63,943 bases of DNA from Chlorobiaceae bacterium (GTDB lineage: Bacteria > Bacteroidota > Chlorobiia > Chlorobiales > Chlorobiaceae). The notes under the pieces were generated by a model. The model did no database searches and was not told where the DNA came from. It saw nothing but the letters and a program-made list of their open reading frames with translations. The position numbers were made by a program, and so were the translations under genes. The DNA lies in the NCBI GenBank assembly GCA_013335405.1, contig JAAXVR010000013.1:1-63943 (forward strand), in the 5' to 3' direction. Below are positions 1 through 63,943 of the stretch, piece after piece (positions within the stretch are counted from its first letter, which is position 1; every line of letters begins with the position of its first letter).

Positions 1-918
1 CTCTGCCACGGCATTCGGCATTATGTTTTCGAGACACTTGTAGTGCCTGTATCTGCAAACGCGATCGAAACAGGGTGCACAGGGCTCAGGAACGTTCATC
101 GCAAGGCTTCGCTTCCCGAGAGGACGGGTCCATATCGGGCTCGTGGAGCCGAACAGACCAATAACCGGAGTGCCGATATACGCCGCCAGGTGCATCAGCC
201 CGGAATCGTTTGAAATGACTGCACGAGCGCCTGACATGATTACGGCAGCCTCAGTCAGAGAAGTCCTGCCGGTCAGGTCGGTTACCCTCCCGGGAGCATG
301 GCGCAGGATTTCCTGCGCAGATTCCCGATCTTCAACAGTTCCAAGAACAATGATCTTGTCCCGCTCCTGCAGCAATGCCAGCTCGGGAAAATGCCTCCAT
401 TTTTTCGCCGGGCCGTATGCTGCTCCGGGACAATAAACAATTGAACCGGCATGACTCTCATCCGGCTTGACCTTTATACCAGGCCACGCTTCAGGCGGGG
501 TGCTGGGCGTATCGAGGATTTCGGCATATTCATACGTAATGTGACGCGACTTGTCCCTGAGATTTCCCGGCAATGGACCGGTCAGAAGAAAACGCCTCAT
601 TTCGCGAGACAAACCCCTTCTGACAGGTATGCCTGTCTTCCTGGCAAACCATGCCGAGGAGAACGAAAACGGCAGCAGGTAGATGGTATGGAAAACACCG
701 CGGCGAACCGTTTGCACGGTTCGTTCCCTCTGTTGCGTATCTGCCCTCGAAAACTCGATCCGTGGCAGGTCACTCAGGAGACCGACAAGACCGCTCATTT
801 TGTCAGGCACCAGAAGTGTTGTCTGCAAGCGGCGTCTTTCAGGCAGTCTCTCAACAATAGAAAGAGCAAGGAGCATATCTCCTATCCAGTTGGGCAGAAG
901 AACAACAGATGAATTCAT
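1..918 (-). CDS. waaF: Lipopolysaccharide heptosyltransferase II-like GT9 protein, 3' end outside window
   Basis: The minus-strand frame is open from an ATG at 918 to the window edge (306 codons, no stop), so the C-terminus is missing. The N-terminus MNSSVVLLPNWIGDMLLALS is the usual beginning of a family-9 glycosyltransferase. Further on come SGARAVISNDSGLMHLAAYI and GTPVIGLFGSTSP, the donor-binding C-domain pattern of ADP-heptose:LPS heptosyltransferases, followed by a Cys-rich stretch (PCFDRVCRYRHYKC) typical of WaaF. The family adds heptose to the LPS inner core at the cytoplasmic face of the inner membrane. It is the last visible gene of a minus-strand glycosyltransferase run beginning near 4503. 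WaaF rather than WaaC is an inference from the C-terminal motif. Confidence 0.85.
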   Translation of the reverse strand, partial: MNSSVVLLPNWIGDMLLALSIVERLPERRRLQTTLLVPDKMSGLVGLLSDLPRIEFSRADTQQRERTVQTVRRGVFHTIYLLPFSFSSAWFARKTGIPVRRGLSREMRRFLLTGPLPGNLRDKSRHITYEYAEILDTPSTPPEAWPGIKVKPDESHAGSIVYCPGAAYGPAKKWRHFPELALLQERDKIIVLGTVEDRESAQEILRHAPGRVTDLTGRTSLTEAAVIMSGARAVISNDSGLMHLAAYIGTPVIGLFGSTSPIWTRPLGKRSLAMNVPEPCAPCFDRVCRYRHYKCLENIMPNAVAE

Positions 919-997
919 AGATGCCGGTAAACAGATTGACAAAGTATGATCGATATACCACTCCCGCAACGGTCTGATCCGAAACTGCAGGAAGTCA

Positions 998-1861
998 TTA
1001 TTTCAGCGGAATAAAGTGTTTCTTGCTCAGCTCCAGCCCGAACCAGCGCTCAAAACGCCGCATCAGCCGGTGTTTTTTTTCCCGTCTGGTCAGTTTGTGA
1101 GCTGGATTGGCAACAAAAAGTCCTTTTTCCTTCGGCAGCCATTCACGGATGATTTCAGGATGCGAACCCGTGAACTCACGGATAATTTCCGGATCAATTT
1201 CACGGTAATCAATCTGCTTATGTTTTTTGCTCCAGTATTGCTGAACGTTTTCAGATTTGCGGTTCATTTCATCTTCGCTCCTCACCCAACCGTAATGATA
1301 TATCGCTGCACCAGTGTGAACAGCCTGCGGATACCGAGCCACCTTGCCTCTCTCCTTCAGGACATGCCAGAACAAACCATCAGGTGCATAAGTTCTGATG
1401 GTGTTTCTGATAATCCTCGCTTCCCTGCGGTACCACCCGGGTGAATCGAGATAACTGTTGGCATTTCCATAAAAATGCAGGTAATCGAAAGTCAGTGCTT
1501 CAACAAGGTTGTTGTTAAAATTGGTCCGGCATGCAGCGATAATTTTCTGCAGGTCGTTTTCATGAACAATTTCATCACCTTCGAGGTAAAATGCCCAGTC
1601 TCCCGTACAGTTGAATTGGGCGATCATTTTTTGTTGGCCATAAACATAACCACCGACTTTCATGCTTTCATTCCATCTCGATTCGATGATACGTATCTTC
1701 GGATCGTCAATCTCCCTGATTCTCTCGAGGGTATCATCTTCACTGATGCCAACATTTACGACGAATTCGTCAACGATAGGCAGAATGGAACGGATCGATT
1801 CCCTGAAAGGAAACCCAAAGATCGTACCATTTTTAATAAAGGTAAAAGCGCTGATTTTCAT
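998..1861 (-). CDS. Family-2 glycosyltransferase
   Basis: This 287-residue protein has a GT2-like nucleotide-sugar fold. It begins MKISAFTFIKNG, then shows IVDEFVVNVGISEDDTLERI where the family has its DGSTD segment, and an acidic LEGDEIVHE in the DxD position. The GDE in place of DxD is a mild deviation but common in this subgroup. The ATG at 1861 overlaps the upstream stop in an ATGA arrangement, which fixes the start and implies translational coupling. A TTG at 1873 is a poorer alternative. By position it works in LPS core or O-chain assembly; donor and acceptor cannot be read from the sequence. Confidence 0.82.
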   Translation of the reverse strand: MKISAFTFIKNGTIFGFPFRESIRSILPIVDEFVVNVGISEDDTLERIREIDDPKIRIIESRWNESMKVGGYVYGQQKMIAQFNCTGDWAFYLEGDEIVHENDLQKIIAACRTNFNNNLVEALTFDYLHFYGNANSYLDSPGWYRREARIIRNTIRTYAPDGLFWHVLKERGKVARYPQAVHTGAAIYHYGWVRSEDEMNRKSENVQQYWSKKHKQIDYREIDPEIIREFTGSHPEIIREWLPKEKGLFVANPAHKLTRREKKHRLMRRFERWFGLELSKKHFIPLK

Positions 1862-2679
1862 GATTGCATGCAATCAAAATATTTGTTGATACCATTCGGA
1901 CAATACGTAGCCTGATCCCTGACAGCCTTTTCAAGCAGAAGATCGTTTTCGGGAAGCGAGTCCCTTTTGTTTTCTGCATGCCAGAGATGATAGGCAACGG
2001 CGCTGAACTTCACATTGCGTCGAAGAATGCCTCTGTTTATGAGTCTGACGGCAAACTCGCTGTCCTCACGACCCCAACCGGTGAAATCCTCGTTGAAACC
2101 ATTAACACTGATACAGTCCTGTCGGAAAAAAGAAAGGTTGCACCCTCTGATTCCTTTCAGAGAAGTGCCGGTTACCGCTCCCAGCAACGTTGACAGTCCC
2201 GGCAGTCTTATCGCATTTTTGCGGTTTTGTATGCCTTTTTCGCATAATGGAACATCAATCTCTTTCGTTTCGAGACATCTGGAAGTATACCTCCTCGGAA
2301 GCAGCACACGAGACCCCTGTATGAAACTGCCTTTCCGTGCCGATCGCTTATGGTCGTGGATAAAATGACGTTGAAGCACCATGTCACCGTCAACTATCAC
2401 GATATATTCACACTGCGCGAAGGCTATCGCCCGGTTTCTCGATGCCGCCAGCCGGTAACCCAGGTCTGCCTGCCAAATATGATGCAAAGGGATACCGGCC
2501 GCATTCCGGTAACTCTCCACAAGAGCAGCGGTTTCTCTTGTGCTTCCGTCATCGGCTATTATGATTTCAGATGGGGGTTCGGACTGGGAAAATGCGCTTC
2601 GCAGCGTGAGGTCCAGCGCTTCAGGCCAGTTGTATGTCGTTATGACCAGACTACAGCTTTTCGGTCCTTTGGGTTTCAT
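1858..2679 (-). CDS. Family-2 glycosyltransferase with galactosyltransferase-type C-terminus
   Basis: This 273-residue protein opens with SLVITTYNWPEALDLTL and EIIIADDGSTRET (nucleotide binding), then has IVDGDMVL (the DxD metal site). The later segment GFNEDFTGWGREDSEFAVRL matches the acidic acceptor-side motif of the Glyco_transf_7C family. It is thus a two-part GT2 enzyme similar to chondroitin/galactosyl transferases used in LPS or capsule synthesis. It overlaps the upstream gene by 29 bp and the downstream gene by 4 bp, so the cluster is one tightly packed transcription unit. The exact sugar is unknown. Confidence 0.84.
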   Translation of the reverse strand: MKPKGPKSCSLVITTYNWPEALDLTLRSAFSQSEPPSEIIIADDGSTRETAALVESYRNAAGIPLHHIWQADLGYRLAASRNRAIAFAQCEYIVIVDGDMVLQRHFIHDHKRSARKGSFIQGSRVLLPRRYTSRCLETKEIDVPLCEKGIQNRKNAIRLPGLSTLLGAVTGTSLKGIRGCNLSFFRQDCISVNGFNEDFTGWGREDSEFAVRLINRGILRRNVKFSAVAYHLWHAENKRDSLPENDLLLEKAVRDQATYCPNGINKYFDCMQS

Positions 2680-3409
2680 AAAGCTTCATGTATTTGTAAA
2701 AAGATCCGTTTGCATTCGAAACCGAAATCAGCAAGCCCTCATAACCGTCCATCCATCCTTTTTTGAGAATATAGGATTTGAAAAAAGCAATCGCTGCATA
2801 AAGAAAGGCTTTGAATGGGGATGTTTTTTTCCGTTCTTGGTGCTCATTTGCCCAGAGGGTTGAATATTGCTGCATCTTCTGGATCAGTTGTGACGTATCC
2901 TCATACGAGTAATGCTTCAGCCGACCGTTGAGGAGCACTGTTTTCATTCCCTCTTGTATCTCGACACTTTCATGGATCAATTTGTCATTAAACCGGGTGG
3001 TCACTCTGTTGAAAAGCCTGCTGACCCTGTCGTTTCCCCATCCGCAACCCCGTATCAACCGCCCGTGATAATAGTTGTCACGGACAAAGGAATAGAGGCA
3101 ATTACGGTCGAGCTCGATTCCCGCTATTTCATCAGCCAGCTCCGGTGTAACGATTTCATCACTGTCGACAGAAAGGATCCATTCATTCGATGCCTTATCG
3201 ACAGCAAGGTTTTTCATAGGACCAAAACCAATGAAAGGATGTTCATGAACCATGACATTCGAGAAACGTCCGGCAATAGCAAGCGTGCTGTCGGTCGACC
3301 CGTTATCCAGGATGACAACCTCGCTGAAAGGCTTCAGGGCATCGAGGCATTCGGAGAGATAAGCCTCGGAATTTTTTGTCAGAACTGTTACCGATATAGT
3401 GTTAGCCAC
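2651..3409 (-). CDS. Family-2 glycosyltransferase, WaaE/LgtF-like
   Basis: This 252-residue protein has SVTVLTKNSEAYLSECLDAL, then VVILDNGSTDST and ILSVDSDEIVTPEL (DxD). The later part, with LIRGCGWGNDRVSRLFNR and a lysine/aromatic-rich tail, fits the WaaE/KdtX/LgtF family of LPS inner-core beta-glucosyltransferases. The start is a GTG at 3409, overlapping the upstream GT9 gene by 22 bp. Function in LPS core is inferred from family and neighbours. Confidence 0.82.
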   Translation of the reverse strand: MANTISVTVLTKNSEAYLSECLDALKPFSEVVILDNGSTDSTLAIAGRFSNVMVHEHPFIGFGPMKNLAVDKASNEWILSVDSDEIVTPELADEIAGIELDRNCLYSFVRDNYYHGRLIRGCGWGNDRVSRLFNRVTTRFNDKLIHESVEIQEGMKTVLLNGRLKHYSYEDTSQLIQKMQQYSTLWANEHQERKKTSPFKAFLYAAIAFFKSYILKKGWMDGYEGLLISVSNANGSFYKYMKLYETQRTEKL

Positions 3410-4503
3410 TGTTCGACTTCGTTTTTAATGACAAGAGGATCGATATGGTAAAGGCATTCGCTGGTGCCATGATGGTCGTCGCAGCCGGACTTGCCGCACG
3501 CAACGCAGGGCATGTCCGCCTGGAAAAGCGTGATGTTGCCATAGGTCTGTACCGGCTTGTTCACCCTTGTCCCTGCATGAAGCGCATTGCACCAGGGAGA
3601 CCACATGCTGAGAATCGTAGGGCCGAAGATAGCGAAGATACGTTTGTTCTGAGAAGCGGCAATATGCATGTTGAGCGTGTCGGCCCCGATATAGGCAAGG
3701 GAACGAAGGCTTAACGCAAACAGTTCGTCCATACTGGTCTCACCGATACAATCGAAAACATTGTCGAGAAGAGGCAGACTGCTCTTGATCCGGAGATCGA
3801 GAGAGCTCTTCGAACCGGTTACCACGATCTTCATGCCAAGGAGGGAAAGCTCTTCAAGCAGGCGGTTCCTGAGTTTTTCGGGATACACCTTGTAATCGTA
3901 TTGCGCACACGGGTGAAAAACAATGAATTCCCCAATGCCTTTTTCTGCGAGCATGGAGTCGACCCTTTCTGCCGCCTTTTGAGAATGGAGAGAATGAAGC
4001 ACCGGCCGTTCCGAATCAAGCCCAAGCAGACCGAGAGGCCGGGTATTGTTGTCGATGATATGACGATCTGCATCAAATTCGTAATGCCCCGACAGCAGGA
4101 AGCGTTTCCACCATGATCTCTTCAGCTGCTTTTCGACCGCACTGATGGATATGCCGCCTGACACAAGTGCGAACAGCACCGAACGATCACTGGCAGTGAG
4201 GCTGATGCTCAAATCGTAGCGGCGTGAGAGTTGCCTGATCAGTTCATAGGTCTGCCTTGACCTGCTCAGCTCATAACTGAACACATGGATATGCCGGATA
4301 TGGGGAAGCATTCTGGCGACGGCAAGGGTGTCGCTGTTGACAAGCAGATCGATATGTGGGCCTCCATAGGCCTGAAACAGGCCCTCGATCAGTGGCGAAC
4401 TTAAAAAAACATCACCGTTCGAGCGTTGTACTATCACCAGAATCCGTCGCCCGGTGGTTTTGCCGGTGCATGAGTGGTTATTTTTTTTCAAAAATTGCAG
4501 CAA
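3388..4503 (-). CDS. Family-9 glycosyltransferase (heptosyltransferase-like)
   Basis: This 371-residue protein has ILVIVQRSNGDVFLSSPLIEGL near the N-terminus, equivalent to the RxxxxGDvv motif of GT9 enzymes. The C-terminal half carries YIGADTLNMHIAASQNKRIFAIFGPT, the donor-site block of ADP-heptose transferases, and late cysteines (CVACGKSGC) as in WaaQ/WaaF-type proteins. The start is a TTG at 4503, the first in-frame choice. It lies inside the 3' end of a decayed upstream gene whose own stop falls at 4478, so the two were once translationally coupled. It probably adds a core heptose or related sugar. Confidence 0.8.
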   Translation of the reverse strand: MLQFLKKNNHSCTGKTTGRRILVIVQRSNGDVFLSSPLIEGLFQAYGGPHIDLLVNSDTLAVARMLPHIRHIHVFSYELSRSRQTYELIRQLSRRYDLSISLTASDRSVLFALVSGGISISAVEKQLKRSWWKRFLLSGHYEFDADRHIIDNNTRPLGLLGLDSERPVLHSLHSQKAAERVDSMLAEKGIGEFIVFHPCAQYDYKVYPEKLRNRLLEELSLLGMKIVVTGSKSSLDLRIKSSLPLLDNVFDCIGETSMDELFALSLRSLAYIGADTLNMHIAASQNKRIFAIFGPTILSMWSPWCNALHAGTRVNKPVQTYGNITLFQADMPCVACGKSGCDDHHGTSECLYHIDPLVIKNEVEQWLTLYR

Positions 4504-4950
4504 TGGTTTCGGTTACATGAGCATTGGAACAAAATGGCGGGAGTATCAATATGTGAATTTTGAGGAAAATGCTGTTTGCTTCCGAGTGCGATAAGAGATT
4601 TTCCTTTTTCGTCTTTTGGCAATTTCGAAAATATGTTCGGTGAAATCAACACACTGCTTTCCAAGACCGGCAACCAACCACAACAACCCGCCCTCGGGTC
4701 CGATATAAATATCCGAGTTATAAATTTCGGAAGCGTCCTGCACTAACGATACATGCTTTCCACTTTTACTGTCCATGTCCGGGTCAAGACCCACAAACCG
4801 AAGATCCGCAAAAACAGACAATGCCACCACCAGTCCTTCTGCATCCCGGCTATAAGCCCTGCTGTAAGTCTGCCGAGCAATACTGATCAAAGGCAGATCA
4901 GGCGAATGCTATCTTCCGATCCACCCCGATCTGCCATTCATTAAGTTTCA
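4478..4950 (-). pseudogene. Decayed gene of the glycan cluster, C-terminal part with frameshifts
   Basis: A protein-like signal runs through three reading frames. Around 4630-4890 the frame reads LPLISIARQTYSRAYSRDAE, GLVVALSVFADLRFVGLDPD and IYIGPEGGLLWLVAGLGKQC. It then jumps near 4625 to LPKDEKGKSLIALGSK, and again near 4550 to ILILPPFCSNAHVTETIAAI, ending at a TAA at 4478. The IGPEGGLLWLVAGLG block resembles the donor site of GT9-like sugar transferases. Pieces such as YSLKLNEWQIGVDRKIAFA just upstream (about 4890-4950) sit in yet another frame. At least two frameshifts and no plausible start support a pseudogene. The original family is a guess. Confidence 0.65.
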
Positions 4951-5029
4951 GGCTGTACTCCGTAAACGGTCTACACCCTGCAATCCGCCTGGGCTCAGAA
5001 GTGAATGGCTCATCGTATGACCAACCTCT

Positions 5030-5680
5030 TCACGTGCGATCACGGTGTACTTGTGAGCGAAAAGCGGCTGCTGAACCTGCAATTGCATCACCCATCCATC
5101 CGGCGCTAACGACTGTGGCTTTTTTTTTGCCCCAGCTCGTCTTGATGTTCAACTTCGGGTGGACCGGTTTCTTGTCGGTATCAGGAAAGCGTATTTCCGA
5201 GATCACGTTCCGGTGAATGGCGAAACAGACGCCATGAAACTTGCCCATGCGGACAGCTCCGACCATTCTTCTGACTTTCTCACCGGAAAAACCATTGAAA
5301 TCATAATCGTTCACCCCTTCGAGCAGCGCCGGACTTGCGACTCCAAACTTCTCGCGTTCTGCTGCACGAAGTAAAGCGCCAATTGCATCCGGCCCTGCCA
5401 GAACATCGTTATTCAGCAATATTACCCATTCCGCATCAGGACTCATTACAATACCCTGTGTCCATGCACAACCGCATCCAGGGTTTGTCCTGTTCCTGAG
5501 ATTCCTGATTTCAAGAATGCGCTGTAAGCCATTGAGACGTTCCATCACAACTGGCAATATCGATAACAAGAATCTCTGAAAGCACTACGTTGCTTGCGAT
5601 TTGACTCGCAACGCACTGCCTGCTGATTGAACTCTGTTAGAAGGAATGACAAGAGAATAGCGGTCAGGATTCTTGGACAA
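5030..5680 (-). pseudogene. Decayed family-2 glycosyltransferase
   Basis: The best frame (5030-5569) contains GCGCAWTQGIVMSPDAEWVI, LLNNDVLAGPDAIGALL and GVASPALLEGVNDYDFNGF, which are typical GT2 core blocks with an NND metal site. The N-terminus has been broken. Upstream another frame has YSLVIPSNR followed by a stop, and a third has EILVIDIASCDGT, the expected nucleotide-binding segment. The C-terminus also dissolves into an unrelated frame near 5100. No single frame encodes a whole enzyme. A TTG at 5680 could be the ancestral start. With the adjacent remnant, this marks about 1.2 kb of lost glycosyltransferase genes. Confidence 0.68.
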
Positions 5681-5947
5681 TCATACAGAACAGGGGAAAA
5701 ATGAACTATGGTATAACAGTCCGGCGTCCGTCAGGATTGTCGAACCATATGCAGTATTTTTTATACTTGTATTAGAACATATACACCATTCCATGCACCA
5801 TCAGGAACAATCAACAGTTCCCCCGTCCCCCCCATCGGCAGCAACAGGACAGATAAAAAAAAGGGGAGGTTGCTCCCGGCTACATTTTTTCATTATTGCA
5901 TGTATATTCCCTCTTGTCAATGGCATGTGAATCAGTGAAAAGTATTG

Positions 5948-7909
5948 ATGAAATTACTACCAAGAATACTCAGATATCTCGCCCCGTCCAAAGGCAAAAT
6001 CATGCTTGTCGTTCTCACAAGCATCATTACGTCTCTTTTAAGCGTTGTTTCGATTTACTCTATTCTCCCCCTGCTCAATGAAATATTTTCATCAAGTCCG
6101 GCATTGCAGAGTGAGAGCCTGTCAGCTCAAAAACCAAAAATCACATTACCATCCTCAACGGTATTGAGCGGAAATCAATTTCCCGCAGTGAATTCTTCCT
6201 CTTCAGGTATATCTGAACTCAATACAAACGAAAGCATTAACAGCGCTGAAAAGCTGAAAACATGGACACTTGATAAATTCCAGTCTTTATTCAGCTCTCC
6301 CACAAAAGAAGAGACCCTATTGAAAGTGTGTATCTTTCTGATACTTGCTTTCGCAGTTAAAAACCTTTTCCTATACCTTAACAGGCAGATTATTTTCAGA
6401 ATACAAACAAAAACCGCAAAAAAACTCCGGGATGATGTTTTCAGCAGCATAATCGAGATGCACCTCGATTATTTCAATAAAAATCGTGTGGGAAATCTTA
6501 TGATTTACCTGAACAACGATGTTGAAAATGTCATAAACAGCATCAGCACCACGTTTATCAATTTTCTGCAAAATCCATTTTCCCTCCTTGTATTCATCGT
6601 GGTCATGTTCGCGTTGAACTGGCAACTGACGATCTTTGCCGGGGTTGTTTCACTGGTAATTTTTTATATCATCGGTTACCTGGGAAAAAAAATAAAGGTT
6701 CTTGCCCATAACTACCAGAACAGGATGGGAGATATGAATTCCGTTCTGCAGGAAAAATTCAGCGGAATAAAGGTAATTAAATCCACTGCTTACGAGAACA
6801 TTGAACTGAACAGGTTCAAATCGTTCACCTCTGATTTCAGAAAACTTGGAATCAAGATGTACCGTCTGAGAAATATCACGAGTCCCCTGAACGAAACACT
6901 GCTTGTATCCGCAATAGCCATGGTGCTCTGGTTTGGAGGACTTCAGGTATTCAAAGGGAATATGACTGCCAATGAACTGCTAATCTTTGCCTTTTCATTG
7001 TATTCGACCATGGGCCCCATAAAAATGTTCGGGGATGCGAACATGTCCATACAGACGGGACTGGTTTCTATCCTCCGGCTTTTCGAGGTACTGGATACCA
7101 GGCCGGACATTGTAAACGGCAAAGCCTCGATCAGGGAATTCAGCCGGAATATCAGGTTCGAAGATGTCTGTTTCAAATACAACAAGAACCCTGATGCGCC
7201 ATATGTTCTCGATCACGTTTCCTTCGAGATCAGGAAGGGCGAAATAACTGCCCTCATCGGGCAATCCGGTTCCGGAAAATCAACAGTAGTCGATCTCCTC
7301 CTTCGATTTTACGATGTCGATTCGGGCCGGATAACCATTGATGATATCGATATAAAGGAATTCGATTACAAACAGCTCAGAAAACTTTTTGGCATAGTGA
7401 GCCAGGAAGTCATTCTTTTCAATGATACCATCGAGCAGAACATCGCGTATGGAATACACGGCAATATTGACCACCAGAACATTGAACAGGTTGCAAAGCT
7501 TGCCAATGCCCATCAGTTCATCATGGAAAAACCGCAGCAGTACAAAACCGTGATCGGGGACAGAGGGGTAAAGCTTTCCGGCGGACAACGCCAACGTATC
7601 GCTATAGCGAGAGCCATGGTAAAAAGCCCCGATATACTCATCTTCGATGAAGCGACCAGCGCCCTTGACAATGAATCCGAAAAAGTGGTTCAGGAAGCTA
7701 TCGACCAGGCAATGGAAAACAGAACTGCGTTTGTGATCGCTCATCGCCTCTCGACAATCAAGAATGCCGATAAAATCAATGTCCTGGAAAAAGGAAAAGT
7801 CATAGAAAGCGGATCCCACCATCAACTTCTTGCAATAAACGGGATATATAAAAAACTGTATGACATTCAGTTTTCTTTTAAAAACAAGAAAATGAGCTCT
7901 GCCGATTGA
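5948..7909 (+). CDS. msbA: ABC-type lipid A exporter MsbA
   Basis: This 653-residue half-transporter has an N-terminal six-helix membrane domain and a C-terminal ATPase. The Walker A GQSGSGKST lies near residue 438, the signature LSGGQRQRIA near 541, Walker B ILIFDEATSALD near 566, and then the H-loop AHRLSTI. It flips lipid A-core across the inner membrane. It is about 70 residues longer than E. coli MsbA because of a Ser/Asn-rich insert between the first two helices (about residues 42-110), predicted periplasmic. I chose ATG 5948; a TTG lies one codon upstream and no clear ribosome site decides. It runs toward the GT39 gene, with 7 bp between the two stops. Confidence 0.88.
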   Translation: MKLLPRILRYLAPSKGKIMLVVLTSIITSLLSVVSIYSILPLLNEIFSSSPALQSESLSAQKPKITLPSSTVLSGNQFPAVNSSSSGISELNTNESINSAEKLKTWTLDKFQSLFSSPTKEETLLKVCIFLILAFAVKNLFLYLNRQIIFRIQTKTAKKLRDDVFSSIIEMHLDYFNKNRVGNLMIYLNNDVENVINSISTTFINFLQNPFSLLVFIVVMFALNWQLTIFAGVVSLVIFYIIGYLGKKIKVLAHNYQNRMGDMNSVLQEKFSGIKVIKSTAYENIELNRFKSFTSDFRKLGIKMYRLRNITSPLNETLLVSAIAMVLWFGGLQVFKGNMTANELLIFAFSLYSTMGPIKMFGDANMSIQTGLVSILRLFEVLDTRPDIVNGKASIREFSRNIRFEDVCFKYNKNPDAPYVLDHVSFEIRKGEITALIGQSGSGKSTVVDLLLRFYDVDSGRITIDDIDIKEFDYKQLRKLFGIVSQEVILFNDTIEQNIAYGIHGNIDHQNIEQVAKLANAHQFIMEKPQQYKTVIGDRGVKLSGGQRQRIAIARAMVKSPDILIFDEATSALDNESEKVVQEAIDQAMENRTAFVIAHRLSTIKNADKINVLEKGKVIESGSHHQLLAINGIYKKLYDIQFSFKNKKMSSAD

Positions 7910-7916
7910 TTTGAAA

Positions 7917-9596
7917 TTATTTCATCCCCAACCGTTTATATACAAGACTGAATTTTTCAAATCCACTCATATCCCCTTTTTCCGCTTCGAGATAACTGCC
8001 AAGGAGAATCATAAACCGTGATTCGCTGCTGATTTTCCGATAAATATCACCCTTCCAGATAACAGATGATTTCAGAGAATCGGGAACCTTTTCCGAATGA
8101 AGCAAGGCAAGGTACGGTTCACTCATAGTGAACACATCTTCAGGCACTGCATCGAAAATGACCTTTCGTTCTGCATAAAAGGGAAGATTGTGTATCATAA
8201 AGCTATCGAGGTACAACGGCACGTTTGATGGTATCCGGTATTCTTCATTGATAATTCGGCCAACTTCGTCTATCGGACGTCTTTTTTCGAGTAAAGGTAA
8301 TATTCCGATACTGAAAACCAGCAGGACATTCAAGGTAAACACAAAAGGACTCAATTGCCTTGCAAGCAATGGCATATCAGAATCCGGACTTATTATTTTT
8401 CGAACAATGAATGGCAAGCCTGTCAACAATACTGCCACAACCGTGAAAAGATAATAGTAAGCAGGAAGATTGAAAAGCCAGGTAATCATGACCCCGATTA
8501 CTATACCGACAACCACAGGAATGATAACAGCGAGGTTCCAGAGTGCCGATGCAAATTTTGTCACAGGCTTGTACGTCACCAGAAAAGTGGCTGTAATCAG
8601 AACAAGTGCAGGATTTGCCTGAATGAAGTAGGTGGGAATTTTTCCTTTTGCAACAGTGAAAACAACAAACATGACAGCGAACCATGAAAAAGCGAAGGCA
8701 TTTTCTTTGAAATTCCGGTGTACAAAAAGGGAATTGAAAAATGCATAGATGAATATGAGGGAATAGGGATAAAATCCCCAGAGAATGACATACGGGTAGA
8801 AAACAAGGTCCTCCAGACCGAAGGGTTTATCCGAAGTCATGGCCCGGTTGAACGTTTCCCTGTCGAGAACTTCAAGATAGGCGCTGCCGTATCTCAGGGT
8901 CATGAAAAGCACCCAGCTCAACCCGATACAAGCGGCAATGACAACAAAAGAAACCGGTCTGATCTTCTTAAGCTCGCCCAAAAACACTTTCGGCTTGAAT
9001 CCTGATTCCATCATAAGAAAAAACAGGATAATTCCGCCGATGATGATCATGTATGGATACCCTTTCGTCAGGACGGTAAGCCCAAGGGCAACAGCCGACA
9101 GAGAATAATACACTGCTTTGCCGGACAGATGCCCCTTGAGGAACAGATAGAGCGTCAAGGTAAAAAAAAATGCGAGCGGCGTTTCAGGCGATGCATAGGC
9201 TTTCAGGGAAATATACTGTATGCTGATCGCCTGCATGGCAAAGGCGAGCAACGCGGTTTTCTCTCCATAGAGCATCCTGGCCATTCCCCAGACCAGCAGG
9301 ATCGTGCCAAACGAAAGGATAGCAAAAGGGAGACGGATACCGAATTCATTGAGACCGAATAGTTTGCTCGAGACAATGATAAGCCAGTAGGTCAGGGGCG
9401 GTTTATTGAAGCGGGGTTCATAATTGAAATTGATATCAAGGTAATTACCGCTTTCCATCATTTCTCGAACGGCCTCCGCATAAAAACTTTCGTTTTCAGT
9501 CCATATATCATTGACACTGAAATTGACCATATAGAGAAATATGGTCAGTAAAAGCATAACCCAGAAAAGAGGTGAGAGTTTACTTTGCTTTTCCAT
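7917..9596 (-). CDS. ArnT-like glycosyltransferase family 39 membrane protein
   Basis: This 559-residue polytopic protein has about a dozen hydrophobic segments. Its first periplasmic loop holds DIWTENESFYAEAVREMM and NYEPRFNKPPLTYWLI, matching the catalytic loop of PMT/ArnT enzymes (acidic residue, then the KPPL motif). These enzymes move sugars from polyprenyl-phosphate carriers to lipid A, glycans or proteins on the periplasmic side. The neighbouring msbA suggests a lipid A or LPS target, but aminoarabinose itself is not implied: no arn genes are visible. The ATG at 9596 gives a normal N-terminal anchor. Confidence 0.82.
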   Translation of the reverse strand: MEKQSKLSPLFWVMLLLTIFLYMVNFSVNDIWTENESFYAEAVREMMESGNYLDINFNYEPRFNKPPLTYWLIIVSSKLFGLNEFGIRLPFAILSFGTILLVWGMARMLYGEKTALLAFAMQAISIQYISLKAYASPETPLAFFFTLTLYLFLKGHLSGKAVYYSLSAVALGLTVLTKGYPYMIIIGGIILFFLMMESGFKPKVFLGELKKIRPVSFVVIAACIGLSWVLFMTLRYGSAYLEVLDRETFNRAMTSDKPFGLEDLVFYPYVILWGFYPYSLIFIYAFFNSLFVHRNFKENAFAFSWFAVMFVVFTVAKGKIPTYFIQANPALVLITATFLVTYKPVTKFASALWNLAVIIPVVVGIVIGVMITWLFNLPAYYYLFTVVAVLLTGLPFIVRKIISPDSDMPLLARQLSPFVFTLNVLLVFSIGILPLLEKRRPIDEVGRIINEEYRIPSNVPLYLDSFMIHNLPFYAERKVIFDAVPEDVFTMSEPYLALLHSEKVPDSLKSSVIWKGDIYRKISSESRFMILLGSYLEAEKGDMSGFEKFSLVYKRLGMK

Positions 9597-9955
9597 TACT
9601 GATTTTTTTTGTTCCGATCAGAAAGAGCGGTTTTTTACACACAATAATTACTACCGGACCGGCTGTTTTCAGGAATCAGTCCTTCAACGTCTCTCTTTTC
9701 GATCTATCTTGCCGACCTGATTCCAAAAGAAATACACGCCAAATGCACACCAAACACAAACAGTCAAAAAATGCCGAAGAACCTTTTTCTCATCTCCCCC
9801 GTTGTTCTAATCAGGAACGATACATAAAATAAAAGATCATTCCTTCTCCTGACAATTCGGACAATCATCGGTCATGAACTAAATTACTTACGGTAACGCA
9901 ATTCTCCATAAGGATCGATGGCACCTGTGGAATATTTCGCCAAACAGCTCATGTC
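9597..9955. other. Intergenic region without a recognised gene
   Basis: This is 359 bp between the divergent GT39 gene and hldE-C. It is AT-rich in parts and must hold both promoters, but I see no convincing -35/-10 pair, hairpin or coding signal. Short open frames here have no motif or ribosome site. Confidence 0.5.
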
Positions 9956-10468
9956 ATGGTAGCCTCATACAAACTCGCAAGCAGGAACGAAACCCTTGAA
10001 ATGGTCCGCACGTGGCAGACCGAGGGTCTGAAAATCGTTTTTTCAAACGGCTGCTTCGATATTCTTCATGCAGGGCATGTGGAATACCTTTCCGAGGCGA
10101 GGAAACTGGGCGACCGGCTTGTAATCGGCCTGAACAGCGACCGCTCTGTCCGGAGGATCAAGGGGCCCAACCGGCCGGTATGTGATGAAAACGACAGAGC
10201 GGCTGTGCTTTCAGCGCTGCAGGTCGTCGATGCCGTCACCCTGTTTGACGAAGACACTCCCGAAGCGCTTATCGAACTGCTCCTTCCGGATATCCTTGTA
10301 AAAGGTTCGGACTGGAAAATTTCTGATATTGCAGGAGCGGATGCCGTGCTCGGACATGGTGGACAGGTCCTTACCCTGCCCCTGCTCGAAGGCCGCTCGA
10401 CAACAGGGATCATAGAAAAAATCATTCGCGCCTATTCTCCATCCCAAGGAAGCAGTGAAACGGGTTAA
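9956..10468 (+). CDS. hldE: D-glycero-beta-D-manno-heptose 1-phosphate adenylyltransferase (HldE C-domain, stand-alone)
   Basis: This 170-residue nucleotidyltransferase has [20 protein letters not shown], containing the HxGH active site. It continues with [19 protein letters not shown] and a late [11 protein letters not shown] (the family's ISTT block). It makes ADP-heptose for LPS core. In E. coli this domain is fused to the heptose-7-phosphate kinase; here it stands alone (RfaE2 type), so the kinase must lie elsewhere. The ATG at 9956 gives the usual length. The 3' end overlaps tamB by 14 bp. Confidence 0.9.
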
Positions 10469-13400
10469 ACACTTTTCCATCGTTCTCCTGACAGCGTTTT
10501 CCGCATTCCTCCTCCTGCTGTCTCTCGCTTCGCTGCTTATCCTGAACAGCGGCCTGCTCGACCTTTGGGCAAAAAACCGGGTAATCGCCCTTTTCAACAG
10601 CGAGTTCCACGGCCGACTCCGGATGGACGAGCTGCATCTGAAATTCCCCAACAATGTCGTCCTTGTCAATCCGCAGATTTACGGCCCGGGGGAAAAATTA
10701 CCGGCACTGCGTGCAGGTACCGTATCAATGCGCTTCAATTTCCTTACGGTTCTCCAGCCGGAAATAAAACGGTTCTATCTTCGCCGTCTCGACAGTGATG
10801 CATTCAACATGACGGTTATCCGGGAAAAGAACGGCAAGCTCAACATCGAGGAAATTTTCAGATCACGGGACCCCGATTCGACAAAATTCCCCCTGGAACA
10901 TTTTTTCTGCAGAAAACTGAAGCTCACCGGCGGCACGGTCACGCTCAGGGATAACCGCCTGCGCCCCGGGGGGGACGATCTCGCTTCAAGGAAAATCGAT
11001 ATGGAGCTCTCCTCGTTTACGGCACGGAAACATCTGCTGAAAGGGACGCTCGAAAAGCTCAGTTTCTCGTTGCCTCAGCGGAATTTCGCCATCAGGCAGG
11101 CTTCAGGAAAATTCCTTTTCTCCGAAAATCGCTCCGAAGTGCTTGCGCTCAAAGCCCTCAGCGGAAAAAGCCGCACCGAGCTGTCTGCAACCATAGACCA
11201 TTTCAACATTTATTCCCCAAATCCGCTCAAACAGCGTCTTTACCGGAGCTCTTCCTTCCTGAACCTGCAGGAGCTTTCACTGCACAGTGACGACATAAAA
11301 GTTTTTTATCCGCATTTCAGCATGCCTGCAGGAATATATACGCTCAAGGGAAACGCGAAAGGAAAGGCGGACAACCTGGAAATTCTCGATGCTCTCCTGA
11401 CGCACCTGAAAAGCAAGGTCGCCGTGAAAGGGAAGGTTATGAACCTTCAGAACCCGAAAGCCCTTGCATACCAGCTGCTATGCGACAGTTCCGCAATATC
11501 CGCACCGGATCTCGAGTCCCTGCTGAAAGAAGAAACACAGAAAGCGGTTGCACGCAGGACAGGCGACATACGATTCACCGGAAATGCGAAAGGCGGCCGG
11601 GACGCCCTGCAGACCAACCTTGTCATGTTGACGTCCGTCGGCAATGCGTCACTCGATGCTGAGTTATCAAGAGAAGTGCCCGGTCAGTTGACGGCAAAAG
11701 GCACGTTTGACCTGAAAGGTTTTCAGGTGCTCAGGCTCATGGGAGATGACACCGGAAAAAGCCTTGTCAACACTTCAGGCAGCTTCCAGGCTGAGATGAG
11801 AGGCAAAGAGGCGGGCAAGCTCAGACTCGATGCAAAAACAACCGACTCTTTCTGGCGGAACCAGCCGGTAAAGATCGGAACGATAGCTCTCAGCTATGAC
11901 ACCAGGCTGCTGAACGCTTCACTTTCATTTTCGGACAACCTGTCGAACTTCTCGCTCGACGGAGATATCGACTGGAAAGAATCCGTTCCACGATACCGCG
12001 CCTCCGGAAAGATGGTAAAAATTGACCTTTCCAGAACTTTCGGTTCAGGCCGCTTCAAAACCGACCTGACTGGAACATGGACGTTCCAGGGAAGCGGCTT
12101 CGATCCCGGCCAGCTGAATATCAGCGGATCCATGCTGTTTTCTCCTTCCTCGATCAACGATTACCTGCTCAGAGACCATGCAAGGATCACGGCAGGCATC
12201 ACGCAATCTGCTCAGTCATCCAGAATCGGCATCACCAGCGACTTCCTCGACTTCCAGGCAGAAGGCGATTACACTCTCAGGGAACTGCTCGATCTCGGCA
12301 GCTTTACCGCAGGCGGTATCGTACGTGAAATCTCCGCCCAGGATATCTGGCCTGTATCCCTGCATGCGCCATCCGGTTCGGGCCAGCAGCTCAAGAGACC
12401 TTTCACTGCAACCTATCATATCACGGTAAAAGATCTCTCGCCTCTGGCACTTTTCTTCCCCGTCGAAGGTGTTACCCTGCTGGGAAAGGCTGACGGCCAT
12501 GCCACGTACAGGAACGGACAGTGCTCGGCGGCCTCGTCGTTTGCCATCACAAAACTGCAGACAGACAAAACGTTCAGAGTTGAAAATTTTAGCGGAGACG
12601 CAGCAATCGAATGCTCTTCCAGCGGTGTCCTGAAAGCGGCACTGAACGGAAAGGCCTCTTCGGCTCTCTTCTCGGGGAAAAAAGCCGGACCTTCGGCACT
12701 CTCGCTGATCTATTCGCCGTCCCGCATGGATGCTTCGGCCGATCTATCCTTCCCGAATCCTGCACAGAACCTCGCTCTCAAATGTTCCGCGACAAAAATC
12801 GGGAACAGTTACGACCTGACGTTCAACACCTTTTCTCTTAAAGACGCCGGCGGCAGCTGGCAGGTCCCGGGAGGTTCGCATATATCGCTCAACAGGCAAT
12901 CCGCAAGGTTCAACCGCTTCACGTTTGCAAAAGGGATGCAGCAGGTTGTCTTCGATGGTGAATTGAGCAGCCAGGTGCCCGGGACCTTTCAGTGCACCCT
13001 TTCCGGCATCGAGCTCAACGAACTGAAACGGTTTTATCTCGATCCTTCCCTTGACAGGCTCTCGGGCACCATCAATGGATCATTCACCGTCAGCGGAACC
13101 CCTGGTGCGAAAAGCAGCGCACTGAAGGTAACCGGACAGAAAATGCGTTATGACAAAATCCTTATCGGCAACCTTCAGGCCAATGCCCAGCACAATGCAG
13201 GCATGTTCCGTTTCGACCTGCACAGCAGTCTGCCTGCCGGCCAGTCAGCGGTATCGATGAACACCATCGAGGGGAGCGGCAGCGTCCCCATGCAGCTCAG
13301 CTATTACCCTGTCAGCCTCAGGATGCCCGAACAGCAGGCGATCCGGGCATCGTTCCGTTCCGACAATCTCACCGCGCAGTTCCTCGAATATCTTCTTCCC

Positions 13401-14969
13401 CTGTTTGAATCAGCCGAAGGAACAATTCCTGTAACGCTCAGGATAGAAGGAAAAACACCGAAACCCGATATCTATCTCACCAGTACCCTGCAAAACACGA
13501 AAATCACCATTGCGCCGACAAAGGTTTCCTACCGGCTTCAGGGAGAGGTCTTCGTGACGCCGCAGGCGATGGAGCTCAGAAACATCGCCGTGTCCGACAG
13601 CCTTGGGGGAAAAGGCAAGATCAGCGGCATGGTCAAACTTGAAAAACTGGAGCCGAAAGAACTCGCGCTTGGCGGAAAGTTTGAAAACCTGCTCCTGTAT
13701 GACAAGAAAGACAAAAAAGATGAAACTTCTTTCGGAACCATTGCGGCTTCAAGCAACAATATTCTGATTCACGGAACACTTTCAGCTCCCGTTCTCGAAG
13801 GAGAACTGAGGGTTGACAGGGCCAATTTCTCGCTTTACCGGTTCGGCGCAAACGAAAGCGCAAAGTACCTCGGCGTTGACAAATTCATTGAGTTCAGACC
13901 CAGATACCCTTCCCGGAATCCTGCTGTGACAGAAAAAAATCCTGCGGAACCCGATTTCTATTATTCGCTTCTGGATCTCATCGACATCAGAAATCTGAGG
14001 CTAACCGGCAGCGAACCGCTCAAATGCGCCTTCATTTTCGATCGAATCAGGGGTGAACAGCTCGAAACCACCCTCGGCAATTTCTCATTGATGGTCAACA
14101 AACACAACCAGCGGTTTGACCTGTTCGGTTCAGTGAACGTAACCGGCGGAAAATACAAATTCTCGAATTCAAGTTTCGACCTGCAGGACGGAGGGAAAAT
14201 AGTCTGGAACAATGTTGACATACGAAACGGCGTGATGGACAACATTTACGGCGGAAAACCCGTTAATGCGGTGAACATTCCGACGGGTGAACGGGACAAT
14301 GTCAAGCTCCTGATTGCCGTTACCGGTACATTGAACGAACCGAAAGTCGTGATGGGCTATTACCTCAATGAACAGAACCAGCCCTATGCGTCGCTGAGTA
14401 AAATCGGCAGCATCTCGAGCCAGATAGATCCGAATGCCGATCTGAATTTCATTGCCATGATGTTCTCGAAACAATGGTATATCAGACCGGGAGGCTCCTC
14501 ACAGAGCGCAAATACTGCGGTCTCGAACGTCGGCATATCTGCGGGAACAGGGCTGCTCTCGTCCCGGATTTCAAAGGCTATCGAAAATATAGCCGGGCTT
14601 GAAAGCTTCAACGTGAATATGGGAGTGGACAAACGGGGGGAACTCAGCGGACTCGATCTCTATTTCGCACTCAAGGTCCCCGGGACAGGCGGTAAAATGC
14701 GCTTCATAGGAACAGGTACATCGCTTGGTTCGAAGCAGTCGGTGACTACGGACAACTACGGGATGTCCCAGAAAATCGAGTACCGGGTAACGCCGAAAGT
14801 CTATATCGAGGCTTCCCGGTCGTACGGACAGATCACCAACTCCATATCGAACAGCTCCCTGCAGAAACCCAATGAAACCTGGGGTGTCAGCATTTCATAC
14901 AAGGAACGCTTCCACTCCTGGGACCAGTTCTGGAAACACCTTATCCCGTCGTCCGACAAAAAGAAATAA
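10455..14969 (+). CDS. tamB: TamB-family inner-membrane translocation/assembly protein (DUF490)
   Basis: This is a very large protein (1,504 residues) with one N-terminal membrane anchor (about residues 8-31, Leu/Ser-rich) and then a long beta-rich, AsmA-like body without enzymatic motifs. Near the C-terminus come [34 protein letters not shown] and [20 protein letters not shown], the pattern of the DUF490/TamB domain. TamB spans the periplasm and takes part in outer-membrane protein insertion and lipid transport. The start is a GTG at 10455, inside the end of hldE-C, so the two are probably coupled. No TamA partner is in the window. Confidence 0.85.
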
Positions 14970-15024
14970 GTCCTGACGGTTTCGTAAATTGCCCGTGAAT
15001 ACTTCAGTAAAAACCCCGAAGGAA

Positions 15025-16254
15025 ATGGATTTGACTGGGAAAAACATCATTATCGGAATCTGCGGCGGTATTGCCGCATACAAAACACCGCACCTCGTAA
15101 GGCTTCTGAAAAAAAAGGGGGCGAACGTACGGGTCGCGCTTACCGACGCAGGAACGCGATTTGTCAGCGAACTGTCGTTAGCCACGGTTTCCCAGGGCCC
15201 CGTCTACCGTTCGATATTCCCCCCGACCGATACTCACGGAACGGATTTCACCACCCATATCTCCCTTGGCGAGTGGGCGGATGCCCTCGTTATCGCCCCC
15301 GCCACAGCCAACACGCTGGCAAGGCTTGCCGCCGGGCTGTGCGACGACATGCTCGCCACCTGCTTTCTCACGCTCCGACCTGGAAAACCGGTACTGATTT
15401 TCCCCGCAATGGACGGTCAGATGTACCTCTCGCATTCGGTCCAGAGGAACATCGCAACCCTCAAGTCACAGGGAGCCGTCATCATCGAACCTGAAAGCGG
15501 CGAACTGGCATCCGGACAGTGCGGCACGGGCCGCATGCCTGAACCCGAAGCCATCGTCGAACATATTGAAACCGCCTTGCTCTCCCTTGTCCATTCATCC
15601 CCTCTGCATGGAAAGTCGATCGTCGTTACCGCAGGGCCTACCAGGGAAAAAATCGACGACGTCCGTTTCCTGTCGAACTACTCGTCAGGCAAGATGGGCT
15701 TTGCGATTGCCAAAGCTGCCGGAATGCGCGGCGCCAGGGTTACGCTCATCAGCGGACCGGTCGGCCTCGCAACCCCGCCCGGAGTGGAACGCATCGATGT
15801 GGAGTCCGCAGCCGAGATGCGTGATGCAGCAGGCAACTTTTTCCCGAGCTGTGATATTTTCATAGGAGCAGCCGCGGTAGCCGACTACCGTCCAGCTGCC
15901 GTCATCCGTGGAAAGCTGAAAAAGAACGATCCCGAACTCCAGTTCACGCTTGTAAAAAACCCGGACATCCTCGGAGATTTCGGTCAACAGAAAAACCCCG
16001 TTCAGCTTGCTGTCGGTTTCGCACTTGAACAGGAAAACGGCATTGACAACGCAAGAAAAAAACTGGAAGAAAAAAATCTTGACCTCATCGCCCTGAACTT
16101 TTCCGACCGGAGAACTTCAGGTTTTGAAGTCGATACAAATATGCTTACCCTGATAAAACGCGGGGGTCCGGCGACGGAACTCCCGATGCTCAGCAAGGAA
16201 GAAGCCGCCCGGAAACTTCTTGACACCATCGAGAATATCTGCCGGCAGAGATGA
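15025..16254 (+). CDS. coaBC: Bifunctional phosphopantothenoylcysteine decarboxylase/phosphopantothenate-cysteine ligase
   Basis: This 409-residue protein performs two steps of coenzyme A synthesis. The N-terminal flavoprotein half begins MDLTGKNIIIGICGGIAAYK, has the catalytic His in THISLGEWAD, and the Cys in SGQCGTGRM. The C-terminal ligase half shows VTAGPTREKIDDVRFLSNYS, AAAVADYRP and the KLKK lysine region. ATG 15025 aligns exactly with the E. coli Dfp start. TTG 14989 and GTG 14995 are in frame but would add an atypical leader. It lies 55 bp after tamB and 27 bp before the uracil-DNA glycosylase gene. Confidence 0.93.
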   Translation: MDLTGKNIIIGICGGIAAYKTPHLVRLLKKKGANVRVALTDAGTRFVSELSLATVSQGPVYRSIFPPTDTHGTDFTTHISLGEWADALVIAPATANTLARLAAGLCDDMLATCFLTLRPGKPVLIFPAMDGQMYLSHSVQRNIATLKSQGAVIIEPESGELASGQCGTGRMPEPEAIVEHIETALLSLVHSSPLHGKSIVVTAGPTREKIDDVRFLSNYSSGKMGFAIAKAAGMRGARVTLISGPVGLATPPGVERIDVESAAEMRDAAGNFFPSCDIFIGAAAVADYRPAAVIRGKLKKNDPELQFTLVKNPDILGDFGQQKNPVQLAVGFALEQENGIDNARKKLEEKNLDLIALNFSDRRTSGFEVDTNMLTLIKRGGPATELPMLSKEEAARKLLDTIENICRQR

Positions 16255-16281
16255 TTAAACCGCAAGAAGAACAAGCGCTTC

Positions 16282-16932
16282 ATGCAGGGATATTTATTCG
16301 GTGAAGAGGGAGAAAAACCTTCCGTTGCAACCGAAGCCGTTTCTGCGGCCGAAGGACTGGCCGCACTGTCAGCAACATCCAGGGAGTGCCGTAAATGCAG
16401 GCTCGCCGCTTCGAGAAGGAATTTCGTGTTCGGAGAGGGCAATCCCTCGGCGGACCTTTTCGTCATAGGCGAAGCACCGGGGGCTGAAGAAGATGCGACA
16501 GGACGGCCGTTTGTTGGCAGATCCGGACAGTTGCTTGACAAGATTCTCCTGGCCGTCAATTTCGAGCGCAAAGATGTTTTTATCGGAAACATCATAAAGT
16601 GCAGGCCGCCCGAGAACCGCAACCCGCTGAACGACGAAATCGACTGCTGCATGCCCTGGCTCCTCGAGCAGCTCAGCATCATCAGGCCGAAAATCATCCT
16701 CCTCCTCGGCAAGGTTGCGGCCAATACCATTCTGGACAACAGGCTTTCCATGGGCGCAATGCGGGGAAAGCTGATCCGATGGAAAGAGTTTGACTGTTTC
16801 GTCACCTATCATCCTGCGGCGCTGCTCCGAAACCCGGGATGGAAACGCGGATGCTGGCAAGACGTTCAATTGATGCGCACTCATTACGACAAGCTCCTCA
16901 GTGCAGGAACACCACATGACAGAAATACCTGA
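16282..16932 (+). CDS. Family-4 uracil-DNA glycosylase (iron-sulfur type)
   Basis: This 216-residue enzyme removes uracil from DNA. It shows the family-4 marks: cysteines in CRKCRL near residue 38, the catalytic-loop motif IGEAPGAEEDATGRPFVG, two more cysteines in NIIKCRPPENRNP and DCCMPWL that complete a 4Fe-4S site, and the substrate-binding YHPAALLRNP. The N-terminus MQGYLFGEEGE is acidic and variable. The gene ends 2 bp before dnaB, so the repair enzyme and replicative helicase are probably co-transcribed. Confidence 0.92.
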   Translation: MQGYLFGEEGEKPSVATEAVSAAEGLAALSATSRECRKCRLAASRRNFVFGEGNPSADLFVIGEAPGAEEDATGRPFVGRSGQLLDKILLAVNFERKDVFIGNIIKCRPPENRNPLNDEIDCCMPWLLEQLSIIRPKIILLLGKVAANTILDNRLSMGAMRGKLIRWKEFDCFVTYHPAALLRNPGWKRGCWQDVQLMRTHYDKLLSAGTPHDRNT

Positions 16933-16934
16933 CG

Positions 16935-18458
16935 ATGATCAAGAAAGTTAACGACATCCTGGATTTCAGCAAGGATATAGACTTCAGCAAGGAAAGCAGG
17001 ATTCCCCCCTATTCCACTGAAATCGAGCAGGAAGTGCTTGCATGCATCCTCCTTGAAGACGACCCCGTGGAGCAGGTCATCCAGATATTCGGTGAAAGCC
17101 GCGAAGATGTTTTCTTCGAGAAACGGCACCAGATCATTTTCAAGGGGATGATGCAACTCTACCATAAACGGCAGGCTATCGACATCATCACGGTAAGCGA
17201 GGAACTGCTGAAGATGAACGAGCTCGAGAACATCGGCGGCAGGCACTATCTCGCGGAGCTTTCGGGCAAGGTAATAAGCGCCGCCAACATCGAGTATTAT
17301 GCGCGCCTTGCGAAAGAAAAATACCTGTATCGCAGGATGATCTCCATCTCGGCGAAAATTTCAAATGCGGCTTACGGGTCATCGATGGACATTTTCGATC
17401 TCGTCGAGCATGCTTCCCAGCAATTTTTCAATATCTCGCAGGCAGGGATCAAAAAGAAAGCCACACCGATCAAGGAACTGGTGAAAAACGGCATCAGGAT
17501 GCTCGAAACCCTGCGGGAATCACAGTCATCGGTTACGGGAATTAGCTCGGGCTTTTCGGAGCTCGATCAGATGACGGCAGGATTCCAGCCATCGGACATG
17601 ATCATCATCGCGGCAAGACCTTCGGCAGGAAAAACAGCATTTTCCCTTGCTCTTGCCAGGAACGCCTCGGTGAATTTCGATACCCCCGTGCTGTTTTTCA
17701 GCCTCGAAATGGCTGAAGTCCAGCTCGCCATCAGGCTGATGTGTGCAGAAGCACGCGTAGAATCCCAGCTTGTAAGGACCGGGCGCATCACACCGAAAAT
17801 GATGGGGGATATCATCAACAGCATGGACAAGCTCAACGAAGCGAAGCTCTTTATCGACGATACGGCGGGTATATCCATCATGGAGCTTGCCGCCAAAACC
17901 CGCCGTATGAAGCAGGAACAGAATATAGGCATGGTCGTCGTCGATTATCTTCAGCTCGTCACGCCGGTAAGGGACGGAAAATCGAACCGGGAGCAGGAAA
18001 TTGCCCAGATTTCCAGGTCGCTTAAAGCACTTGCCAAGGAGCTCAACATCCCGGTCATAGCCCTCGCGCAGCTCAACCGGTCCGTCGAACAGCGTTCGGG
18101 CGATCGCAGGCCGCAGCTCAGCGATCTGAGGGAATCGGGCTCCATCGAACAGGACGCCGATGTCGTCATGTTCCTTTCAAGGCCGGAAATGTACGGCAAG
18201 ACGACATTCGACGACGGTACATCTACCAAGGACGTAGTCGAAGTGATCATCGGCAAGCAGAGAAACGGCCCTATCGGCGATATCCGGCTGCTTTTCCTGA
18301 AAAATTACGGCCGTTTTCAATCCATGGCCAATGTCTATATTACCGGTAGCGGCGATCAGCAGGCAATGCCGGAGTATGAGCAGTATCAGCCCGTCATGCC
18401 GGAACCGGGAAATCAGAATACCGGCAGTTATATCACACAGGACGATGCACCTTTTTAA
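16935..18458 (+). CDS. dnaB: Replicative DNA helicase DnaB
   Basis: This 507-residue protein has the DnaB N-domain (PPYSTEIEQEVLACILL, from about residue 24) and a RecA-like motor domain. Walker A AARPSAGKTAFSLALA lies near residue 226, then LFFSLEMAEVQL, the Walker B-containing MVVVDYLQLV, and IPVIALAQLNRSVEQR with its arginine. It unwinds DNA at the replication fork as a hexamer. It is normal length with no intein. A short acidic, Gln/Pro-rich tail follows the motor domain. Confidence 0.96.
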   Translation: MIKKVNDILDFSKDIDFSKESRIPPYSTEIEQEVLACILLEDDPVEQVIQIFGESREDVFFEKRHQIIFKGMMQLYHKRQAIDIITVSEELLKMNELENIGGRHYLAELSGKVISAANIEYYARLAKEKYLYRRMISISAKISNAAYGSSMDIFDLVEHASQQFFNISQAGIKKKATPIKELVKNGIRMLETLRESQSSVTGISSGFSELDQMTAGFQPSDMIIIAARPSAGKTAFSLALARNASVNFDTPVLFFSLEMAEVQLAIRLMCAEARVESQLVRTGRITPKMMGDIINSMDKLNEAKLFIDDTAGISIMELAAKTRRMKQEQNIGMVVVDYLQLVTPVRDGKSNREQEIAQISRSLKALAKELNIPVIALAQLNRSVEQRSGDRRPQLSDLRESGSIEQDADVVMFLSRPEMYGKTTFDDGTSTKDVVEVIIGKQRNGPIGDIRLLFLKNYGRFQSMANVYITGSGDQQAMPEYEQYQPVMPEPGNQNTGSYITQDDAPF

Positions 18459-18467
18459 GCTCCCATT

Positions 18468-20276
18468 ATGACAGAAAAGAAAATCCCCCAGGATAACGGG
18501 ACAAAAACGAAGGTAATGCAGATCGAGCCATCTCTGAAGGATTCCGGCAAAACCCCGCACAAAAAGGAAGAAACCTACACCGGGATCGGTGCATCGAGAG
18601 GCATTGCTGTCGGCGAATGCTATGCGTTCGTGAAGGAACAGGGCGAACATGAATACCGGAAACTCGACAGCAAAGACATTGGTGAAGAGATCGAGCGTTT
18701 CCTTGCCGCGCTGCGCCGCTCGGAAAAAGAACTGAAAAAAATAGAACGGGTCACGACCAGAAAACTCGGCAAAGGCTATTCAGACCTCTTCCAGGCGCAG
18801 ATCATGGTGCTGCACGATCCAGTCCTCGTCAAGGCAATTTCAGAGCGGATCAAGTCGGAGCGAAAACCTGCGCATGTCATTATCGAGGAAGAGTTCGGTC
18901 ACTATGTCGAAAAGCTCAATAATTCTGACGAACTGCTGTTCCGTGAACGTGCCGACGACCTTCAGGATATCAAGGAGCGGATCATCAGGAACCTGCATAT
19001 CAAAAAGCTTCATTCCTGGTTGCCGGAAGGAGTCATCGTGGCCTCATACCATCTGTCGCCCGCCGATGTCATTCTGCTCAGCCGGAGCAACATCAAGGGG
19101 TTCATTACGGATACAGGAGGAAAAACATCCCATATCTCGCTTATCTGCAAATCATTGAATATCCCTATCGTGGTCGGCCTCGGAAACCTTTCCCAGAAGT
19201 TGAACACCGGGATCAAGATGATCATTGACGCGAGCACCGGCAAGGTGATCATCAACCCCGAGGAAAAAACCTTTGCGCACTACAGGGAGAAACAGGAAAG
19301 CGAAAAGAAATTCGACGACAGCGCATCGCTCACGGCAGAACTTCCCGCAACGACAAAATGCGGAACACGGATCACGTTCTACGCGAATATCGATTTCAAG
19401 GAAGAGCTTGATACCATTAAAACTTCCGGCGCCGAAGGTGTAGGGCTGTTCAGGAGCGAAAACCTTTTCACCGACGGAACAAACACGCCGCGGGAGTCGC
19501 TGCAGCTGGCATATTACCGGGAAATGGCCGAAACCATCAACCCGATGCCTCTCGACATCCGGCTTTTCGACATAGGCGGCGACAAGCTGATTTATTCGCC
19601 CATCAGGGAACCAAACCCTAACCTCGGCTGGCGAGGCATCAGGATACTCATCGACCTGCCTGACATCCTTGAAGCTCAGATCCGGGCGATCACAAAGGCC
19701 AATACTCATGGCAATATCGGTATCCTCGTTCCCATGATCGTGTCGCTCGATGAAATCAGGCGGGTTCGTGCAGTCATCGACGAGACGTTCATCGAACTCG
19801 AAAAAGAGGACCCTCTGATCGAGAAACCCGAAATAGGAGCCATGATCGAAGTGCCTGCTGCAGTTGAGCTCATCGAAGAAATAACCAGAAGTGTCGATTT
19901 TATCAGCATCGGGACCAACGACCTCACGCAATACACGCTGGCAGTTGACAGGAACAACGTCATCGTGCAGGATCTCTTCGATACCTTCCACCCGGCAATC
20001 ATACGCCAGTTGCACAGGATCATCGGTACCGCGCAGAAAAACCGGTGCAGGGCCATGATATGCGGCGATATGGGGTCAAACGCTCTTGCCCTGCCGTTCC
20101 TGCTCGGTTGCGGTCTGACAAGGTTCAGCGTGGTCGTGTCGGATATCCCCAACCTGAAATCACAGGTTTCGCGCTACACGCTCGAGGAATCCGCAGAACT
20201 TGCCAGGCAGTGCCTGAAACTTGAAACAACGGCAGAAGTCAAAGCATGCCTTGAGGCATTCCAGAGTTCTCACTGA
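18468..20276 (+). CDS. ptsI: Phosphoenolpyruvate-protein phosphotransferase (PTS enzyme I)
   Basis: This 602-residue enzyme transfers phosphate from PEP to HPr. The phosphorylated His sits in GGKTSHISLICKSL near residue 220. The PEP-binding C-domain has GAEGVGLFRSENLF, DIGGDKLIYS, RGIRILID and FISIGTNDLTQYTLAVDR. About 40 extra residues (Lys/Gln-rich, low complexity) precede the usual first motif YTGIGASRGIAVGECYAF. The gene starts 9 bp after dnaB. No sugar permease or HPr gene is nearby, which fits a regulatory rather than sugar-uptake role, though this is inference. Confidence 0.92.
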   Translation: MTEKKIPQDNGTKTKVMQIEPSLKDSGKTPHKKEETYTGIGASRGIAVGECYAFVKEQGEHEYRKLDSKDIGEEIERFLAALRRSEKELKKIERVTTRKLGKGYSDLFQAQIMVLHDPVLVKAISERIKSERKPAHVIIEEEFGHYVEKLNNSDELLFRERADDLQDIKERIIRNLHIKKLHSWLPEGVIVASYHLSPADVILLSRSNIKGFITDTGGKTSHISLICKSLNIPIVVGLGNLSQKLNTGIKMIIDASTGKVIINPEEKTFAHYREKQESEKKFDDSASLTAELPATTKCGTRITFYANIDFKEELDTIKTSGAEGVGLFRSENLFTDGTNTPRESLQLAYYREMAETINPMPLDIRLFDIGGDKLIYSPIREPNPNLGWRGIRILIDLPDILEAQIRAITKANTHGNIGILVPMIVSLDEIRRVRAVIDETFIELEKEDPLIEKPEIGAMIEVPAAVELIEEITRSVDFISIGTNDLTQYTLAVDRNNVIVQDLFDTFHPAIIRQLHRIIGTAQKNRCRAMICGDMGSNALALPFLLGCGLTRFSVVVSDIPNLKSQVSRYTLEESAELARQCLKLETTAEVKACLEAFQSSH

Positions 20277-20300
20277 TCATTCCGCACCGTTAGACGAACA

Positions 20301-20341
20301 CAAGAACCCCCTCATTTCCAGCCGAAATGAGGGGGTTCTTG
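20301..20341. terminator. Strong bidirectional terminator between ptsI and ppiD
   Basis: A perfect 18-bp inverted repeat (20301-20318 with 20324-20341, 5-nt loop) has an AAGAACCCCC/GGGGGTTCTT core. It lies 24 bp after ptsI and 26 bp after the ppiD stop on the other strand, so it can end both converging transcripts. Confidence 0.9.
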
Positions 20342-20367
20342 TCTGAAAGCCACCGAAAGCTGTTCGA

Positions 20368-22479
20368 TCAGGGCCTGAAGTCCTCTATCTTCGCATTCTT
20401 TTTCACCGTCTCGAAGTACTCCTCCATGTTCTGCTGCTGCTTCAATTTAAGAAGCTGGGGAGCGATTTTTGCGGCTTCCGCCTTCAGGTCTATTCCTTCA
20501 GGATAGGATTTGCCTCTCAGAACAACGAGAGCACGGCCTCCATTGATGTTCACAGGCGAGGAAAGTTTTCCGATATCGAGTCCTGACATTGCTTCGACAA
20601 GCTGCCGATCCGTCCCGAATCCGGGAATCGCACCATCGCTCCATCGGATATCTCCGGCCGTCAGAATCCTGAAGGAAGGGTTCGATGCGGCAATCTTCTC
20701 CAGTGTCGCTCCGGGAGCCTTCGCCATCGAAGCGAGCTTTTTCTCGAGAGCAGCTCCTTTCTTTTCCTTCATAAGCTCAGCGGTGATCCTTGCTTTGATG
20801 TCCTTGTCGAGCTGCCTGTAGCCCGTATCGTTACTGCCGGTAAGGCGCATGATATAAAAACCTTTTTCGGTTTCAATCACGTCGGAAAGTTCGCCTTCCT
20901 TGGCCTTGAAAGCGAATGATGCAATTTTTTCACTGTAGCCTATCCCCGGAAGCGCCATGTGCTTCGCGAAATCACCGGTCTTGAGCAGATCGAATTTCTG
21001 GGCGGCTGCCGCTTTGTCCAGACCCCGGGACTTGGCTGACATCTGGAAAGCCATTGCGATTCGCCTCTGGCCGTCTGTCGTCTCGGTCGAAGGCCTGATG
21101 ATCCTGACTACCTCGGAACAGACAACCGCTTTCTGGTCAAAACCGGTCACCTTGATGATATGTAATCCGAACTGGGTCTGCACGGGACCGACGATTGCTC
21201 CGGGACGAGCGTTGAAAACCGCAGCGGCAAATGCGGGAACCATCCGTTCTTTGGTAAACCATCCCAGGTCGCCGCCTCTCGATGCACTGCCTGTATCCGC
21301 TGAATATTTCTGTGCCAGCTGTTCGAAAGGGACCCCTGACCTGAGCTGCTGGGAAAGGAGCGTGAGCAGGCCGCGAACCCGCTGGACATCCGAACTGCTC
21401 GATGGATTGAATTTCAGGAGGATATGGGAAGCACGAGCTGCGGGCTGGGCCGATACGGCAAGCTGCCTGACCTTGAGGAGACGATAGGTTCCGTTATCGG
21501 CAACAGGACCAATGACCGTTCCCGGGTTGAGGTTTTGAGAATTGAAAACCATATCACCCGCTGCAGGAGAAAAATCAGCACGATTATAGGTTACGTTTAT
21601 CCCTCCCGAACGGTCGCTCTGGAGCCTGACATACTCGCTGTCGCTCTTTGTCCCGGCAAACTCGGCCCTGATGGCTTCGATATCGCTGCGCATAGCGACA
21701 CTGTCTTTCGAAGAAGGAACGAGCGGCAGAAAAACGAAGTCGGCGCTCCTTGTCGGAGGCTGCTTGAAAAGCGCCTTGTGCGCCTCGTAATAGTTCTTTA
21801 TCTCCTCCTCTTTCACCGGGAAGCTGCTGTCCGGTCCTGCAAAATCAAGCGGCACCGGAATGAACGAAGCCGAGAAGCGCTGGTACTGCCTGCGGACGAT
21901 ATCGTCGAGGTCCCTCGAGGTAACCTGGTCAACACTCTGGAGGGCTCTGATGAGCTTGCTGATTTTCAACTCATTTCTGACGATTTTTTCGAGCTGCACC
22001 CAGATATCCTTGGCCGCAGGATCACGGCGCGCAGCTTCGAGCTTCTTCCGATCAATAGCCCCTGTCGATGGATCGGTGAAATTCTGGCGGATAACTCTGG
22101 GAGGAAACGGGCTCTGGAGCGCATCGACAACCTCCTGGTCCTGGAGGGTTATGCGGAACTTCTCGAAAAGCTGTTCAAGCAGCGCCTGGTCGACGACAAC
22201 ATTCCAAGCGCGTTCCTGCATCGCAACTTCGACCTCCGGTGTCATATCGGCTGAAGGATTGGCCCTGCGGAAATTCTCGGAAAGCTCCTTGTAGATATCA
22301 TCGTACTGGTTGACGGCAATATCCTTTCCATTGACCCTGCCGGCGACGTTCACCTTGCTTTGACCTGATCGTCCAGTGAAGTCCATCCCCCATTTGAACA
22401 CGACAAGTGCAAGAAATGCAGCCAGGAGGGTAAACAGAATCAAATGCGTCTTATCCCTCAAGTTGGTCATGAAAGCCAT
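20368..22479 (-). CDS. ppiD: PpiD/SurA-type periplasmic peptidyl-prolyl isomerase
   Basis: This 703-residue protein has a short cytoplasmic N-terminus, one membrane helix (THLILFTLLAAFLALVVFKW) and a large periplasmic part. The SurA_N-like chaperone region is followed by a parvulin domain: ARASHILLKFNPS, FEQLAQKYSADTGSASRGGD, LGWFTKERMVPAF and FGLHIIKVTG. A second, weaker parvulin-like stretch follows. The family assists folding of exported and outer-membrane proteins. The ATG at 22479 has AGGGAT about 7 nt upstream. It starts 25 bp after pcm and is probably co-transcribed with it. Confidence 0.9.
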   Translation of the reverse strand: MAFMTNLRDKTHLILFTLLAAFLALVVFKWGMDFTGRSGQSKVNVAGRVNGKDIAVNQYDDIYKELSENFRRANPSADMTPEVEVAMQERAWNVVVDQALLEQLFEKFRITLQDQEVVDALQSPFPPRVIRQNFTDPSTGAIDRKKLEAARRDPAAKDIWVQLEKIVRNELKISKLIRALQSVDQVTSRDLDDIVRRQYQRFSASFIPVPLDFAGPDSSFPVKEEEIKNYYEAHKALFKQPPTRSADFVFLPLVPSSKDSVAMRSDIEAIRAEFAGTKSDSEYVRLQSDRSGGINVTYNRADFSPAAGDMVFNSQNLNPGTVIGPVADNGTYRLLKVRQLAVSAQPAARASHILLKFNPSSSSDVQRVRGLLTLLSQQLRSGVPFEQLAQKYSADTGSASRGGDLGWFTKERMVPAFAAAVFNARPGAIVGPVQTQFGLHIIKVTGFDQKAVVCSEVVRIIRPSTETTDGQRRIAMAFQMSAKSRGLDKAAAAQKFDLLKTGDFAKHMALPGIGYSEKIASFAFKAKEGELSDVIETEKGFYIMRLTGSNDTGYRQLDKDIKARITAELMKEKKGAALEKKLASMAKAPGATLEKIAASNPSFRILTAGDIRWSDGAIPGFGTDRQLVEAMSGLDIGKLSSPVNINGGRALVVLRGKSYPEGIDLKAEAAKIAPQLLKLKQQQNMEEYFETVKKNAKIEDFRP

Positions 22480-22504
22480 AAATCATCCCTTCATTAATGA
22501 GTTG

Positions 22505-23164
22505 TTAAAAAACATCGTCATTCCACCCCTCTTTGCCGACGAGCGGAACAAATACGAAATGCTGGAAAACTTCTTTTTCCAGATTATCCCCATGCTTCGT
22601 TATCACGGTCATCTGCTGCGATTCATATTCCCCCAGCGGAATGACCAGACAACCGTTATCGGCAAGCTGCCGGAGAAGCGGACCGGGAACCTTCGGCGCC
22701 GCAGCCGTCACCATGATTGCGTCGAACGGCGCTTCATCCTCCCATCCGAGAGTCCCGTCTCCCAGACGGCAGTCAATATCGAGACCAAGCTCCTGAAATA
22801 CCTTGCAGGCCCTTTCCTTCAGCCCGTCTATCCTTTCCAGGGTAAAAACCTCGTAGCCGAGAGCATCGAGTATCGCGGCCTGGTAGCCTGATCCCGTGCC
22901 TATCTCGAGTACCCTTCCCGAAGAAACCCTCTCAACGAGCAGGGTCGTCATATATGCCACCGTGAAAGGTTGCGATATGGTCTGGCCGAACCCGATCGGG
23001 TAGGCACAGTCGCTGTATGCGAACGCTACAGTGTCAGCTTCGAAAAAACGGTGTCTTTCGACCTCGAGGAATGCATCAAGCACCCTGCGGTTACCGATAC
23101 CGTATTGCTTCAGCGATTCAACCATTTCGAGCCGCTGCTGCAGAAATTTTTCGGGATCCTGCAT
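22505..23164 (-). CDS. pcm: Protein-L-isoaspartate O-methyltransferase
   Basis: This 219-residue enzyme methylates isoaspartyl residues in damaged proteins using S-adenosylmethionine. The motifs are AYPIGFGQTISQPFTVAYM, the SAM loop VLEIGTGSGYQAAIL, the acidic residue after strand 2 (VFTLERIDGL) and DAIMVTAAAPKVPGPLLRQL. ATG 23164 was preferred; a GTG at 23173 would add three residues. It is followed by ppiD, giving a two-gene unit devoted to protein quality. Confidence 0.94.
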   Translation of the reverse strand: MQDPEKFLQQRLEMVESLKQYGIGNRRVLDAFLEVERHRFFEADTVAFAYSDCAYPIGFGQTISQPFTVAYMTTLLVERVSSGRVLEIGTGSGYQAAILDALGYEVFTLERIDGLKERACKVFQELGLDIDCRLGDGTLGWEDEAPFDAIMVTAAAPKVPGPLLRQLADNGCLVIPLGEYESQQMTVITKHGDNLEKEVFQHFVFVPLVGKEGWNDDVF

Positions 23165-23283
23165 GAAAACCACTGAACGGTTTTGTTCCGGATAGTTTCT
23201 CTTTACCCTATCTTTCAGTGAGAAAAAACGGTGCCCGCTTTTCCCGGTTGACCGACAATATTACATAAAAACCGCAAAAAACA

Positions 23284-23877
23284 ATGGATTCGAGGACCTT
23301 TACCCTGTTGGGCAGTTACACTCCCGGAGGTTCCTACATCCTCATGATCAGCCTTTCAGCTCCAGTTAACCTTGCGTTCGGCAGGTTCATGAATGGCAAG
23401 CCCATCGAACTGCCTGATGGAGACTATCTGTATATCGGTTCCGCCCTTGGCGGCATCGGCAGCCATAATCCGCTTGCTTCAAGGCTCGTGCGGCACACAG
23501 CGAGATCCGGAGGGAAAAAACCCCATGCGATCAGGGAAGAGGTAATCGCACTTTTTGCCGGGCATACCTGCTCTCGGAAGAACAGCATCGGCATTGCACA
23601 AAAAAAGCTCCGTTGGCATATCGACTATCTTCTCGATCTTTCCGAAGCCGAAATAACCCATATTGTCGTGATCCGCAGTCCATTCAGACTTGAAAGGAAA
23701 CTGTGGGAACTCCTGCGACCCCTTGAAGAAACCGGGGTACCTGCACACCGTCTGGGAGCACAGGACACCAGGGACAGCACCCATCTCCTCAAACTTTCGG
23801 ACCGGAAGAAAGTGCTCGAAATCCTCCGGAATTCCATCCCGGCCATGCTGATTGATGATTGCACGAAAGAGTACTAA
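23284..23877 (+). CDS. DUF123 domain protein (GIY-YIG-like)
   Basis: This 197-residue protein contains the DUF123 pattern: YILMISLSAPVNLAFGRF, LPDGDYLYIGSALGGIGSH, ASRLVRHTARSGGKK and the central LRWHIDYLLDLSEAEI. The domain is related to GIY-YIG nucleases, and in archaea and some bacteria it is fused to or linked with endonuclease III. Its biochemical activity is not established. The C-terminal 50 residues are not part of the core domain. It converges on ftsY with a 4-bp overlap of the two reading frames. Confidence 0.82.
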   Translation: MDSRTFTLLGSYTPGGSYILMISLSAPVNLAFGRFMNGKPIELPDGDYLYIGSALGGIGSHNPLASRLVRHTARSGGKKPHAIREEVIALFAGHTCSRKNSIGIAQKKLRWHIDYLLDLSEAEITHIVVIRSPFRLERKLWELLRPLEETGVPAHRLGAQDTRDSTHLLKLSDRKKVLEILRNSIPAMLIDDCTKEY

Positions 23878-24818
23878 CGGCCAAGCAGGGCTTCGACGAA
23901 TTTCCCGCGGTCGAACAGCTGAAAATCGTCGATTTTCTCACCTACCCCGATATACTTGACCGGAAGGTTGAGCTCCCGGGATATGGAAAGCACTATCCCT
24001 CCTTTCGATGTCCCGTCGAGCTTGGTTACGACGAGCCCGGTCACGTTGACGAATTTCGTGAACTCCCGGGCCTGGGCCACGGCATTCTGACCGGTCGTGC
24101 CGTCGAGTACCAGCAATACCTCGTGGGGAGCTTCGGGAATCTTCTTTTTCGCGACGCGCATGATCTTGGCGAGCTCTTCCATGAGATGACTCTTGTTATG
24201 CAGCCTCCCGGCCGTATCGACCAGCACCACGTCGGAGTCACGTGCAATTGCCGCACTTACCGCATCGAAAACGACAGATGCCGGATCGGCGCCCTGCCCC
24301 TGACCGATAATCGGCACGCCGGCCCTGTCGGCCCAGATTTTCAGCTGCTCGTAGGCCGCCGCCCTGAACGTATCCGCAGCGGCAATAATGACTTTCTTCC
24401 CGGCTTTTTCGTAATGATGGGCAAGCTTTGCGATGCTGGTGGTCTTGCCTGCACCATTCACTCCAACTATGAGAATCACATAAGGCTTCGCGGGAAGCGC
24501 TGCTTCAAAATCGATCGGATGCTCCCCTGCGGTCTCCCGAAGCATCTCCTGGATCTCCTCCATCAGCATCCGGTTCAGTTCCTCTTCAGACCGGTAAGTC
24601 TCCCGCTTTGCGCGTTCGGTGATGGCATCCACGATCCCGAGCGTCGTTTCGACACCGACATCGGCCGCAACGAGAATGTTCTCCAGCTCTTCGAGGAACT
24701 CATCGTCTATCTCCGTTTTTCCCTGAGTAATGAACGTCAGCTTCTCTCGGAGGGTATCACGGGTTTTTCCCAGCCCTTCCTTGAGCCTTGAAATTTTGAA
24801 CTTATCGAAAAAACCCAT
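23874..24818 (-). CDS. ftsY: Signal recognition particle receptor FtsY
   Basis: This 314-residue GTPase docks SRP-ribosome complexes to the membrane. It has the N-domain (MGFFDKFKISRLKEGLGKTR onward) and the G-domain: VGVNGAGKTTSIAKLA, ADTFRAAAYEQL, VLVDTAGRLHNKSHL, VVTKLDGTSKGG and IGVGEKIDDFQLF. The acidic A-domain of E. coli is absent, as in many bacteria. ATG 24818 gives the standard MGFFDKFK start; a GTG at 24836 is in frame but unneeded. thiL is divergent, 93 bp away. Confidence 0.95.
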   Translation of the reverse strand: MGFFDKFKISRLKEGLGKTRDTLREKLTFITQGKTEIDDEFLEELENILVAADVGVETTLGIVDAITERAKRETYRSEEELNRMLMEEIQEMLRETAGEHPIDFEAALPAKPYVILIVGVNGAGKTTSIAKLAHHYEKAGKKVIIAAADTFRAAAYEQLKIWADRAGVPIIGQGQGADPASVVFDAVSAAIARDSDVVLVDTAGRLHNKSHLMEELAKIMRVAKKKIPEAPHEVLLVLDGTTGQNAVAQAREFTKFVNVTGLVVTKLDGTSKGGIVLSISRELNLPVKYIGVGEKIDDFQLFDRGKFVEALLGR

Positions 24819-24911
24819 AAAAAGAGGTATTGTCACTGTTAGTCAAAAAAACCAAAGGCGCTTCCGGATGCAGGCAAACGCCAGGCGGATACGATTTTTT
24901 TATCCGTAATA

Positions 24912-25994
24912 ATGTACATAAAAAATATGCCATACAATGTTATCCCGGAAATCGGCGAGTTCGGCCTGATCGCAAAGCTCGCGAAACTGGCCGAACCAAC
25001 CCTCGAGGCGGTACCGGAACTGATCGAGGGAATCGGAGACGACTGCGCCGTCTACCGCCTTTCACAGGAACTCCTGCAGGTATCGACAACCGACATCCTT
25101 GCCGAACAGGTCCATTTCGATCTGCTGACAACACCGGCAAAACACCTCGGGAGCAAAGCCATCAGCGTCAATGTGTCAGACATCTGTGCAATGAACGCCA
25201 CACCTCGCTGCGCCCTTGTCTCGATTGCCGTCCCTGCGTCGTTCCCGGTGGAAATGATCGAGGAACTCTACAGGGGCATGGCACAGGCATGCATGGAATA
25301 CGGCGTAGCCATTGCAGGTGGTGACACATCCTCTTCACGCTCGGGCCTCGTCCTATCCGTGGCCGTTACCGGCGAGGTCCCGCCAGACCGAATCGCTTTG
25401 CGCAAGGGAGCCTCGCCCGGGGAACTCATCTGTGTAACGGGCACGCTGGGAGGTGCGGCGGCGGGTCTCAGACTGCTCATGCGGGAGAAGGGCATCATGC
25501 TGGAACACCTTGAAAACAGGGAATCGTATGACAGAAACCTCATGGCTGACCTCGAGGAATACAGGAATGCCATACGGAGCCAGCTCCTTCCCGTCGCACG
25601 CCTCGATATCGTGAAATACTTCCATTCGGCAGGTATCCGTCCAACTTCGATGATCGACATATCGGACGGACTCAGTCCGGAACTGCAGCATATCTGCCGT
25701 AGCTCCGCCACCGGAGCGCTTATTTACGAGAACAGCATCCCCATCGGCCCCCAGACACGCCTTATCGCCGATGAATTGCAGGATGATGCCCTCACCTGGG
25801 CGCTCACGGGCGGGGAAGACTACGAATTGCTGTTCACGGTACCGAAAGAATCGTGGAAGGAAGTTTCGGCGCACAGCGACATATCGGTGATCGGTGAAAT
25901 AACCCCCCCCGAAGATGGTATTTTCATCAGGGATATTTACGGCATGAAAATCGATCTCAGCACCATGAAAGGGTTCGATCATTTCCGCTCCTGA
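24912..25994 (+). CDS. thiL: Thiamine-monophosphate kinase
   Basis: This 360-residue enzyme phosphorylates thiamine monophosphate to the active diphosphate. Typical blocks are IGEFGLIAKLAKLA, GIGDDCAVYR (metal and ATP site), QVSTTDILAEQVHFDL, GSKAISVNVSDICAMNATPR, AIAGGDTSSSR, SMIDISDGLSPELQHICR and ALTGGEDYELLFTVP. ATG 24912 is used; ATG 24927, five codons on, is possible. No thiamine riboswitch is visible upstream. A likely terminator follows at 26013-26043. Confidence 0.94.
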   Translation: MYIKNMPYNVIPEIGEFGLIAKLAKLAEPTLEAVPELIEGIGDDCAVYRLSQELLQVSTTDILAEQVHFDLLTTPAKHLGSKAISVNVSDICAMNATPRCALVSIAVPASFPVEMIEELYRGMAQACMEYGVAIAGGDTSSSRSGLVLSVAVTGEVPPDRIALRKGASPGELICVTGTLGGAAAGLRLLMREKGIMLEHLENRESYDRNLMADLEEYRNAIRSQLLPVARLDIVKYFHSAGIRPTSMIDISDGLSPELQHICRSSATGALIYENSIPIGPQTRLIADELQDDALTWALTGGEDYELLFTVPKESWKEVSAHSDISVIGEITPPEDGIFIRDIYGMKIDLSTMKGFDHFRS

Positions 25995-26012
25995 CGGTGC
26001 AACGGGAGAAAA

Positions 26013-26043
26013 GAACGGATTCCTGCCGTTCAAATATTTTTTT
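26013..26043 (+). terminator. Probable terminator after thiL
   Basis: A 6-bp GC-rich stem (GAACGG at 26013-26018, CCGTTC at 26026-26031, 7-nt loop) is followed by AAATA and a run of eight T. It is 19 bp after the thiL stop and upstream of tRNA-Leu. Confidence 0.6.
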
Positions 26044-26094
26044 GGTAAACCCTGTCAAGATGCTAAATTTCTCGACCTGATCGCCGGGAGCGAT

Positions 26095-26180
26095 GCCGAA
26101 GTGGCGGAACTGGTAGACGCCCAGGACTTAAAATCCTGTGTTCAGCAATGAACGTGCGGGTTCGATTCCCGCCTTCGGCA
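26095..26180 (+). tRNA. tRNA-Leu (anticodon UAA)
   Basis: The acceptor GCCGAAG pairs with CTTCGGC, followed by discriminator A at 26180. The anticodon stem CAGGA/TCCTG encloses CTTAAAA, giving TAA (UAA). A long variable arm marks a class II tRNA, and the T-arm reads GCGGGTTCGATTCCCGC. The CCA end is not encoded. Confidence 0.96.
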
Positions 26181-26380
26181 CGATTATTGCCTCAATGTTC
26201 TCTTTCGGGCACCTCTCTGATCTGACGTGTTCTCCGCCATACCCTTTCCTGCAGGGCCTGTTGCCTGAAATCCTGCAATGCATTGCGGACCCGCGGAATT
26301 CTCCATGACCGACAGCGTATCCGGAGAGAGAGTCCATACGATTCTTTGCAGCATTCCTTCACCTTTAATGCATAACGATC

Positions 26381-27748
26381 ATGAGCACCGACTCGACCAA
26401 GATCCTGCTGAACGAAGACGAAATGCCGCGCCAGTGGTACAACATCCAGGCGGACCTGCCGTCTCCCATGCCGCCGCCTTTAGGGCCGGACGGCTCTCCG
26501 ATCGGGCCGGATGCGCTGTCGAGGGTTTTTCCCATGAACCTCATCGAACAGGAAGTCAGCACCGAGAGGTGGATCGAAATACCGGAAGAGGTGCAGTCAA
26601 TCCTGAAAATATGGAGGCCTTCTCCGCTTTACCGCGCAAGACGCCTCGAAGCAGCTCTCCAGACCCCCGCAAAGATTTTCTACAAGAACGAAGGCGTGTC
26701 GCCCGCCGGCAGCCACAAACCCAATACTGCGGTCCCGCAGGCCTGGTACAACAAGCAGTTCGGCATCAAGCACCTTATCACTGAAACGGGTGCGGGCCAG
26801 TGGGGAAGTGCTCTGGCCATGAGCTGCAAGCTTGTCGGCATCGACTGCAAAGTCTTCATGGTGCGCATCAGTTTCGACCAGAAGCCCTTCCGCAAAATCA
26901 TGATGAAAACCTGGGGCGCAGACTGCATCGCAAGCCCGAGCGAGCAGACGGCAGTCGGACGCAAGATCCTCGCAGAAACACCCGATACCCCGGGGAGCCT
27001 CGCCATCGCCATCAGCGAGGCGATCGAGCAGGCCGTCAGCAACGACGACACCCGTTACGCACTCGGCAGCGTGCTGAACCATGTAATGCTCCACCAGACC
27101 ATCATCGGCCTCGAAGCACGCAAGCAGTTCGAAAAAGCCGGTCTCTATCCGGATATCGTCATCGGCTGCGCCGGAGGCGGATCAAATTTCGCCGGTATCA
27201 GCTTCCCTTTCCTTTATGACAAGATCCACGGTAAAAACATACAGGTGATCGCAACCGAACCCGAAGCCTGCCCAACCCTGACAAGAGGCCCCTATATCTA
27301 CGATACGGGAGATGTCGCGAAAATGACGCCATTCCTGCCCATGCACAGTCTCGGTCACGGCTTCATACCGCCGGCGATCCATGCGGGCGGCCTGCGCTAC
27401 CACGGCATGGCCCCTCTGGTCAGCCATGTCAAGGAGCTTGGCCTGATCGAGGCTTCTGCCATAGGACAGATCGAGTGTTATGAAGCAGCCCTGCTTTTCG
27501 CCCACACCGAAGGATTCATTTCAGCTCCTGAAACTTCTCACGCCATCGCCCAGACAATCCGTGAGGCTAAAAAGGCGAAGGAAGAGGGCAAAGAGAAGGT
27601 CATCCTCATGAACTGGTCCGGTCACGGACTGATGGACCTTCAGGGTTACGACGCTTTCTTTTCGGGAAAGCTCAGCGATTATCCCCTCCCGGAAGAACTG
27701 CTCCAGTGTTCGCTTGCGGCAGTCAAAGACCATCCGCCTATCCGGTAA
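26381..27748 (+). CDS. trpB2: Tryptophan synthase beta chain, TrpB2 type
   Basis: This 455-residue PLP enzyme belongs to the TrpB2 branch, which is longer than the 390-400 residues of TrpB1. It is recognised by [12 protein letters not shown], the PLP lysine at about residue 113 in [11 protein letters not shown], the [10 protein letters not shown] loop (TrpB1 has GAGQHG) and the phosphate-binding [10 protein letters not shown]. TrpB2 enzymes condense indole or serine-derived intermediates but couple poorly with TrpA; their role when TrpB1 is also present is debated. No other trp genes are adjacent. It converges on clpC across a perfect terminator. Confidence 0.93.
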
Positions 27749-27760
27749 GGGAAACAGGCA

Positions 27761-27803
27761 CACCAATGAAAAAACCCCGTTATCCGGGGTTTTTTCATTG
27801 GTG
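27761..27803. terminator. Bidirectional terminator between trpB2 and clpC
   Basis: A perfect 18-bp inverted repeat (27761-27778 with 27786-27803) has a CCCC/GGGG core flanked by six A and six T, with a 7-nt loop. This suits termination on both strands. Confidence 0.92.
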
Positions 27804-27822
27804 CCATATCGATGCTTCGCGT

Positions 27823-30372
27823 TCAGGACTGGTTTCCCAGTTTCTCTTCGGGTTTGCCTGTTTTTTCTGAAGGCTCGCCGTCGAGAAACCTCAGTTCGTT
27901 TTCGTCCGGGTCGAAGGAGATCCTGATGGTGCTGCCCTCGGTGAAGCGCCCTTTCAGCATCTCTTCTGCAAGCGGGTCCTCGACATACTTCTGCAGAGCC
28001 CTTTTCAGAGGCCTGGCACCATATTTCTGGTCATATCCCTTCTCGACAAGGAATTCCTTGGCATTCTCGTCGATCTGGACTTCGATGCCCATCTCACGCA
28101 TTCTCCTGAAAAGCTTCCCGGCAGTGATATCGATAATTTTGAAAATGTGCTGCTTTTCGAGAGGATGAAAGACAATGATGTCGTCAATCCGATTCAGAAA
28201 CTCGGGATTGAACACCCGCTTCAGCGCATCCTCGATGGTGGACTTCATGGCCTTGTAACTTCCGGTTGCATCGTCCGGGGCGGTGAAGCCCATGCCGGAA
28301 CCGGCGCCGAAGCTCTTGATGTCCTTGGCACCGATATTCGAAGTCATGATGATGATGGTGTTCCTGAAATCAACTTTCCGTCCGAGCCCGTCAGTCAGCA
28401 CACCTTCATCGAGTACCTGGAGCAGGATGTTGAACACGTCGGGATGGGCTTTTTCGATTTCGTCGATAAGCACCACGGAATACGGTTTCCTGCGAACCTT
28501 TTCGGTAAGCTGACCACCTTCCTCGTATCCGACATATCCCGGAGGCGCGCCAACGAGACGGCTTACCGAGAACTTCTCCATGTACTCGCTCATGTCCGCC
28601 CTGATCAGGGCATCCTCGGTGTCGAAAATATAGCGGGTCAGTGCTTTGGCAAGCTCGGTTTTTCCCACACCGGTCGGTCCGAGAAAAATGAAGGATCCTA
28701 TCGGACGCGAAGGGTCTTTCAGGCCTGCTCTGGTTCGCTGGATGGCCTTGGTGATCTTTTTGATGGCCTCGTCCTGTCCGATGACCTCCTTTGTGAGGTC
28801 AGCTTCCATGGAAAGCAGCCTCTTCGATTCGGACTGAGCTACCCTGACGACAGGAATGCCGGTCATCATGGCGATAACCGAAGTGATATCGGGTTCCCCG
28901 ACCTCGTAGACGCTTTCCGCCGCCTTGTCTTCCCACTCCTGCTTTGCATGCTCGAGCGCTTCGAGAAGATTCTTCTCCTTGTCGCGGAGTCTGGCCGCTT
29001 CCTCGAAATTCTGCATCTTCACGACCTGGTTCTTCTCGGTCTTTACCTCCTCGATGGATTTCTCGAGTTCGAGGATCTCCTTGGGCACATGAATATTGCT
29101 CAGATGGACCCGTGCGCCGGCCTCGTCCATGACATCGATAGCCTTGTCGGGCAGGAAACGGTCGGTGATATAGCGCTCCGAAAGCTTCACGGCTTTCTCT
29201 ATCGCTTCGTCGGAGTAGTGCACATGGTGATGCGATTCGTACTTCGACTTGATATTGTTCAGTATCTGGATGGTCTCGTCGACCGATGTCGGTTCGACCA
29301 TGATCTTCTGGAACCTGCGGTCAAGCGCACCATCCTTCTCGATGAACTGGCGGTACTCGTCGAGCGTGGTAGCCCCGATACACTGGAGCTCTCCTCGCGC
29401 GAGAGCCGGCTTGAAAATGTTGCTCGCGTCGAGCGAACCCGATGCCCCTCCCGCTCCAACGATGGTATGCAGTTCATCGATGAAGAGAATGACATCCCGT
29501 GAGCGCTCGAGTTCGTTCATGAGCGCCTTCATGCGCTCTTCGAACTGCCCGCGGTATTTCGTGCCCGCGACAAGTGCCGCAAGGTCGAGCGCGACGACTC
29601 TTTTGTCGTAAAGTACCCGGGAAACCTTGCGATGGATGATGTTCAGGGCAAGCCCTTCGGCAATGGCGGTCTTTCCGACCCCCGGTTCGCCGATCAGCAC
29701 GGGATTGTTCTTCTTCCTGCGGCTCAGCACCTGAGCAACGCGCTCTATTTCCTTTTCCCTGCCGATAATGGGATCGAGCTTGTCTTCCACCGCAAGGCGG
29801 GTAAGGTCCCTGCCGAAATTGTCAAGTACCGGCGTTTTGGTCCTTTCGCCTTTACGCTGTTCGGGCTTCCTTGGCTGCTTTTCGGAACTGCCGAATGAAT
29901 ATGATCCCTCAATCGGGGGTTCATCCGAATCGCTCTTGCTGCTCGAAATGCTCAAAAGCTCGTCCCTCACGAGATCATAGGTGACTCCGAACTGCTCGAG
30001 AATCTGGGCTGCGATATTGTCGTCGCCTTTCAGGATCGAGAGCAGGAGGTGTTCGGTCCCTATGATGTTCGATTTGCAGATTTTCGCCTCGAGATAGGTG
30101 ATTTTCAGCACTTTCTCAGCCTGTTTCGTGAGCGGTACGTTGCCCATCTGCGTTGCAGGGACTTTCGGATGCGTGCTCTCCTCGATTTTCTGCTTGAGGC
30201 TCGGGAGATCTATCTTGAGGTTCTTCAGTATCTTTGCGCCGATACCTTCCCCCTCCCTGATAAGGCCGAGCAGGAGATGTTCGGTGCCTATATAATCATG
30301 ACCCAGGCGCAGTGCTTCCTCCCTGCTGAGTCGAATCACTTCCTGGACTCTATTTGAAAAATTTCCATCCAT
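27823..30372 (-). CDS. clpC: ATP-dependent Clp protease ATP-binding subunit ClpC
   Basis: This 849-residue class I Clp ATPase unfolds proteins for ClpP. It has double Clp-N repeats ([17 protein letters not shown], then [16 protein letters not shown]), AAA-1 with [15 protein letters not shown], a UVR segment ([16 protein letters not shown]), and AAA-2 with [14 protein letters not shown] and the sensor region before a C-terminal D2 domain. ATG 30372 gives the canonical start [13 protein letters not shown]. An in-frame ATG exists 35 codons further upstream, but its extra residues match nothing in the family. The C-terminal tail is short and charged. Confidence 0.94.
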
Positions 30373-30730
30373 TCTCAATGTATATGTATAATTGTTGGTA
30401 ATCTCCCCGGTCATCTCTGCTGAATGTGGTTCCGCTGAAACTCTTCCGAAATTTCTATTATATAAAGATAGCGGCATAAAATCAATTTCGCCTAATGAGA
30501 AAACTCCGGAAGGGGGCTAAAGGTTCTGCAATCAATCAGTACTGCGACATCAACAGATCACAGACAGGTATGACTTTCCCCTGTCATCGTGAACAAAGCA
30601 TAGCGTAGTGAATGATCCATCTTGTTGTTCAAAAAAGAGATATGGAGTTCTCCTCCGACTGGATCGGCCTCAGAATTGATACGATGAGCACAACCGGATT
30701 TATACTGTTAATCGACGGAGCAATAACGCA
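30373..30730. other. Divergent promoter region between clpC and a conserved unknown gene
   Basis: This 358-bp non-coding stretch must carry the clpC promoter. On the plus side there is a weak candidate, TTGATA at 30676 and TATACT at 30701, with a long 19-bp spacer. No inverted repeat of the CIRCE or CtsR kind is seen near clpC. Confidence 0.4.
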
Positions 30731-31201
30731 ATGAACGTACACCATATCGTAATAGACGACAAAAATCCGGAACATCTTGCATTGTCGATCTGCCGTACCG
30801 GCAGGATAAACCGGGTGAGGCTCGACGACAGCTCCTGCAGGACCTTCGGCACCATTGAAATCGGGGCACACGACTATGCCGCGCTGTTCCATTACGGCAT
30901 CACCGAAGCGCTGAACCGCCTGCCGTTCATATCGGAGACCGGAAACGGGCTCGACAGCTGGGACGAAGCGTTCCTGCACAACAGTTCGCTTCCTGCAATG
31001 CAGGAAATCACAGCAACAATCGCCTCATCCATAAAGCCGGAAGCGAAAGAGCGGATTCTTCTCGGCTGGCAGGACCAGCCCGTCGGTGTGGCCTACCTCC
31101 GGGACATCGATCCTGTAAAATTCCTTTCCTTTCTCGCAGCTCTCGGGGAATTCGTCAGGGAATCGGCTGCAGAGGGTTACGACCTCGAGTTCCTGTTGTA
31201 G
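30731..31201 (+). CDS. Conserved-looking protein of unknown function
   Basis: This 156-residue soluble protein begins MNVHHIVIDDKNPEHLALSI. It is mixed alpha/beta by composition, with no signal peptide, membrane segment or metal motif that I recognise. Noticeable segments are GTIEIGAHDYAALFHYGITE, RILLGWQDQPVGVAYLRDID and FLSFLAALGEFVRESAAEGY. It stands alone, divergent from clpC and converging on an epimerase-family gene 25 bp away. I cannot assign a function. Confidence 0.6.
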   Translation: MNVHHIVIDDKNPEHLALSICRTGRINRVRLDDSSCRTFGTIEIGAHDYAALFHYGITEALNRLPFISETGNGLDSWDEAFLHNSSLPAMQEITATIASSIKPEAKERILLGWQDQPVGVAYLRDIDPVKFLSFLAALGEFVRESAAEGYDLEFLL

Positions 31202-31226
31202 CCGAATACATCGCCGCTACCCGGCG

Positions 31227-32045
31227 TCACCCTTCAAGGGGATCGGGATGGAGAAAGACGTAATGCAGTGCTTTCAGCAGCTTATCGCTGTTGACGATCT
31301 TGTAAGGGCAGGGGATTTCGGCCTTCGCCATTGAAGGCAGCGGCAGGCCGGATTTTTCTGCCGCTCTGCGGTAATACTCACCCTTGAGCGGGTGGACAGG
31401 AGCGCAGGCGTTGAAAATCTCACCCCATTGCCCAAGCCTGATAATCTCCATGATGATCTTCACGCAGTCGTCACGATGGATCAGGTTCATGGGCTGATCG
31501 GGATCGGTTGTCTCTTTGAGGAGTCCTGCATAAGCGGCCGGATTGCGATCGTACCCCACAAGCCCTCCGAAACGCACCACCGTGGTCTGAAACCCTGTTT
31601 CGCTCATCATCATCTCCTCGACCATCAGCAGTACCTGCCCGGAAAGCGATTCCGGCCCGGCACTCTCTTCTTCGACCACCTCTCTGTTGCATGCCGGATA
31701 AACAGATGTCGAACTGACGAGCAGAACCGATCGGACGGTCGACTGGCTGAGGGCATCGATGAGCGAAGAAAACTGCGCGATATGATATTCGAGAATATCG
31801 TCCCGCCGCGCCGGAGGGATATCGACGAGGAGAATATCGCTCTGCAGGAAATCGGTGATATCGTCCCCGCTCGCTTCGGGGTCCAGCCGTATGATGAACG
31901 GTTCGACACCGGCATCACGCAGCTGTTCGAGTTTGCTCTCCCCTGTCGTCGATCCCCTGACCCTGTAACCTTCGCGAACGAGGTCGCGCGCAAGCGGGAG
32001 GCCGAGCCACCCGCATCCGAGTATGGAAATGCTTTCCTTCTGCAT
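31227..32045 (-). CDS. NAD(P)-binding Rossmann-fold protein of the epimerase/SDR family (YeeZ-like)
   Basis: This 272-residue protein begins ESISILGCGWLGLPLARDLV, a GxGxxG-type cofactor site (GCGWLG). It contains VRSVLLVSSTSVYP in place of the classic YxxxK region, and VRFGGLVGYDRNPAAYAG. This is the extended SDR pattern of YeeZ-like NAD-dependent epimerases, whose substrates are mostly unknown. It is last in a minus-strand series after the small cytochrome gene (15 bp gap). Confidence 0.78.
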   Translation of the reverse strand: MQKESISILGCGWLGLPLARDLVREGYRVRGSTTGESKLEQLRDAGVEPFIIRLDPEASGDDITDFLQSDILLVDIPPARRDDILEYHIAQFSSLIDALSQSTVRSVLLVSSTSVYPACNREVVEEESAGPESLSGQVLLMVEEMMMSETGFQTTVVRFGGLVGYDRNPAAYAGLLKETTDPDQPMNLIHRDDCVKIIMEIIRLGQWGEIFNACAPVHPLKGEYYRRAAEKSGLPLPSMAKAEIPCPYKIVNSDKLLKALHYVFLHPDPLEG

Positions 32046-32060
32046 GTAACAAGGTTCCTC

Positions 32061-32378
32061 TTATTTTTTCAGAGATCTGATATAGAGCAGCATCGACTGC
32101 ATCCCCGAGGATTCTTCGTCCAGAGGTTTTCCCCTGAGCGGTCCGAGAATGCAGTTGTTGACCTGCGCGGCAAGGTAGGGATTCTGCCAGGCAAACTGCA
32201 GGCCCGATCCTCCGGGGTGGCAGCTTGAACAGCTTTTGCCTGAAACCGCGCCTGCGAATTCCGTCGAGTTGAAGAGCTGGCGGCCTTTTTCAACCGACGG
32301 AGCCTCTTCGGCAATCATATTCCCGTAAAAAAGCAGCCCGGCTAAAACTGCCAGCAGCTTCAAACAGCATGGTTTCAT
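32061..32378 (-). CDS. Small periplasmic c-type cytochrome
   Basis: This 105-residue protein has a signal peptide (MKPCCLKLLAVLAGLLFYGN, cleaved near AEE) and a single heme site CSSCH around residue 50. A late Met in SSGMQSMLLYIRSL could be the distal ligand, as in class I cytochromes c. It begins its mature part with the typical VEKGRQLFNS. The ribosome site AAGGAGG (32389-32395 region) is 9 nt from ATG 32378 and 3 nt from ATG 32384; I prefer 32378. It may pass electrons between periplasmic partners, but the partner is unknown. Confidence 0.78.
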   Translation of the reverse strand: MKPCCLKLLAVLAGLLFYGNMIAEEAPSVEKGRQLFNSTEFAGAVSGKSCSSCHPGGSGLQFAWQNPYLAAQVNNCILGPLRGKPLDEESSGMQSMLLYIRSLKK

Positions 32379-32403
32379 CGTCATGTTCCTCCTTTTACAT
32401 TGC

Positions 32404-32628
32404 TTACAGGTCAAGGTTCTGCCCCGTGTTGCTTTTCCTTATAAGCCGATCGAGGCAACTGTTGCAGACGCAGGTATCATAACGCGAAGCGAGGTGGTAG
32501 CGCACCTCTTCCGGCACGACTTTCCTCGAGCACCAGCAAGAGGCGGAAAGCGTACAGTTGAACGTATCACCGCAAATAGGACATTTGACGTCCGTACCCG
32601 CTCCGGGGGATTGTTCGGCTGGGGTCAT
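32404..32628 (-). CDS. Cysteine-rich CWC family protein
   Basis: This 74-residue protein has the CPICGDTFNCTLSASCWC signature of the Cys_rich_CWC family, plus CVCNSC further on, giving eight cysteines that could bind zinc. The family is widespread in Gram-negative bacteria without a proven function. It sits 25 bp before the small cytochrome gene and 45 bp after glpK, so all four minus-strand genes may form one transcript. Confidence 0.82.
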   Translation of the reverse strand: MTPAEQSPGAGTDVKCPICGDTFNCTLSASCWCSRKVVPEEVRYHLASRYDTCVCNSCLDRLIRKSNTGQNLDL

Positions 32629-32673
32629 ATCGGGGTTGGTTTTTGTTTTCCGTGAATGATCGCAATATCCCTT

Positions 32674-34131
32674 TCATTGCTCGACAGCAAGCGTCTGTCT
32701 GAGTGCAAGCCGCCAGCCTGAAAGCAGTTCCTCTCTTTTTCCGTCCGGCATGGAGGGGATGAAGGTTCGTTCGACATGCTGCATATCCATGAGTTCGTCG
32801 GTGGACTTCCAGACTCCTGCCTTAAGACCTGCAAGATAAGCAACTCCGAGTGAAGTCGATTCGATATTGACAGGTTTCTTTACCGGAATACCGAGAAGAT
32901 CCGCCTGAAACTGCATCAGAAAAGCATTGCCGACCGCTCCGCCATCCACCATGAGCGAACAGGGCAGAACACCTGTATCGGCAGTCATGGACCTGAAGAC
33001 ATCGTATGACTGATAGGCGATGGATTCGAGCGCCGCTCTGACGATATGGCGCCAGTTCGAACCCCTGGTCAGACCTGTTATGGTTCCTCTCGCGTCCATC
33101 CTCCAGTGTGGTGCGCCGAGCCCTACGAATGCGGGAACGAGATAAACCCCCGCATTCGTAGGAACCTGCAATGCCGCTTCTTCCGATGCTGCGGCATGTC
33201 CGATGAGATTCAGTTCGTCACGAAGCCACTGGATTACCGCTCCGCCGATAAATACCGATCCTTCCAACGCATAACAGGGATTGCCGGAACCGTCGACGGC
33301 AAGCGTCGAAAGGAGACCGTTTTTAGAACGCACAAGATTTTCCCCGGTGTTCATGACCATAAAGCACCCCGTTCCATAGGTATTCTTGACACTTCCCGGA
33401 TGGAAACAGCATTGTCCGAAAAGGGCTGCCTGCTGGTCGCCGGCGACGGCTGCGATCGGAACTCCCTCAAGCTCCGGGAGCGCCGTTATCCGTCCGTAAT
33501 CCGACATGGGATTCCTGACTTCCGGCAGCAACGGTTCCGGAACTTCGAAAAGTTCGAGCAACTCGCTGTCCCAGCGCTTCTCCATAATATTATACAGCAT
33601 CGTTCGGGAAGCGTTGGTGAAATCGGTGGCATGCACCCTGCCGCCGGTCAGTTTCCATAGAAGCCAGGTATCGATGGTTCCGAAAAGAAGGTTTTCGTAA
33701 TCGCCCCTTCCGCAGTGGCCGAGTATCCAGCGAATCTTTGCCGCACTGAAATAGGCATCGAGAGGCAGGCCCGTTTTCATCGCGATACGCTCTTTTTCAG
33801 ATTCGAACCTGTGAAGGAATTCCCTTGTCCTTCTGCATTGCCAGACAATGGCATTATAGACAGGAATTCCGGTATTCCCGTCCCATACCACTGTCGTTTC
33901 ACGCTGATTGGTGATTCCTGCGGCCGTAACAGTTCCCGCATGCCTCGCTTTCAGTTCGACCACTCCCTGCACGACCGTCTGCCAGATCTCTTCGGGATCA
34001 TGCTCGACCCATCCCTCCTTCGGGTAATACTGGGTGAACTCCCGGTATGCCCTTGCCAGTGTCCGACCTTTTGCGTCATAAAGAATACAGGAGGTACCTG
34101 TCGTTCCCTGGTCGATTGCAAGAATAGCCAT
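32674..34131 (-). CDS. glpK: Glycerol kinase
   Basis: This 485-residue FGGY kinase starts MAILAIDQGTTGTSCILYDA (phosphate-binding). It has NQRETTVVWDG, CRRTREFLHRFESEKE, the family block YGTGCFMVMNTGENLV, and the C-terminal MVDGGAVGNAFLMQFQADLL. It phosphorylates glycerol to glycerol-3-phosphate. ATG 34131 has GGAAGAG 6 to 8 nt upstream; the 9-residue longer frame was rejected. No glycerol facilitator or dehydrogenase gene is adjacent. Confidence 0.94.
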   Translation of the reverse strand: MAILAIDQGTTGTSCILYDAKGRTLARAYREFTQYYPKEGWVEHDPEEIWQTVVQGVVELKARHAGTVTAAGITNQRETTVVWDGNTGIPVYNAIVWQCRRTREFLHRFESEKERIAMKTGLPLDAYFSAAKIRWILGHCGRGDYENLLFGTIDTWLLWKLTGGRVHATDFTNASRTMLYNIMEKRWDSELLELFEVPEPLLPEVRNPMSDYGRITALPELEGVPIAAVAGDQQAALFGQCCFHPGSVKNTYGTGCFMVMNTGENLVRSKNGLLSTLAVDGSGNPCYALEGSVFIGGAVIQWLRDELNLIGHAAASEEAALQVPTNAGVYLVPAFVGLGAPHWRMDARGTITGLTRGSNWRHIVRAALESIAYQSYDVFRSMTADTGVLPCSLMVDGGAVGNAFLMQFQADLLGIPVKKPVNIESTSLGVAYLAGLKAGVWKSTDELMDMQHVERTFIPSMPDGKREELLSGWRLALRQTLAVEQ

Positions 34132-34317
34132 ACTGGTTCTCTTCCGGTATTGTTTCAATCCGCTCGCTCACCGGGCGATAGTTCGTTCAAAATACCCGCG
34201 ATGCCGGAAATATCCATCTGCCTCGGGAGTCATCTTGCCCGGCATGATCGATCTGTCTGCCTGCCGTGGATCCGGTTTTTGCCGGGCGGTACAATGAACA
34301 AGCACTCCCGGGAATGA

Positions 34318-34791
34318 TCAGCGTTTCCTTGCTTCCTCCCAGTGCGAATACCCCGAAACCCTCCTTTCGGCCTTGCCGCAATGCCGGCAGATATAATTTG
34401 AACATTGCGCCACGTAGTTCCATTCGACGTCGCCTTCATACTCCCGTTTCAGAACCTCTTCCGTTTCACCGGTGTAATCAAGCTCATGCAAACGCTCTTC
34501 AACCTTGCCGCACCTTGGGCAGCGGCGGCGGTAACAGTAATCCGGATTGTCCCCATCGGTAATCCAGGCATGGTGATCCCGCTCTTCTTTTTTTCCGCAT
34601 TGCTGGCAGTTCCGCGACTGGTGGCATGTACGGTCGGAATCGTACTGCCATTCGGTAAATTTATGGGGAACAGTCCGGCTTACCTTGACCCCGCACCGTG
34701 TACACTCCCTCAGCTGGTCGCAGGTTATTCCGGGAACCGACTGCCATTCGCCGAAATTGTGACCGAAGATCTTGCAGATGAGTTTTTTCAT
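34318..34791 (-). CDS. Zinc-ribbon repeat protein of unknown function
   Basis: This 157-residue protein begins MKKLICKIFGHNFGEWQSVP, a short treble-clef-like start seen in small zinc-ribbon proteins. It then carries four CxxC pairs: CTRCG, CQQCG, CPRCG and CRHCG. They are spaced by about 30-45 residues, each preceded or followed by a Trp or His (FTEWQY, HHAW, SHWEEA). This looks like tandem zinc ribbons. No catalytic motif or membrane segment is seen. It stands alone, with free space on both sides. Confidence 0.72.
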   Translation of the reverse strand: MKKLICKIFGHNFGEWQSVPGITCDQLRECTRCGVKVSRTVPHKFTEWQYDSDRTCHQSRNCQQCGKKEERDHHAWITDGDNPDYCYRRRCPRCGKVEERLHELDYTGETEEVLKREYEGDVEWNYVAQCSNYICRHCGKAERRVSGYSHWEEARKR

Positions 34792-35417
34792 GATTCCATT
34801 TTCTTCTTCGAGGAACGGTTGAACCAGTCCGATTCGAAAAACATTTCATTCAGAACTATGCACATCTTCAGTCAATGATGGGGGTGACAGTGACTGCCTG
34901 TCCGTTATGCCGATTCAGGCCGGAAAGCGGACATCCGCAAGAGATACCGGGAAATGAAAATACAATGCAAACGCACGTACCGGCACATGGTATTCCTGAT
35001 AAACAAATATATGCAAGGATTTTGACAGCCGGAAGATTCTTTGTTGCAATACCCGGATTGCCCGGGGTCTCATCAAACGAAACAAGATCGAATTTTCCTT
35101 TTTGCAACATTTCATACATGCCCGGAACACCACGGCAAAAAAAATAAAAAAAACTGTGCAGGAATTTACAGAGGATGTCGTCCTACTGAGTGAGTGAGGT
35201 TGATTGTGTGTTCTCCGAAAGATGGTTGTGTGTGAAAAATTCAACAACAGCCCGGATGGATGATTGATGGTACCCACGAACCGGATAGATGCTGAAGCCT
35301 GAATCGATGAATGCGATGGGATGTTGTTGATTTGAAAAGCGAAGGAGTTTTCTTCTTCGCTTTTCTTTTTTGGGGAACATAAATACATCCCTGAAGATCG
35401 ATCCAAGGAGGCAAGCT
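34792..35417. other. 626-bp gap with a possible small RNA or leader
   Basis: No convincing gene is seen. The second half contains TCAACAAC (35241-35248) complementary to GTTGTTGA (35323-35330). An intrinsic terminator (35335-35371) follows immediately. The gap then ends in the ribosome site of the lipoprotein gene. A transcript ending at this terminator would be a small RNA or a terminated leader of the lipoprotein mRNA. Confidence 0.4.
35335..35371 (+). terminator. Intrinsic terminator in front of a lipoprotein gene
   Basis: Stem AAAAGCGAAG (35335-35344) pairs with CTTCGCTTTT (35355-35364) across a 10-nt loop. It is followed by CTTTTTTGG, so the T-run lies on the plus strand only. No plus-strand gene ends nearby. 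Confidence 0.7.
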
Positions 35418-35987
35418 ATGAGAACACGAACACTGCTGACACTGATATTGACGATCCTCGCCCTCGCAGGATGTTCCAGCGTCACGGTTGTCAGCGATTA
35501 CGACAGCAGTATTTCTTTTACCGGTTACAGATCCTACCGCTGGACCGATGGCACGACAAACGGCAGCACGGTTCTTGCCGAAAATCCGCTCATCCTGAAA
35601 CGTATCAAAAGCTCAGTTGAAAGGGAGTTCGCTGCCAAGGGTTATACACTCGACACCAGCGGGCCTGCCGATTTTTCCGTTGCCGTGTCCGCAAGTGTAA
35701 GCAAACGGATATATTACGATCCGCCACCGGCAGGATTCTATTACCACCGCGGTTTCCATGGCAGATACGGGTTCTACGATCCTTTCTGGTGGGGCCCTTA
35801 TGCCGGATACTACGAAGAAGGAACGCTGGGTATCGACATCTACGACAGCAGGACCGGCAGGCTTGCCTGGCATGGTGTCGGCAGGGGTATCCTGAACGAC
35901 TACAGGAATGGCGAAGAGCTGCAGCGGCAGATCGATGAGGCAGTGACGAAAATCCTCGAAGAATTCCCGCCGCCGCAGGTAAAATAA
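35418..35987 (+). CDS. DUF4136-type lipoprotein
   Basis: This 189-residue protein has a lipoprotein signal peptide ending LALAGC, with the lipid-bearing Cys at residue 19. The mature protein has FTGYRSYRWTDGTTNGS, LKRIKSSVEREFAAKGY and DIYDSRTGRLAWHGVGRG, matching the DUF4136 family of envelope lipoproteins with unknown role. The middle is rich in Tyr, Gly and Phe (FYYHRGFHGRYGFYDPFWWG). AAGGAGG lies 6 nt before ATG 35418, fixing the start. A terminator hairpin lies just upstream. Confidence 0.82.
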   Translation: MRTRTLLTLILTILALAGCSSVTVVSDYDSSISFTGYRSYRWTDGTTNGSTVLAENPLILKRIKSSVEREFAAKGYTLDTSGPADFSVAVSASVSKRIYYDPPPAGFYYHRGFHGRYGFYDPFWWGPYAGYYEEGTLGIDIYDSRTGRLAWHGVGRGILNDYRNGEELQRQIDEAVTKILEEFPPPQVK

Positions 35988-36006
35988 TCCGGTATGAGCG
36001 AGTGAA

Positions 36007-36717
36007 TTATGTCAATCTGAAATCCCGGATATCGAGGTGTATGAGCACCGGACCCGGAAGCGGATTGCCTCTTGGCCCCTTGGGCGTCACTCTTCTTTCC
36101 GAAGGGTAAAGAAGCCCCGAACTGTTGCGCGAATGCCGGAGCACGACGTTGGATGCCCTTGCAAGAGGGCTGATGATGTCGGCAGTATAGTCGTGCTGGA
36201 TCAACAGACCTGAATCCCTGTCGAACCTGAACCTCTGTATCCGGCTATGAGTCGGGATCGTGTCCGGGAAACGCGCATCGAGCAGACCGGGCTCCAGTTC
36301 TTTCCATTCGATATCGCTGCGCATCAGCAGCGCGGGCAGGGTGAAGTAGTTCCAGGATGCGTAGTTCGCGAAATAGGACATGTCGAGATCATCCCACCAG
36401 AACAGGCGTCTTCCGATCCTGAAATACTCCCGCGCATTTTTTCTTTCGGCAACAACCGTTCCCCGGCTGTCTTCCAGGCGCACGTCAAGGCCATCGAGCA
36501 CCCCGGTTATTGCAGGGTCGTTCCCGATCGGGGTGAGCCTTGAAAAGGGGCGGTGAACACGTTCAACCATGTTCACCCTGTTGAAAAACGGACGGCGTTT
36601 CAGGACGAACGCGAGCCCTTTCGCGCTCACCTCCACTTCAAGCGTTTCCGCCTGCTGCCAGAGTTCCCTGCCGCCATAGGCGGCAATGGCTTTTTCAGCC
36701 GTTTCACTGAGGATCAT
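36007..36717 (-). CDS. Protein of unknown function
   Basis: This 236-residue protein has no signal peptide and no motif I recognise. It is rich in Arg and aromatic residues. Segments include RRPFFNRVNMVERVHRPFSR, REYFRIGRRLFWWDDLDMSY and SRIQRFRFDRDSGLLIQHDY, and the alternating beta-like pattern recalls lipocalin or outer-membrane-associated folds, though this is only an impression. AAAGGAG is 7 nt before ATG 36717. It converges on the DUF4136 gene. Confidence 0.6.
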   Translation of the reverse strand: MILSETAEKAIAAYGGRELWQQAETLEVEVSAKGLAFVLKRRPFFNRVNMVERVHRPFSRLTPIGNDPAITGVLDGLDVRLEDSRGTVVAERKNAREYFRIGRRLFWWDDLDMSYFANYASWNYFTLPALLMRSDIEWKELEPGLLDARFPDTIPTHSRIQRFRFDRDSGLLIQHDYTADIISPLARASNVVLRHSRNSSGLLYPSERRVTPKGPRGNPLPGPVLIHLDIRDFRLT

Positions 36718-36931
36718 CGGGTATCTCCTTTGGTTCAGGATTCATAAACTCTTTCAGCTCTGAAACTGAATGACAAGCGGTATGGACAGGCGGCAGCATG
36801 GAACTGATAACATTACCGGTGAGCCCGTCTGACAAGGATTAACGATCACAGTGTTCATTGTCACGAAAACTGCCGGTAAACAATGAAACCCGCGTTTCCG
36901 TCGCTTCAAAGCTTTTTCAGGGAATCTCTGA

Positions 36932-37675
36932 CTACTTCCCCTGCTTCTCGGTAAGATACTTCCAGTACTTCATCGGCATATTGGATTTCTGCAGGCGGGG
37001 ATTCCTGCGCTCCGGAATGGCAATGGTGCCGAAGAATGTTTTCCAGAGTTCCTGTACCGCTTGCTCCTCTTCCGACATCTGAGGTGCCGTGAACTGTTCG
37101 ATAGCGCCGAGAGAGAGGGTTCCCCTGTGCCAGCGGGCGGCGGTACGGCGCCGGACATCGTAGATGAACCAGTCTTCGGCCCTGAGCCTTTTACTGAAGT
37201 GGAGGGCGAGGGGATGGATGATGTTGTTGTCGGGCTCCATTTTCGCGAGATACGCGCCATCCCGAAGCTTTTCGAAACGAAGAAGCCCTTTCATGCGGTG
37301 CAGCTCCCGTCCCGCTTTTCTTGAAACCGTAACGATCTCCTTCACCGCCGTGTGGGTGAGGTAGCCGTTCACCTTGTTTCCATGCTGCATGGCAAGGGCA
37401 AGGTATCGCAGCATGCTCGTCTCCATTCCTTCCCGCTCGGTCATGGTGAAATAATAGAACGTATAGACCGCTTCGGCCGCCTGTTGCTGCAGGCGGCTGA
37501 AAAATTCCTCGGCGGCTGCCGTATCGGTCGCGAGGTAAATACCCTCCTCGAAAAACGTGTTTTCGCGCTCGGCAAGGGTAACCTGATCCGGATCGGCTTC
37601 TTCGGAAAGAATCCGGGCTACGGCACTTAAAAGTCCTTCGGCGGTACCGTCATACAGGTATCGGTTCATTGGCAT
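36932..37675 (-). CDS. DUF4130/TIGR03915-type putative DNA metabolism protein
   Basis: This 247-residue protein begins RYLYDGTAEGLLSAVARILS and has RAEDWFIYDVRRRTAARWHR and WKTFFGTIAIPERRNPRLQK near the end. This is the pattern of the DUF4130 (TIGR03915) family, which is almost always encoded beside a radical-SAM partner and is proposed to act in DNA repair. Its ATG shares a TGATG junction with that partner upstream, so the pair is translationally coupled. Its activity is not proven. Confidence 0.84.
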   Translation of the reverse strand: MPMNRYLYDGTAEGLLSAVARILSEEADPDQVTLAERENTFFEEGIYLATDTAAAEEFFSRLQQQAAEAVYTFYYFTMTEREGMETSMLRYLALAMQHGNKVNGYLTHTAVKEIVTVSRKAGRELHRMKGLLRFEKLRDGAYLAKMEPDNNIIHPLALHFSKRLRAEDWFIYDVRRRTAARWHRGTLSLGAIEQFTAPQMSEEEQAVQELWKTFFGTIAIPERRNPRLQKSNMPMKYWKYLTEKQGK

Positions 37676-38937
37676 CAGATAAAAAGTCCTGGAAGAACAA
37701 GCTGCTTCGGAGATTCCCCAAACTGGGCACCGCTGCCGTCACCAAGCAGAAAACGGTTGCGCAGCAGGAGCGCAGAACGTCCCTGTTTTTCGAAAGGCCT
37801 GCCCGAGCAGGTGATGAAATATTTTGCACGCTTCATGACCACACCGATTTTCTTCAGCCCTTCGGGAGTAATGACGGAAAAACGCCGTGCCGCGATAATC
37901 CTGCGGGCCGAAGTAACACCTATGCCGGGAACCCTCAGCAGAGTTGCATAATCCGCACGGTTGATTTCCACGGGATAGAATTCGGGATGGCGCAACGCCC
38001 AGGCAGTCTTGGGATCGAACGATTCATCGAGGTTCGGCATGTCGTCCGAAAGAATCTCCTCGGCGGTAAAGCCGTAAAACCGCAGCAGCCAGTCGGCCTG
38101 GTAGAGACGGTGCTCGCGTAACAGCGGCGGAGCGGCGAGTACCGGCAGCCGGTTGTCCTGGTTGACCGGAACGAACGCTGAATAATAGACCCGCTTGAGA
38201 TTCATCTTCCTGTAGAGCCCCTGCGAAAGCCTGAGTATCTGGAAATCGCTCTCGGGACTTGCACCTACGATCATCTGCGTGCTCTGGCCTGCCGGTGCGA
38301 ACTTCGGCGCTTTGCGGCTCGAACGCCTTTCGACAAGGTTTTCACCGATCTGGCGGCCGATCAGGGTCATCGGTTCGAGGATGGAGTGTTTTTCTTTCTG
38401 GGGTGCGAGCCTTTTCAATGATTCCTGCGACGGCAGTTCGATGTTGACGCTGATGCGATCGGCATAAAAACCCGCCCTCCTTACCAGCTCCGGACTGCTT
38501 CCGGGAATGATTTTCAGATGAATATAGCCGCCGAACCTTTCTTCGGTACGCAGCATTTCAACGACGCTCACCATCCTTTCCATCGTCTGGTCCGGGCTTT
38601 TCATGACCGCCGAGCTGAGAAAGAGCCCCTCGATATAGTTGCGCCGATAAAACTCCATGGTGAGTTCGACTACTTCGCGCGCCTCGAACGAAGCCCTTTC
38701 CACAGGGTTGGACGTGCGGTTCACGCAATAGGCGCAGTCATAGATGCAGTCGTTGGAAAGCAGGATTTTCAGCAGGGAAATGCAGCGGCCGTCATCCGAC
38801 CAGGAATGGCAGATGCCGCTCTGAGACGTATTCCCCGTGCTGTAGGGATTCCCTTCCCTCCGGCAGCCGCTCGAAGCGCATGAGGCATCGTAACGAGCCG
38901 CTCCGGAGAGTATCTGCAGTTTCGCAAGCGTTTCCAT
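37675..38937 (-). CDS. Radical-SAM putative DNA modification/repair protein (TIGR03916)
   Basis: This 420-residue protein has a CxxxCxxC cluster site in NDCIYDCAYCVNRTSNP near residue 70, the SAM-binding glycine region and, at the C-terminus, helix-hairpin-helix DNA-binding segments (ATLLRVPGIGVTSARRIIAA). It belongs to the TIGR03916 family. ATG 38937 gives METLAKLQILSGAARYD, and the in-frame region upstream shows no homology-like pattern. Partnered with the DUF4130 gene, it probably forms a two-component DNA repair unit, by analogy only. Confidence 0.86.
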   Translation of the reverse strand: METLAKLQILSGAARYDASCASSGCRREGNPYSTGNTSQSGICHSWSDDGRCISLLKILLSNDCIYDCAYCVNRTSNPVERASFEAREVVELTMEFYRRNYIEGLFLSSAVMKSPDQTMERMVSVVEMLRTEERFGGYIHLKIIPGSSPELVRRAGFYADRISVNIELPSQESLKRLAPQKEKHSILEPMTLIGRQIGENLVERRSSRKAPKFAPAGQSTQMIVGASPESDFQILRLSQGLYRKMNLKRVYYSAFVPVNQDNRLPVLAAPPLLREHRLYQADWLLRFYGFTAEEILSDDMPNLDESFDPKTAWALRHPEFYPVEINRADYATLLRVPGIGVTSARRIIAARRFSVITPEGLKKIGVVMKRAKYFITCSGRPFEKQGRSALLLRNRFLLGDGSGAQFGESPKQLVLPGLFI

Positions 38938-38986
38938 TGAGGCAATATAGCAAGGATTAAGGGCACTTGGAACGAGTTGCGTCGGG

Positions 38987-40450
38987 TCAGGCCTGACCTT
39001 TTTCGTTTCGCTGGAGCAGAAGTTCCACTGTGCGCCGGGCACCGGTCACGACACCCGGGAGGGACTGACCGGGAAAGACAGAATCACCGGCAAGAAAAAG
39101 GTTGTCGAAACGGGTCGAAGGTCCGCGAACACCAAAAAGCGATGTCTGGGGATAACCTCCGACGCAACCGTTCACCCGGCCGGTATAGCGCTCCCAGGTG
39201 ACCGGCGTCCCTGCACACACGCTCCTGATGGCATTCCGGGCACCTGGAAACTGTTCGCATAGGACATCGAGCATTTTTTCTGTATAGGCATCCTTCAGCT
39301 CACGGTAAACGGAAGCCCCCTTTTTGTGTGCGTCGAACCAGCGAGCGGGGTCGGCATGCGTGGAAACGGTAACAGCACACAATCCTTCAGGTGCCCGGTC
39401 CGATTCATCGGAAGGGGAAACGGAGACAAAAATCGAGTTTCCCTCGCCCAGCTCACCGGAGCTGCCGACAACCTGAATGTGACGTGAAGGAAGGTCTCTG
39501 AAAAGCAGGGGATCCATGCCAAGGTAGAGGGTGAATGCGCTCCAGAGGCGTTCGGGCTGTTTTTCAGGATTCGACGCAGCATCGGCTCCTTCGAGCCTGG
39601 CAAGTGAGTCCGGCGGCAGATCTGCAATAACGTAATCCGCTGCGAACGCGCCGCCTTCCGATGTCTCCACTCCGACAACCTGCCTGCGCACGGAATCGAT
39701 GCGAATGACCTGCTGCCGGTAAAGCACTATCCCGTCGTTATGTTCAATAACCCCGGCAAGCCTTGAAGCCACCGCGCCCATTCCGCCTTCAATTCGAAAG
39801 GTCCCCGAAGCGGGCAGGTCGAGCGCTATTGCCGCATTGATGGCATTGGCATGGTGCGACGTGGTTTGTACTGAAACAAGAAGCTGCGCATCGATAAACC
39901 GAACAAAATCCGGATCATGATGCATGTGATGTGAAACAAGCCATTCGTATGCGGTTTTCGAAGCGAATTTCAGCAGGCTCGCAGAAGCGGGGAGTCCGAT
40001 AAAGCCTTTGCGGAGCAGTTTCAGGAGATCCCCGGGTCCTTTCGCCGGCCACGCCAATCCACCTTTGGCAAGTTTCCAGAGCAATCCGGCAAGAGCGGAC
40101 TGCTCTTCCCAGAAAAGCCTTGATTTCGGGAACCTGTCCAGTATTTCATCCCTTCCTGCCGACAGATCGAGACAGATATCACCATCACGATATTGCCAGG
40201 CAACGGGTTCAGGCTTTGCCGGCCATACAATATCCAGTTCTTTTCCCAGGATATCCATCGGCCCTCCCGAATGGAAACCGCACCCTACCGTCGCACCGGC
40301 ATCGAAGCGGTATCCCGAACGGGAAAAAGTCGCAGCGCACCCTCCGGGGTACTCCTGAGCTTCAAACACCGTTACCATGGCCCCCTTCCTGGCAAGCATG
40401 GCGCCTGCGGCGAGACCTCCGATGCCTGCCCCGATTACAAGAATATGCAT
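38987..40450 (-). CDS. FAD-dependent oxidoreductase of the carotenoid desaturase/isomerase family
   Basis: This 487-residue flavoprotein begins MHILVIGAGIGGLAAGAMLA (GxGxxG), then EAQEYPGGCAATFSRSGYRF, FDAGATVGCGF and a C-terminal FLAGDSVFPGQSLPGVVTGA, the second FAD contact. This is the phytoene desaturase/CrtISO superfamily, used in phototrophs for carotenoid double-bond formation or cis-trans isomerisation. It could be a CrtH-like isomerase, but the substrate cannot be read. ATG 40450 has AGGAT 6 nt upstream; longer frames were rejected. Confidence 0.8.
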   Translation of the reverse strand: MHILVIGAGIGGLAAGAMLARKGAMVTVFEAQEYPGGCAATFSRSGYRFDAGATVGCGFHSGGPMDILGKELDIVWPAKPEPVAWQYRDGDICLDLSAGRDEILDRFPKSRLFWEEQSALAGLLWKLAKGGLAWPAKGPGDLLKLLRKGFIGLPASASLLKFASKTAYEWLVSHHMHHDPDFVRFIDAQLLVSVQTTSHHANAINAAIALDLPASGTFRIEGGMGAVASRLAGVIEHNDGIVLYRQQVIRIDSVRRQVVGVETSEGGAFAADYVIADLPPDSLARLEGADAASNPEKQPERLWSAFTLYLGMDPLLFRDLPSRHIQVVGSSGELGEGNSIFVSVSPSDESDRAPEGLCAVTVSTHADPARWFDAHKKGASVYRELKDAYTEKMLDVLCEQFPGARNAIRSVCAGTPVTWERYTGRVNGCVGGYPQTSLFGVRGPSTRFDNLFLAGDSVFPGQSLPGVVTGARRTVELLLQRNEKGQA

Positions 40451-41310
40451 ATCCTGCAGATTTTTGCTCTTGTAACATTCTTTACTATTGTGATGCAATA
40501 ATTATCCTGTTTTGATGCTTGGCATTCACAGCCATTGATCGATACAATCCGAATACTGGCTGATTGAGAGTTCATGGAATTGAAAACCCTTTTACATCAC
40601 AGGAAGTTCTTCCGGACAACAATGGCTTTTCCTGTCTTACCCTGTGCCGGAACCGAGTATGATCCCCCTCTTATTTCAAGCTCCCGTTCGCCACATCTTC
40701 CTGTTCCCGCCACCATCGAACTCAGCTCTATGCAAGAGAGAGGCTGCTATCGATCAGGCTGTTTGACAGGAGTTCCTGCCGGAAAGCGACTCCCTGTTCC
40801 GTAAACCGAATTATACTGAAAGCATCCGGCTGTCCTGAAGGTTCAAGGCCCGGTTTCAGTTGCGCTCTTTTTTCCATAGAGAACCTTCCTGACTTTTTCG
40901 CGCTGATCAGTTCATCTTCATTCCCTTGCATCGAATCATCCGGACAGAGGGGCTTATGTACTGACCGTGCATATGAGCCGGGGATCAAACATGAAAACCT
41001 ACCATTATCTGACATACGATAATTCAATCGAAACCTCGAATATTCGTAAACACGAATTGAACGAAACAGAATCATATCAGCACAAAAAAATATTTATCGC
41101 GCATGAAACAGAAGTTTCCAGTCCGTGTTTTATTGTAAAAATAGACCTGTTAAAACCGTTTAATGTATTAAATTTATCGCTTGATATTAATAACACAACC
41201 TGACAGGAAATCGGTTTCCACCCGATAACTCAATTGATAACGTTAGCCCGAAAAAACAGAAAGAAGCCTGAATAACCCCACTCTAATTTTCATGCCCTTT
41301 CAAGCCAACT
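40451..41310. other. 860-bp gap upstream of the NRPS cluster
   Basis: This region should carry the NRPS promoter. Its last 350 bp are clearly more AT-rich than the flanking genes. One small plus-strand frame (ATG 40991, stop 41203, 70 codons) has GGGGAT 5 nt before its ATG, but its product (MKTYHYLTYDNS...) matches nothing I know. I see no clear regulator-binding palindrome and no transposase remnant. Confidence 0.45.
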
Positions 41311-44300
41311 ATGAACGATAGCGAATTTCGTGATTTTCACCGGAACAGCAATTCATCCAAGGTGGCAGCAATGAACCCCGAGGAACGCATGCTTCTCGAA
41401 AAGCGCATCGAGACCTCACGATCACGGACAAGGGAATCGGGCATCCTGCGGTTGCCTCCCCGTCCCGACATCATCCCGCTTTCCTTTGCCCAGCAACGCC
41501 TCTGGTTCATAGAGCAGTGGGAAGGCGCAAACAGCGGCGGTCTCTACAACATCCCCGAAGCATGGTGGCTCGAAGGCCCGCTGGACCGGGAGCGCATGCA
41601 ATATGCATGCAATTGCCTGATTGCAAGACACGAAGCCCTGCGCACCGCTTTCGTCAGCACCGACGGCAAACCGCGCCAGGAAATCAGAAGCGGAATCTCC
41701 GCAGATCTGCCCCTCATCGACCTTCAGCATCTCCCCGTATCAGAAGCCCGCGAACGGGCACTTGCCGAAGCCGCAGCACTGGCAGGCGAAGGCTTCGATC
41801 TCACCCAACCACCGCTTCTGCGCACTGCGCTCTATCGCATCGACAACTCCCTCCACCTGCTCGTCCTGGTGATCCACCATATCGTCAGCGACGGATGGTC
41901 CATGGGAGTGATCGACCGCGAACTCGGCATGTTCTATGACGCAAGGGAAAACGAACTGCCGCCGATGCCTATGCAGTATGCCGATTATACCCTCTGGCAG
42001 CGCGAACAGCTGCAGGGGGCTGTGCTCGAAAAACAGCTTGCCTACTGGCGTCGGCAGCTTGATGGCCTGATCCCTCTCGAACTGCCCCTTGACCGTCCCC
42101 GGCCGGTGGTCCAGAGCTACCGGGGAAGTCGATACCCCCTGAAACTCTCACCGGAACTCACCGCCGCACTCAGACTGATCTGCAGGCAGGAACAGGTTAC
42201 CCTCTATATGCTGCTGCTGGCAGCCTTCCAGGTTCTGCTGGCAAGGCACAGCGGCCAGATGGATATCGCTGTCGGAAGTCCTCTTGCCGGCCGTGACCGC
42301 TTTGAACTCGAAGGGCTTATCGGCTTCTTCGTGAACACCCTCGTGATCCGTACCGATCTGAGCGGCAACCCCTCTTTCCGGGAACTGCTTCAAAGGGTCA
42401 GGGAAACCGTGCTCGATGCCCATGCCCATCAGCTCATCCCCTTCGAAAAAATTGTCGAGGAGCTGAACCCGATTCGCGACCAGGGAAGGAATACCTTTTT
42501 CGACATCATGGTCAATATGTTCGAAGAGATAGAGAGCCCTCCGGCTTTTAACAATCTCAGCTGCATCCGGGAGTACCTTGATCATCACTGGTCGAAGTAT
42601 CCGATGACGATCTATGCCAGCGAAGTAAACGGTCGCATAATCCTTGAACTTGCTTATCAGAACGCATGCTTTTCCAGCCGTTTTATCCTTGAACTGATGC
42701 AACAGTTCCTGCAACTCCTGGAACAGATCGCCATAGACCCGAAGAAAAATGTCTACTGCTATTCACTCGTTACACACCAGGCAGCAGCATTCCTGCCGGA
42801 CCCATCATTACCGATCGAGGTCCCTCTGCAACAATCGGTCATCACCATTTTCAATGACTTTGCCCGGCGCTCTCCGGAAGCACTCGCGGTAACCCATGGA
42901 CACCGAAACTGGAATTATCAATGCCTTGCCGAGGCGGCAGGCCGTGTTTCATCGGCTCTTGGCAAGTACGACCTTTGCAAGGCTGATGTTGTTGCCATCA
43001 TCGGGGCTTCCAGTTTCGGACTTGTCAGCTGCCTGTTAGGGATCCTGATGAGAAAAATGGTTTTTCTGACCATCGATCCGGCCTTGCCGGCATCCCGTCA
43101 GGCAACCATGCTGAGAGAAGCCGGAACAAAAGCGATTTTACGGATTGGAACTGCACCATTCCCTCCTGAATGGGCATCAGGTTCAGCATCCGTTCCGGTT
43201 ATCGATATCGATCCTCACCTGGGTATAATCGTCACAGAAAGCGGGGAAAACCATGAAAGTGCCTTATCAGAAAAATATATCCATGGAAATGATCCGGCAT
43301 TTGTCTTTTACACCTCCGGCAGTACAGGCATACCGAAAGCAGTGCTGGGAACCCACCGGGGACTCTCCCATTTTCTGGCGTGGCAGAGGAACACGTTCAA
43401 CATTACGGAAAGCGACCGTATTGCTCAGTTTACAAGCCTCTCTTTCGATGCCGTGCTGAGGGACTTCTTTCTGCCGCTGACGAGCGGAGCTGCACTATGC
43501 ATTCCTGAAGAGAATGATCTGGCGGATCCGCTTTACTGGGCAGACCGAGAAAAAGTCACCGTTATTCATTGCGTACCCTCGCTTCTGCACAACTGGCTCA
43601 GTCAAACAGAGCTCTCATCCGGCATGCATGCGCTCCGGCTGCTTTGTTTTACTGGTGAACAACTGACTGTCGCACTGGTGCGGAAATGGAGGAAGCGCTT
43701 TGCCGGGAACACCGTAATAGTCAATTTCTACGGTCCGACAGAAATTACACTGATAAAATGCTTTTTTCTTATTCCCGGTGAACTTCCGGAAGGGATCCTT
43801 CCTGTAGGTACGTCATTACCCCAAACTCAGGCTCTGGTGCTGAACGAAGCCGGACAGCTCTGCGGAGTCGGGGAAAAGGGAGAAGTAGTACTGCGCACGC
43901 CATTCCGATCCCTCGGCTATATCAACGCTCCTCTGGAGATGCAGGTTCGCTTCCGCACAAACCCTTTCAGTGAAATGAACTGCCGGGACGATGATATGCT
44001 TTATTTTACAGGCGACCTGGGAAAGTACAGACTCGACGGCACGCTCGAACTTGCCGGAAGACTCGACGACCAGATAAAAATCCGCGGTGTCCGAATCGAG
44101 CCTGGCGAAGTTAAAGCGGTCATCGAAGAACATCCTGCAGTCAGTGCCTGTTTTGTACAGGGACGGAAAAAAGGGACCGGTGAAATATTCCTTGCCGCAT
44201 ATGTCGTTTTCAAAAGCAAGGAAAAGCTCGAAACGGACCCCTTGCGTTCTTTCCTCTGCGCTCGCCTTCCTGCCGTCATGATTCCCTCTTCATGGACTGT

Positions 44301-44646
44301 CCTTGAAAACCTCCCCCTGCTCCCGAACGGAAAGGTCGACAGGCAATCGCTTCCGGAACCGGAAATCCTGAACGAAAACGAGTACCTGCCCGCTCGCACT
44401 CCGCTGGAAACTATAATCGCAGAAATCTGGATGGAACAGCTTCGTGTGCCACGGGCCGGAGTCAATGATAATTTTTTTAACCTCGGAGGGCATTCACTGC
44501 TCGCTGTTCAGGTCCTGAACAAACTAAACAGACAACTCGACATCCAGCTGACATTACAGGATTTATTTAAAAATCCTACGCTTGGTGGACTCGCATGCAG
44601 AGTATTTGATATCCTTGTTTCAGAAGATACAAAAGAAGGGTATTGA
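41311..44646 (+). CDS. Nonribosomal peptide synthetase 1, one module C-A-PCP
   Basis: This 1,111-residue single-module NRPS has a condensation domain (IPLSFAQQRLWFIEQW, active site HHIVSDGWS at residues 189-197) with LCL character. The adenylation domain has VFYTSGSTGIPKAVLGTHRG, NFYGPTEIT, FTGDLGKYRLDG and RLDDQIKIRGVRIEPGEV, and NGKVDRQSL with the catalytic Lys. A carrier domain has NLGGHSLLAVQ, with the pantetheine Ser near 1062. By alignment to GrsA numbering the specificity residues read D-A-R-H-C-T-F-L-I-K, which I cannot assign. No epimerase or release domain. The first ATG is 41311; an inner ATG at 41371 has AAGGTGG 5 nt upstream. Its first 1,151 bp of repeat match synthetase 2. Confidence 0.95.
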   Translation: MNDSEFRDFHRNSNSSKVAAMNPEERMLLEKRIETSRSRTRESGILRLPPRPDIIPLSFAQQRLWFIEQWEGANSGGLYNIPEAWWLEGPLDRERMQYACNCLIARHEALRTAFVSTDGKPRQEIRSGISADLPLIDLQHLPVSEARERALAEAAALAGEGFDLTQPPLLRTALYRIDNSLHLLVLVIHHIVSDGWSMGVIDRELGMFYDARENELPPMPMQYADYTLWQREQLQGAVLEKQLAYWRRQLDGLIPLELPLDRPRPVVQSYRGSRYPLKLSPELTAALRLICRQEQVTLYMLLLAAFQVLLARHSGQMDIAVGSPLAGRDRFELEGLIGFFVNTLVIRTDLSGNPSFRELLQRVRETVLDAHAHQLIPFEKIVEELNPIRDQGRNTFFDIMVNMFEEIESPPAFNNLSCIREYLDHHWSKYPMTIYASEVNGRIILELAYQNACFSSRFILELMQQFLQLLEQIAIDPKKNVYCYSLVTHQAAAFLPDPSLPIEVPLQQSVITIFNDFARRSPEALAVTHGHRNWNYQCLAEAAGRVSSALGKYDLCKADVVAIIGASSFGLVSCLLGILMRKMVFLTIDPALPASRQATMLREAGTKAILRIGTAPFPPEWASGSASVPVIDIDPHLGIIVTESGENHESALSEKYIHGNDPAFVFYTSGSTGIPKAVLGTHRGLSHFLAWQRNTFNITESDRIAQFTSLSFDAVLRDFFLPLTSGAALCIPEENDLADPLYWADREKVTVIHCVPSLLHNWLSQTELSSGMHALRLLCFTGEQLTVALVRKWRKRFAGNTVIVNFYGPTEITLIKCFFLIPGELPEGILPVGTSLPQTQALVLNEAGQLCGVGEKGEVVLRTPFRSLGYINAPLEMQVRFRTNPFSEMNCRDDDMLYFTGDLGKYRLDGTLELAGRLDDQIKIRGVRIEPGEVKAVIEEHPAVSACFVQGRKKGTGEIFLAAYVVFKSKEKLETDPLRSFLCARLPAVMIPSSWTVLENLPLLPNGKVDRQSLPEPEILNENEYLPARTPLETIIAEIWMEQLRVPRAGVNDNFFNLGGHSLLAVQVLNKLNRQLDIQLTLQDLFKNPTLGGLACRVFDILVSEDTKEGY
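41334..42484 (+). repeat. Direct repeat copy 1 (NRPS start region and condensation N-lobe)
   Basis: These 1,151 bp recur at 44856-46006 (offset 3,522) with no difference found on reading both copies. Flanks diverge at once on each side (A versus C at the left edge; G versus T at the right). It includes an in-frame ATG with a ribosome site and ends right after the sequence NPIRDQ. Confidence 0.92.
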
Positions 44647-44671
44647 CGAGATAATATTAAACGGGATTCAG

Positions 44672-44697
44672 GCTTTATGCTGCCCCATCCATAAAGC
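44672..44697. other. Inverted repeat between NRPS genes 1 and 2
   Basis: GCTTTATG (44672-44679) pairs with CATAAAGC (44690-44697) across 10 nt. There is no T-run directly after it; a seven-T run starts about 17 nt later. It may be a weak terminator or a processing hairpin in the 186-bp spacer. Confidence 0.35.
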
Positions 44698-44832
44698 ATC
44701 AGGAATCATGGGCTTTTTTTCAAAATAAAACAAAATTCCAGTCGTGTTGGCAATTCCGTCATGAACAACAACTCTGAAACTGAATCGGACCCCGGTAGCG
44801 GATAGCTGTCACACAGTTCAACCGCCTGAAAT

Positions 44833-47800
44833 ATGAATGAACATAATCAACACCCTTTTCACCGGAACAGCAATTCATCCAAGGTGGCAGCAATGAACCC
44901 CGAGGAACGCATGCTTCTCGAAAAGCGCATCGAGACCTCACGATCACGGACAAGGGAATCGGGCATCCTGCGGTTGCCTCCCCGTCCCGACATCATCCCG
45001 CTTTCCTTTGCCCAGCAACGCCTCTGGTTCATAGAGCAGTGGGAAGGCGCAAACAGCGGCGGTCTCTACAACATCCCCGAAGCATGGTGGCTCGAAGGCC
45101 CGCTGGACCGGGAGCGCATGCAATATGCATGCAATTGCCTGATTGCAAGACACGAAGCCCTGCGCACCGCTTTCGTCAGCACCGACGGCAAACCGCGCCA
45201 GGAAATCAGAAGCGGAATCTCCGCAGATCTGCCCCTCATCGACCTTCAGCATCTCCCCGTATCAGAAGCCCGCGAACGGGCACTTGCCGAAGCCGCAGCA
45301 CTGGCAGGCGAAGGCTTCGATCTCACCCAACCACCGCTTCTGCGCACTGCGCTCTATCGCATCGACAACTCCCTCCACCTGCTCGTCCTGGTGATCCACC
45401 ATATCGTCAGCGACGGATGGTCCATGGGAGTGATCGACCGCGAACTCGGCATGTTCTATGACGCAAGGGAAAACGAACTGCCGCCGATGCCTATGCAGTA
45501 TGCCGATTATACCCTCTGGCAGCGCGAACAGCTGCAGGGGGCTGTGCTCGAAAAACAGCTTGCCTACTGGCGTCGGCAGCTTGATGGCCTGATCCCTCTC
45601 GAACTGCCCCTTGACCGTCCCCGGCCGGTGGTCCAGAGCTACCGGGGAAGTCGATACCCCCTGAAACTCTCACCGGAACTCACCGCCGCACTCAGACTGA
45701 TCTGCAGGCAGGAACAGGTTACCCTCTATATGCTGCTGCTGGCAGCCTTCCAGGTTCTGCTGGCAAGGCACAGCGGCCAGATGGATATCGCTGTCGGAAG
45801 TCCTCTTGCCGGCCGTGACCGCTTTGAACTCGAAGGGCTTATCGGCTTCTTCGTGAACACCCTCGTGATCCGTACCGATCTGAGCGGCAACCCCTCTTTC
45901 CGGGAACTGCTTCAAAGGGTCAGGGAAACCGTGCTCGATGCCCATGCCCATCAGCTCATCCCCTTCGAAAAAATTGTCGAGGAGCTGAACCCGATTCGCG
46001 ACCAGGTAAAAAATCCGTTTACCCAGGTATTATTCGGATTGTTGACCCCTCTTGACAACCCTCTATCGCTTACAGGCCTGACAGGAAAAAATCAGCCGAT
46101 AGAAAACGGGACGGCAAAGTTCGATCTCAACCTTTTACTTTTTGAGGAACCTGATGGAGCTGTCCATGGCTCTATCGAGTATCCCTCCGAACTTTTCGAA
46201 ACGTCCACCATCCGGCGTCTGACAAGCCACTTTACGACTCTCCTCGAAGGGTTCGTTTCCGGCAACTTGAATATACCAATATCCCTCCTGCCCATCCTCA
46301 CTGAACAGGAGCGGTATCGGATTCTTGAAGAGTGGAACCGGACCGGAGCTGATTACCCTCGGAACATCTGCTTCCAGCAGCTCTTCGAGGAACAAGCAGT
46401 AAATAATCCTGATGCGATTGCCATTATTGAAGGCAGTATCAGGATATCCTATGGCGAACTGAACACCCGCGCCAACAGGCTGGCTTATCATCTCCGTTCG
46501 CTCGGCGTAGCCCGTGATACCCTGGTCGGCATCTGTATACCGCGATCTGCCGATATGGTAGTTGCCATGCTGGCCGTATTCAAATCGGGCGGCGCTTACG
46601 TACCGATCGATCCTGATTACCCTGCAGATCGTATAACTTTCATGCTTGAAGACAGCCGTGCTCCGGTATTGCTTACACGTCAGAACCTTTTCGAGCTGTT
46701 TCCGGATTACCCCGGTTTGATATTCTGTATGGACCGTGACTGGACGGCAATTTCCGGTATGCCCGATATGAACCCCTGCCTTGCGGGGGGCTCGGAAAAC
46801 CTATGCTATGTTATCTATACTTCCGGTTCGACAGGAAAGCCGAAAGGCGTCATGATCGAGCACCGCTCATTGATTAATTTTGTCTTCTGCCTCCAGAACG
46901 AGTTCAGGCTTTCTGTAAATGAACGTATGCTGCAATCTTCGGCGTCGAGTTTCGACATTTCCATTTTCGAGCTCTGGTGGCCTCTTTCAGCGGGTGCGTC
47001 ACTTGTTCTCATGCCGTTGAACGACCTGCAGTTACCTTCGCGACTCTTCTCATGTGCGCTTGAATACCAGGTAAGCGTCATGATGATTGTCCCGAGCCTG
47101 CTTTCCGTTCTGCTCAATGAAGGCAGTTTCAGCAACCTGCATTCCCTTCGACTGTTTTTCAGCGCAGGCGAGGCGCTCGACCCTCAGCTCGCAAGGCGCT
47201 TCAGGAAACAATCCCAAGCGGAACTTATCAATGCTTACGGACCCACAGAAACCACAGTCGCATCAGCATTCTGGTTATGTCCTTCAGACAATGAGTGTTC
47301 AGTGGTACCGATTGGCAGACCTCTGGCGAATACCCGGCTCTATGTCCTTGACCCACACCTGCAGCCGGTACCGGTTGGTGTTCCCGGCGAACTGTATATC
47401 GGTGGAGAAGGATTGGCCCGCGGTTACTGGCGAAGACCGGAACAGACTTCAGAACGTTTCCTCCAGGATACCTTCATGCCCGAATCCATGAATGCCAGGA
47501 TGTACAGGACCGGTGACCGTGTAAAATATATGGAAGATGGAAATCTGCTGTTCCTGGGCCGTTTCGACAACCAGATCAAATTACGGGGCTTTCGAATCGA
47601 ACTCGGGGAGATAGAAGCGATCCTGCTTGAACAGCCGAATATCCGTCAGGCTGTCATGGCACTTCGGGAAGACAATCCAGGGGATCAGCGACTGGTCGCC
47701 TATGTAGTGGCTGATCGTGAAAAATTCGATATCGCTGCGCTGCGCAGGGCAATGAGAACTCTGTTACCCGAATATATGGTGCCTGCCGCCTTTGTTCTCC

Positions 47801-48138
47801 TTCAGGCTTTGCCATTATTGCCTAACGGCAAGGTTGACCGGACAACATTGCCCAGGCCGATGTATGGAAACAGGGAAAAAGCTTTCCGCGCTCCGTCCAC
47901 ACCTCTCGAGGAAATCATTGCTGATATCTGGCTTGAAGTGCTGCATCTGGATAATGCTGGTATCGACGATAATTTTTTCGATGCAGGCGGTCATTCCCTG
48001 CTTGCCGTGCAGCTCATCAACAGGATAAACCGGGAATTCGATCTTGTCATGACAATACGCAACCTTTTCGAAACACCTACTATCGAAGGATTGGCCCTTA
48101 CTGTTCTTGGATTATTCGCTGCTGAAAATCCTGAATAA
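44833..48138 (+). CDS. Nonribosomal peptide synthetase 2, one module C-A-PCP
   Basis: This 1,101-residue protein has the same domain order as synthetase 1. Residues 9-392 are identical to it. After NPIRDQ the condensation domain changes to VKNPFTQVLFGLLTPLDN, a normal C-lobe. The adenylation domain has YTSGSTGKPKGVMIEH, SFDISIFELWW, NAYGPTETT, RTGDRVKYMEDGN and NGKVDRTTL. The specificity residues read D-I-F-M-F-A-A-V-A-K, not a code I know. The carrier Ser is near 1055 in DAGGHSLLAVQ. No release domain. The start at 44833 mirrors that of synthetase 1 (ATG 23 nt before the repeat); ATG 44893 with AAGGTGG is the alternative. Confidence 0.95.
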   Translation: MNEHNQHPFHRNSNSSKVAAMNPEERMLLEKRIETSRSRTRESGILRLPPRPDIIPLSFAQQRLWFIEQWEGANSGGLYNIPEAWWLEGPLDRERMQYACNCLIARHEALRTAFVSTDGKPRQEIRSGISADLPLIDLQHLPVSEARERALAEAAALAGEGFDLTQPPLLRTALYRIDNSLHLLVLVIHHIVSDGWSMGVIDRELGMFYDARENELPPMPMQYADYTLWQREQLQGAVLEKQLAYWRRQLDGLIPLELPLDRPRPVVQSYRGSRYPLKLSPELTAALRLICRQEQVTLYMLLLAAFQVLLARHSGQMDIAVGSPLAGRDRFELEGLIGFFVNTLVIRTDLSGNPSFRELLQRVRETVLDAHAHQLIPFEKIVEELNPIRDQVKNPFTQVLFGLLTPLDNPLSLTGLTGKNQPIENGTAKFDLNLLLFEEPDGAVHGSIEYPSELFETSTIRRLTSHFTTLLEGFVSGNLNIPISLLPILTEQERYRILEEWNRTGADYPRNICFQQLFEEQAVNNPDAIAIIEGSIRISYGELNTRANRLAYHLRSLGVARDTLVGICIPRSADMVVAMLAVFKSGGAYVPIDPDYPADRITFMLEDSRAPVLLTRQNLFELFPDYPGLIFCMDRDWTAISGMPDMNPCLAGGSENLCYVIYTSGSTGKPKGVMIEHRSLINFVFCLQNEFRLSVNERMLQSSASSFDISIFELWWPLSAGASLVLMPLNDLQLPSRLFSCALEYQVSVMMIVPSLLSVLLNEGSFSNLHSLRLFFSAGEALDPQLARRFRKQSQAELINAYGPTETTVASAFWLCPSDNECSVVPIGRPLANTRLYVLDPHLQPVPVGVPGELYIGGEGLARGYWRRPEQTSERFLQDTFMPESMNARMYRTGDRVKYMEDGNLLFLGRFDNQIKLRGFRIELGEIEAILLEQPNIRQAVMALREDNPGDQRLVAYVVADREKFDIAALRRAMRTLLPEYMVPAAFVLLQALPLLPNGKVDRTTLPRPMYGNREKAFRAPSTPLEEIIADIWLEVLHLDNAGIDDNFFDAGGHSLLAVQLINRINREFDLVMTIRNLFETPTIEGLALTVLGLFAAENPE
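44856..46006 (+). repeat. Direct repeat copy 2 (NRPS start region and condensation N-lobe)
   Basis: This is the second copy of the 1,151-bp repeat at 41334-42484. Synonymous positions are also unchanged, so conservation is at DNA level and not just protein selection. Confidence 0.92.
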
Positions 48139-48202
48139 TAAAACCGCCGAAGAGATCCGTGTTGAAACCAGAATTGAAATTTTCAACAAAGGCCAAAAAT
48201 CC

Positions 48203-51200
48203 ATGTCACCCAACGAAAATCAACTGATTGAAGACCGTATACGGCTGGAGCATACCCTGCTGGAAAAACGCAGGAAAAATTCTGCGTCAAGCACGATTCC
48301 CCGGCGTAACGGTTCAGGGCCATGCGAACCATCGTTTGCCCAGGCACGGCTCTGGATGGTCGAACGTATCATGCCTGTCCCCGGTAACTACAACATTTCG
48401 AGTGTTTTCAGGATTCACGGTACACTCGATTTAGAGGCTCTGCAATCAACGCTGGAAGCAATTATAGAAAGGCACGAAGTTCTGCGGACCCGGCTATCAC
48501 TGCATGGAGGAACACTCATGCAGTCTGTCATGCCGGCTCAGCCATTTGTCATGCACAAAATCGATACAAGAGAAAATCCTGCCATGGTGCGGCAGAAAAT
48601 ACTCGACAATTTTATCGATACGCTCTGCAGAGCCCCTTTCGATCTCTCAAAGGATTGCATGCTGAGGGCTGGACTGGCTATAATCGAAGACAAAGAATTC
48701 ATCTTTGCCATCAGCATCCACCATACTGCAGCTGATGCATGGTCGATGCCTGTGCTCTACCGTGAGATTGCAATCCTCTATGAATCATCAGGAAAAAACC
48801 CGCAGGGAGTTCTTCCTCCGCTTCCTCTTCAGTATGCTGACTATGCCCTCTGGCAGAGAGAGCAGCTGACCGGAAAAAAGCTGAAAGAGCTGCTCCAGTT
48901 CTGGAAAACAAACCTTGATGGATTGACCCCGCTTGACCTTCCGTTCTTACGGCCTCGTCCGGCCACTCCCCTCCACCGAGGAGATATCGAACGTTTCACG
49001 CTTTCCTCCCTGAAGCTTGAGCTGCTCAAATCACTTGCACGAAAACACGGCATCTCGCTCTATGTGCTGCTGCTTGCCGTTTTCCAGCTGCTCCTTTCGC
49101 GTTACAGCGGACAGGATGATATCTCTGTGGGAACCCCTGTAACAGGACGAATCAGAAGCGATCTTGAAGCTCTCATAGGATTTTTCGTCAACACCCTTGT
49201 CATAAGAAGTGATCTTGGAGGAAACCCAAGCCTTCGAACGCTTTTTGAAAGAGTGCGTGATTCAGTGCTGGATGGCTTTAACTGCATGGAACTGCCTTTC
49301 GAACTACTTGTCGAAGAGATGAACCCGAGACGGGACACAAGCCTCAATCCTTTATTCCAGGTGATGTTCACGTATTACACGACGCCCGAACATATTTTCA
49401 GTCTTCCCGGACTGGAGGTCGAGGAAATGCCGTTACCCGTAAAAACGGTAAAATTCGATCTGACTGCATCATTTGCGGAAACCGGCGACGATATGCAGTG
49501 TTCTTTCACATACGATACCGATCTTTTCGAGAGGGGATTTATCAGGCGTATGACAGGCCATTTCAAGACTCTGCTGGATGCAATCCTTGTCCATGACCCT
49601 GAAACACCCGCCAGAATACTTCCCATGCTCACTGGCAATGAACTGGAACTGCTCACCGTTACCTGGAACAGAACAGGCTCGAACTATCCCCGTCACCTCT
49701 GTATCCACCAGCTCTTCGAAGCAGTGGCTGCGCAGGGCCCGAATGAGATCGCCCTCATTTTCGAAGACATGAACCTTTCTTACGGTGAACTGAATGCGAG
49801 AGCAAACCGGCTCGCCCGGCACCTGAATGCACTCGGAGCAACTCCGGGTTCCCCTGTAGGAATAAGCCTGCCCCGCTCTATCGATATGGTGACAGGAATT
49901 CTTGCCATTCTCAAAACAGGAGGAACCTATGTTCCCCTCGACCCTGAACTTCCGCCCTCACGGCTTGCGTTCATGCTCGAAGACACAGGTGCAGCATTCG
50001 TCATTACCAGGCATGCAGAGCAAAAGAAATTTGATGCAGCACAGGTGCGGATGATCTGCATCGATACCGACAAGCCGGAAATCAGCAACGCTCCCGCCGG
50101 AAATTTTTCTTCTGAAAGTGCCGACCCTGAAGCTTCCGCCTACATCATGTATACATCGGGATCCACCGGTCAGCCCAAAGGGGTTGCCATATCGCACCGC
50201 AATATCGCCCGGCTTGTTTTCGGTACGGACTATATCAGCTTCGGCAAAGATCAGACCTTCCTTCTGCTTGCCCCGCCTTTTTTCGATGCATCGACTTTTG
50301 AACTGTGGGGAGCTTTGCTTCATGGTGCCCGATGCATTATCTATCCCGGCAGGGTGCCTGCTGCCGAAGATCTGGAAAACGTTATCAACCGTTATGGTGT
50401 AAACACCCTTTGGCTGACTTCAGCGCTCTTCAATACGGTCATCGACCAGAAACCTCAAGCCCTGCGGGGTTTACGGCAATTGATAACCGGTGGAGAAGCG
50501 TTATCGGCAACCCACGTACGGCGAGCCCTCGACACATTGCCTGACACCATGCTTGTCAACGGATACGGTCCCACCGAAAGCACAACCTTTGCATGCTGCT
50601 ACAGAATTCCCCGGTCGTTTCCGCCACAAAGTCCTTCAGTCCCTATAGGACGGCCCATTGCCAACACCAGGGTTTATGTTCTCGATCCCTCTCTGCAGCC
50701 GGTACCGATTGGCGTGCCCGGTGAATTGTATATCGGAGGGGACGGGCTGGCGGCAGGATACCTGCATCTCGAGGAACTGACCAGAGAGCGTTTCCTGCCC
50801 GATCCGTTCAATCCCGCCGAAAATGCACGGATCTACCGGACAGGCGACCGTGTAAGATATCTGTCTGACGGGAACATTGAGTTTCTCGGTCGCCTGGATA
50901 ATCAGATCAAACTGCGCGGTTACCGTATCGAACTCGAAGAAATAGAGGCGCATCTCCTGAAACAGTCTGAGGTAAAACAGGCCGTTGTGGTCATGCGTGA
51001 AGACAGCCCAGGACAGCCGCAGCTTGTGGCTTATGCGGTAACGGAAAGAAAAGACCTTGATGCAGGCAGACTGCATGACGCGCTTAAAAAAGATCTTCCG
51101 GTGTACATGCTTCCATCGGCCTATGTGCTGCTCGAATCTTTGCCGTTGACACAGAACGGCAAACTGGATCGAAAATCGCTGCCAGCTCCCGAGGATGCAT

Positions 51201-52198
51201 CAGGTAACAATGGAAGCCCCCTGAAACCAAGAAATCCAATCGAACAACAATTGTTCGATATCTGGAAGCTTCTGCTGAACAGAAGCTCTTTCGGCGTACG
51301 TGACAATTTCTTCGATGCGGGGGGGCATTCGCTGCTCGCTGTTCAGATGATCGACCAGATCGAAAAAATATTCAACTGCAGAATTCCCCTCGACACGCTC
51401 TGGCTCTCATCTGGAACCATAGAATCGCTTGCAGAAGTCCTGAACGGGCAATACCGCTTCTGTATCAATCCTGAGCTTGTAGAGATGAAAAAAGGATCAG
51501 GCCTCCCCCTGTTCCTTGTCCATGTCATCGGCGGTCACCTTCTCGATTACTTTGATCTTGTCCGCTCTCTCGATCCCGATCAATCCGTCTATGGCCTGCA
51601 GGCACGTGGTGTGTTCGGAGCCGGGAGACCCGACAGGAACATGAAGGTGATAGCCGCCCGCTGCATCGAAGCAATGAAAATCGCCCAGCCACAAGGGCCA
51701 TACCTGATTGCCGGGTTCTCCAGCGGAGGAGTAATCGCCTACGAAATGACGCAGCAGCTCCGACGCCAGGGTGAAAGGATCGCTCTGCTGGCAATGATTG
51801 ACACGAATTATCCATGGGCTTACCGGACAACCGTCCTGAAAAAAGCATTAAGGGATCTTTCGCAGGGACATACGTCTCTTATCAGGAACCTGCTCTACTC
51901 GGTTTTTTTCAGGCTGTTCAGGCTTGAACATCTTCCTGTCTTTCCTATCCGTGGAGCTCACAGAATGGCGAATATGAATTATCGCCCTAACCATTCGTCT
52001 CAGCCGGTCTGTTTCTTCATTGCACAAGATCCTTCTGATCCCGCAAAGCATGACCTCCTTGGCTGGGAAAACACCATCAGAGGTCCATTGCAGGTATACC
52101 ACATCTCAACGTATCACCATCTCATCCTCAAGCCTCCCGCTGTTGCCGAGGTTGCGGAAAAACTGAATCAATGCATTGAAATGGCCTCTAATCCATAA
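48203..52198 (+). CDS. Nonribosomal peptide synthetase 3, valine module with thioesterase (C-A-PCP-TE)
   Basis: This 1,331-residue terminal module has a condensation domain with HHTAADAWS (residues 173-181; the usual Gly after Asp is Ala) and a C-lobe not shared with the other modules. The adenylation domain has YTSGSTGQPKGVAISH, FFDASTFELWG, NGYGPTEST and NGKLDRKSL; its specificity residues read D-A-F-W-I-G-G-T-F-K, the standard valine code. The carrier Ser is near 1043. The type I thioesterase has GFSSGG (Ser near 1173) and a late His in YHHLIL (near 1305) and would release or cyclise the peptide. ATG 48203 has AAAGG about 10 nt upstream; the longer TTG frame (48107) overlaps synthetase 2. 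Confidence 0.95.
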   Translation: MSPNENQLIEDRIRLEHTLLEKRRKNSASSTIPRRNGSGPCEPSFAQARLWMVERIMPVPGNYNISSVFRIHGTLDLEALQSTLEAIIERHEVLRTRLSLHGGTLMQSVMPAQPFVMHKIDTRENPAMVRQKILDNFIDTLCRAPFDLSKDCMLRAGLAIIEDKEFIFAISIHHTAADAWSMPVLYREIAILYESSGKNPQGVLPPLPLQYADYALWQREQLTGKKLKELLQFWKTNLDGLTPLDLPFLRPRPATPLHRGDIERFTLSSLKLELLKSLARKHGISLYVLLLAVFQLLLSRYSGQDDISVGTPVTGRIRSDLEALIGFFVNTLVIRSDLGGNPSLRTLFERVRDSVLDGFNCMELPFELLVEEMNPRRDTSLNPLFQVMFTYYTTPEHIFSLPGLEVEEMPLPVKTVKFDLTASFAETGDDMQCSFTYDTDLFERGFIRRMTGHFKTLLDAILVHDPETPARILPMLTGNELELLTVTWNRTGSNYPRHLCIHQLFEAVAAQGPNEIALIFEDMNLSYGELNARANRLARHLNALGATPGSPVGISLPRSIDMVTGILAILKTGGTYVPLDPELPPSRLAFMLEDTGAAFVITRHAEQKKFDAAQVRMICIDTDKPEISNAPAGNFSSESADPEASAYIMYTSGSTGQPKGVAISHRNIARLVFGTDYISFGKDQTFLLLAPPFFDASTFELWGALLHGARCIIYPGRVPAAEDLENVINRYGVNTLWLTSALFNTVIDQKPQALRGLRQLITGGEALSATHVRRALDTLPDTMLVNGYGPTESTTFACCYRIPRSFPPQSPSVPIGRPIANTRVYVLDPSLQPVPIGVPGELYIGGDGLAAGYLHLEELTRERFLPDPFNPAENARIYRTGDRVRYLSDGNIEFLGRLDNQIKLRGYRIELEEIEAHLLKQSEVKQAVVVMREDSPGQPQLVAYAVTERKDLDAGRLHDALKKDLPVYMLPSAYVLLESLPLTQNGKLDRKSLPAPEDASGNNGSPLKPRNPIEQQLFDIWKLLLNRSSFGVRDNFFDAGGHSLLAVQMIDQIEKIFNCRIPLDTLWLSSGTIESLAEVLNGQYRFCINPELVEMKKGSGLPLFLVHVIGGHLLDYFDLVRSLDPDQSVYGLQARGVFGAGRPDRNMKVIAARCIEAMKIAQPQGPYLIAGFSSGGVIAYEMTQQLRRQGERIALLAMIDTNYPWAYRTTVLKKALRDLSQGHTSLIRNLLYSVFFRLFRLEHLPVFPIRGAHRMANMNYRPNHSSQPVCFFIAQDPSDPAKHDLLGWENTIRGPLQVYHISTYHHLILKPPAVAEVAEKLNQCIEMASNP

Positions 52199-52214
52199 CG
52201 TTTATCCGTACTAT

Positions 52215-52931
52215 ATGATGCATTTTCCATCGATCGAGTGCGGTGAAACCCATGTATGGACAATCGATCTCAGCAAATTCGCACTGAAAGGTATAGATCA
52301 TGAAACCCTGCTCTCCGGTGACGAAATCGTCCGGGCAAACCGTTTCAGGATCCCGGAGTTACGGAACAGGTTCGTCAATTCACGGGCAGCACTGCGGCTT
52401 TTACTGGCCGATTACCTTAACAGCGATGCCCGTGCCTTCCGATTTACATACGGGCGGTATGGGAAACCCAGTCTTCCTGGAACACCAGAACTGAGGTTCA
52501 ATCTTTCCCATGCCGATAAGATGATGATGGCAGCTTTCGCACTGCATCGGGAAGTCGGGATCGATATCGTTCGGAAGGTTGATCCGGCAGACAAGGAAGG
52601 GATTGCCCGGATAGTTTTTTCCGCAACTGAACAGATTGCTTTTTCAGCAGTACCGGTTCAGGGACGGAGTGAAGCTTTTTTGAGTATATGGACACGAAAG
52701 GAAGCATATATCAAGGCAACAGGAGGAAGTATCGCCCTGCATGCAGGTTCTTTTTCCGTTTCGGTACACCCCTATGAAGGAAAAGGAGAAGTTATCGGCA
52801 ATGGGCCGGACAAAATACGTCTGTGTGACATCGATGCCCCGATTGGCTTTTTCGCATCACTTGCCGCTTCCGGTACCAATTGGACTGTTATGGCTTTCAC
52901 GAACGGTGAGAAGCTTATCCGCGATCGGTAA
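52215..52931 (+). CDS. Sfp-type 4'-phosphopantetheinyl transferase
   Basis: This 238-residue enzyme transfers phosphopantetheine from CoA to carrier-domain serines. The motifs are ELRFNLSHADKMMMAAF, the magnesium site EVGIDIVRK, and FLSIWTRKEAYIKATGG (WxxKEAxxK). It has the two-lobe size of Sfp, not the small AcpS. It starts 16 bp after synthetase 3 and is probably translated from the same mRNA, activating all three modules. ATG 52215 is chosen over a TTG inside the synthetase gene; ATG 52218 follows directly. Confidence 0.93.
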   Translation: MMHFPSIECGETHVWTIDLSKFALKGIDHETLLSGDEIVRANRFRIPELRNRFVNSRAALRLLLADYLNSDARAFRFTYGRYGKPSLPGTPELRFNLSHADKMMMAAFALHREVGIDIVRKVDPADKEGIARIVFSATEQIAFSAVPVQGRSEAFLSIWTRKEAYIKATGGSIALHAGSFSVSVHPYEGKGEVIGNGPDKIRLCDIDAPIGFFASLAASGTNWTVMAFTNGEKLIRDR

Positions 52932-52990
52932 CGGCCCGACTTCCACGCAAACCTTTTGCCTTACCCGGCCTCAGGTAAAACAATCGCATC

Positions 52991-53467
52991 CTATTTCTCG
53001 GCGAGCAGCAGAGCTACCTGTGTTCTCAGTTTTTTTGAAGGGATTTCGGAAGGGTCGTCGAGATAGACTTCATAAGAAACTCCATTCGGCTTAAGCCTGT
53101 TTTCAGCAACGCATTTCATAAGAAACTCGTAGGCCGATTCGAGGTCGCTGTATGGACCGGTATAAACCGTAATCAGCGCTTTTCCGGAAGGTGTCCAGGT
53201 TGCCTTGATGGAGCCTGAACCTTCAACCGGTTCTTTGACGGGAAAACCGAACTCCACCTCGAGGTCGTCTCCATCCATCTGATAATAAAGTGCAAACGGA
53301 GGCCCTGAAGGTTGCTTCTCCTTTTCATGCAGCAATCGTGCTATCGATTCATATCCGCTTTCAAACAGCGAAGCGATACCGTTCACCCTCGTGCGGGTTC
53401 TGATGGCAAGCGCAGGACGGGGCGAAAGCTTCCTGATTTCCGGGAATAATGACTGTTGAAGATCCAT
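52991..53467 (-). CDS. GyrI-like small-molecule-binding domain protein
   Basis: This 158-residue protein contains the GyrI/AraC effector-binding fold pattern: RPALAIRTRTRVNGIASLF, MDGDDLEVEFGFPVKEPVEG, ALITVYTGPYSDLESAYEFL and YEVYLDDPSEIP. Such domains bind hydrophobic ligands. It has no DNA-binding domain, so it is a stand-alone binder. GGAGA lies 5 nt before ATG 53467; a longer frame would run into the tRNA-Pro gene and is rejected. It converges on the phosphopantetheinyl transferase gene. Confidence 0.8.
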   Translation of the reverse strand: MDLQQSLFPEIRKLSPRPALAIRTRTRVNGIASLFESGYESIARLLHEKEKQPSGPPFALYYQMDGDDLEVEFGFPVKEPVEGSGSIKATWTPSGKALITVYTGPYSDLESAYEFLMKCVAENRLKPNGVSYEVYLDDPSEIPSKKLRTQVALLLAEK

Positions 53468-53530
53468 GGGGTTCTCCGGTTTCAGGCTGAAGCGAAAGAG
53501 AAGGATCGAATACTGCAAGTGAGCTGTACG

Positions 53531-53604
53531 TCGGCGTAGCGGGATTCGAACCCACGACCCCTTCCACCCCAAGGAAGTGCGCTACCAGGCTGCGCTATAC
53601 GCCG
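53531..53604 (-). tRNA. tRNA-Pro (anticodon GGG)
   Basis: On the minus strand, CGGCGTA pairs with TACGCCG. The anticodon stem CTTCC/GGAAG encloses TTGGGGT, giving GGG. The T-arm contains GGGTTCGAATCCC. Discriminator A is at 53531; CCA is not encoded. Confidence 0.95.
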
Positions 53605-53929
53605 AAAGACCGACAAGGGTACTGATTATAATAAAAATCGGGAATTAAAATAACTTATTTCAGCAGGTTTTCCAGGTCATCATCGTTCCGGAGTGCGTTT
53701 TCGATACCGCTCATGCTGAGCATGCAATGAAACTTATCAACATCACTTCCTTAATACTTCATGCAACCGCAAAGCCCCAGAAACAAAGGGCCAAGAAAAG
53801 AGACTGCCAGCTAATGCATTAATATTAAATACTTTAAGCTATATCCAACATGAAAGCGCCAACCCGTTTCAAGGGAACAGCGGTATAGTCAACGACAAGT
53901 CAACAAGTTATCCACATTTTGCAAACAAT
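53605..53929. other. AT-rich gap with one DnaA-box sequence and a small coding remnant
   Basis: TTATCCACA at 53908-53916 is a perfect DnaA-box consensus, near a very AT-rich stretch (about 53810-53860). A single box is weak evidence of anything. On the minus strand about 53657-53725 reads MLSMSGIENALRNDDDLENL and then stops, which could be the last part of a lost gene; upstream the frame is closed by a stop. Confidence 0.4.
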
Positions 53930-54601
53930 TCAGGCGGCATCACGCTTTCGGAAAAAATGCCCGAGGTAACCCGCGACAGGCGGCAGGAGCGAAACGGCGA
54001 TGATGCCGAGAAATATCAGCTTCCGGTTCTCCTGTACGAAGGGAAAATGTCCGAAATAATAGCCGCTGTAGCAGAAAAGGCTTACCCAGAGCAAGGCTCC
54101 CCCGACGCTGAAAAACAGGAACTTCCGGTATGGCATGGTGCCGATACCGGCCACGAAAGGAGAAAATGTCCTGACAATCGGGACAAATCTTGCAAGGACG
54201 ACGGTAACCCCTCCATATTTTTCGTAAAACGCATGGGTCATGGCAAGGTGTTCCGGATTGAAGAAACGTGATTTCTGAAAATGGAACACTTTCGGTCCGA
54301 TACTCCTTCCGATGAAAAAATTGAGGTTGTCGCCGATAAAAGCCGCAGAACAGAAGACAAGGACAAGAATATGCGGGTCGAGAGACGATCCCTGCAGGGA
54401 GGCAAGTGTTCCGGCGGCAAAGAGAAGTGAATCCCCGGGCAGAAAAGGAGTCACGACAAGGCCGGTCTCACAGAACACGATGAGAAACAGGATTCCATAT
54501 ATCCAGCTCCCGTACTGAGCCATGAGGGAGACAAGATGGGTATCGATATGAACGATAAAATCCGCGATGAACGATGTGAGCCCGGAAAGTGAATGATCCA
54601 T
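53930..54601 (-). CDS. DedA-family membrane protein
   Basis: This 223-residue polytopic protein has ETGLVVTPFLPGDSLLFAAG and, after the middle loop, LARFVPIVRTFSPFVAGIGT, the two conserved DedA segments with their acidic and arginine residues. About five hydrophobic segments are present. DedA proteins are needed for membrane homeostasis and undecaprenyl-phosphate recycling in several bacteria. No operon partner: it is followed by the gap next to tRNA-Pro. Confidence 0.9.
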   Translation of the reverse strand: MDHSLSGLTSFIADFIVHIDTHLVSLMAQYGSWIYGILFLIVFCETGLVVTPFLPGDSLLFAAGTLASLQGSSLDPHILVLVFCSAAFIGDNLNFFIGRSIGPKVFHFQKSRFFNPEHLAMTHAFYEKYGGVTVVLARFVPIVRTFSPFVAGIGTMPYRKFLFFSVGGALLWVSLFCYSGYYFGHFPFVQENRKLIFLGIIAVSLLPPVAGYLGHFFRKRDAA

Positions 54602-54783
54602 TGTCGGAAGCTGACGATTAAATATTGGAAAGGAAGACCGGCAAGGATTGCCCTTCAGGGGTCATATCTGTGTAAAACTTCAACCTTGCGGGAAACCAGG
54701 GCCTTCATGACGACAGGCTGAAAATATTACTATAGTTCCATATATTAGTTTTTTTAGCGGAGAGAAAAAACACGATTCAGACT

Positions 54784-55671
54784 ATGAGCTTTCTTGCGTC
54801 AAACCGTTGCCGCCTCTACTACGAGGATACTGCGGAAACCGACCCGTCCGGCATGCAGAAACCTGCCATACTTTTCGTCAATGGCTGGGCGATTTCAAGT
54901 CGCTACTGGAAGCCCCTTGTCGATAAGCTTTCTGCGCATTTCCGTTGTGTAACCTATGACCAGAGCGGTACCGGCAGGACCATCATCAAAGGATTCAATC
55001 CGACCTTCACCATTGAAGGTTTTGCCGACGAAGCCGCCCAGCTCATCGAACATCTCGGGCTTGACAGGTCGAGGAACCTGCACATCGTCGGTCACTCGAT
55101 GGGAGGAATGGTCGCTACGGAGCTCTGCCTGCGCTACAGGAAGGCGCTGCTTTCTGCTGCGATCGTGGCATGCGGAATTTTCGAGGAAACGGCGCTCACA
55201 TCGCTCGGCCTTTTTTTCCTGGGAGGACTGATTGATTTTTCCATGAATTTCAGGAGCATCTTCGAGGTCGAACCGCTCAAGACCATGTTCATCAAACGCG
55301 CGGCGACAAAGGAGATTCCGAAGGAATACCACGATATCATCGTCGAGGATTTCACCCGCTCTGACAAGGAAGCGACAAACGCCGTCGGCCATTTTTCAAT
55401 TGATGTCGAAGCTTTGAGAACCTATACCCGACACGTCATTGCCATCGAATCTCCCGTGCTCTGCTGCGTCGGCATGGCAGACCATACCATTCCGCCAGAA
55501 GGGACCGTTACGCTCTATGAGCGCAGGCTGGCCGAGTCGCCTGCCCCGACAAGGCTGGCCAAGTTCATGGACCTCGGTCACCTGCCCATGCTTGAGGCGA
55601 CCGACCGGTTCGCTGCAGAACTGAAGAAACATTTTGAATTTGCCGAACAATTTTATAAACAGGCTACCTGA
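54784..55671 (+). CDS. Alpha/beta hydrolase
   Basis: This 295-residue protein has the fold signature ILFVNGWAISSRYWKPLVDK (oxyanion region), TYDQSGTGRT, the nucleophile elbow IVGHSMGGMVATEL with Ser near 105, an acidic residue in CCVGMADHTIP, and the catalytic His in DLGHLPMLEA. It is a complete catalytic triad of the general esterase/lipase class. The substrate is unknown. It lies 73 bp before the PBP1A gene on the same strand. Confidence 0.85.
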   Translation: MSFLASNRCRLYYEDTAETDPSGMQKPAILFVNGWAISSRYWKPLVDKLSAHFRCVTYDQSGTGRTIIKGFNPTFTIEGFADEAAQLIEHLGLDRSRNLHIVGHSMGGMVATELCLRYRKALLSAAIVACGIFEETALTSLGLFFLGGLIDFSMNFRSIFEVEPLKTMFIKRAATKEIPKEYHDIIVEDFTRSDKEATNAVGHFSIDVEALRTYTRHVIAIESPVLCCVGMADHTIPPEGTVTLYERRLAESPAPTRLAKFMDLGHLPMLEATDRFAAELKKHFEFAEQFYKQAT

Positions 55672-55744
55672 AACCTACCTACGGGAACGGTATAACTGAT
55701 TGGGACGACGTTGCCCCGAAACTTGACACCATGATTGAAACGAT

Positions 55745-58018
55745 ATGACCAAAGATTCCGCGAACAAGCTGCTGACCATGAAAAAACTGCTGTTTTTCTT
55801 CCTGTTCCTTGTCATTACCCTGACAGCGGGACAGGTTTTCGCAAAGAAAACGTTCCTCGGCCTTCCAAGCCTCGAGGAACTCGAAAACCCGAACCCGGAA
55901 CTGGCCTCCCTCGTGTATTCCGAGGACGGGGTACTCCTGCACAAGTATTTCCTGAAAAACAGGACCTTCGTGCCCCTCAAATCCATTCCCATGTCGACAC
56001 GCCATGCACTCATCGCAACCGAGGATGTGACGTTCTACAAGCATTGGGGGGTCGACTTGAGAAGACTTGCTCTCGTCATGGGTGAAAATATCATCAAGGG
56101 CAGATCAAGATGGTATGGTGCGAGCACCATCACCCAGCAGCTCGCGAAAAATCTCTTCCTTACCCAGGAAAGAACCGTAAGCAGAAAAGCGAAGGAGTTC
56201 GTGACGGCAATCGAGCTTGAAAAAACCTATACGAAAGATGAAATCCTCGCACTCTACCTGAATACCGTCTATTTCGGTTCGGGGGCTTACGGCGTTGAAG
56301 CGGCAGCCCAGACCTATTTTGGCAAACAGGCATACCAGCTAACTCTTCCCGAGAGCGCAACGCTTATCGCGACCCTTAAAAACCCGACAGCGTACAATCC
56401 GGCAAAAAATCCCAGCGACGCCCTCGGCAGGAGGAACCTTGTCATTTCCCTGATGGAAAAGGAGCATTTCATTACCTCCGCCCAGGCGGCCCGGGCAAAG
56501 AGAACCCCGCTTGCCCTGAAGTATACTCCGGTCAGCCGCCAGGGACTGGCACCTTACTTCACCGAGTATATCCGCCAGACCATCAAGCCTGTATCGAGAA
56601 TCGGCGATGTCAACCTCAACCGTGACGGTCTTTCCATCCAGACCACCCTCGACAGCAGGATGCAAAAATATGCCCAGCTGGCTGTAGCGGAACATCTGGC
56701 GACACTTCAGGCAGCGTTCGACCGCGACTGGAGATGGACCGAATCACTGAAAAACCAGATGATACGGGAGAGCGACCGTTACAAGGAACTGACCGGAGAC
56801 GGAATTTCGAGCCAGCAGGCGATGGCGAAATTAAAAGCCGACACGGTCTGGCTGAACGGACTTCTGAGGGAAAAAACCCGCATACAGGCGGCAATTGTCG
56901 CCATTGATCCTTCAAACGGCCATGTAAAGGCATGGGTGGGAGGCAACAGTTCGCCTGACGATTACAAATACCAGTTCGACCATGTCTGGCAGGCCAAACG
57001 CCAGCCCGGTTCGACGTTCAAGCCATTCGTCTATACGACGGCCATCGACAAGGGACTGCCTTCAAACTTCCGCGTTCTCGACCAGCCGCTCGCGCTCAAA
57101 AACGGGGACGGCTCTGTCTGGTCGCCGAGAAACTCCGATGGTTCTTCAGGCGGCATGACCACGCTGCGCGATGCGCTGCGCCGCTCCCTGAACCAGGTTA
57201 CCGTAAGGCTTGCCTATGAACAGCTGACCGTGCCGGAGATCATCAGTTACGCCAGGAGAATGGGCATAACCTCCCCGCTCGCGCCAAACCTTTCTCTCGC
57301 GCTTGGCACCTCGGAAGTTTCCCCCCTTGAGCTTGCGGGAGCTTTCGCCACCTTTGCGAATAACGGCATCTGGAACGAACCTGTTTCGATCCTGAAGGTT
57401 ACGGACAAACATTACCGTCCGATATCAAAGTATGTGCCTAACAGGCATTTCGCGATCGACTCGACAACAAATTTCGTGGTGATCTCGATGCTCAAGGACG
57501 TCATCAGCAGAGGAACCGGCGCATCCCTGCGTTCGACCTACGGATTCAGCTATGAAGCGGCAGGGAAAACAGGAACGACCCAGAACATGAGGGACGCATG
57601 GTTTGCTGGATTCACCCCACAGCTTGTCGCTGTCGTGTGGACAGGCTTCGATGACGAACGCATCAAATTCACTTCGATGTCGTACGGCCAGGGTGCAAAA
57701 GCAGCGCTTCCCATCTGGGCCGGGTTTATGAAACGCTGTTATGCAGATCCCGCGCTCAGGCTGTCGAACAGGTACTTCCATATTCCCGAAACCGTCATAG
57801 CCGTTCCGATTTCCGGCCAGACCAACACTCCTTCCGAGCTTCTCGGCAATGACGTCTACATCGAGTATTTCACTCCGAAAGGCTTTCAGTACTACCAGTC
57901 GCATCCGGGTGGGTTCCCTGGCGGAGCAGGTGACTCTACAGGTCAACCCTTCGATACTCCACCCCCGCCACAAGCCGCATTGCCGGCGGATTACCGCAAC
58001 AGGCATTCGGCTGCCTGA
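55745..58018 (+). CDS. Penicillin-binding protein 1A-type transglycosylase/transpeptidase
   Basis: This 757-residue bifunctional cell-wall enzyme has an N-terminal membrane anchor (about residues 12-32). The glycosyltransferase domain has ATEDVTFYKHWGVDLRRLA (catalytic Glu near 93) and YGASTITQQLAKNLFLTQER. The transpeptidase domain has the SxxK serine near 423 in QPGSTFKPFVYTT, SLN in RRSLNQVTVRL and the KTGT box near 608. A Pro/Gly-rich tail (GGFPGGAGDSTGQPFDTPPP) is disordered. It polymerises and cross-links peptidoglycan. guaA follows after 33 bp. Confidence 0.93.
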   Translation: MTKDSANKLLTMKKLLFFFLFLVITLTAGQVFAKKTFLGLPSLEELENPNPELASLVYSEDGVLLHKYFLKNRTFVPLKSIPMSTRHALIATEDVTFYKHWGVDLRRLALVMGENIIKGRSRWYGASTITQQLAKNLFLTQERTVSRKAKEFVTAIELEKTYTKDEILALYLNTVYFGSGAYGVEAAAQTYFGKQAYQLTLPESATLIATLKNPTAYNPAKNPSDALGRRNLVISLMEKEHFITSAQAARAKRTPLALKYTPVSRQGLAPYFTEYIRQTIKPVSRIGDVNLNRDGLSIQTTLDSRMQKYAQLAVAEHLATLQAAFDRDWRWTESLKNQMIRESDRYKELTGDGISSQQAMAKLKADTVWLNGLLREKTRIQAAIVAIDPSNGHVKAWVGGNSSPDDYKYQFDHVWQAKRQPGSTFKPFVYTTAIDKGLPSNFRVLDQPLALKNGDGSVWSPRNSDGSSGGMTTLRDALRRSLNQVTVRLAYEQLTVPEIISYARRMGITSPLAPNLSLALGTSEVSPLELAGAFATFANNGIWNEPVSILKVTDKHYRPISKYVPNRHFAIDSTTNFVVISMLKDVISRGTGASLRSTYGFSYEAAGKTGTTQNMRDAWFAGFTPQLVAVVWTGFDDERIKFTSMSYGQGAKAALPIWAGFMKRCYADPALRLSNRYFHIPETVIAVPISGQTNTPSELLGNDVYIEYFTPKGFQYYQSHPGGFPGGAGDSTGQPFDTPPPPQAALPADYRNRHSAA

Positions 58019-58051
58019 CGAGGCGTTTTATCAACAGTCAATCATTCATGT

Positions 58052-59593
58052 ATGCAATCGGTCTTAGTACTGGATTTCGGTTCCCAATATACCCAGCTCA
58101 TTGCACGTCGCATCCGCGAACTTGGCATCTATTCCGAAATTCTTCCCTACAGCACAACACCTGAAAAAGTCAGGGAACACAACCCGAAAGCGATCATCCT
58201 TTCAGGGGGCCCTACCAGCGTGTACAGCGATTCACCGATCTTGCCCGATGCAGGTATCTTTTCGCTCGGCATTCCCGTACTCGGAATCTGCTATGGGCTG
58301 CAGGCGATCGCGAAGCATTTCGGCGGAGAGGTGGCAAGTGCTGCGAAACATGAGTTCGGTCGTGCAAAAATCTTCGTGAGCCGGAATGATGAGCATGAAA
58401 GTCCGCTCTTCCGCAACATTCCCGATTCAGACGTCTGGATGAGCCATGGCGACAAGGTTGTCCGTATGCCGGAAGGGTTCAGGGTCACGGCAAGCAGCGG
58501 GAATTCCGAAATGTGCGCCATCGAGAGCTTTGGCAGCAGGGCGGCCCTGAAAGTCTACGGACTGCAGTTCCACCCCGAAGTTCAGCATACCCTTTACGGA
58601 AAACAGCTCCTTTCGAATTTCCTTATCGACATTGCCGGAATTGTCCCTGACTGGTCGTCGAGAAGCTTCATCGATCACCAGATTGAGGACATCCGACGCA
58701 AGGCAGGCAAGGAGACCGTCATCTGCGGCATCAGCGGCGGGGTCGACTCGACCGTTGCTGCGGTGCTGGTCAGCAGGGCAATCGGCAAGCAGCTCCACTG
58801 CGTCTTCGTCGACAACGGGCTCCTGAGGAAAAACGAAGCGAAAAAGGTCATGAGCTACCTCAAACCGCTCGGCCTGAAAGTCACCCTTGCCGATTCGTCC
58901 GACCTTTTCCTGAAACGCCTCCAGAACGTGGCATCACCGGAAAAGAAACGCAAAATCATCGGCAGGACCTTTATCCAGGTCTTCAATGAACATGTACACC
59001 AGGAGAAATTCCTGGTACAGGGAACGCTCTACCCGGACGTCATCGAGAGCGTGAGCGTCAAGGGACCATCGGAAACCATCAAGTCGCACCACAATGTCGG
59101 CGGACTCCCGAAACGCATGAAACTCAAGCTCATCGAACCGCTCCGTGAGCTTTTCAAGGATGAGGTGCGCTCCGTAGGACGCGAACTCGGTATCAGCGAG
59201 GATCTCCTCATGCGACACCCCTTCCCGGGTCCGGGACTTGCCGTCAGGGTGCTCGGTTCGGTCAGCGGAGAACGTCTGGACATCCTCCGTGAAGCTGACG
59301 ATATCTATATTGAAGAACTCAAATCCAGCGGCCTTTACCAGCAGGTCTGGCAGGCTTTTTCCGTCCTGCTGCCGGTACAGTCGGTTGGCGTGATGGGTGA
59401 CAAGCGTACCTACGAAAACGTGCTCGCTCTGAGGGCTGTCGAATCGTCAGACGGTATGACCGCCGACTGGGCCCAGCTGCCCCATGACTTCCTCGCGAAG
59501 GTCTCAAACCGGATCATCAACGAGGTGAGGGGCATCAACCGCGTAGCCTACGACATCTCTTCAAAACCACCGGCGACGATCGAGTGGGAATAA
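58052..59593 (+). CDS. guaA: GMP synthase (glutamine-hydrolysing)
   Basis: This 513-residue enzyme converts XMP to GMP. The glutaminase half has the catalytic Cys at residue 80 in LGICYGLQ and His-Glu near 173-175 in QFHPEVQH. The ATP-pyrophosphatase half begins with [15 protein letters not shown] near 225 and ends with the dimerisation domain ([29 protein letters not shown]). Normal length and gene end. A stem-loop terminator follows 40 bp later. Confidence 0.97.
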
Positions 59594-59632
59594 CGAGGGG
59601 CGGTCGGAAACCAGACGAATTTCTGTCAGGAT

Positions 59633-59671
59633 CAGGAGGAGCATGTTCTATCGCATGCTCACTCCTGTTTT
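59633..59671. terminator. Terminator after guaA
   Basis: Stem CAGGAGGAGCATG (59633-59645) pairs with CATGCTCACTCCTG (59654-59667) with one bulged base, followed by TTTT. It also faces the end of a truncated minus-strand gene and may serve both. Confidence 0.8.
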
Positions 59672-59686
59672 GCAATCTGACGGTCG

Positions 59687-59953
59687 TTACGCCACAACAT
59701 CCTCAAGCTTTTTCCTGATCCGGCGCCTTTCGTCGCTCCCGACCGTCGAAAGGCGTAAAACCGTCAACCCGCATTTCGCCAGCACAGCGTCTTTCAGAAC
59801 ATCACGTTCTGCCTGGCGTGTCCCTGCACGATGGAACGCATAGCCATCGACTAAAGAAAATAACCCGATTATCACCATATCTTCCGGAAGAAGCGTGTTA
59901 CACTTTTTTTTATACCGGTATCGGTACATTCCAATTAATCCCTGTAAGGACAA
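59687..59953 (-). pseudogene. Truncated DUF2726-like gene (C-terminal stub)
   Basis: The minus-strand frame (88 codons) ends with LVDGYAFHRAGTRQAERDVL, KDAVLAKCGLTVLRLST and RIRKKLEDVVA. This matches the second half of DUF2726-like nuclease-fold proteins (the ExK-containing part, ending with an ELR or RLST strand). Its first 25 residues do not fit, so the 5' half has been lost, with a junction near 59880. A full-length protein of the family is about twice as long. Confidence 0.6.
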
Positions 59954-59999
59954 CTGTCAGATAAACCATTCGCTCAACACTGATTAGAACACTGCAGAA

Positions 60000-61400
60000 A
60001 TGGCTCATCCCATCATCAATGACACAATTACCGGGGCTCATGCCGAAAAGCAGAAAAACGATAATCCGGAAACACGACACTCTATAGGGAACATCGATCC
60101 AAACAAGCCATTGCAAACCAGGATCTTTGCCTGGCACGACCTGGGAATGGCCTGGGCAGGAAACACCATCAACACCGCCATCTTTCGGCACCACGGTGTC
60201 CTTACGTTTGAAGACAGACAAACCAGCGCTTTTTATGTTGATGCAACAACGCTGCGCATCGTTCAGCGGAATCTGGAAACAGAAACAATCATAACAGCTG
60301 ATCTGGCTGGCAGGTACAATCTTTCGGATTCACATAACTGCATCAATCTGGGTGTAGACCGGGAAGGCTTTCTTCACATGAGTTATGACCTCCATGCATC
60401 CCGACTGCGATACCGCCGTAGCAAATGTCCAAACGACATATCCGCATGGACAGATGATCTCCCAATGACAGGGTTCGCCGAGGATAAAGTTACATATCCA
60501 ACATTCATCCTGCCGCATCATGGTTTTCCACTGACTCTGCTCTACCGTGATGGTGTCCATGACAAAGGAACTGCACGGATGAAAACCTATAACGAAAGCA
60601 CCCGAACCTGGCTGGACCACACCAGCCCAATCCTGAGTGGCGCAGAACAAAAGCCATGGACAAGCAATGCGTACTGGAACAGTCCCGCCATTGGATCCGA
60701 TGGCTCCCTGCATCTCTCATTTGTCTGGAGAACTCATTCGATAGGAAGGAAAGCTCTTGTCAACAATATGAACATCTGCTATGCGCGCTCTTTCAACAAT
60801 GGCGTGGACTGGGAAACCTCACGTGGAATTCCCTTTCAGTTACCCATTACACAGGTGAATGCGGAAGTTATCCATCCGGTTTCTCCAGGCAGCAATCTCA
60901 TGAATCAGTGCAGTATGGCCCTGAACAGCCGAAACTGGCCACATATCGTTTACTATGCCGACTGGCATGACGGTATTCCGCAGTATCAACATGTATGGTA
61001 TGACGGAAACTGCTGGAATAATGAAAAGTTCTCGGCAAGAACCGAACCTTTTGCGCTGCAAGGATTCGGAACGTTGAAAATACCCATCAGTCGCCCCGAA
61101 ATCCTGATTGATAACAGGGATCGGGTGTATGCATTATTCCGTGCTGATGTTACAGACCAATGCATGACTGTATGCCGACTTTCTGATAGTAACTTTTCTG
61201 CTGACCCGAAAGATAAAGCTTATATCCACAAAATCACGGAAAAGGCTTTTGGTTTTGCAGAACCGGTTATCGATCGCGGCCGCTGGCAGAAGGAAAACAT
61301 TCTCACCATCCTGTTGCAGTATAATCAGCAACCAAATGGCGATCATATCAAAGACATAGCTTTTGAACCGGTATACCTGACAGATGTGCTTCTGGAATGA
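60000..61400 (+). CDS. BNR-4 repeat-containing protein (sialidase/lyase-like propeller)
   Basis: This 466-residue protein has the BNR-4 pattern: DSHNCINLGVDREGFLHMSY, TYPTFILPHHGFPLTLLYRD, YWNSPAIGSDGSLHLSFVWR, a Ser/Arg-rich Asp-box-like stretch (ARSFNNGVDW) and RPEILIDNRDRVYALFRADV. Proteins of this family fold as seven-bladed propellers and include polysaccharide-active enzymes of marine bacteria. No signal peptide is seen at the N-terminus (MAHPIINDTITGA), so it may act in the cytoplasm or its true start may differ. It stands isolated in an accessory-looking stretch. Confidence 0.8.
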   Translation: MAHPIINDTITGAHAEKQKNDNPETRHSIGNIDPNKPLQTRIFAWHDLGMAWAGNTINTAIFRHHGVLTFEDRQTSAFYVDATTLRIVQRNLETETIITADLAGRYNLSDSHNCINLGVDREGFLHMSYDLHASRLRYRRSKCPNDISAWTDDLPMTGFAEDKVTYPTFILPHHGFPLTLLYRDGVHDKGTARMKTYNESTRTWLDHTSPILSGAEQKPWTSNAYWNSPAIGSDGSLHLSFVWRTHSIGRKALVNNMNICYARSFNNGVDWETSRGIPFQLPITQVNAEVIHPVSPGSNLMNQCSMALNSRNWPHIVYYADWHDGIPQYQHVWYDGNCWNNEKFSARTEPFALQGFGTLKIPISRPEILIDNRDRVYALFRADVTDQCMTVCRLSDSNFSADPKDKAYIHKITEKAFGFAEPVIDRGRWQKENILTILLQYNQQPNGDHIKDIAFEPVYLTDVLLE

Positions 61401-61443
61401 ATCCGGTCTTATTTTCTATCTATTTACAATCAATACCGGCCTG

Positions 61444-62031
61444 TTAAGTAATGGGGGCCAGATTTGTATCATCAGGATAACCGCTCCCCTGTATAGGTAA
61501 TCCATCTGCCCTGTACCAATGATAAACATATAATCCATCCATGATACAAGTATCATAACCGCATTTGCGAACTTTTATATCATAATCGTTATCAACCCCC
61601 ATAAATCCCTCCTTGAACCCCCCGCATCTTTTCCAAGCCTTTTTTGACGTGAGCATAACGATACCGCTGATAAGCCTCTTTGCAACTCGAGCCGATAACC
61701 CGTATGTAATCATTCTTTCCCTCCCGATTTTACGATGGAAGTACATGTCATGGTTTTGCGCTTCAGGAGAGTTCTTGTCGAAAACAATCTGTTCGTTATT
61801 TCCAATCCGGTTCGTTACCGCTGTCAGCAATCCGATCGGTAAATTTTTCCGATGGATTGTTTCAACTGCTTCTTCAAGCATTTTATACCATTCGGATGTT
61901 GTCATCATCGCATCATGATCGATGAAACACACCCAATCATCTTCAGCAACCAGTTCCATAAATTGATTATAAACCCTGCCGATATTCTTTTCGATATTTT
62001 TCGGAGCATATGCCACATAGTTATGAATCAT
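61444..62031 (-). CDS. Family-2-like glycosyltransferase, small
   Basis: This 195-residue protein has MIHNYVAYAPKNIEKNIGRV and VYNQFMELVAEDDWVCFIDH. Next comes DHDAMMTT (DxD metal site) and later GGFKEGFMGVDNDYDIKVRK, an acceptor-side acidic segment. It is a compact, full-length GT2 enzyme of the kind also seen in phages and surface-polysaccharide islands. The AAAGGGTGG ribosome site is 8 nt before ATG 62031; a GTG at 62043 is less well placed. No partner transferases adjoin it. Confidence 0.75.
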   Translation of the reverse strand: MIHNYVAYAPKNIEKNIGRVYNQFMELVAEDDWVCFIDHDAMMTTSEWYKMLEEAVETIHRKNLPIGLLTAVTNRIGNNEQIVFDKNSPEAQNHDMYFHRKIGRERMITYGLSARVAKRLISGIVMLTSKKAWKRCGGFKEGFMGVDNDYDIKVRKCGYDTCIMDGLYVYHWYRADGLPIQGSGYPDDTNLAPIT

Positions 62032-62291
62032 GTCGATTTCCACCCTTTAATTTCACGTGTTGATTTCATGGAAACTCAGCAAATCTTTTTAAAAATCTGT
62101 TCATTACGTCACCAAACAAGGAAATGCTGTGCTTATGAACAGGCATGTGGCTTTTTCTCATCAGTGTATTTACTCATTGACGTCCGGTTTCATCCGGCAG
62201 GGTCGCCAGACCATACATGAAGCGCAGTTGCCCAAACGCGAGCAGAGCTTTCTCGAGTAGCGGACCAATACCTTTATCGTTCCTGTTGGAA

Positions 62292-63698
62292 TCATTCCCC
62301 TGAGTTTTCATGTGCCTGGACCCTGGCGACTACCTTCTGATGCGGTTCGACCATCTGTTTTTTTATCATCTTGTCGAACTTTTTCCGGATTGGGGGCAGG
62401 TTGACAAGCGGGGCGACAAACATATTCAACAAAGCTATGTTGAGTCCTGCCGGAGGAAACGTCCTGTAAACGCCCATGCGGCGGAAAGCGCGGTGATCGG
62501 CGGCGAAAATGGTACGCAGGCGACCGTAAATATCATCGCGGAAGATGTTCAGGCCTCCCTCTCCGAGGAAGGTCTGCGGGCGGAGGTAGCCAGCCTGGAC
62601 GTAGGCCAGGGCACGGGCCGGCAACTGGTCGAGCAGGCGGTCGAGGTCGGCGGAATTGCCACTCTCATCGCTGACAACGCCAACAATACTGGCCCCCTGA
62701 AACCCGAAGAAACCGCTGAAAATCTCCATCAGGTTGGGAACCTGGCTGAATGGGCCTGAGATGACAAAGGCCACCTGCTTACCAATCAGGACCGGGGTGT
62801 GGGTATTGAAAAAGATGCGGTCAAAAAACATCTTCCAGCGTGAGGAGAGGTAGCGGTCCACCATTCGCCCTGCATAGATGAGAACGTCCGCTGTCATAAC
62901 GGTCGATTTGTAGAATTCGATGAATCCATCTTTGCCTGTGAAGGCGCAGTGGTAGTTTCCGCTGCATTCCAGGCAGCCCAGGCAACTGGATTTGATATCG
63001 ATGTCATGAATATTGACCACGGTCACTTCGCCTGCCAATGCGCTTCGGCAGCGCGCCACCATTTTCGCCAGATTGCTGTCGGGCTGCTCTTCATCATGCA
63101 GGATGACCACCTTCTTCCCGGCAGTGGATACAGGGTTGACCGGAAGCTCAGGCTGGTAAGAAAACTCGCGACAAGTCAAGGGTGGATACTGTCGCTGGGT
63201 GGGCACCTGGCTCCGGACGGCCTCGAAAAACTGCTGGCCGAACCGGGCAAGCTGCCGGCGACCTTCTTCCTTGAGCAGGTCATGCATATCGGGCGAGAAC
63301 GAGTCGACAAAGCGCATTTCCAGGTCGTCACAGATGGCATGGATGTAATTGTGGGCCGTGTGGTCAAAGAAGTGGATGGAGGTAGAGAGCGAGGCCGTGT
63401 ATTTACCGGCAAAGGCGGCCTCTGCGCCGCGTTCGAAGATCAGTTCGATGAAGCGTTTGTAGTGAGCGTGGACGATGAGGATATACAGGGGAAAGCCCCA
63501 CAGGACTGCGTCAGAAGCACGCACCTGCTCTATGACCTGGTTGAAAGCGGCCTGATCGGTTTCGAACCGCCTGATTCTTTGAGCGATATGGATGATGTTG
63601 AACTCATGCTGCGGATAAATCTTTGCCAGGTAGGCCACCGACTGCATGGTGACGCTCAATTCTCCCTTTGGACTGCCATTGAGAACGGTGATTTTCAT
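62292..63698 (-). CDS. NAD(P)H-dependent oxidoreductase with two flavodoxin-like domains
   Basis: This 468-residue protein has a first flavodoxin-fold domain (MKITVLNGSPKGELSVTMQS, with VRASDAVLWGFPLYILIVHA) at about residues 1-175. A second (KKVVILHDEEQPDSNLAKMV) starts near 190 and carries the Cys cluster SSCLGCLECSGNYHC of iron-sulfur flavoproteins before DVLIYAGRMVDRYLSSRWKM. A C-terminal 120 residues end basic and hydrophobic. It probably moves electrons from NAD(P)H through flavin. AAGGAGC lies 9 nt before ATG 63698. Confidence 0.8.
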   Translation of the reverse strand: MKITVLNGSPKGELSVTMQSVAYLAKIYPQHEFNIIHIAQRIRRFETDQAAFNQVIEQVRASDAVLWGFPLYILIVHAHYKRFIELIFERGAEAAFAGKYTASLSTSIHFFDHTAHNYIHAICDDLEMRFVDSFSPDMHDLLKEEGRRQLARFGQQFFEAVRSQVPTQRQYPPLTCREFSYQPELPVNPVSTAGKKVVILHDEEQPDSNLAKMVARCRSALAGEVTVVNIHDIDIKSSCLGCLECSGNYHCAFTGKDGFIEFYKSTVMTADVLIYAGRMVDRYLSSRWKMFFDRIFFNTHTPVLIGKQVAFVISGPFSQVPNLMEIFSGFFGFQGASIVGVVSDESGNSADLDRLLDQLPARALAYVQAGYLRPQTFLGEGGLNIFRDDIYGRLRTIFAADHRAFRRMGVYRTFPPAGLNIALLNMFVAPLVNLPPIRKKFDKMIKKQMVEPHQKVVARVQAHENSGE

Positions 63699-63943
63699 CG
63701 TGATTGCTCCTTATTGATCCTGTCTGCTGCTTGACAAGCGGGGATTCGGCAGGTTGCCGGTGATGACAAAGGTACAGCCCTGAACCGGTCTGCGTTTCCA
63801 AACGGGGATCGGAGGCCGGGATGAAAGTCATGGCACAACATCGGGTCGTCGAGCCGTATCATCAATATCTGACGACTATAGAGCAAAATAAGCAATACGC
63901 CATTTCTTTCTGCGTGCGCTCATTCAGTTCAGAATACAACAGG
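63699..63943. other. Right-edge non-coding stretch
   Basis: These 245 bp upstream of the oxidoreductase probably hold its promoter. Nothing else can be recognised. Confidence 0.4.

Follow-up and report, generated by a model that had tools for sequence, protein, structure and literature searches.

A 1,151-bp condensation-domain repeat in two adjacent NRPS genes of a green sulfur bacterium, probably copied between modules by recombination

Near-identical domains within a single NRPS pathway have been described before. The C domains of modules Pa8 and Pa11 in the pyoverdine synthetase of Pseudomonas aeruginosa are nearly identical (Calcott et al. 2020, PMC7486941), and concerted evolution of NRPS and PKS domains is known for daptomycin, A54145, CDA, and syringopeptin (Medema et al. 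2014, PMC4256081). In most published exchanges, the part replaced is the core of the A domain (Baunach et al. 2021, PMC8097286) or the A domain, the C domain being left in place (Fewer et al. 2007, PMC2174460). Two papers (PMC9205934, PMC8097286) cite engineered exchange units whose junction falls within the C domain (Bozhueyuek et al. 2019). Natural exchange of NRPS module parts guides the choice of sites at which these enzymes are cut and joined in the laboratory. Our full-text literature search indicated that green sulfur bacteria have been little studied for NRPS pathways. Here, we analyze a direct repeat, R, shared by two adjacent NRPS genes of a Chlorobiaceae genome that carries the FMO antenna protein of green sulfur bacteria. 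The window, by which we mean the whole stretch of DNA analyzed, comprises 63,943 nucleotides without any N.

All genes of the locus lie on the forward strand. ORF1 (41311..44646) and ORF2 (44833..48138) are called as open reading frames, and each encodes a single C-A-T module that matches the Pfam models Condensation, AMP-binding, and PP-binding. The spacer between the ORF1 stop codon and the ORF2 ATG (44647..44832) has no match to the sequence upstream of ORF1. ORF3 (48203..52198, with a probable start at 48203 in a frame that is open from 48107) encodes C-A-T-thioesterase according to Pfam, and a gene for a 4'-phosphopantetheinyl transferase (52176..52931, Pfam ACPS) adjoins the NRPS genes. 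The genome has three condensation domains in all, one in each of ORF1, ORF2, and ORF3. An orthologous cluster was absent from 65 genomes of the genus, where the best other match was 32% over the module, and from 394 genomes of the phylum sample. The cluster (41311-52198, three one-module synthetases with the phosphopantetheinyl transferase) was likely acquired horizontally. NRPS-like genes of other kinds are present in 18 other genomes of the genus. Read by motif, the A-domain pocket of ORF3 (48203-52198) is DAFWIGGTFK, a code for valine; this reading is a lead only. The pockets of the ORF1 and ORF2 A domains look unlike standard codes.

The two copies of R occupy positions 41334-42484 and 44856-46006, both on the forward strand. 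The preliminary description of this DNA had reported a 1,151-bp repeat with no visible difference in the first two synthetase genes, stopping sharply at both ends, and had proposed a base-by-base alignment of the copies. Our base-by-base comparison bears out these observations: 1151 of 1151 bases are the same, and the adjoining base differs at either end. Among the 50 bases outside R, 16 match on the left and 23 on the right; the left flanks are unrelated, and the right flanks are homologous but diverged. Taken at face value, 0 differences in 1151 bases place a 95% upper bound of approximately 0.26% on divergence. All repeated 60-mers in the window fall at a single offset, 3522, and besides R no 25-mer occurs twice in the window in either orientation, which rules out chance as the source of R. 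Across the whole assembly (2.47 Mb, 62 contigs), R occurs in these two places only. The next-best match (69% over approximately 150 nt) lies in ORF3; at 41% protein identity, the C domain of ORF3 does not represent a further copy of R. We considered and rejected an insertion sequence or other mobile repeat: the window contains no inverted 25-mers, R has no third copy, and a transposase search of the genome, which covered the DDE_Tnp_1 family only, returned no DDE_Tnp_1.

Both copies of R are read in the same frame, and an in-frame ATG lies 23 nt upstream of each. Within R, a probable Shine-Dalgarno sequence, AAGGTGG, stands 5 nt before a further ATG at 41371 in ORF1 and 44893 in ORF2 (41357..41373 for the motif and start codon in the first copy). 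The N-terminus read from this ATG, MNPEERMLLEKRI, resembles the start of ORF3 at 48203, MSPNENQLIEDRI. On this sequence evidence, the internal ATG is more likely to be the true start of ORF1 and ORF2 than the ATG 23 nt before R. Read from the internal ATG, R consists of a 37-nt leader with a putative ribosome-binding site and the first 371 codons, that is, the N-terminus and the C domain as far as C7. Alignment with solved C domains shows that R ends at NPIRDQ, where the C7 motif begins, approximately 110 residues short of the end of the C domain. The active-site motif HHIVSDG lies within R, and the composite C domains of ORF1 and ORF2 match the Pfam model over its full length (352 and 334 bits, respectively). 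The best solved relatives of the R C domain are Txo2, Txo1, 5u89, and TycC. Given the HHxxxDG motif, the full-length fold, and nearest solved relatives that are elongation C domains, both are predicted to be active LCL-type C domains. ORF1 is the first module, yet it carries the same elongation-type C segment (R coding part 41371-42483) as the second, and the genome has no NRPS module upstream of it.

Beyond R, the two modules are clearly different. The remainder of ORF1 (42485..44646) and the remainder of ORF2 (46007..48138) each comprise the C-domain tail (the last approximately 110 residues), the A domain, and the T domain. The A domains are 32% identical and the T domains 51%, and the two C-domain tails gave no alignment at E 1e-3. 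The A domains of ORF2 and ORF3 share 47% identity, closer than either is to that of ORF1. By these identities, the ORF1 and ORF2 modules beyond R are old paralogues. Because the modules have diverged beyond R, their relationship is not one of plain gene duplication; in a tandem duplication of the gene or of the whole module, similarity would extend over C, A, and T. Of the two origins offered in the preliminary description, a very recent duplication or ongoing gene conversion between neighbouring modules, the simple duplication thus falls away, and recombinational copying fits best, with the composition and the ORF1 trees presented below in its favor. Substitution of an A core, which has its breakpoints within the A domain and keeps the C domain whole, was also rejected; the breakpoint here lies at C7 instead. 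Gene conversion is expected to leave a tract that stops abruptly while the modules are diverged beyond it, and R shows both features.

A short-read assembly artefact had been mentioned in the preliminary description as a further possibility, and the contig ends justify it in part. Exactly 127 nt of overlap joins 21 pairs of contig ends as dovetails, and 4 more pairs share a terminal 127-mer (25 pairs in total), which indicates a short-read de Bruijn assembly with k=127. At 1,151 nt, R has nine times the length of this overlap. A two-copy repeat with one loop is written out by such an assembler from one graph segment, here as flank-R-ORF1-R-ORF2. With R as a single graph segment, scattered differences between the copies could vanish, and neither the number of R-ORF1 units nor the phase across R is fixed. 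The perfect identity of the copies, and hence the label "very recent," may therefore be partly the assembler's sharpening, and we do not regard it as proven. Every 128-mer of a de Bruijn contig comes from reads, however, so the four junctions of R are probably real, and the statement that R is near-identical and present in two genes is solid. We consider it quite unlikely that one sequence, or merely similar sequences, were collapsed and written twice by the assembler. The loss of small differences from a shared graph segment would suit that reading, but with four read-derived junctions R must occur twice, unless ORF1 is carried on an excised circle. Moreover, both crossings are in frame and meet at the same conserved motif, and the composition of R is unlike that of both neighbours, an outcome that misjoining of sequence native to the two modules would not produce.

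Several other features of the assembly were observed. An overlap of exactly 127 nt links positions 1-127 of the window to the end of contig C42, the probable neighbour. A BNR_4 repeat-containing protein is encoded near the contig end (window 60000-61400, E 7e-55). Contigs C12, C51, and C52 (1.5-2.2 kb) read as N in every piece taken and may be masked ribosomal RNA contigs, which would explain why the 16S search found no match; that negative therefore carries no information on the assembly. At the end of contig C61 (L232:1019-1278), at least 149 nt of identical sequence recur directly at a spacing of 111 nt and form a short tandem array.

The base composition of R forms an island in both genes. 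R has a GC content of 0.591 and a GC3 of 0.681, compared to 0.488-0.545 and 0.504-0.574, respectively, for every 1149-nt window in ORF3 and in the portions of ORF1 and ORF2 outside R. The GC3 excess corresponds to z = 5.9 with amino-acid content allowed for. It is high in six of six sub-blocks of R, and all 600-nt blocks outside have |z| <= 1.63. The steps in composition coincide with the repeat ends. At fourfold degenerate sites, C has a frequency of 0.456 in R and of 0.276-0.288 across the other NRPS parts (ORF1 and ORF2 outside R, and ORF3); for nine other genes in the window it is 0.365. The difference in composition between R and the downstream part in both genes is direct evidence of a history separate from that of both modules, and because R differs also from the remainder of ORF2, it is not simply native to ORF2. 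This result and the ORF1 trees below extend the preliminary description.

This island weighs on two further explanations. In the first, an old tandem duplication of the whole C-A-T gene was followed by replacement of one copy's part downstream of C7, that is, an A-domain swap whose left border would be unusual. In NRPS evolution, replacing the A domain while retaining the C domain is the common mode (PMC8097286, PMC2174460, PMC7486941). Each gene has its ATG equally far upstream of R, and in ORF1 the C tail together with the A domain gives contiguous matches to the same loci. The swap does not account for a composition of R that differs from the ORF2 remainder and not just from that of ORF1; in addition, published A swaps break in the A domain or the C-A linker rather than before C7, and the spacers upstream of R retain no similarity. 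We therefore regard this explanation as unlikely, albeit with a modest chance of being correct. In the second, an old shared C segment has been kept identical by repeated conversion over a long time, with GC-biased conversion raising the GC content of the tract. We give this very little weight and consider it highly improbable. Concerted evolution of NRPS domains has been described (PMC4256081), and the edges of the GC rise fall exactly at the repeat ends, but one imported segment with a different codon usage accounts for these data too. At fourfold sites, moreover, the excess is mainly in C and not in G, which strand-symmetric GC-biased conversion would not favor.

The relatives of ORF1 change at the 3' end of R, as shown by discordant trees of R and of the A domain. 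In the C tree, which is a quick version with several long branches poorly placed, the R protein groups with the C domain of a Rhodocyclaceae MAG (locus L005; 55% identity, support 98). The C segments of three cyanobacterial loci (L038, L077, and L079, from Brasilonema and two Nostoc) form their own clade apart from R (support 100), and that of Dictyobacter (L036) is also placed outside the group of R. In the A-domain tree, ORF1 clusters with precisely these four (support 100), and the ORF1 C tail has matches at E 1e-10 to the same four only, so that by sequence comparison the kin of the ORF1 remainder are a small cyanobacterial and Dictyobacter group. We thus rejected the idea that R is native to ORF1, given that the C segments of its A-domain relatives form a different clade. 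The ORF2 A domain has no clear neighbour in the tree, and the same test is therefore silent for ORF2. Nor does R similarity track tail similarity in ORF1: the correlation is 0.07 for ORF1, 0.25 for ORF2, and 0.27 for ORF3, a weak measure because the loci were picked by R similarity.

No donor of R closer than 55% protein identity was found in the genus, the phylum sample, the GTDB contigs, or plasmids; within the phylum sample, the best relative reached at most 43%. The copies are 100% alike as against 55% protein identity to the best outside relative, a disparity expected of gene conversion. The thioesterase that follows the Rhodocyclaceae module (L005:10001-13909) is the nearest to that of ORF3 (44%). 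The presence at one locus of both the C domain nearest R and the thioesterase nearest that of ORF3 is a hint that the two may come from a shared source lineage. Stretches that are near-identical between NRPS modules are not rare: pairs of at least 300 nt at 90% or more occur in 13 of 96 sampled relative loci, the best of them at 99.3% over 584 nt and 99.0% over 2.9 kb; many of these loci are drafts, so exact repeats may be under-reported.

Overall, we favor, with moderate confidence, the account in which homologous recombination or gene conversion copied R, a C-domain segment of other origin, between the modules. This segment would have come to head one module and would then have been copied over the front of the neighbouring module. 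The copied tract would begin shortly before the ribosome-binding site and stop at the conserved C7 motif, and each module would have retained its own C-domain tail, A domain, and T domain. Identity, sharp ends, shared frame, divergence outside the tract, a composition island in both genes, and the discordance of the ORF1 trees are all observed and all speak for copying. We infer, rather than observe, the direction of copying, its enzymology (RecA-type recombination or conversion), its recency, and the foreignness of R to ORF2 as well as ORF1. With no close relative carrying the cluster, the state before copying and the direction are not visible. The left border of R is the weakest point of a purely homologous account: because there is no homology at that border now, homologous conversion would need either homology that has since been lost or non-homologous joining.

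We also computed the products of a crossover between the two copies of R, which are predictions and not observations. Such a crossover would delete or duplicate 3522 bp, a multiple of three, and leave the genes intact. The deletion product is a gene identical to ORF2 after residue 8, and the reciprocal duplication yields one further intact ORF1-type gene. Because crossovers leave intact genes, the number of modules could change in one step. The copies of R might on this basis act as recombination handles of a variable assembly line, in a population with zero, one, or several ORF1 modules and peptides of varying length, but we consider this very unlikely.

Comparison with the described systems places R close to several of them. 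Like Pa8 and Pa11, the R pair consists of near-identical C domains in one pathway, except for stretches that include the C-terminal part, and different A domains follow. The Pa8 and Pa11 C domains differ in three stretches, whereas in R 371 codons and the 37-nt leader are identical; unlike Pa8 and Pa11, the R pair lies in two adjacent one-module genes and in a different phylum. As in the daptomycin, A54145, CDA, and syringopeptin cases, homologous domains within the cluster are closer to each other than to any outside relative; unlike those cases, R involves two of three modules and the front of the C domain only, in a tract with its own composition. Substitutions of the A core or the A domain resemble R in that they reflect recombination between modules and leave C and A domains with different histories. 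In R, by contrast, the border lies inside the C domain at C7, and the A domain is accompanied by the C tail and the C-A linker, which is the less usual feature here. Engineered exchange units are reportedly joined at the linker between the two C subdomains; they share with R a junction inside the C domain, which is kept whole. The natural junction at C7 lies further downstream than the engineered one. At C7, apparently recently, the same front has been joined in frame to two unrelated C tails and A domains, and if both genes are active, C7 marks a tolerated fusion point. R is thus a fresh case of the known concerted evolution and recombination of NRPS domains.
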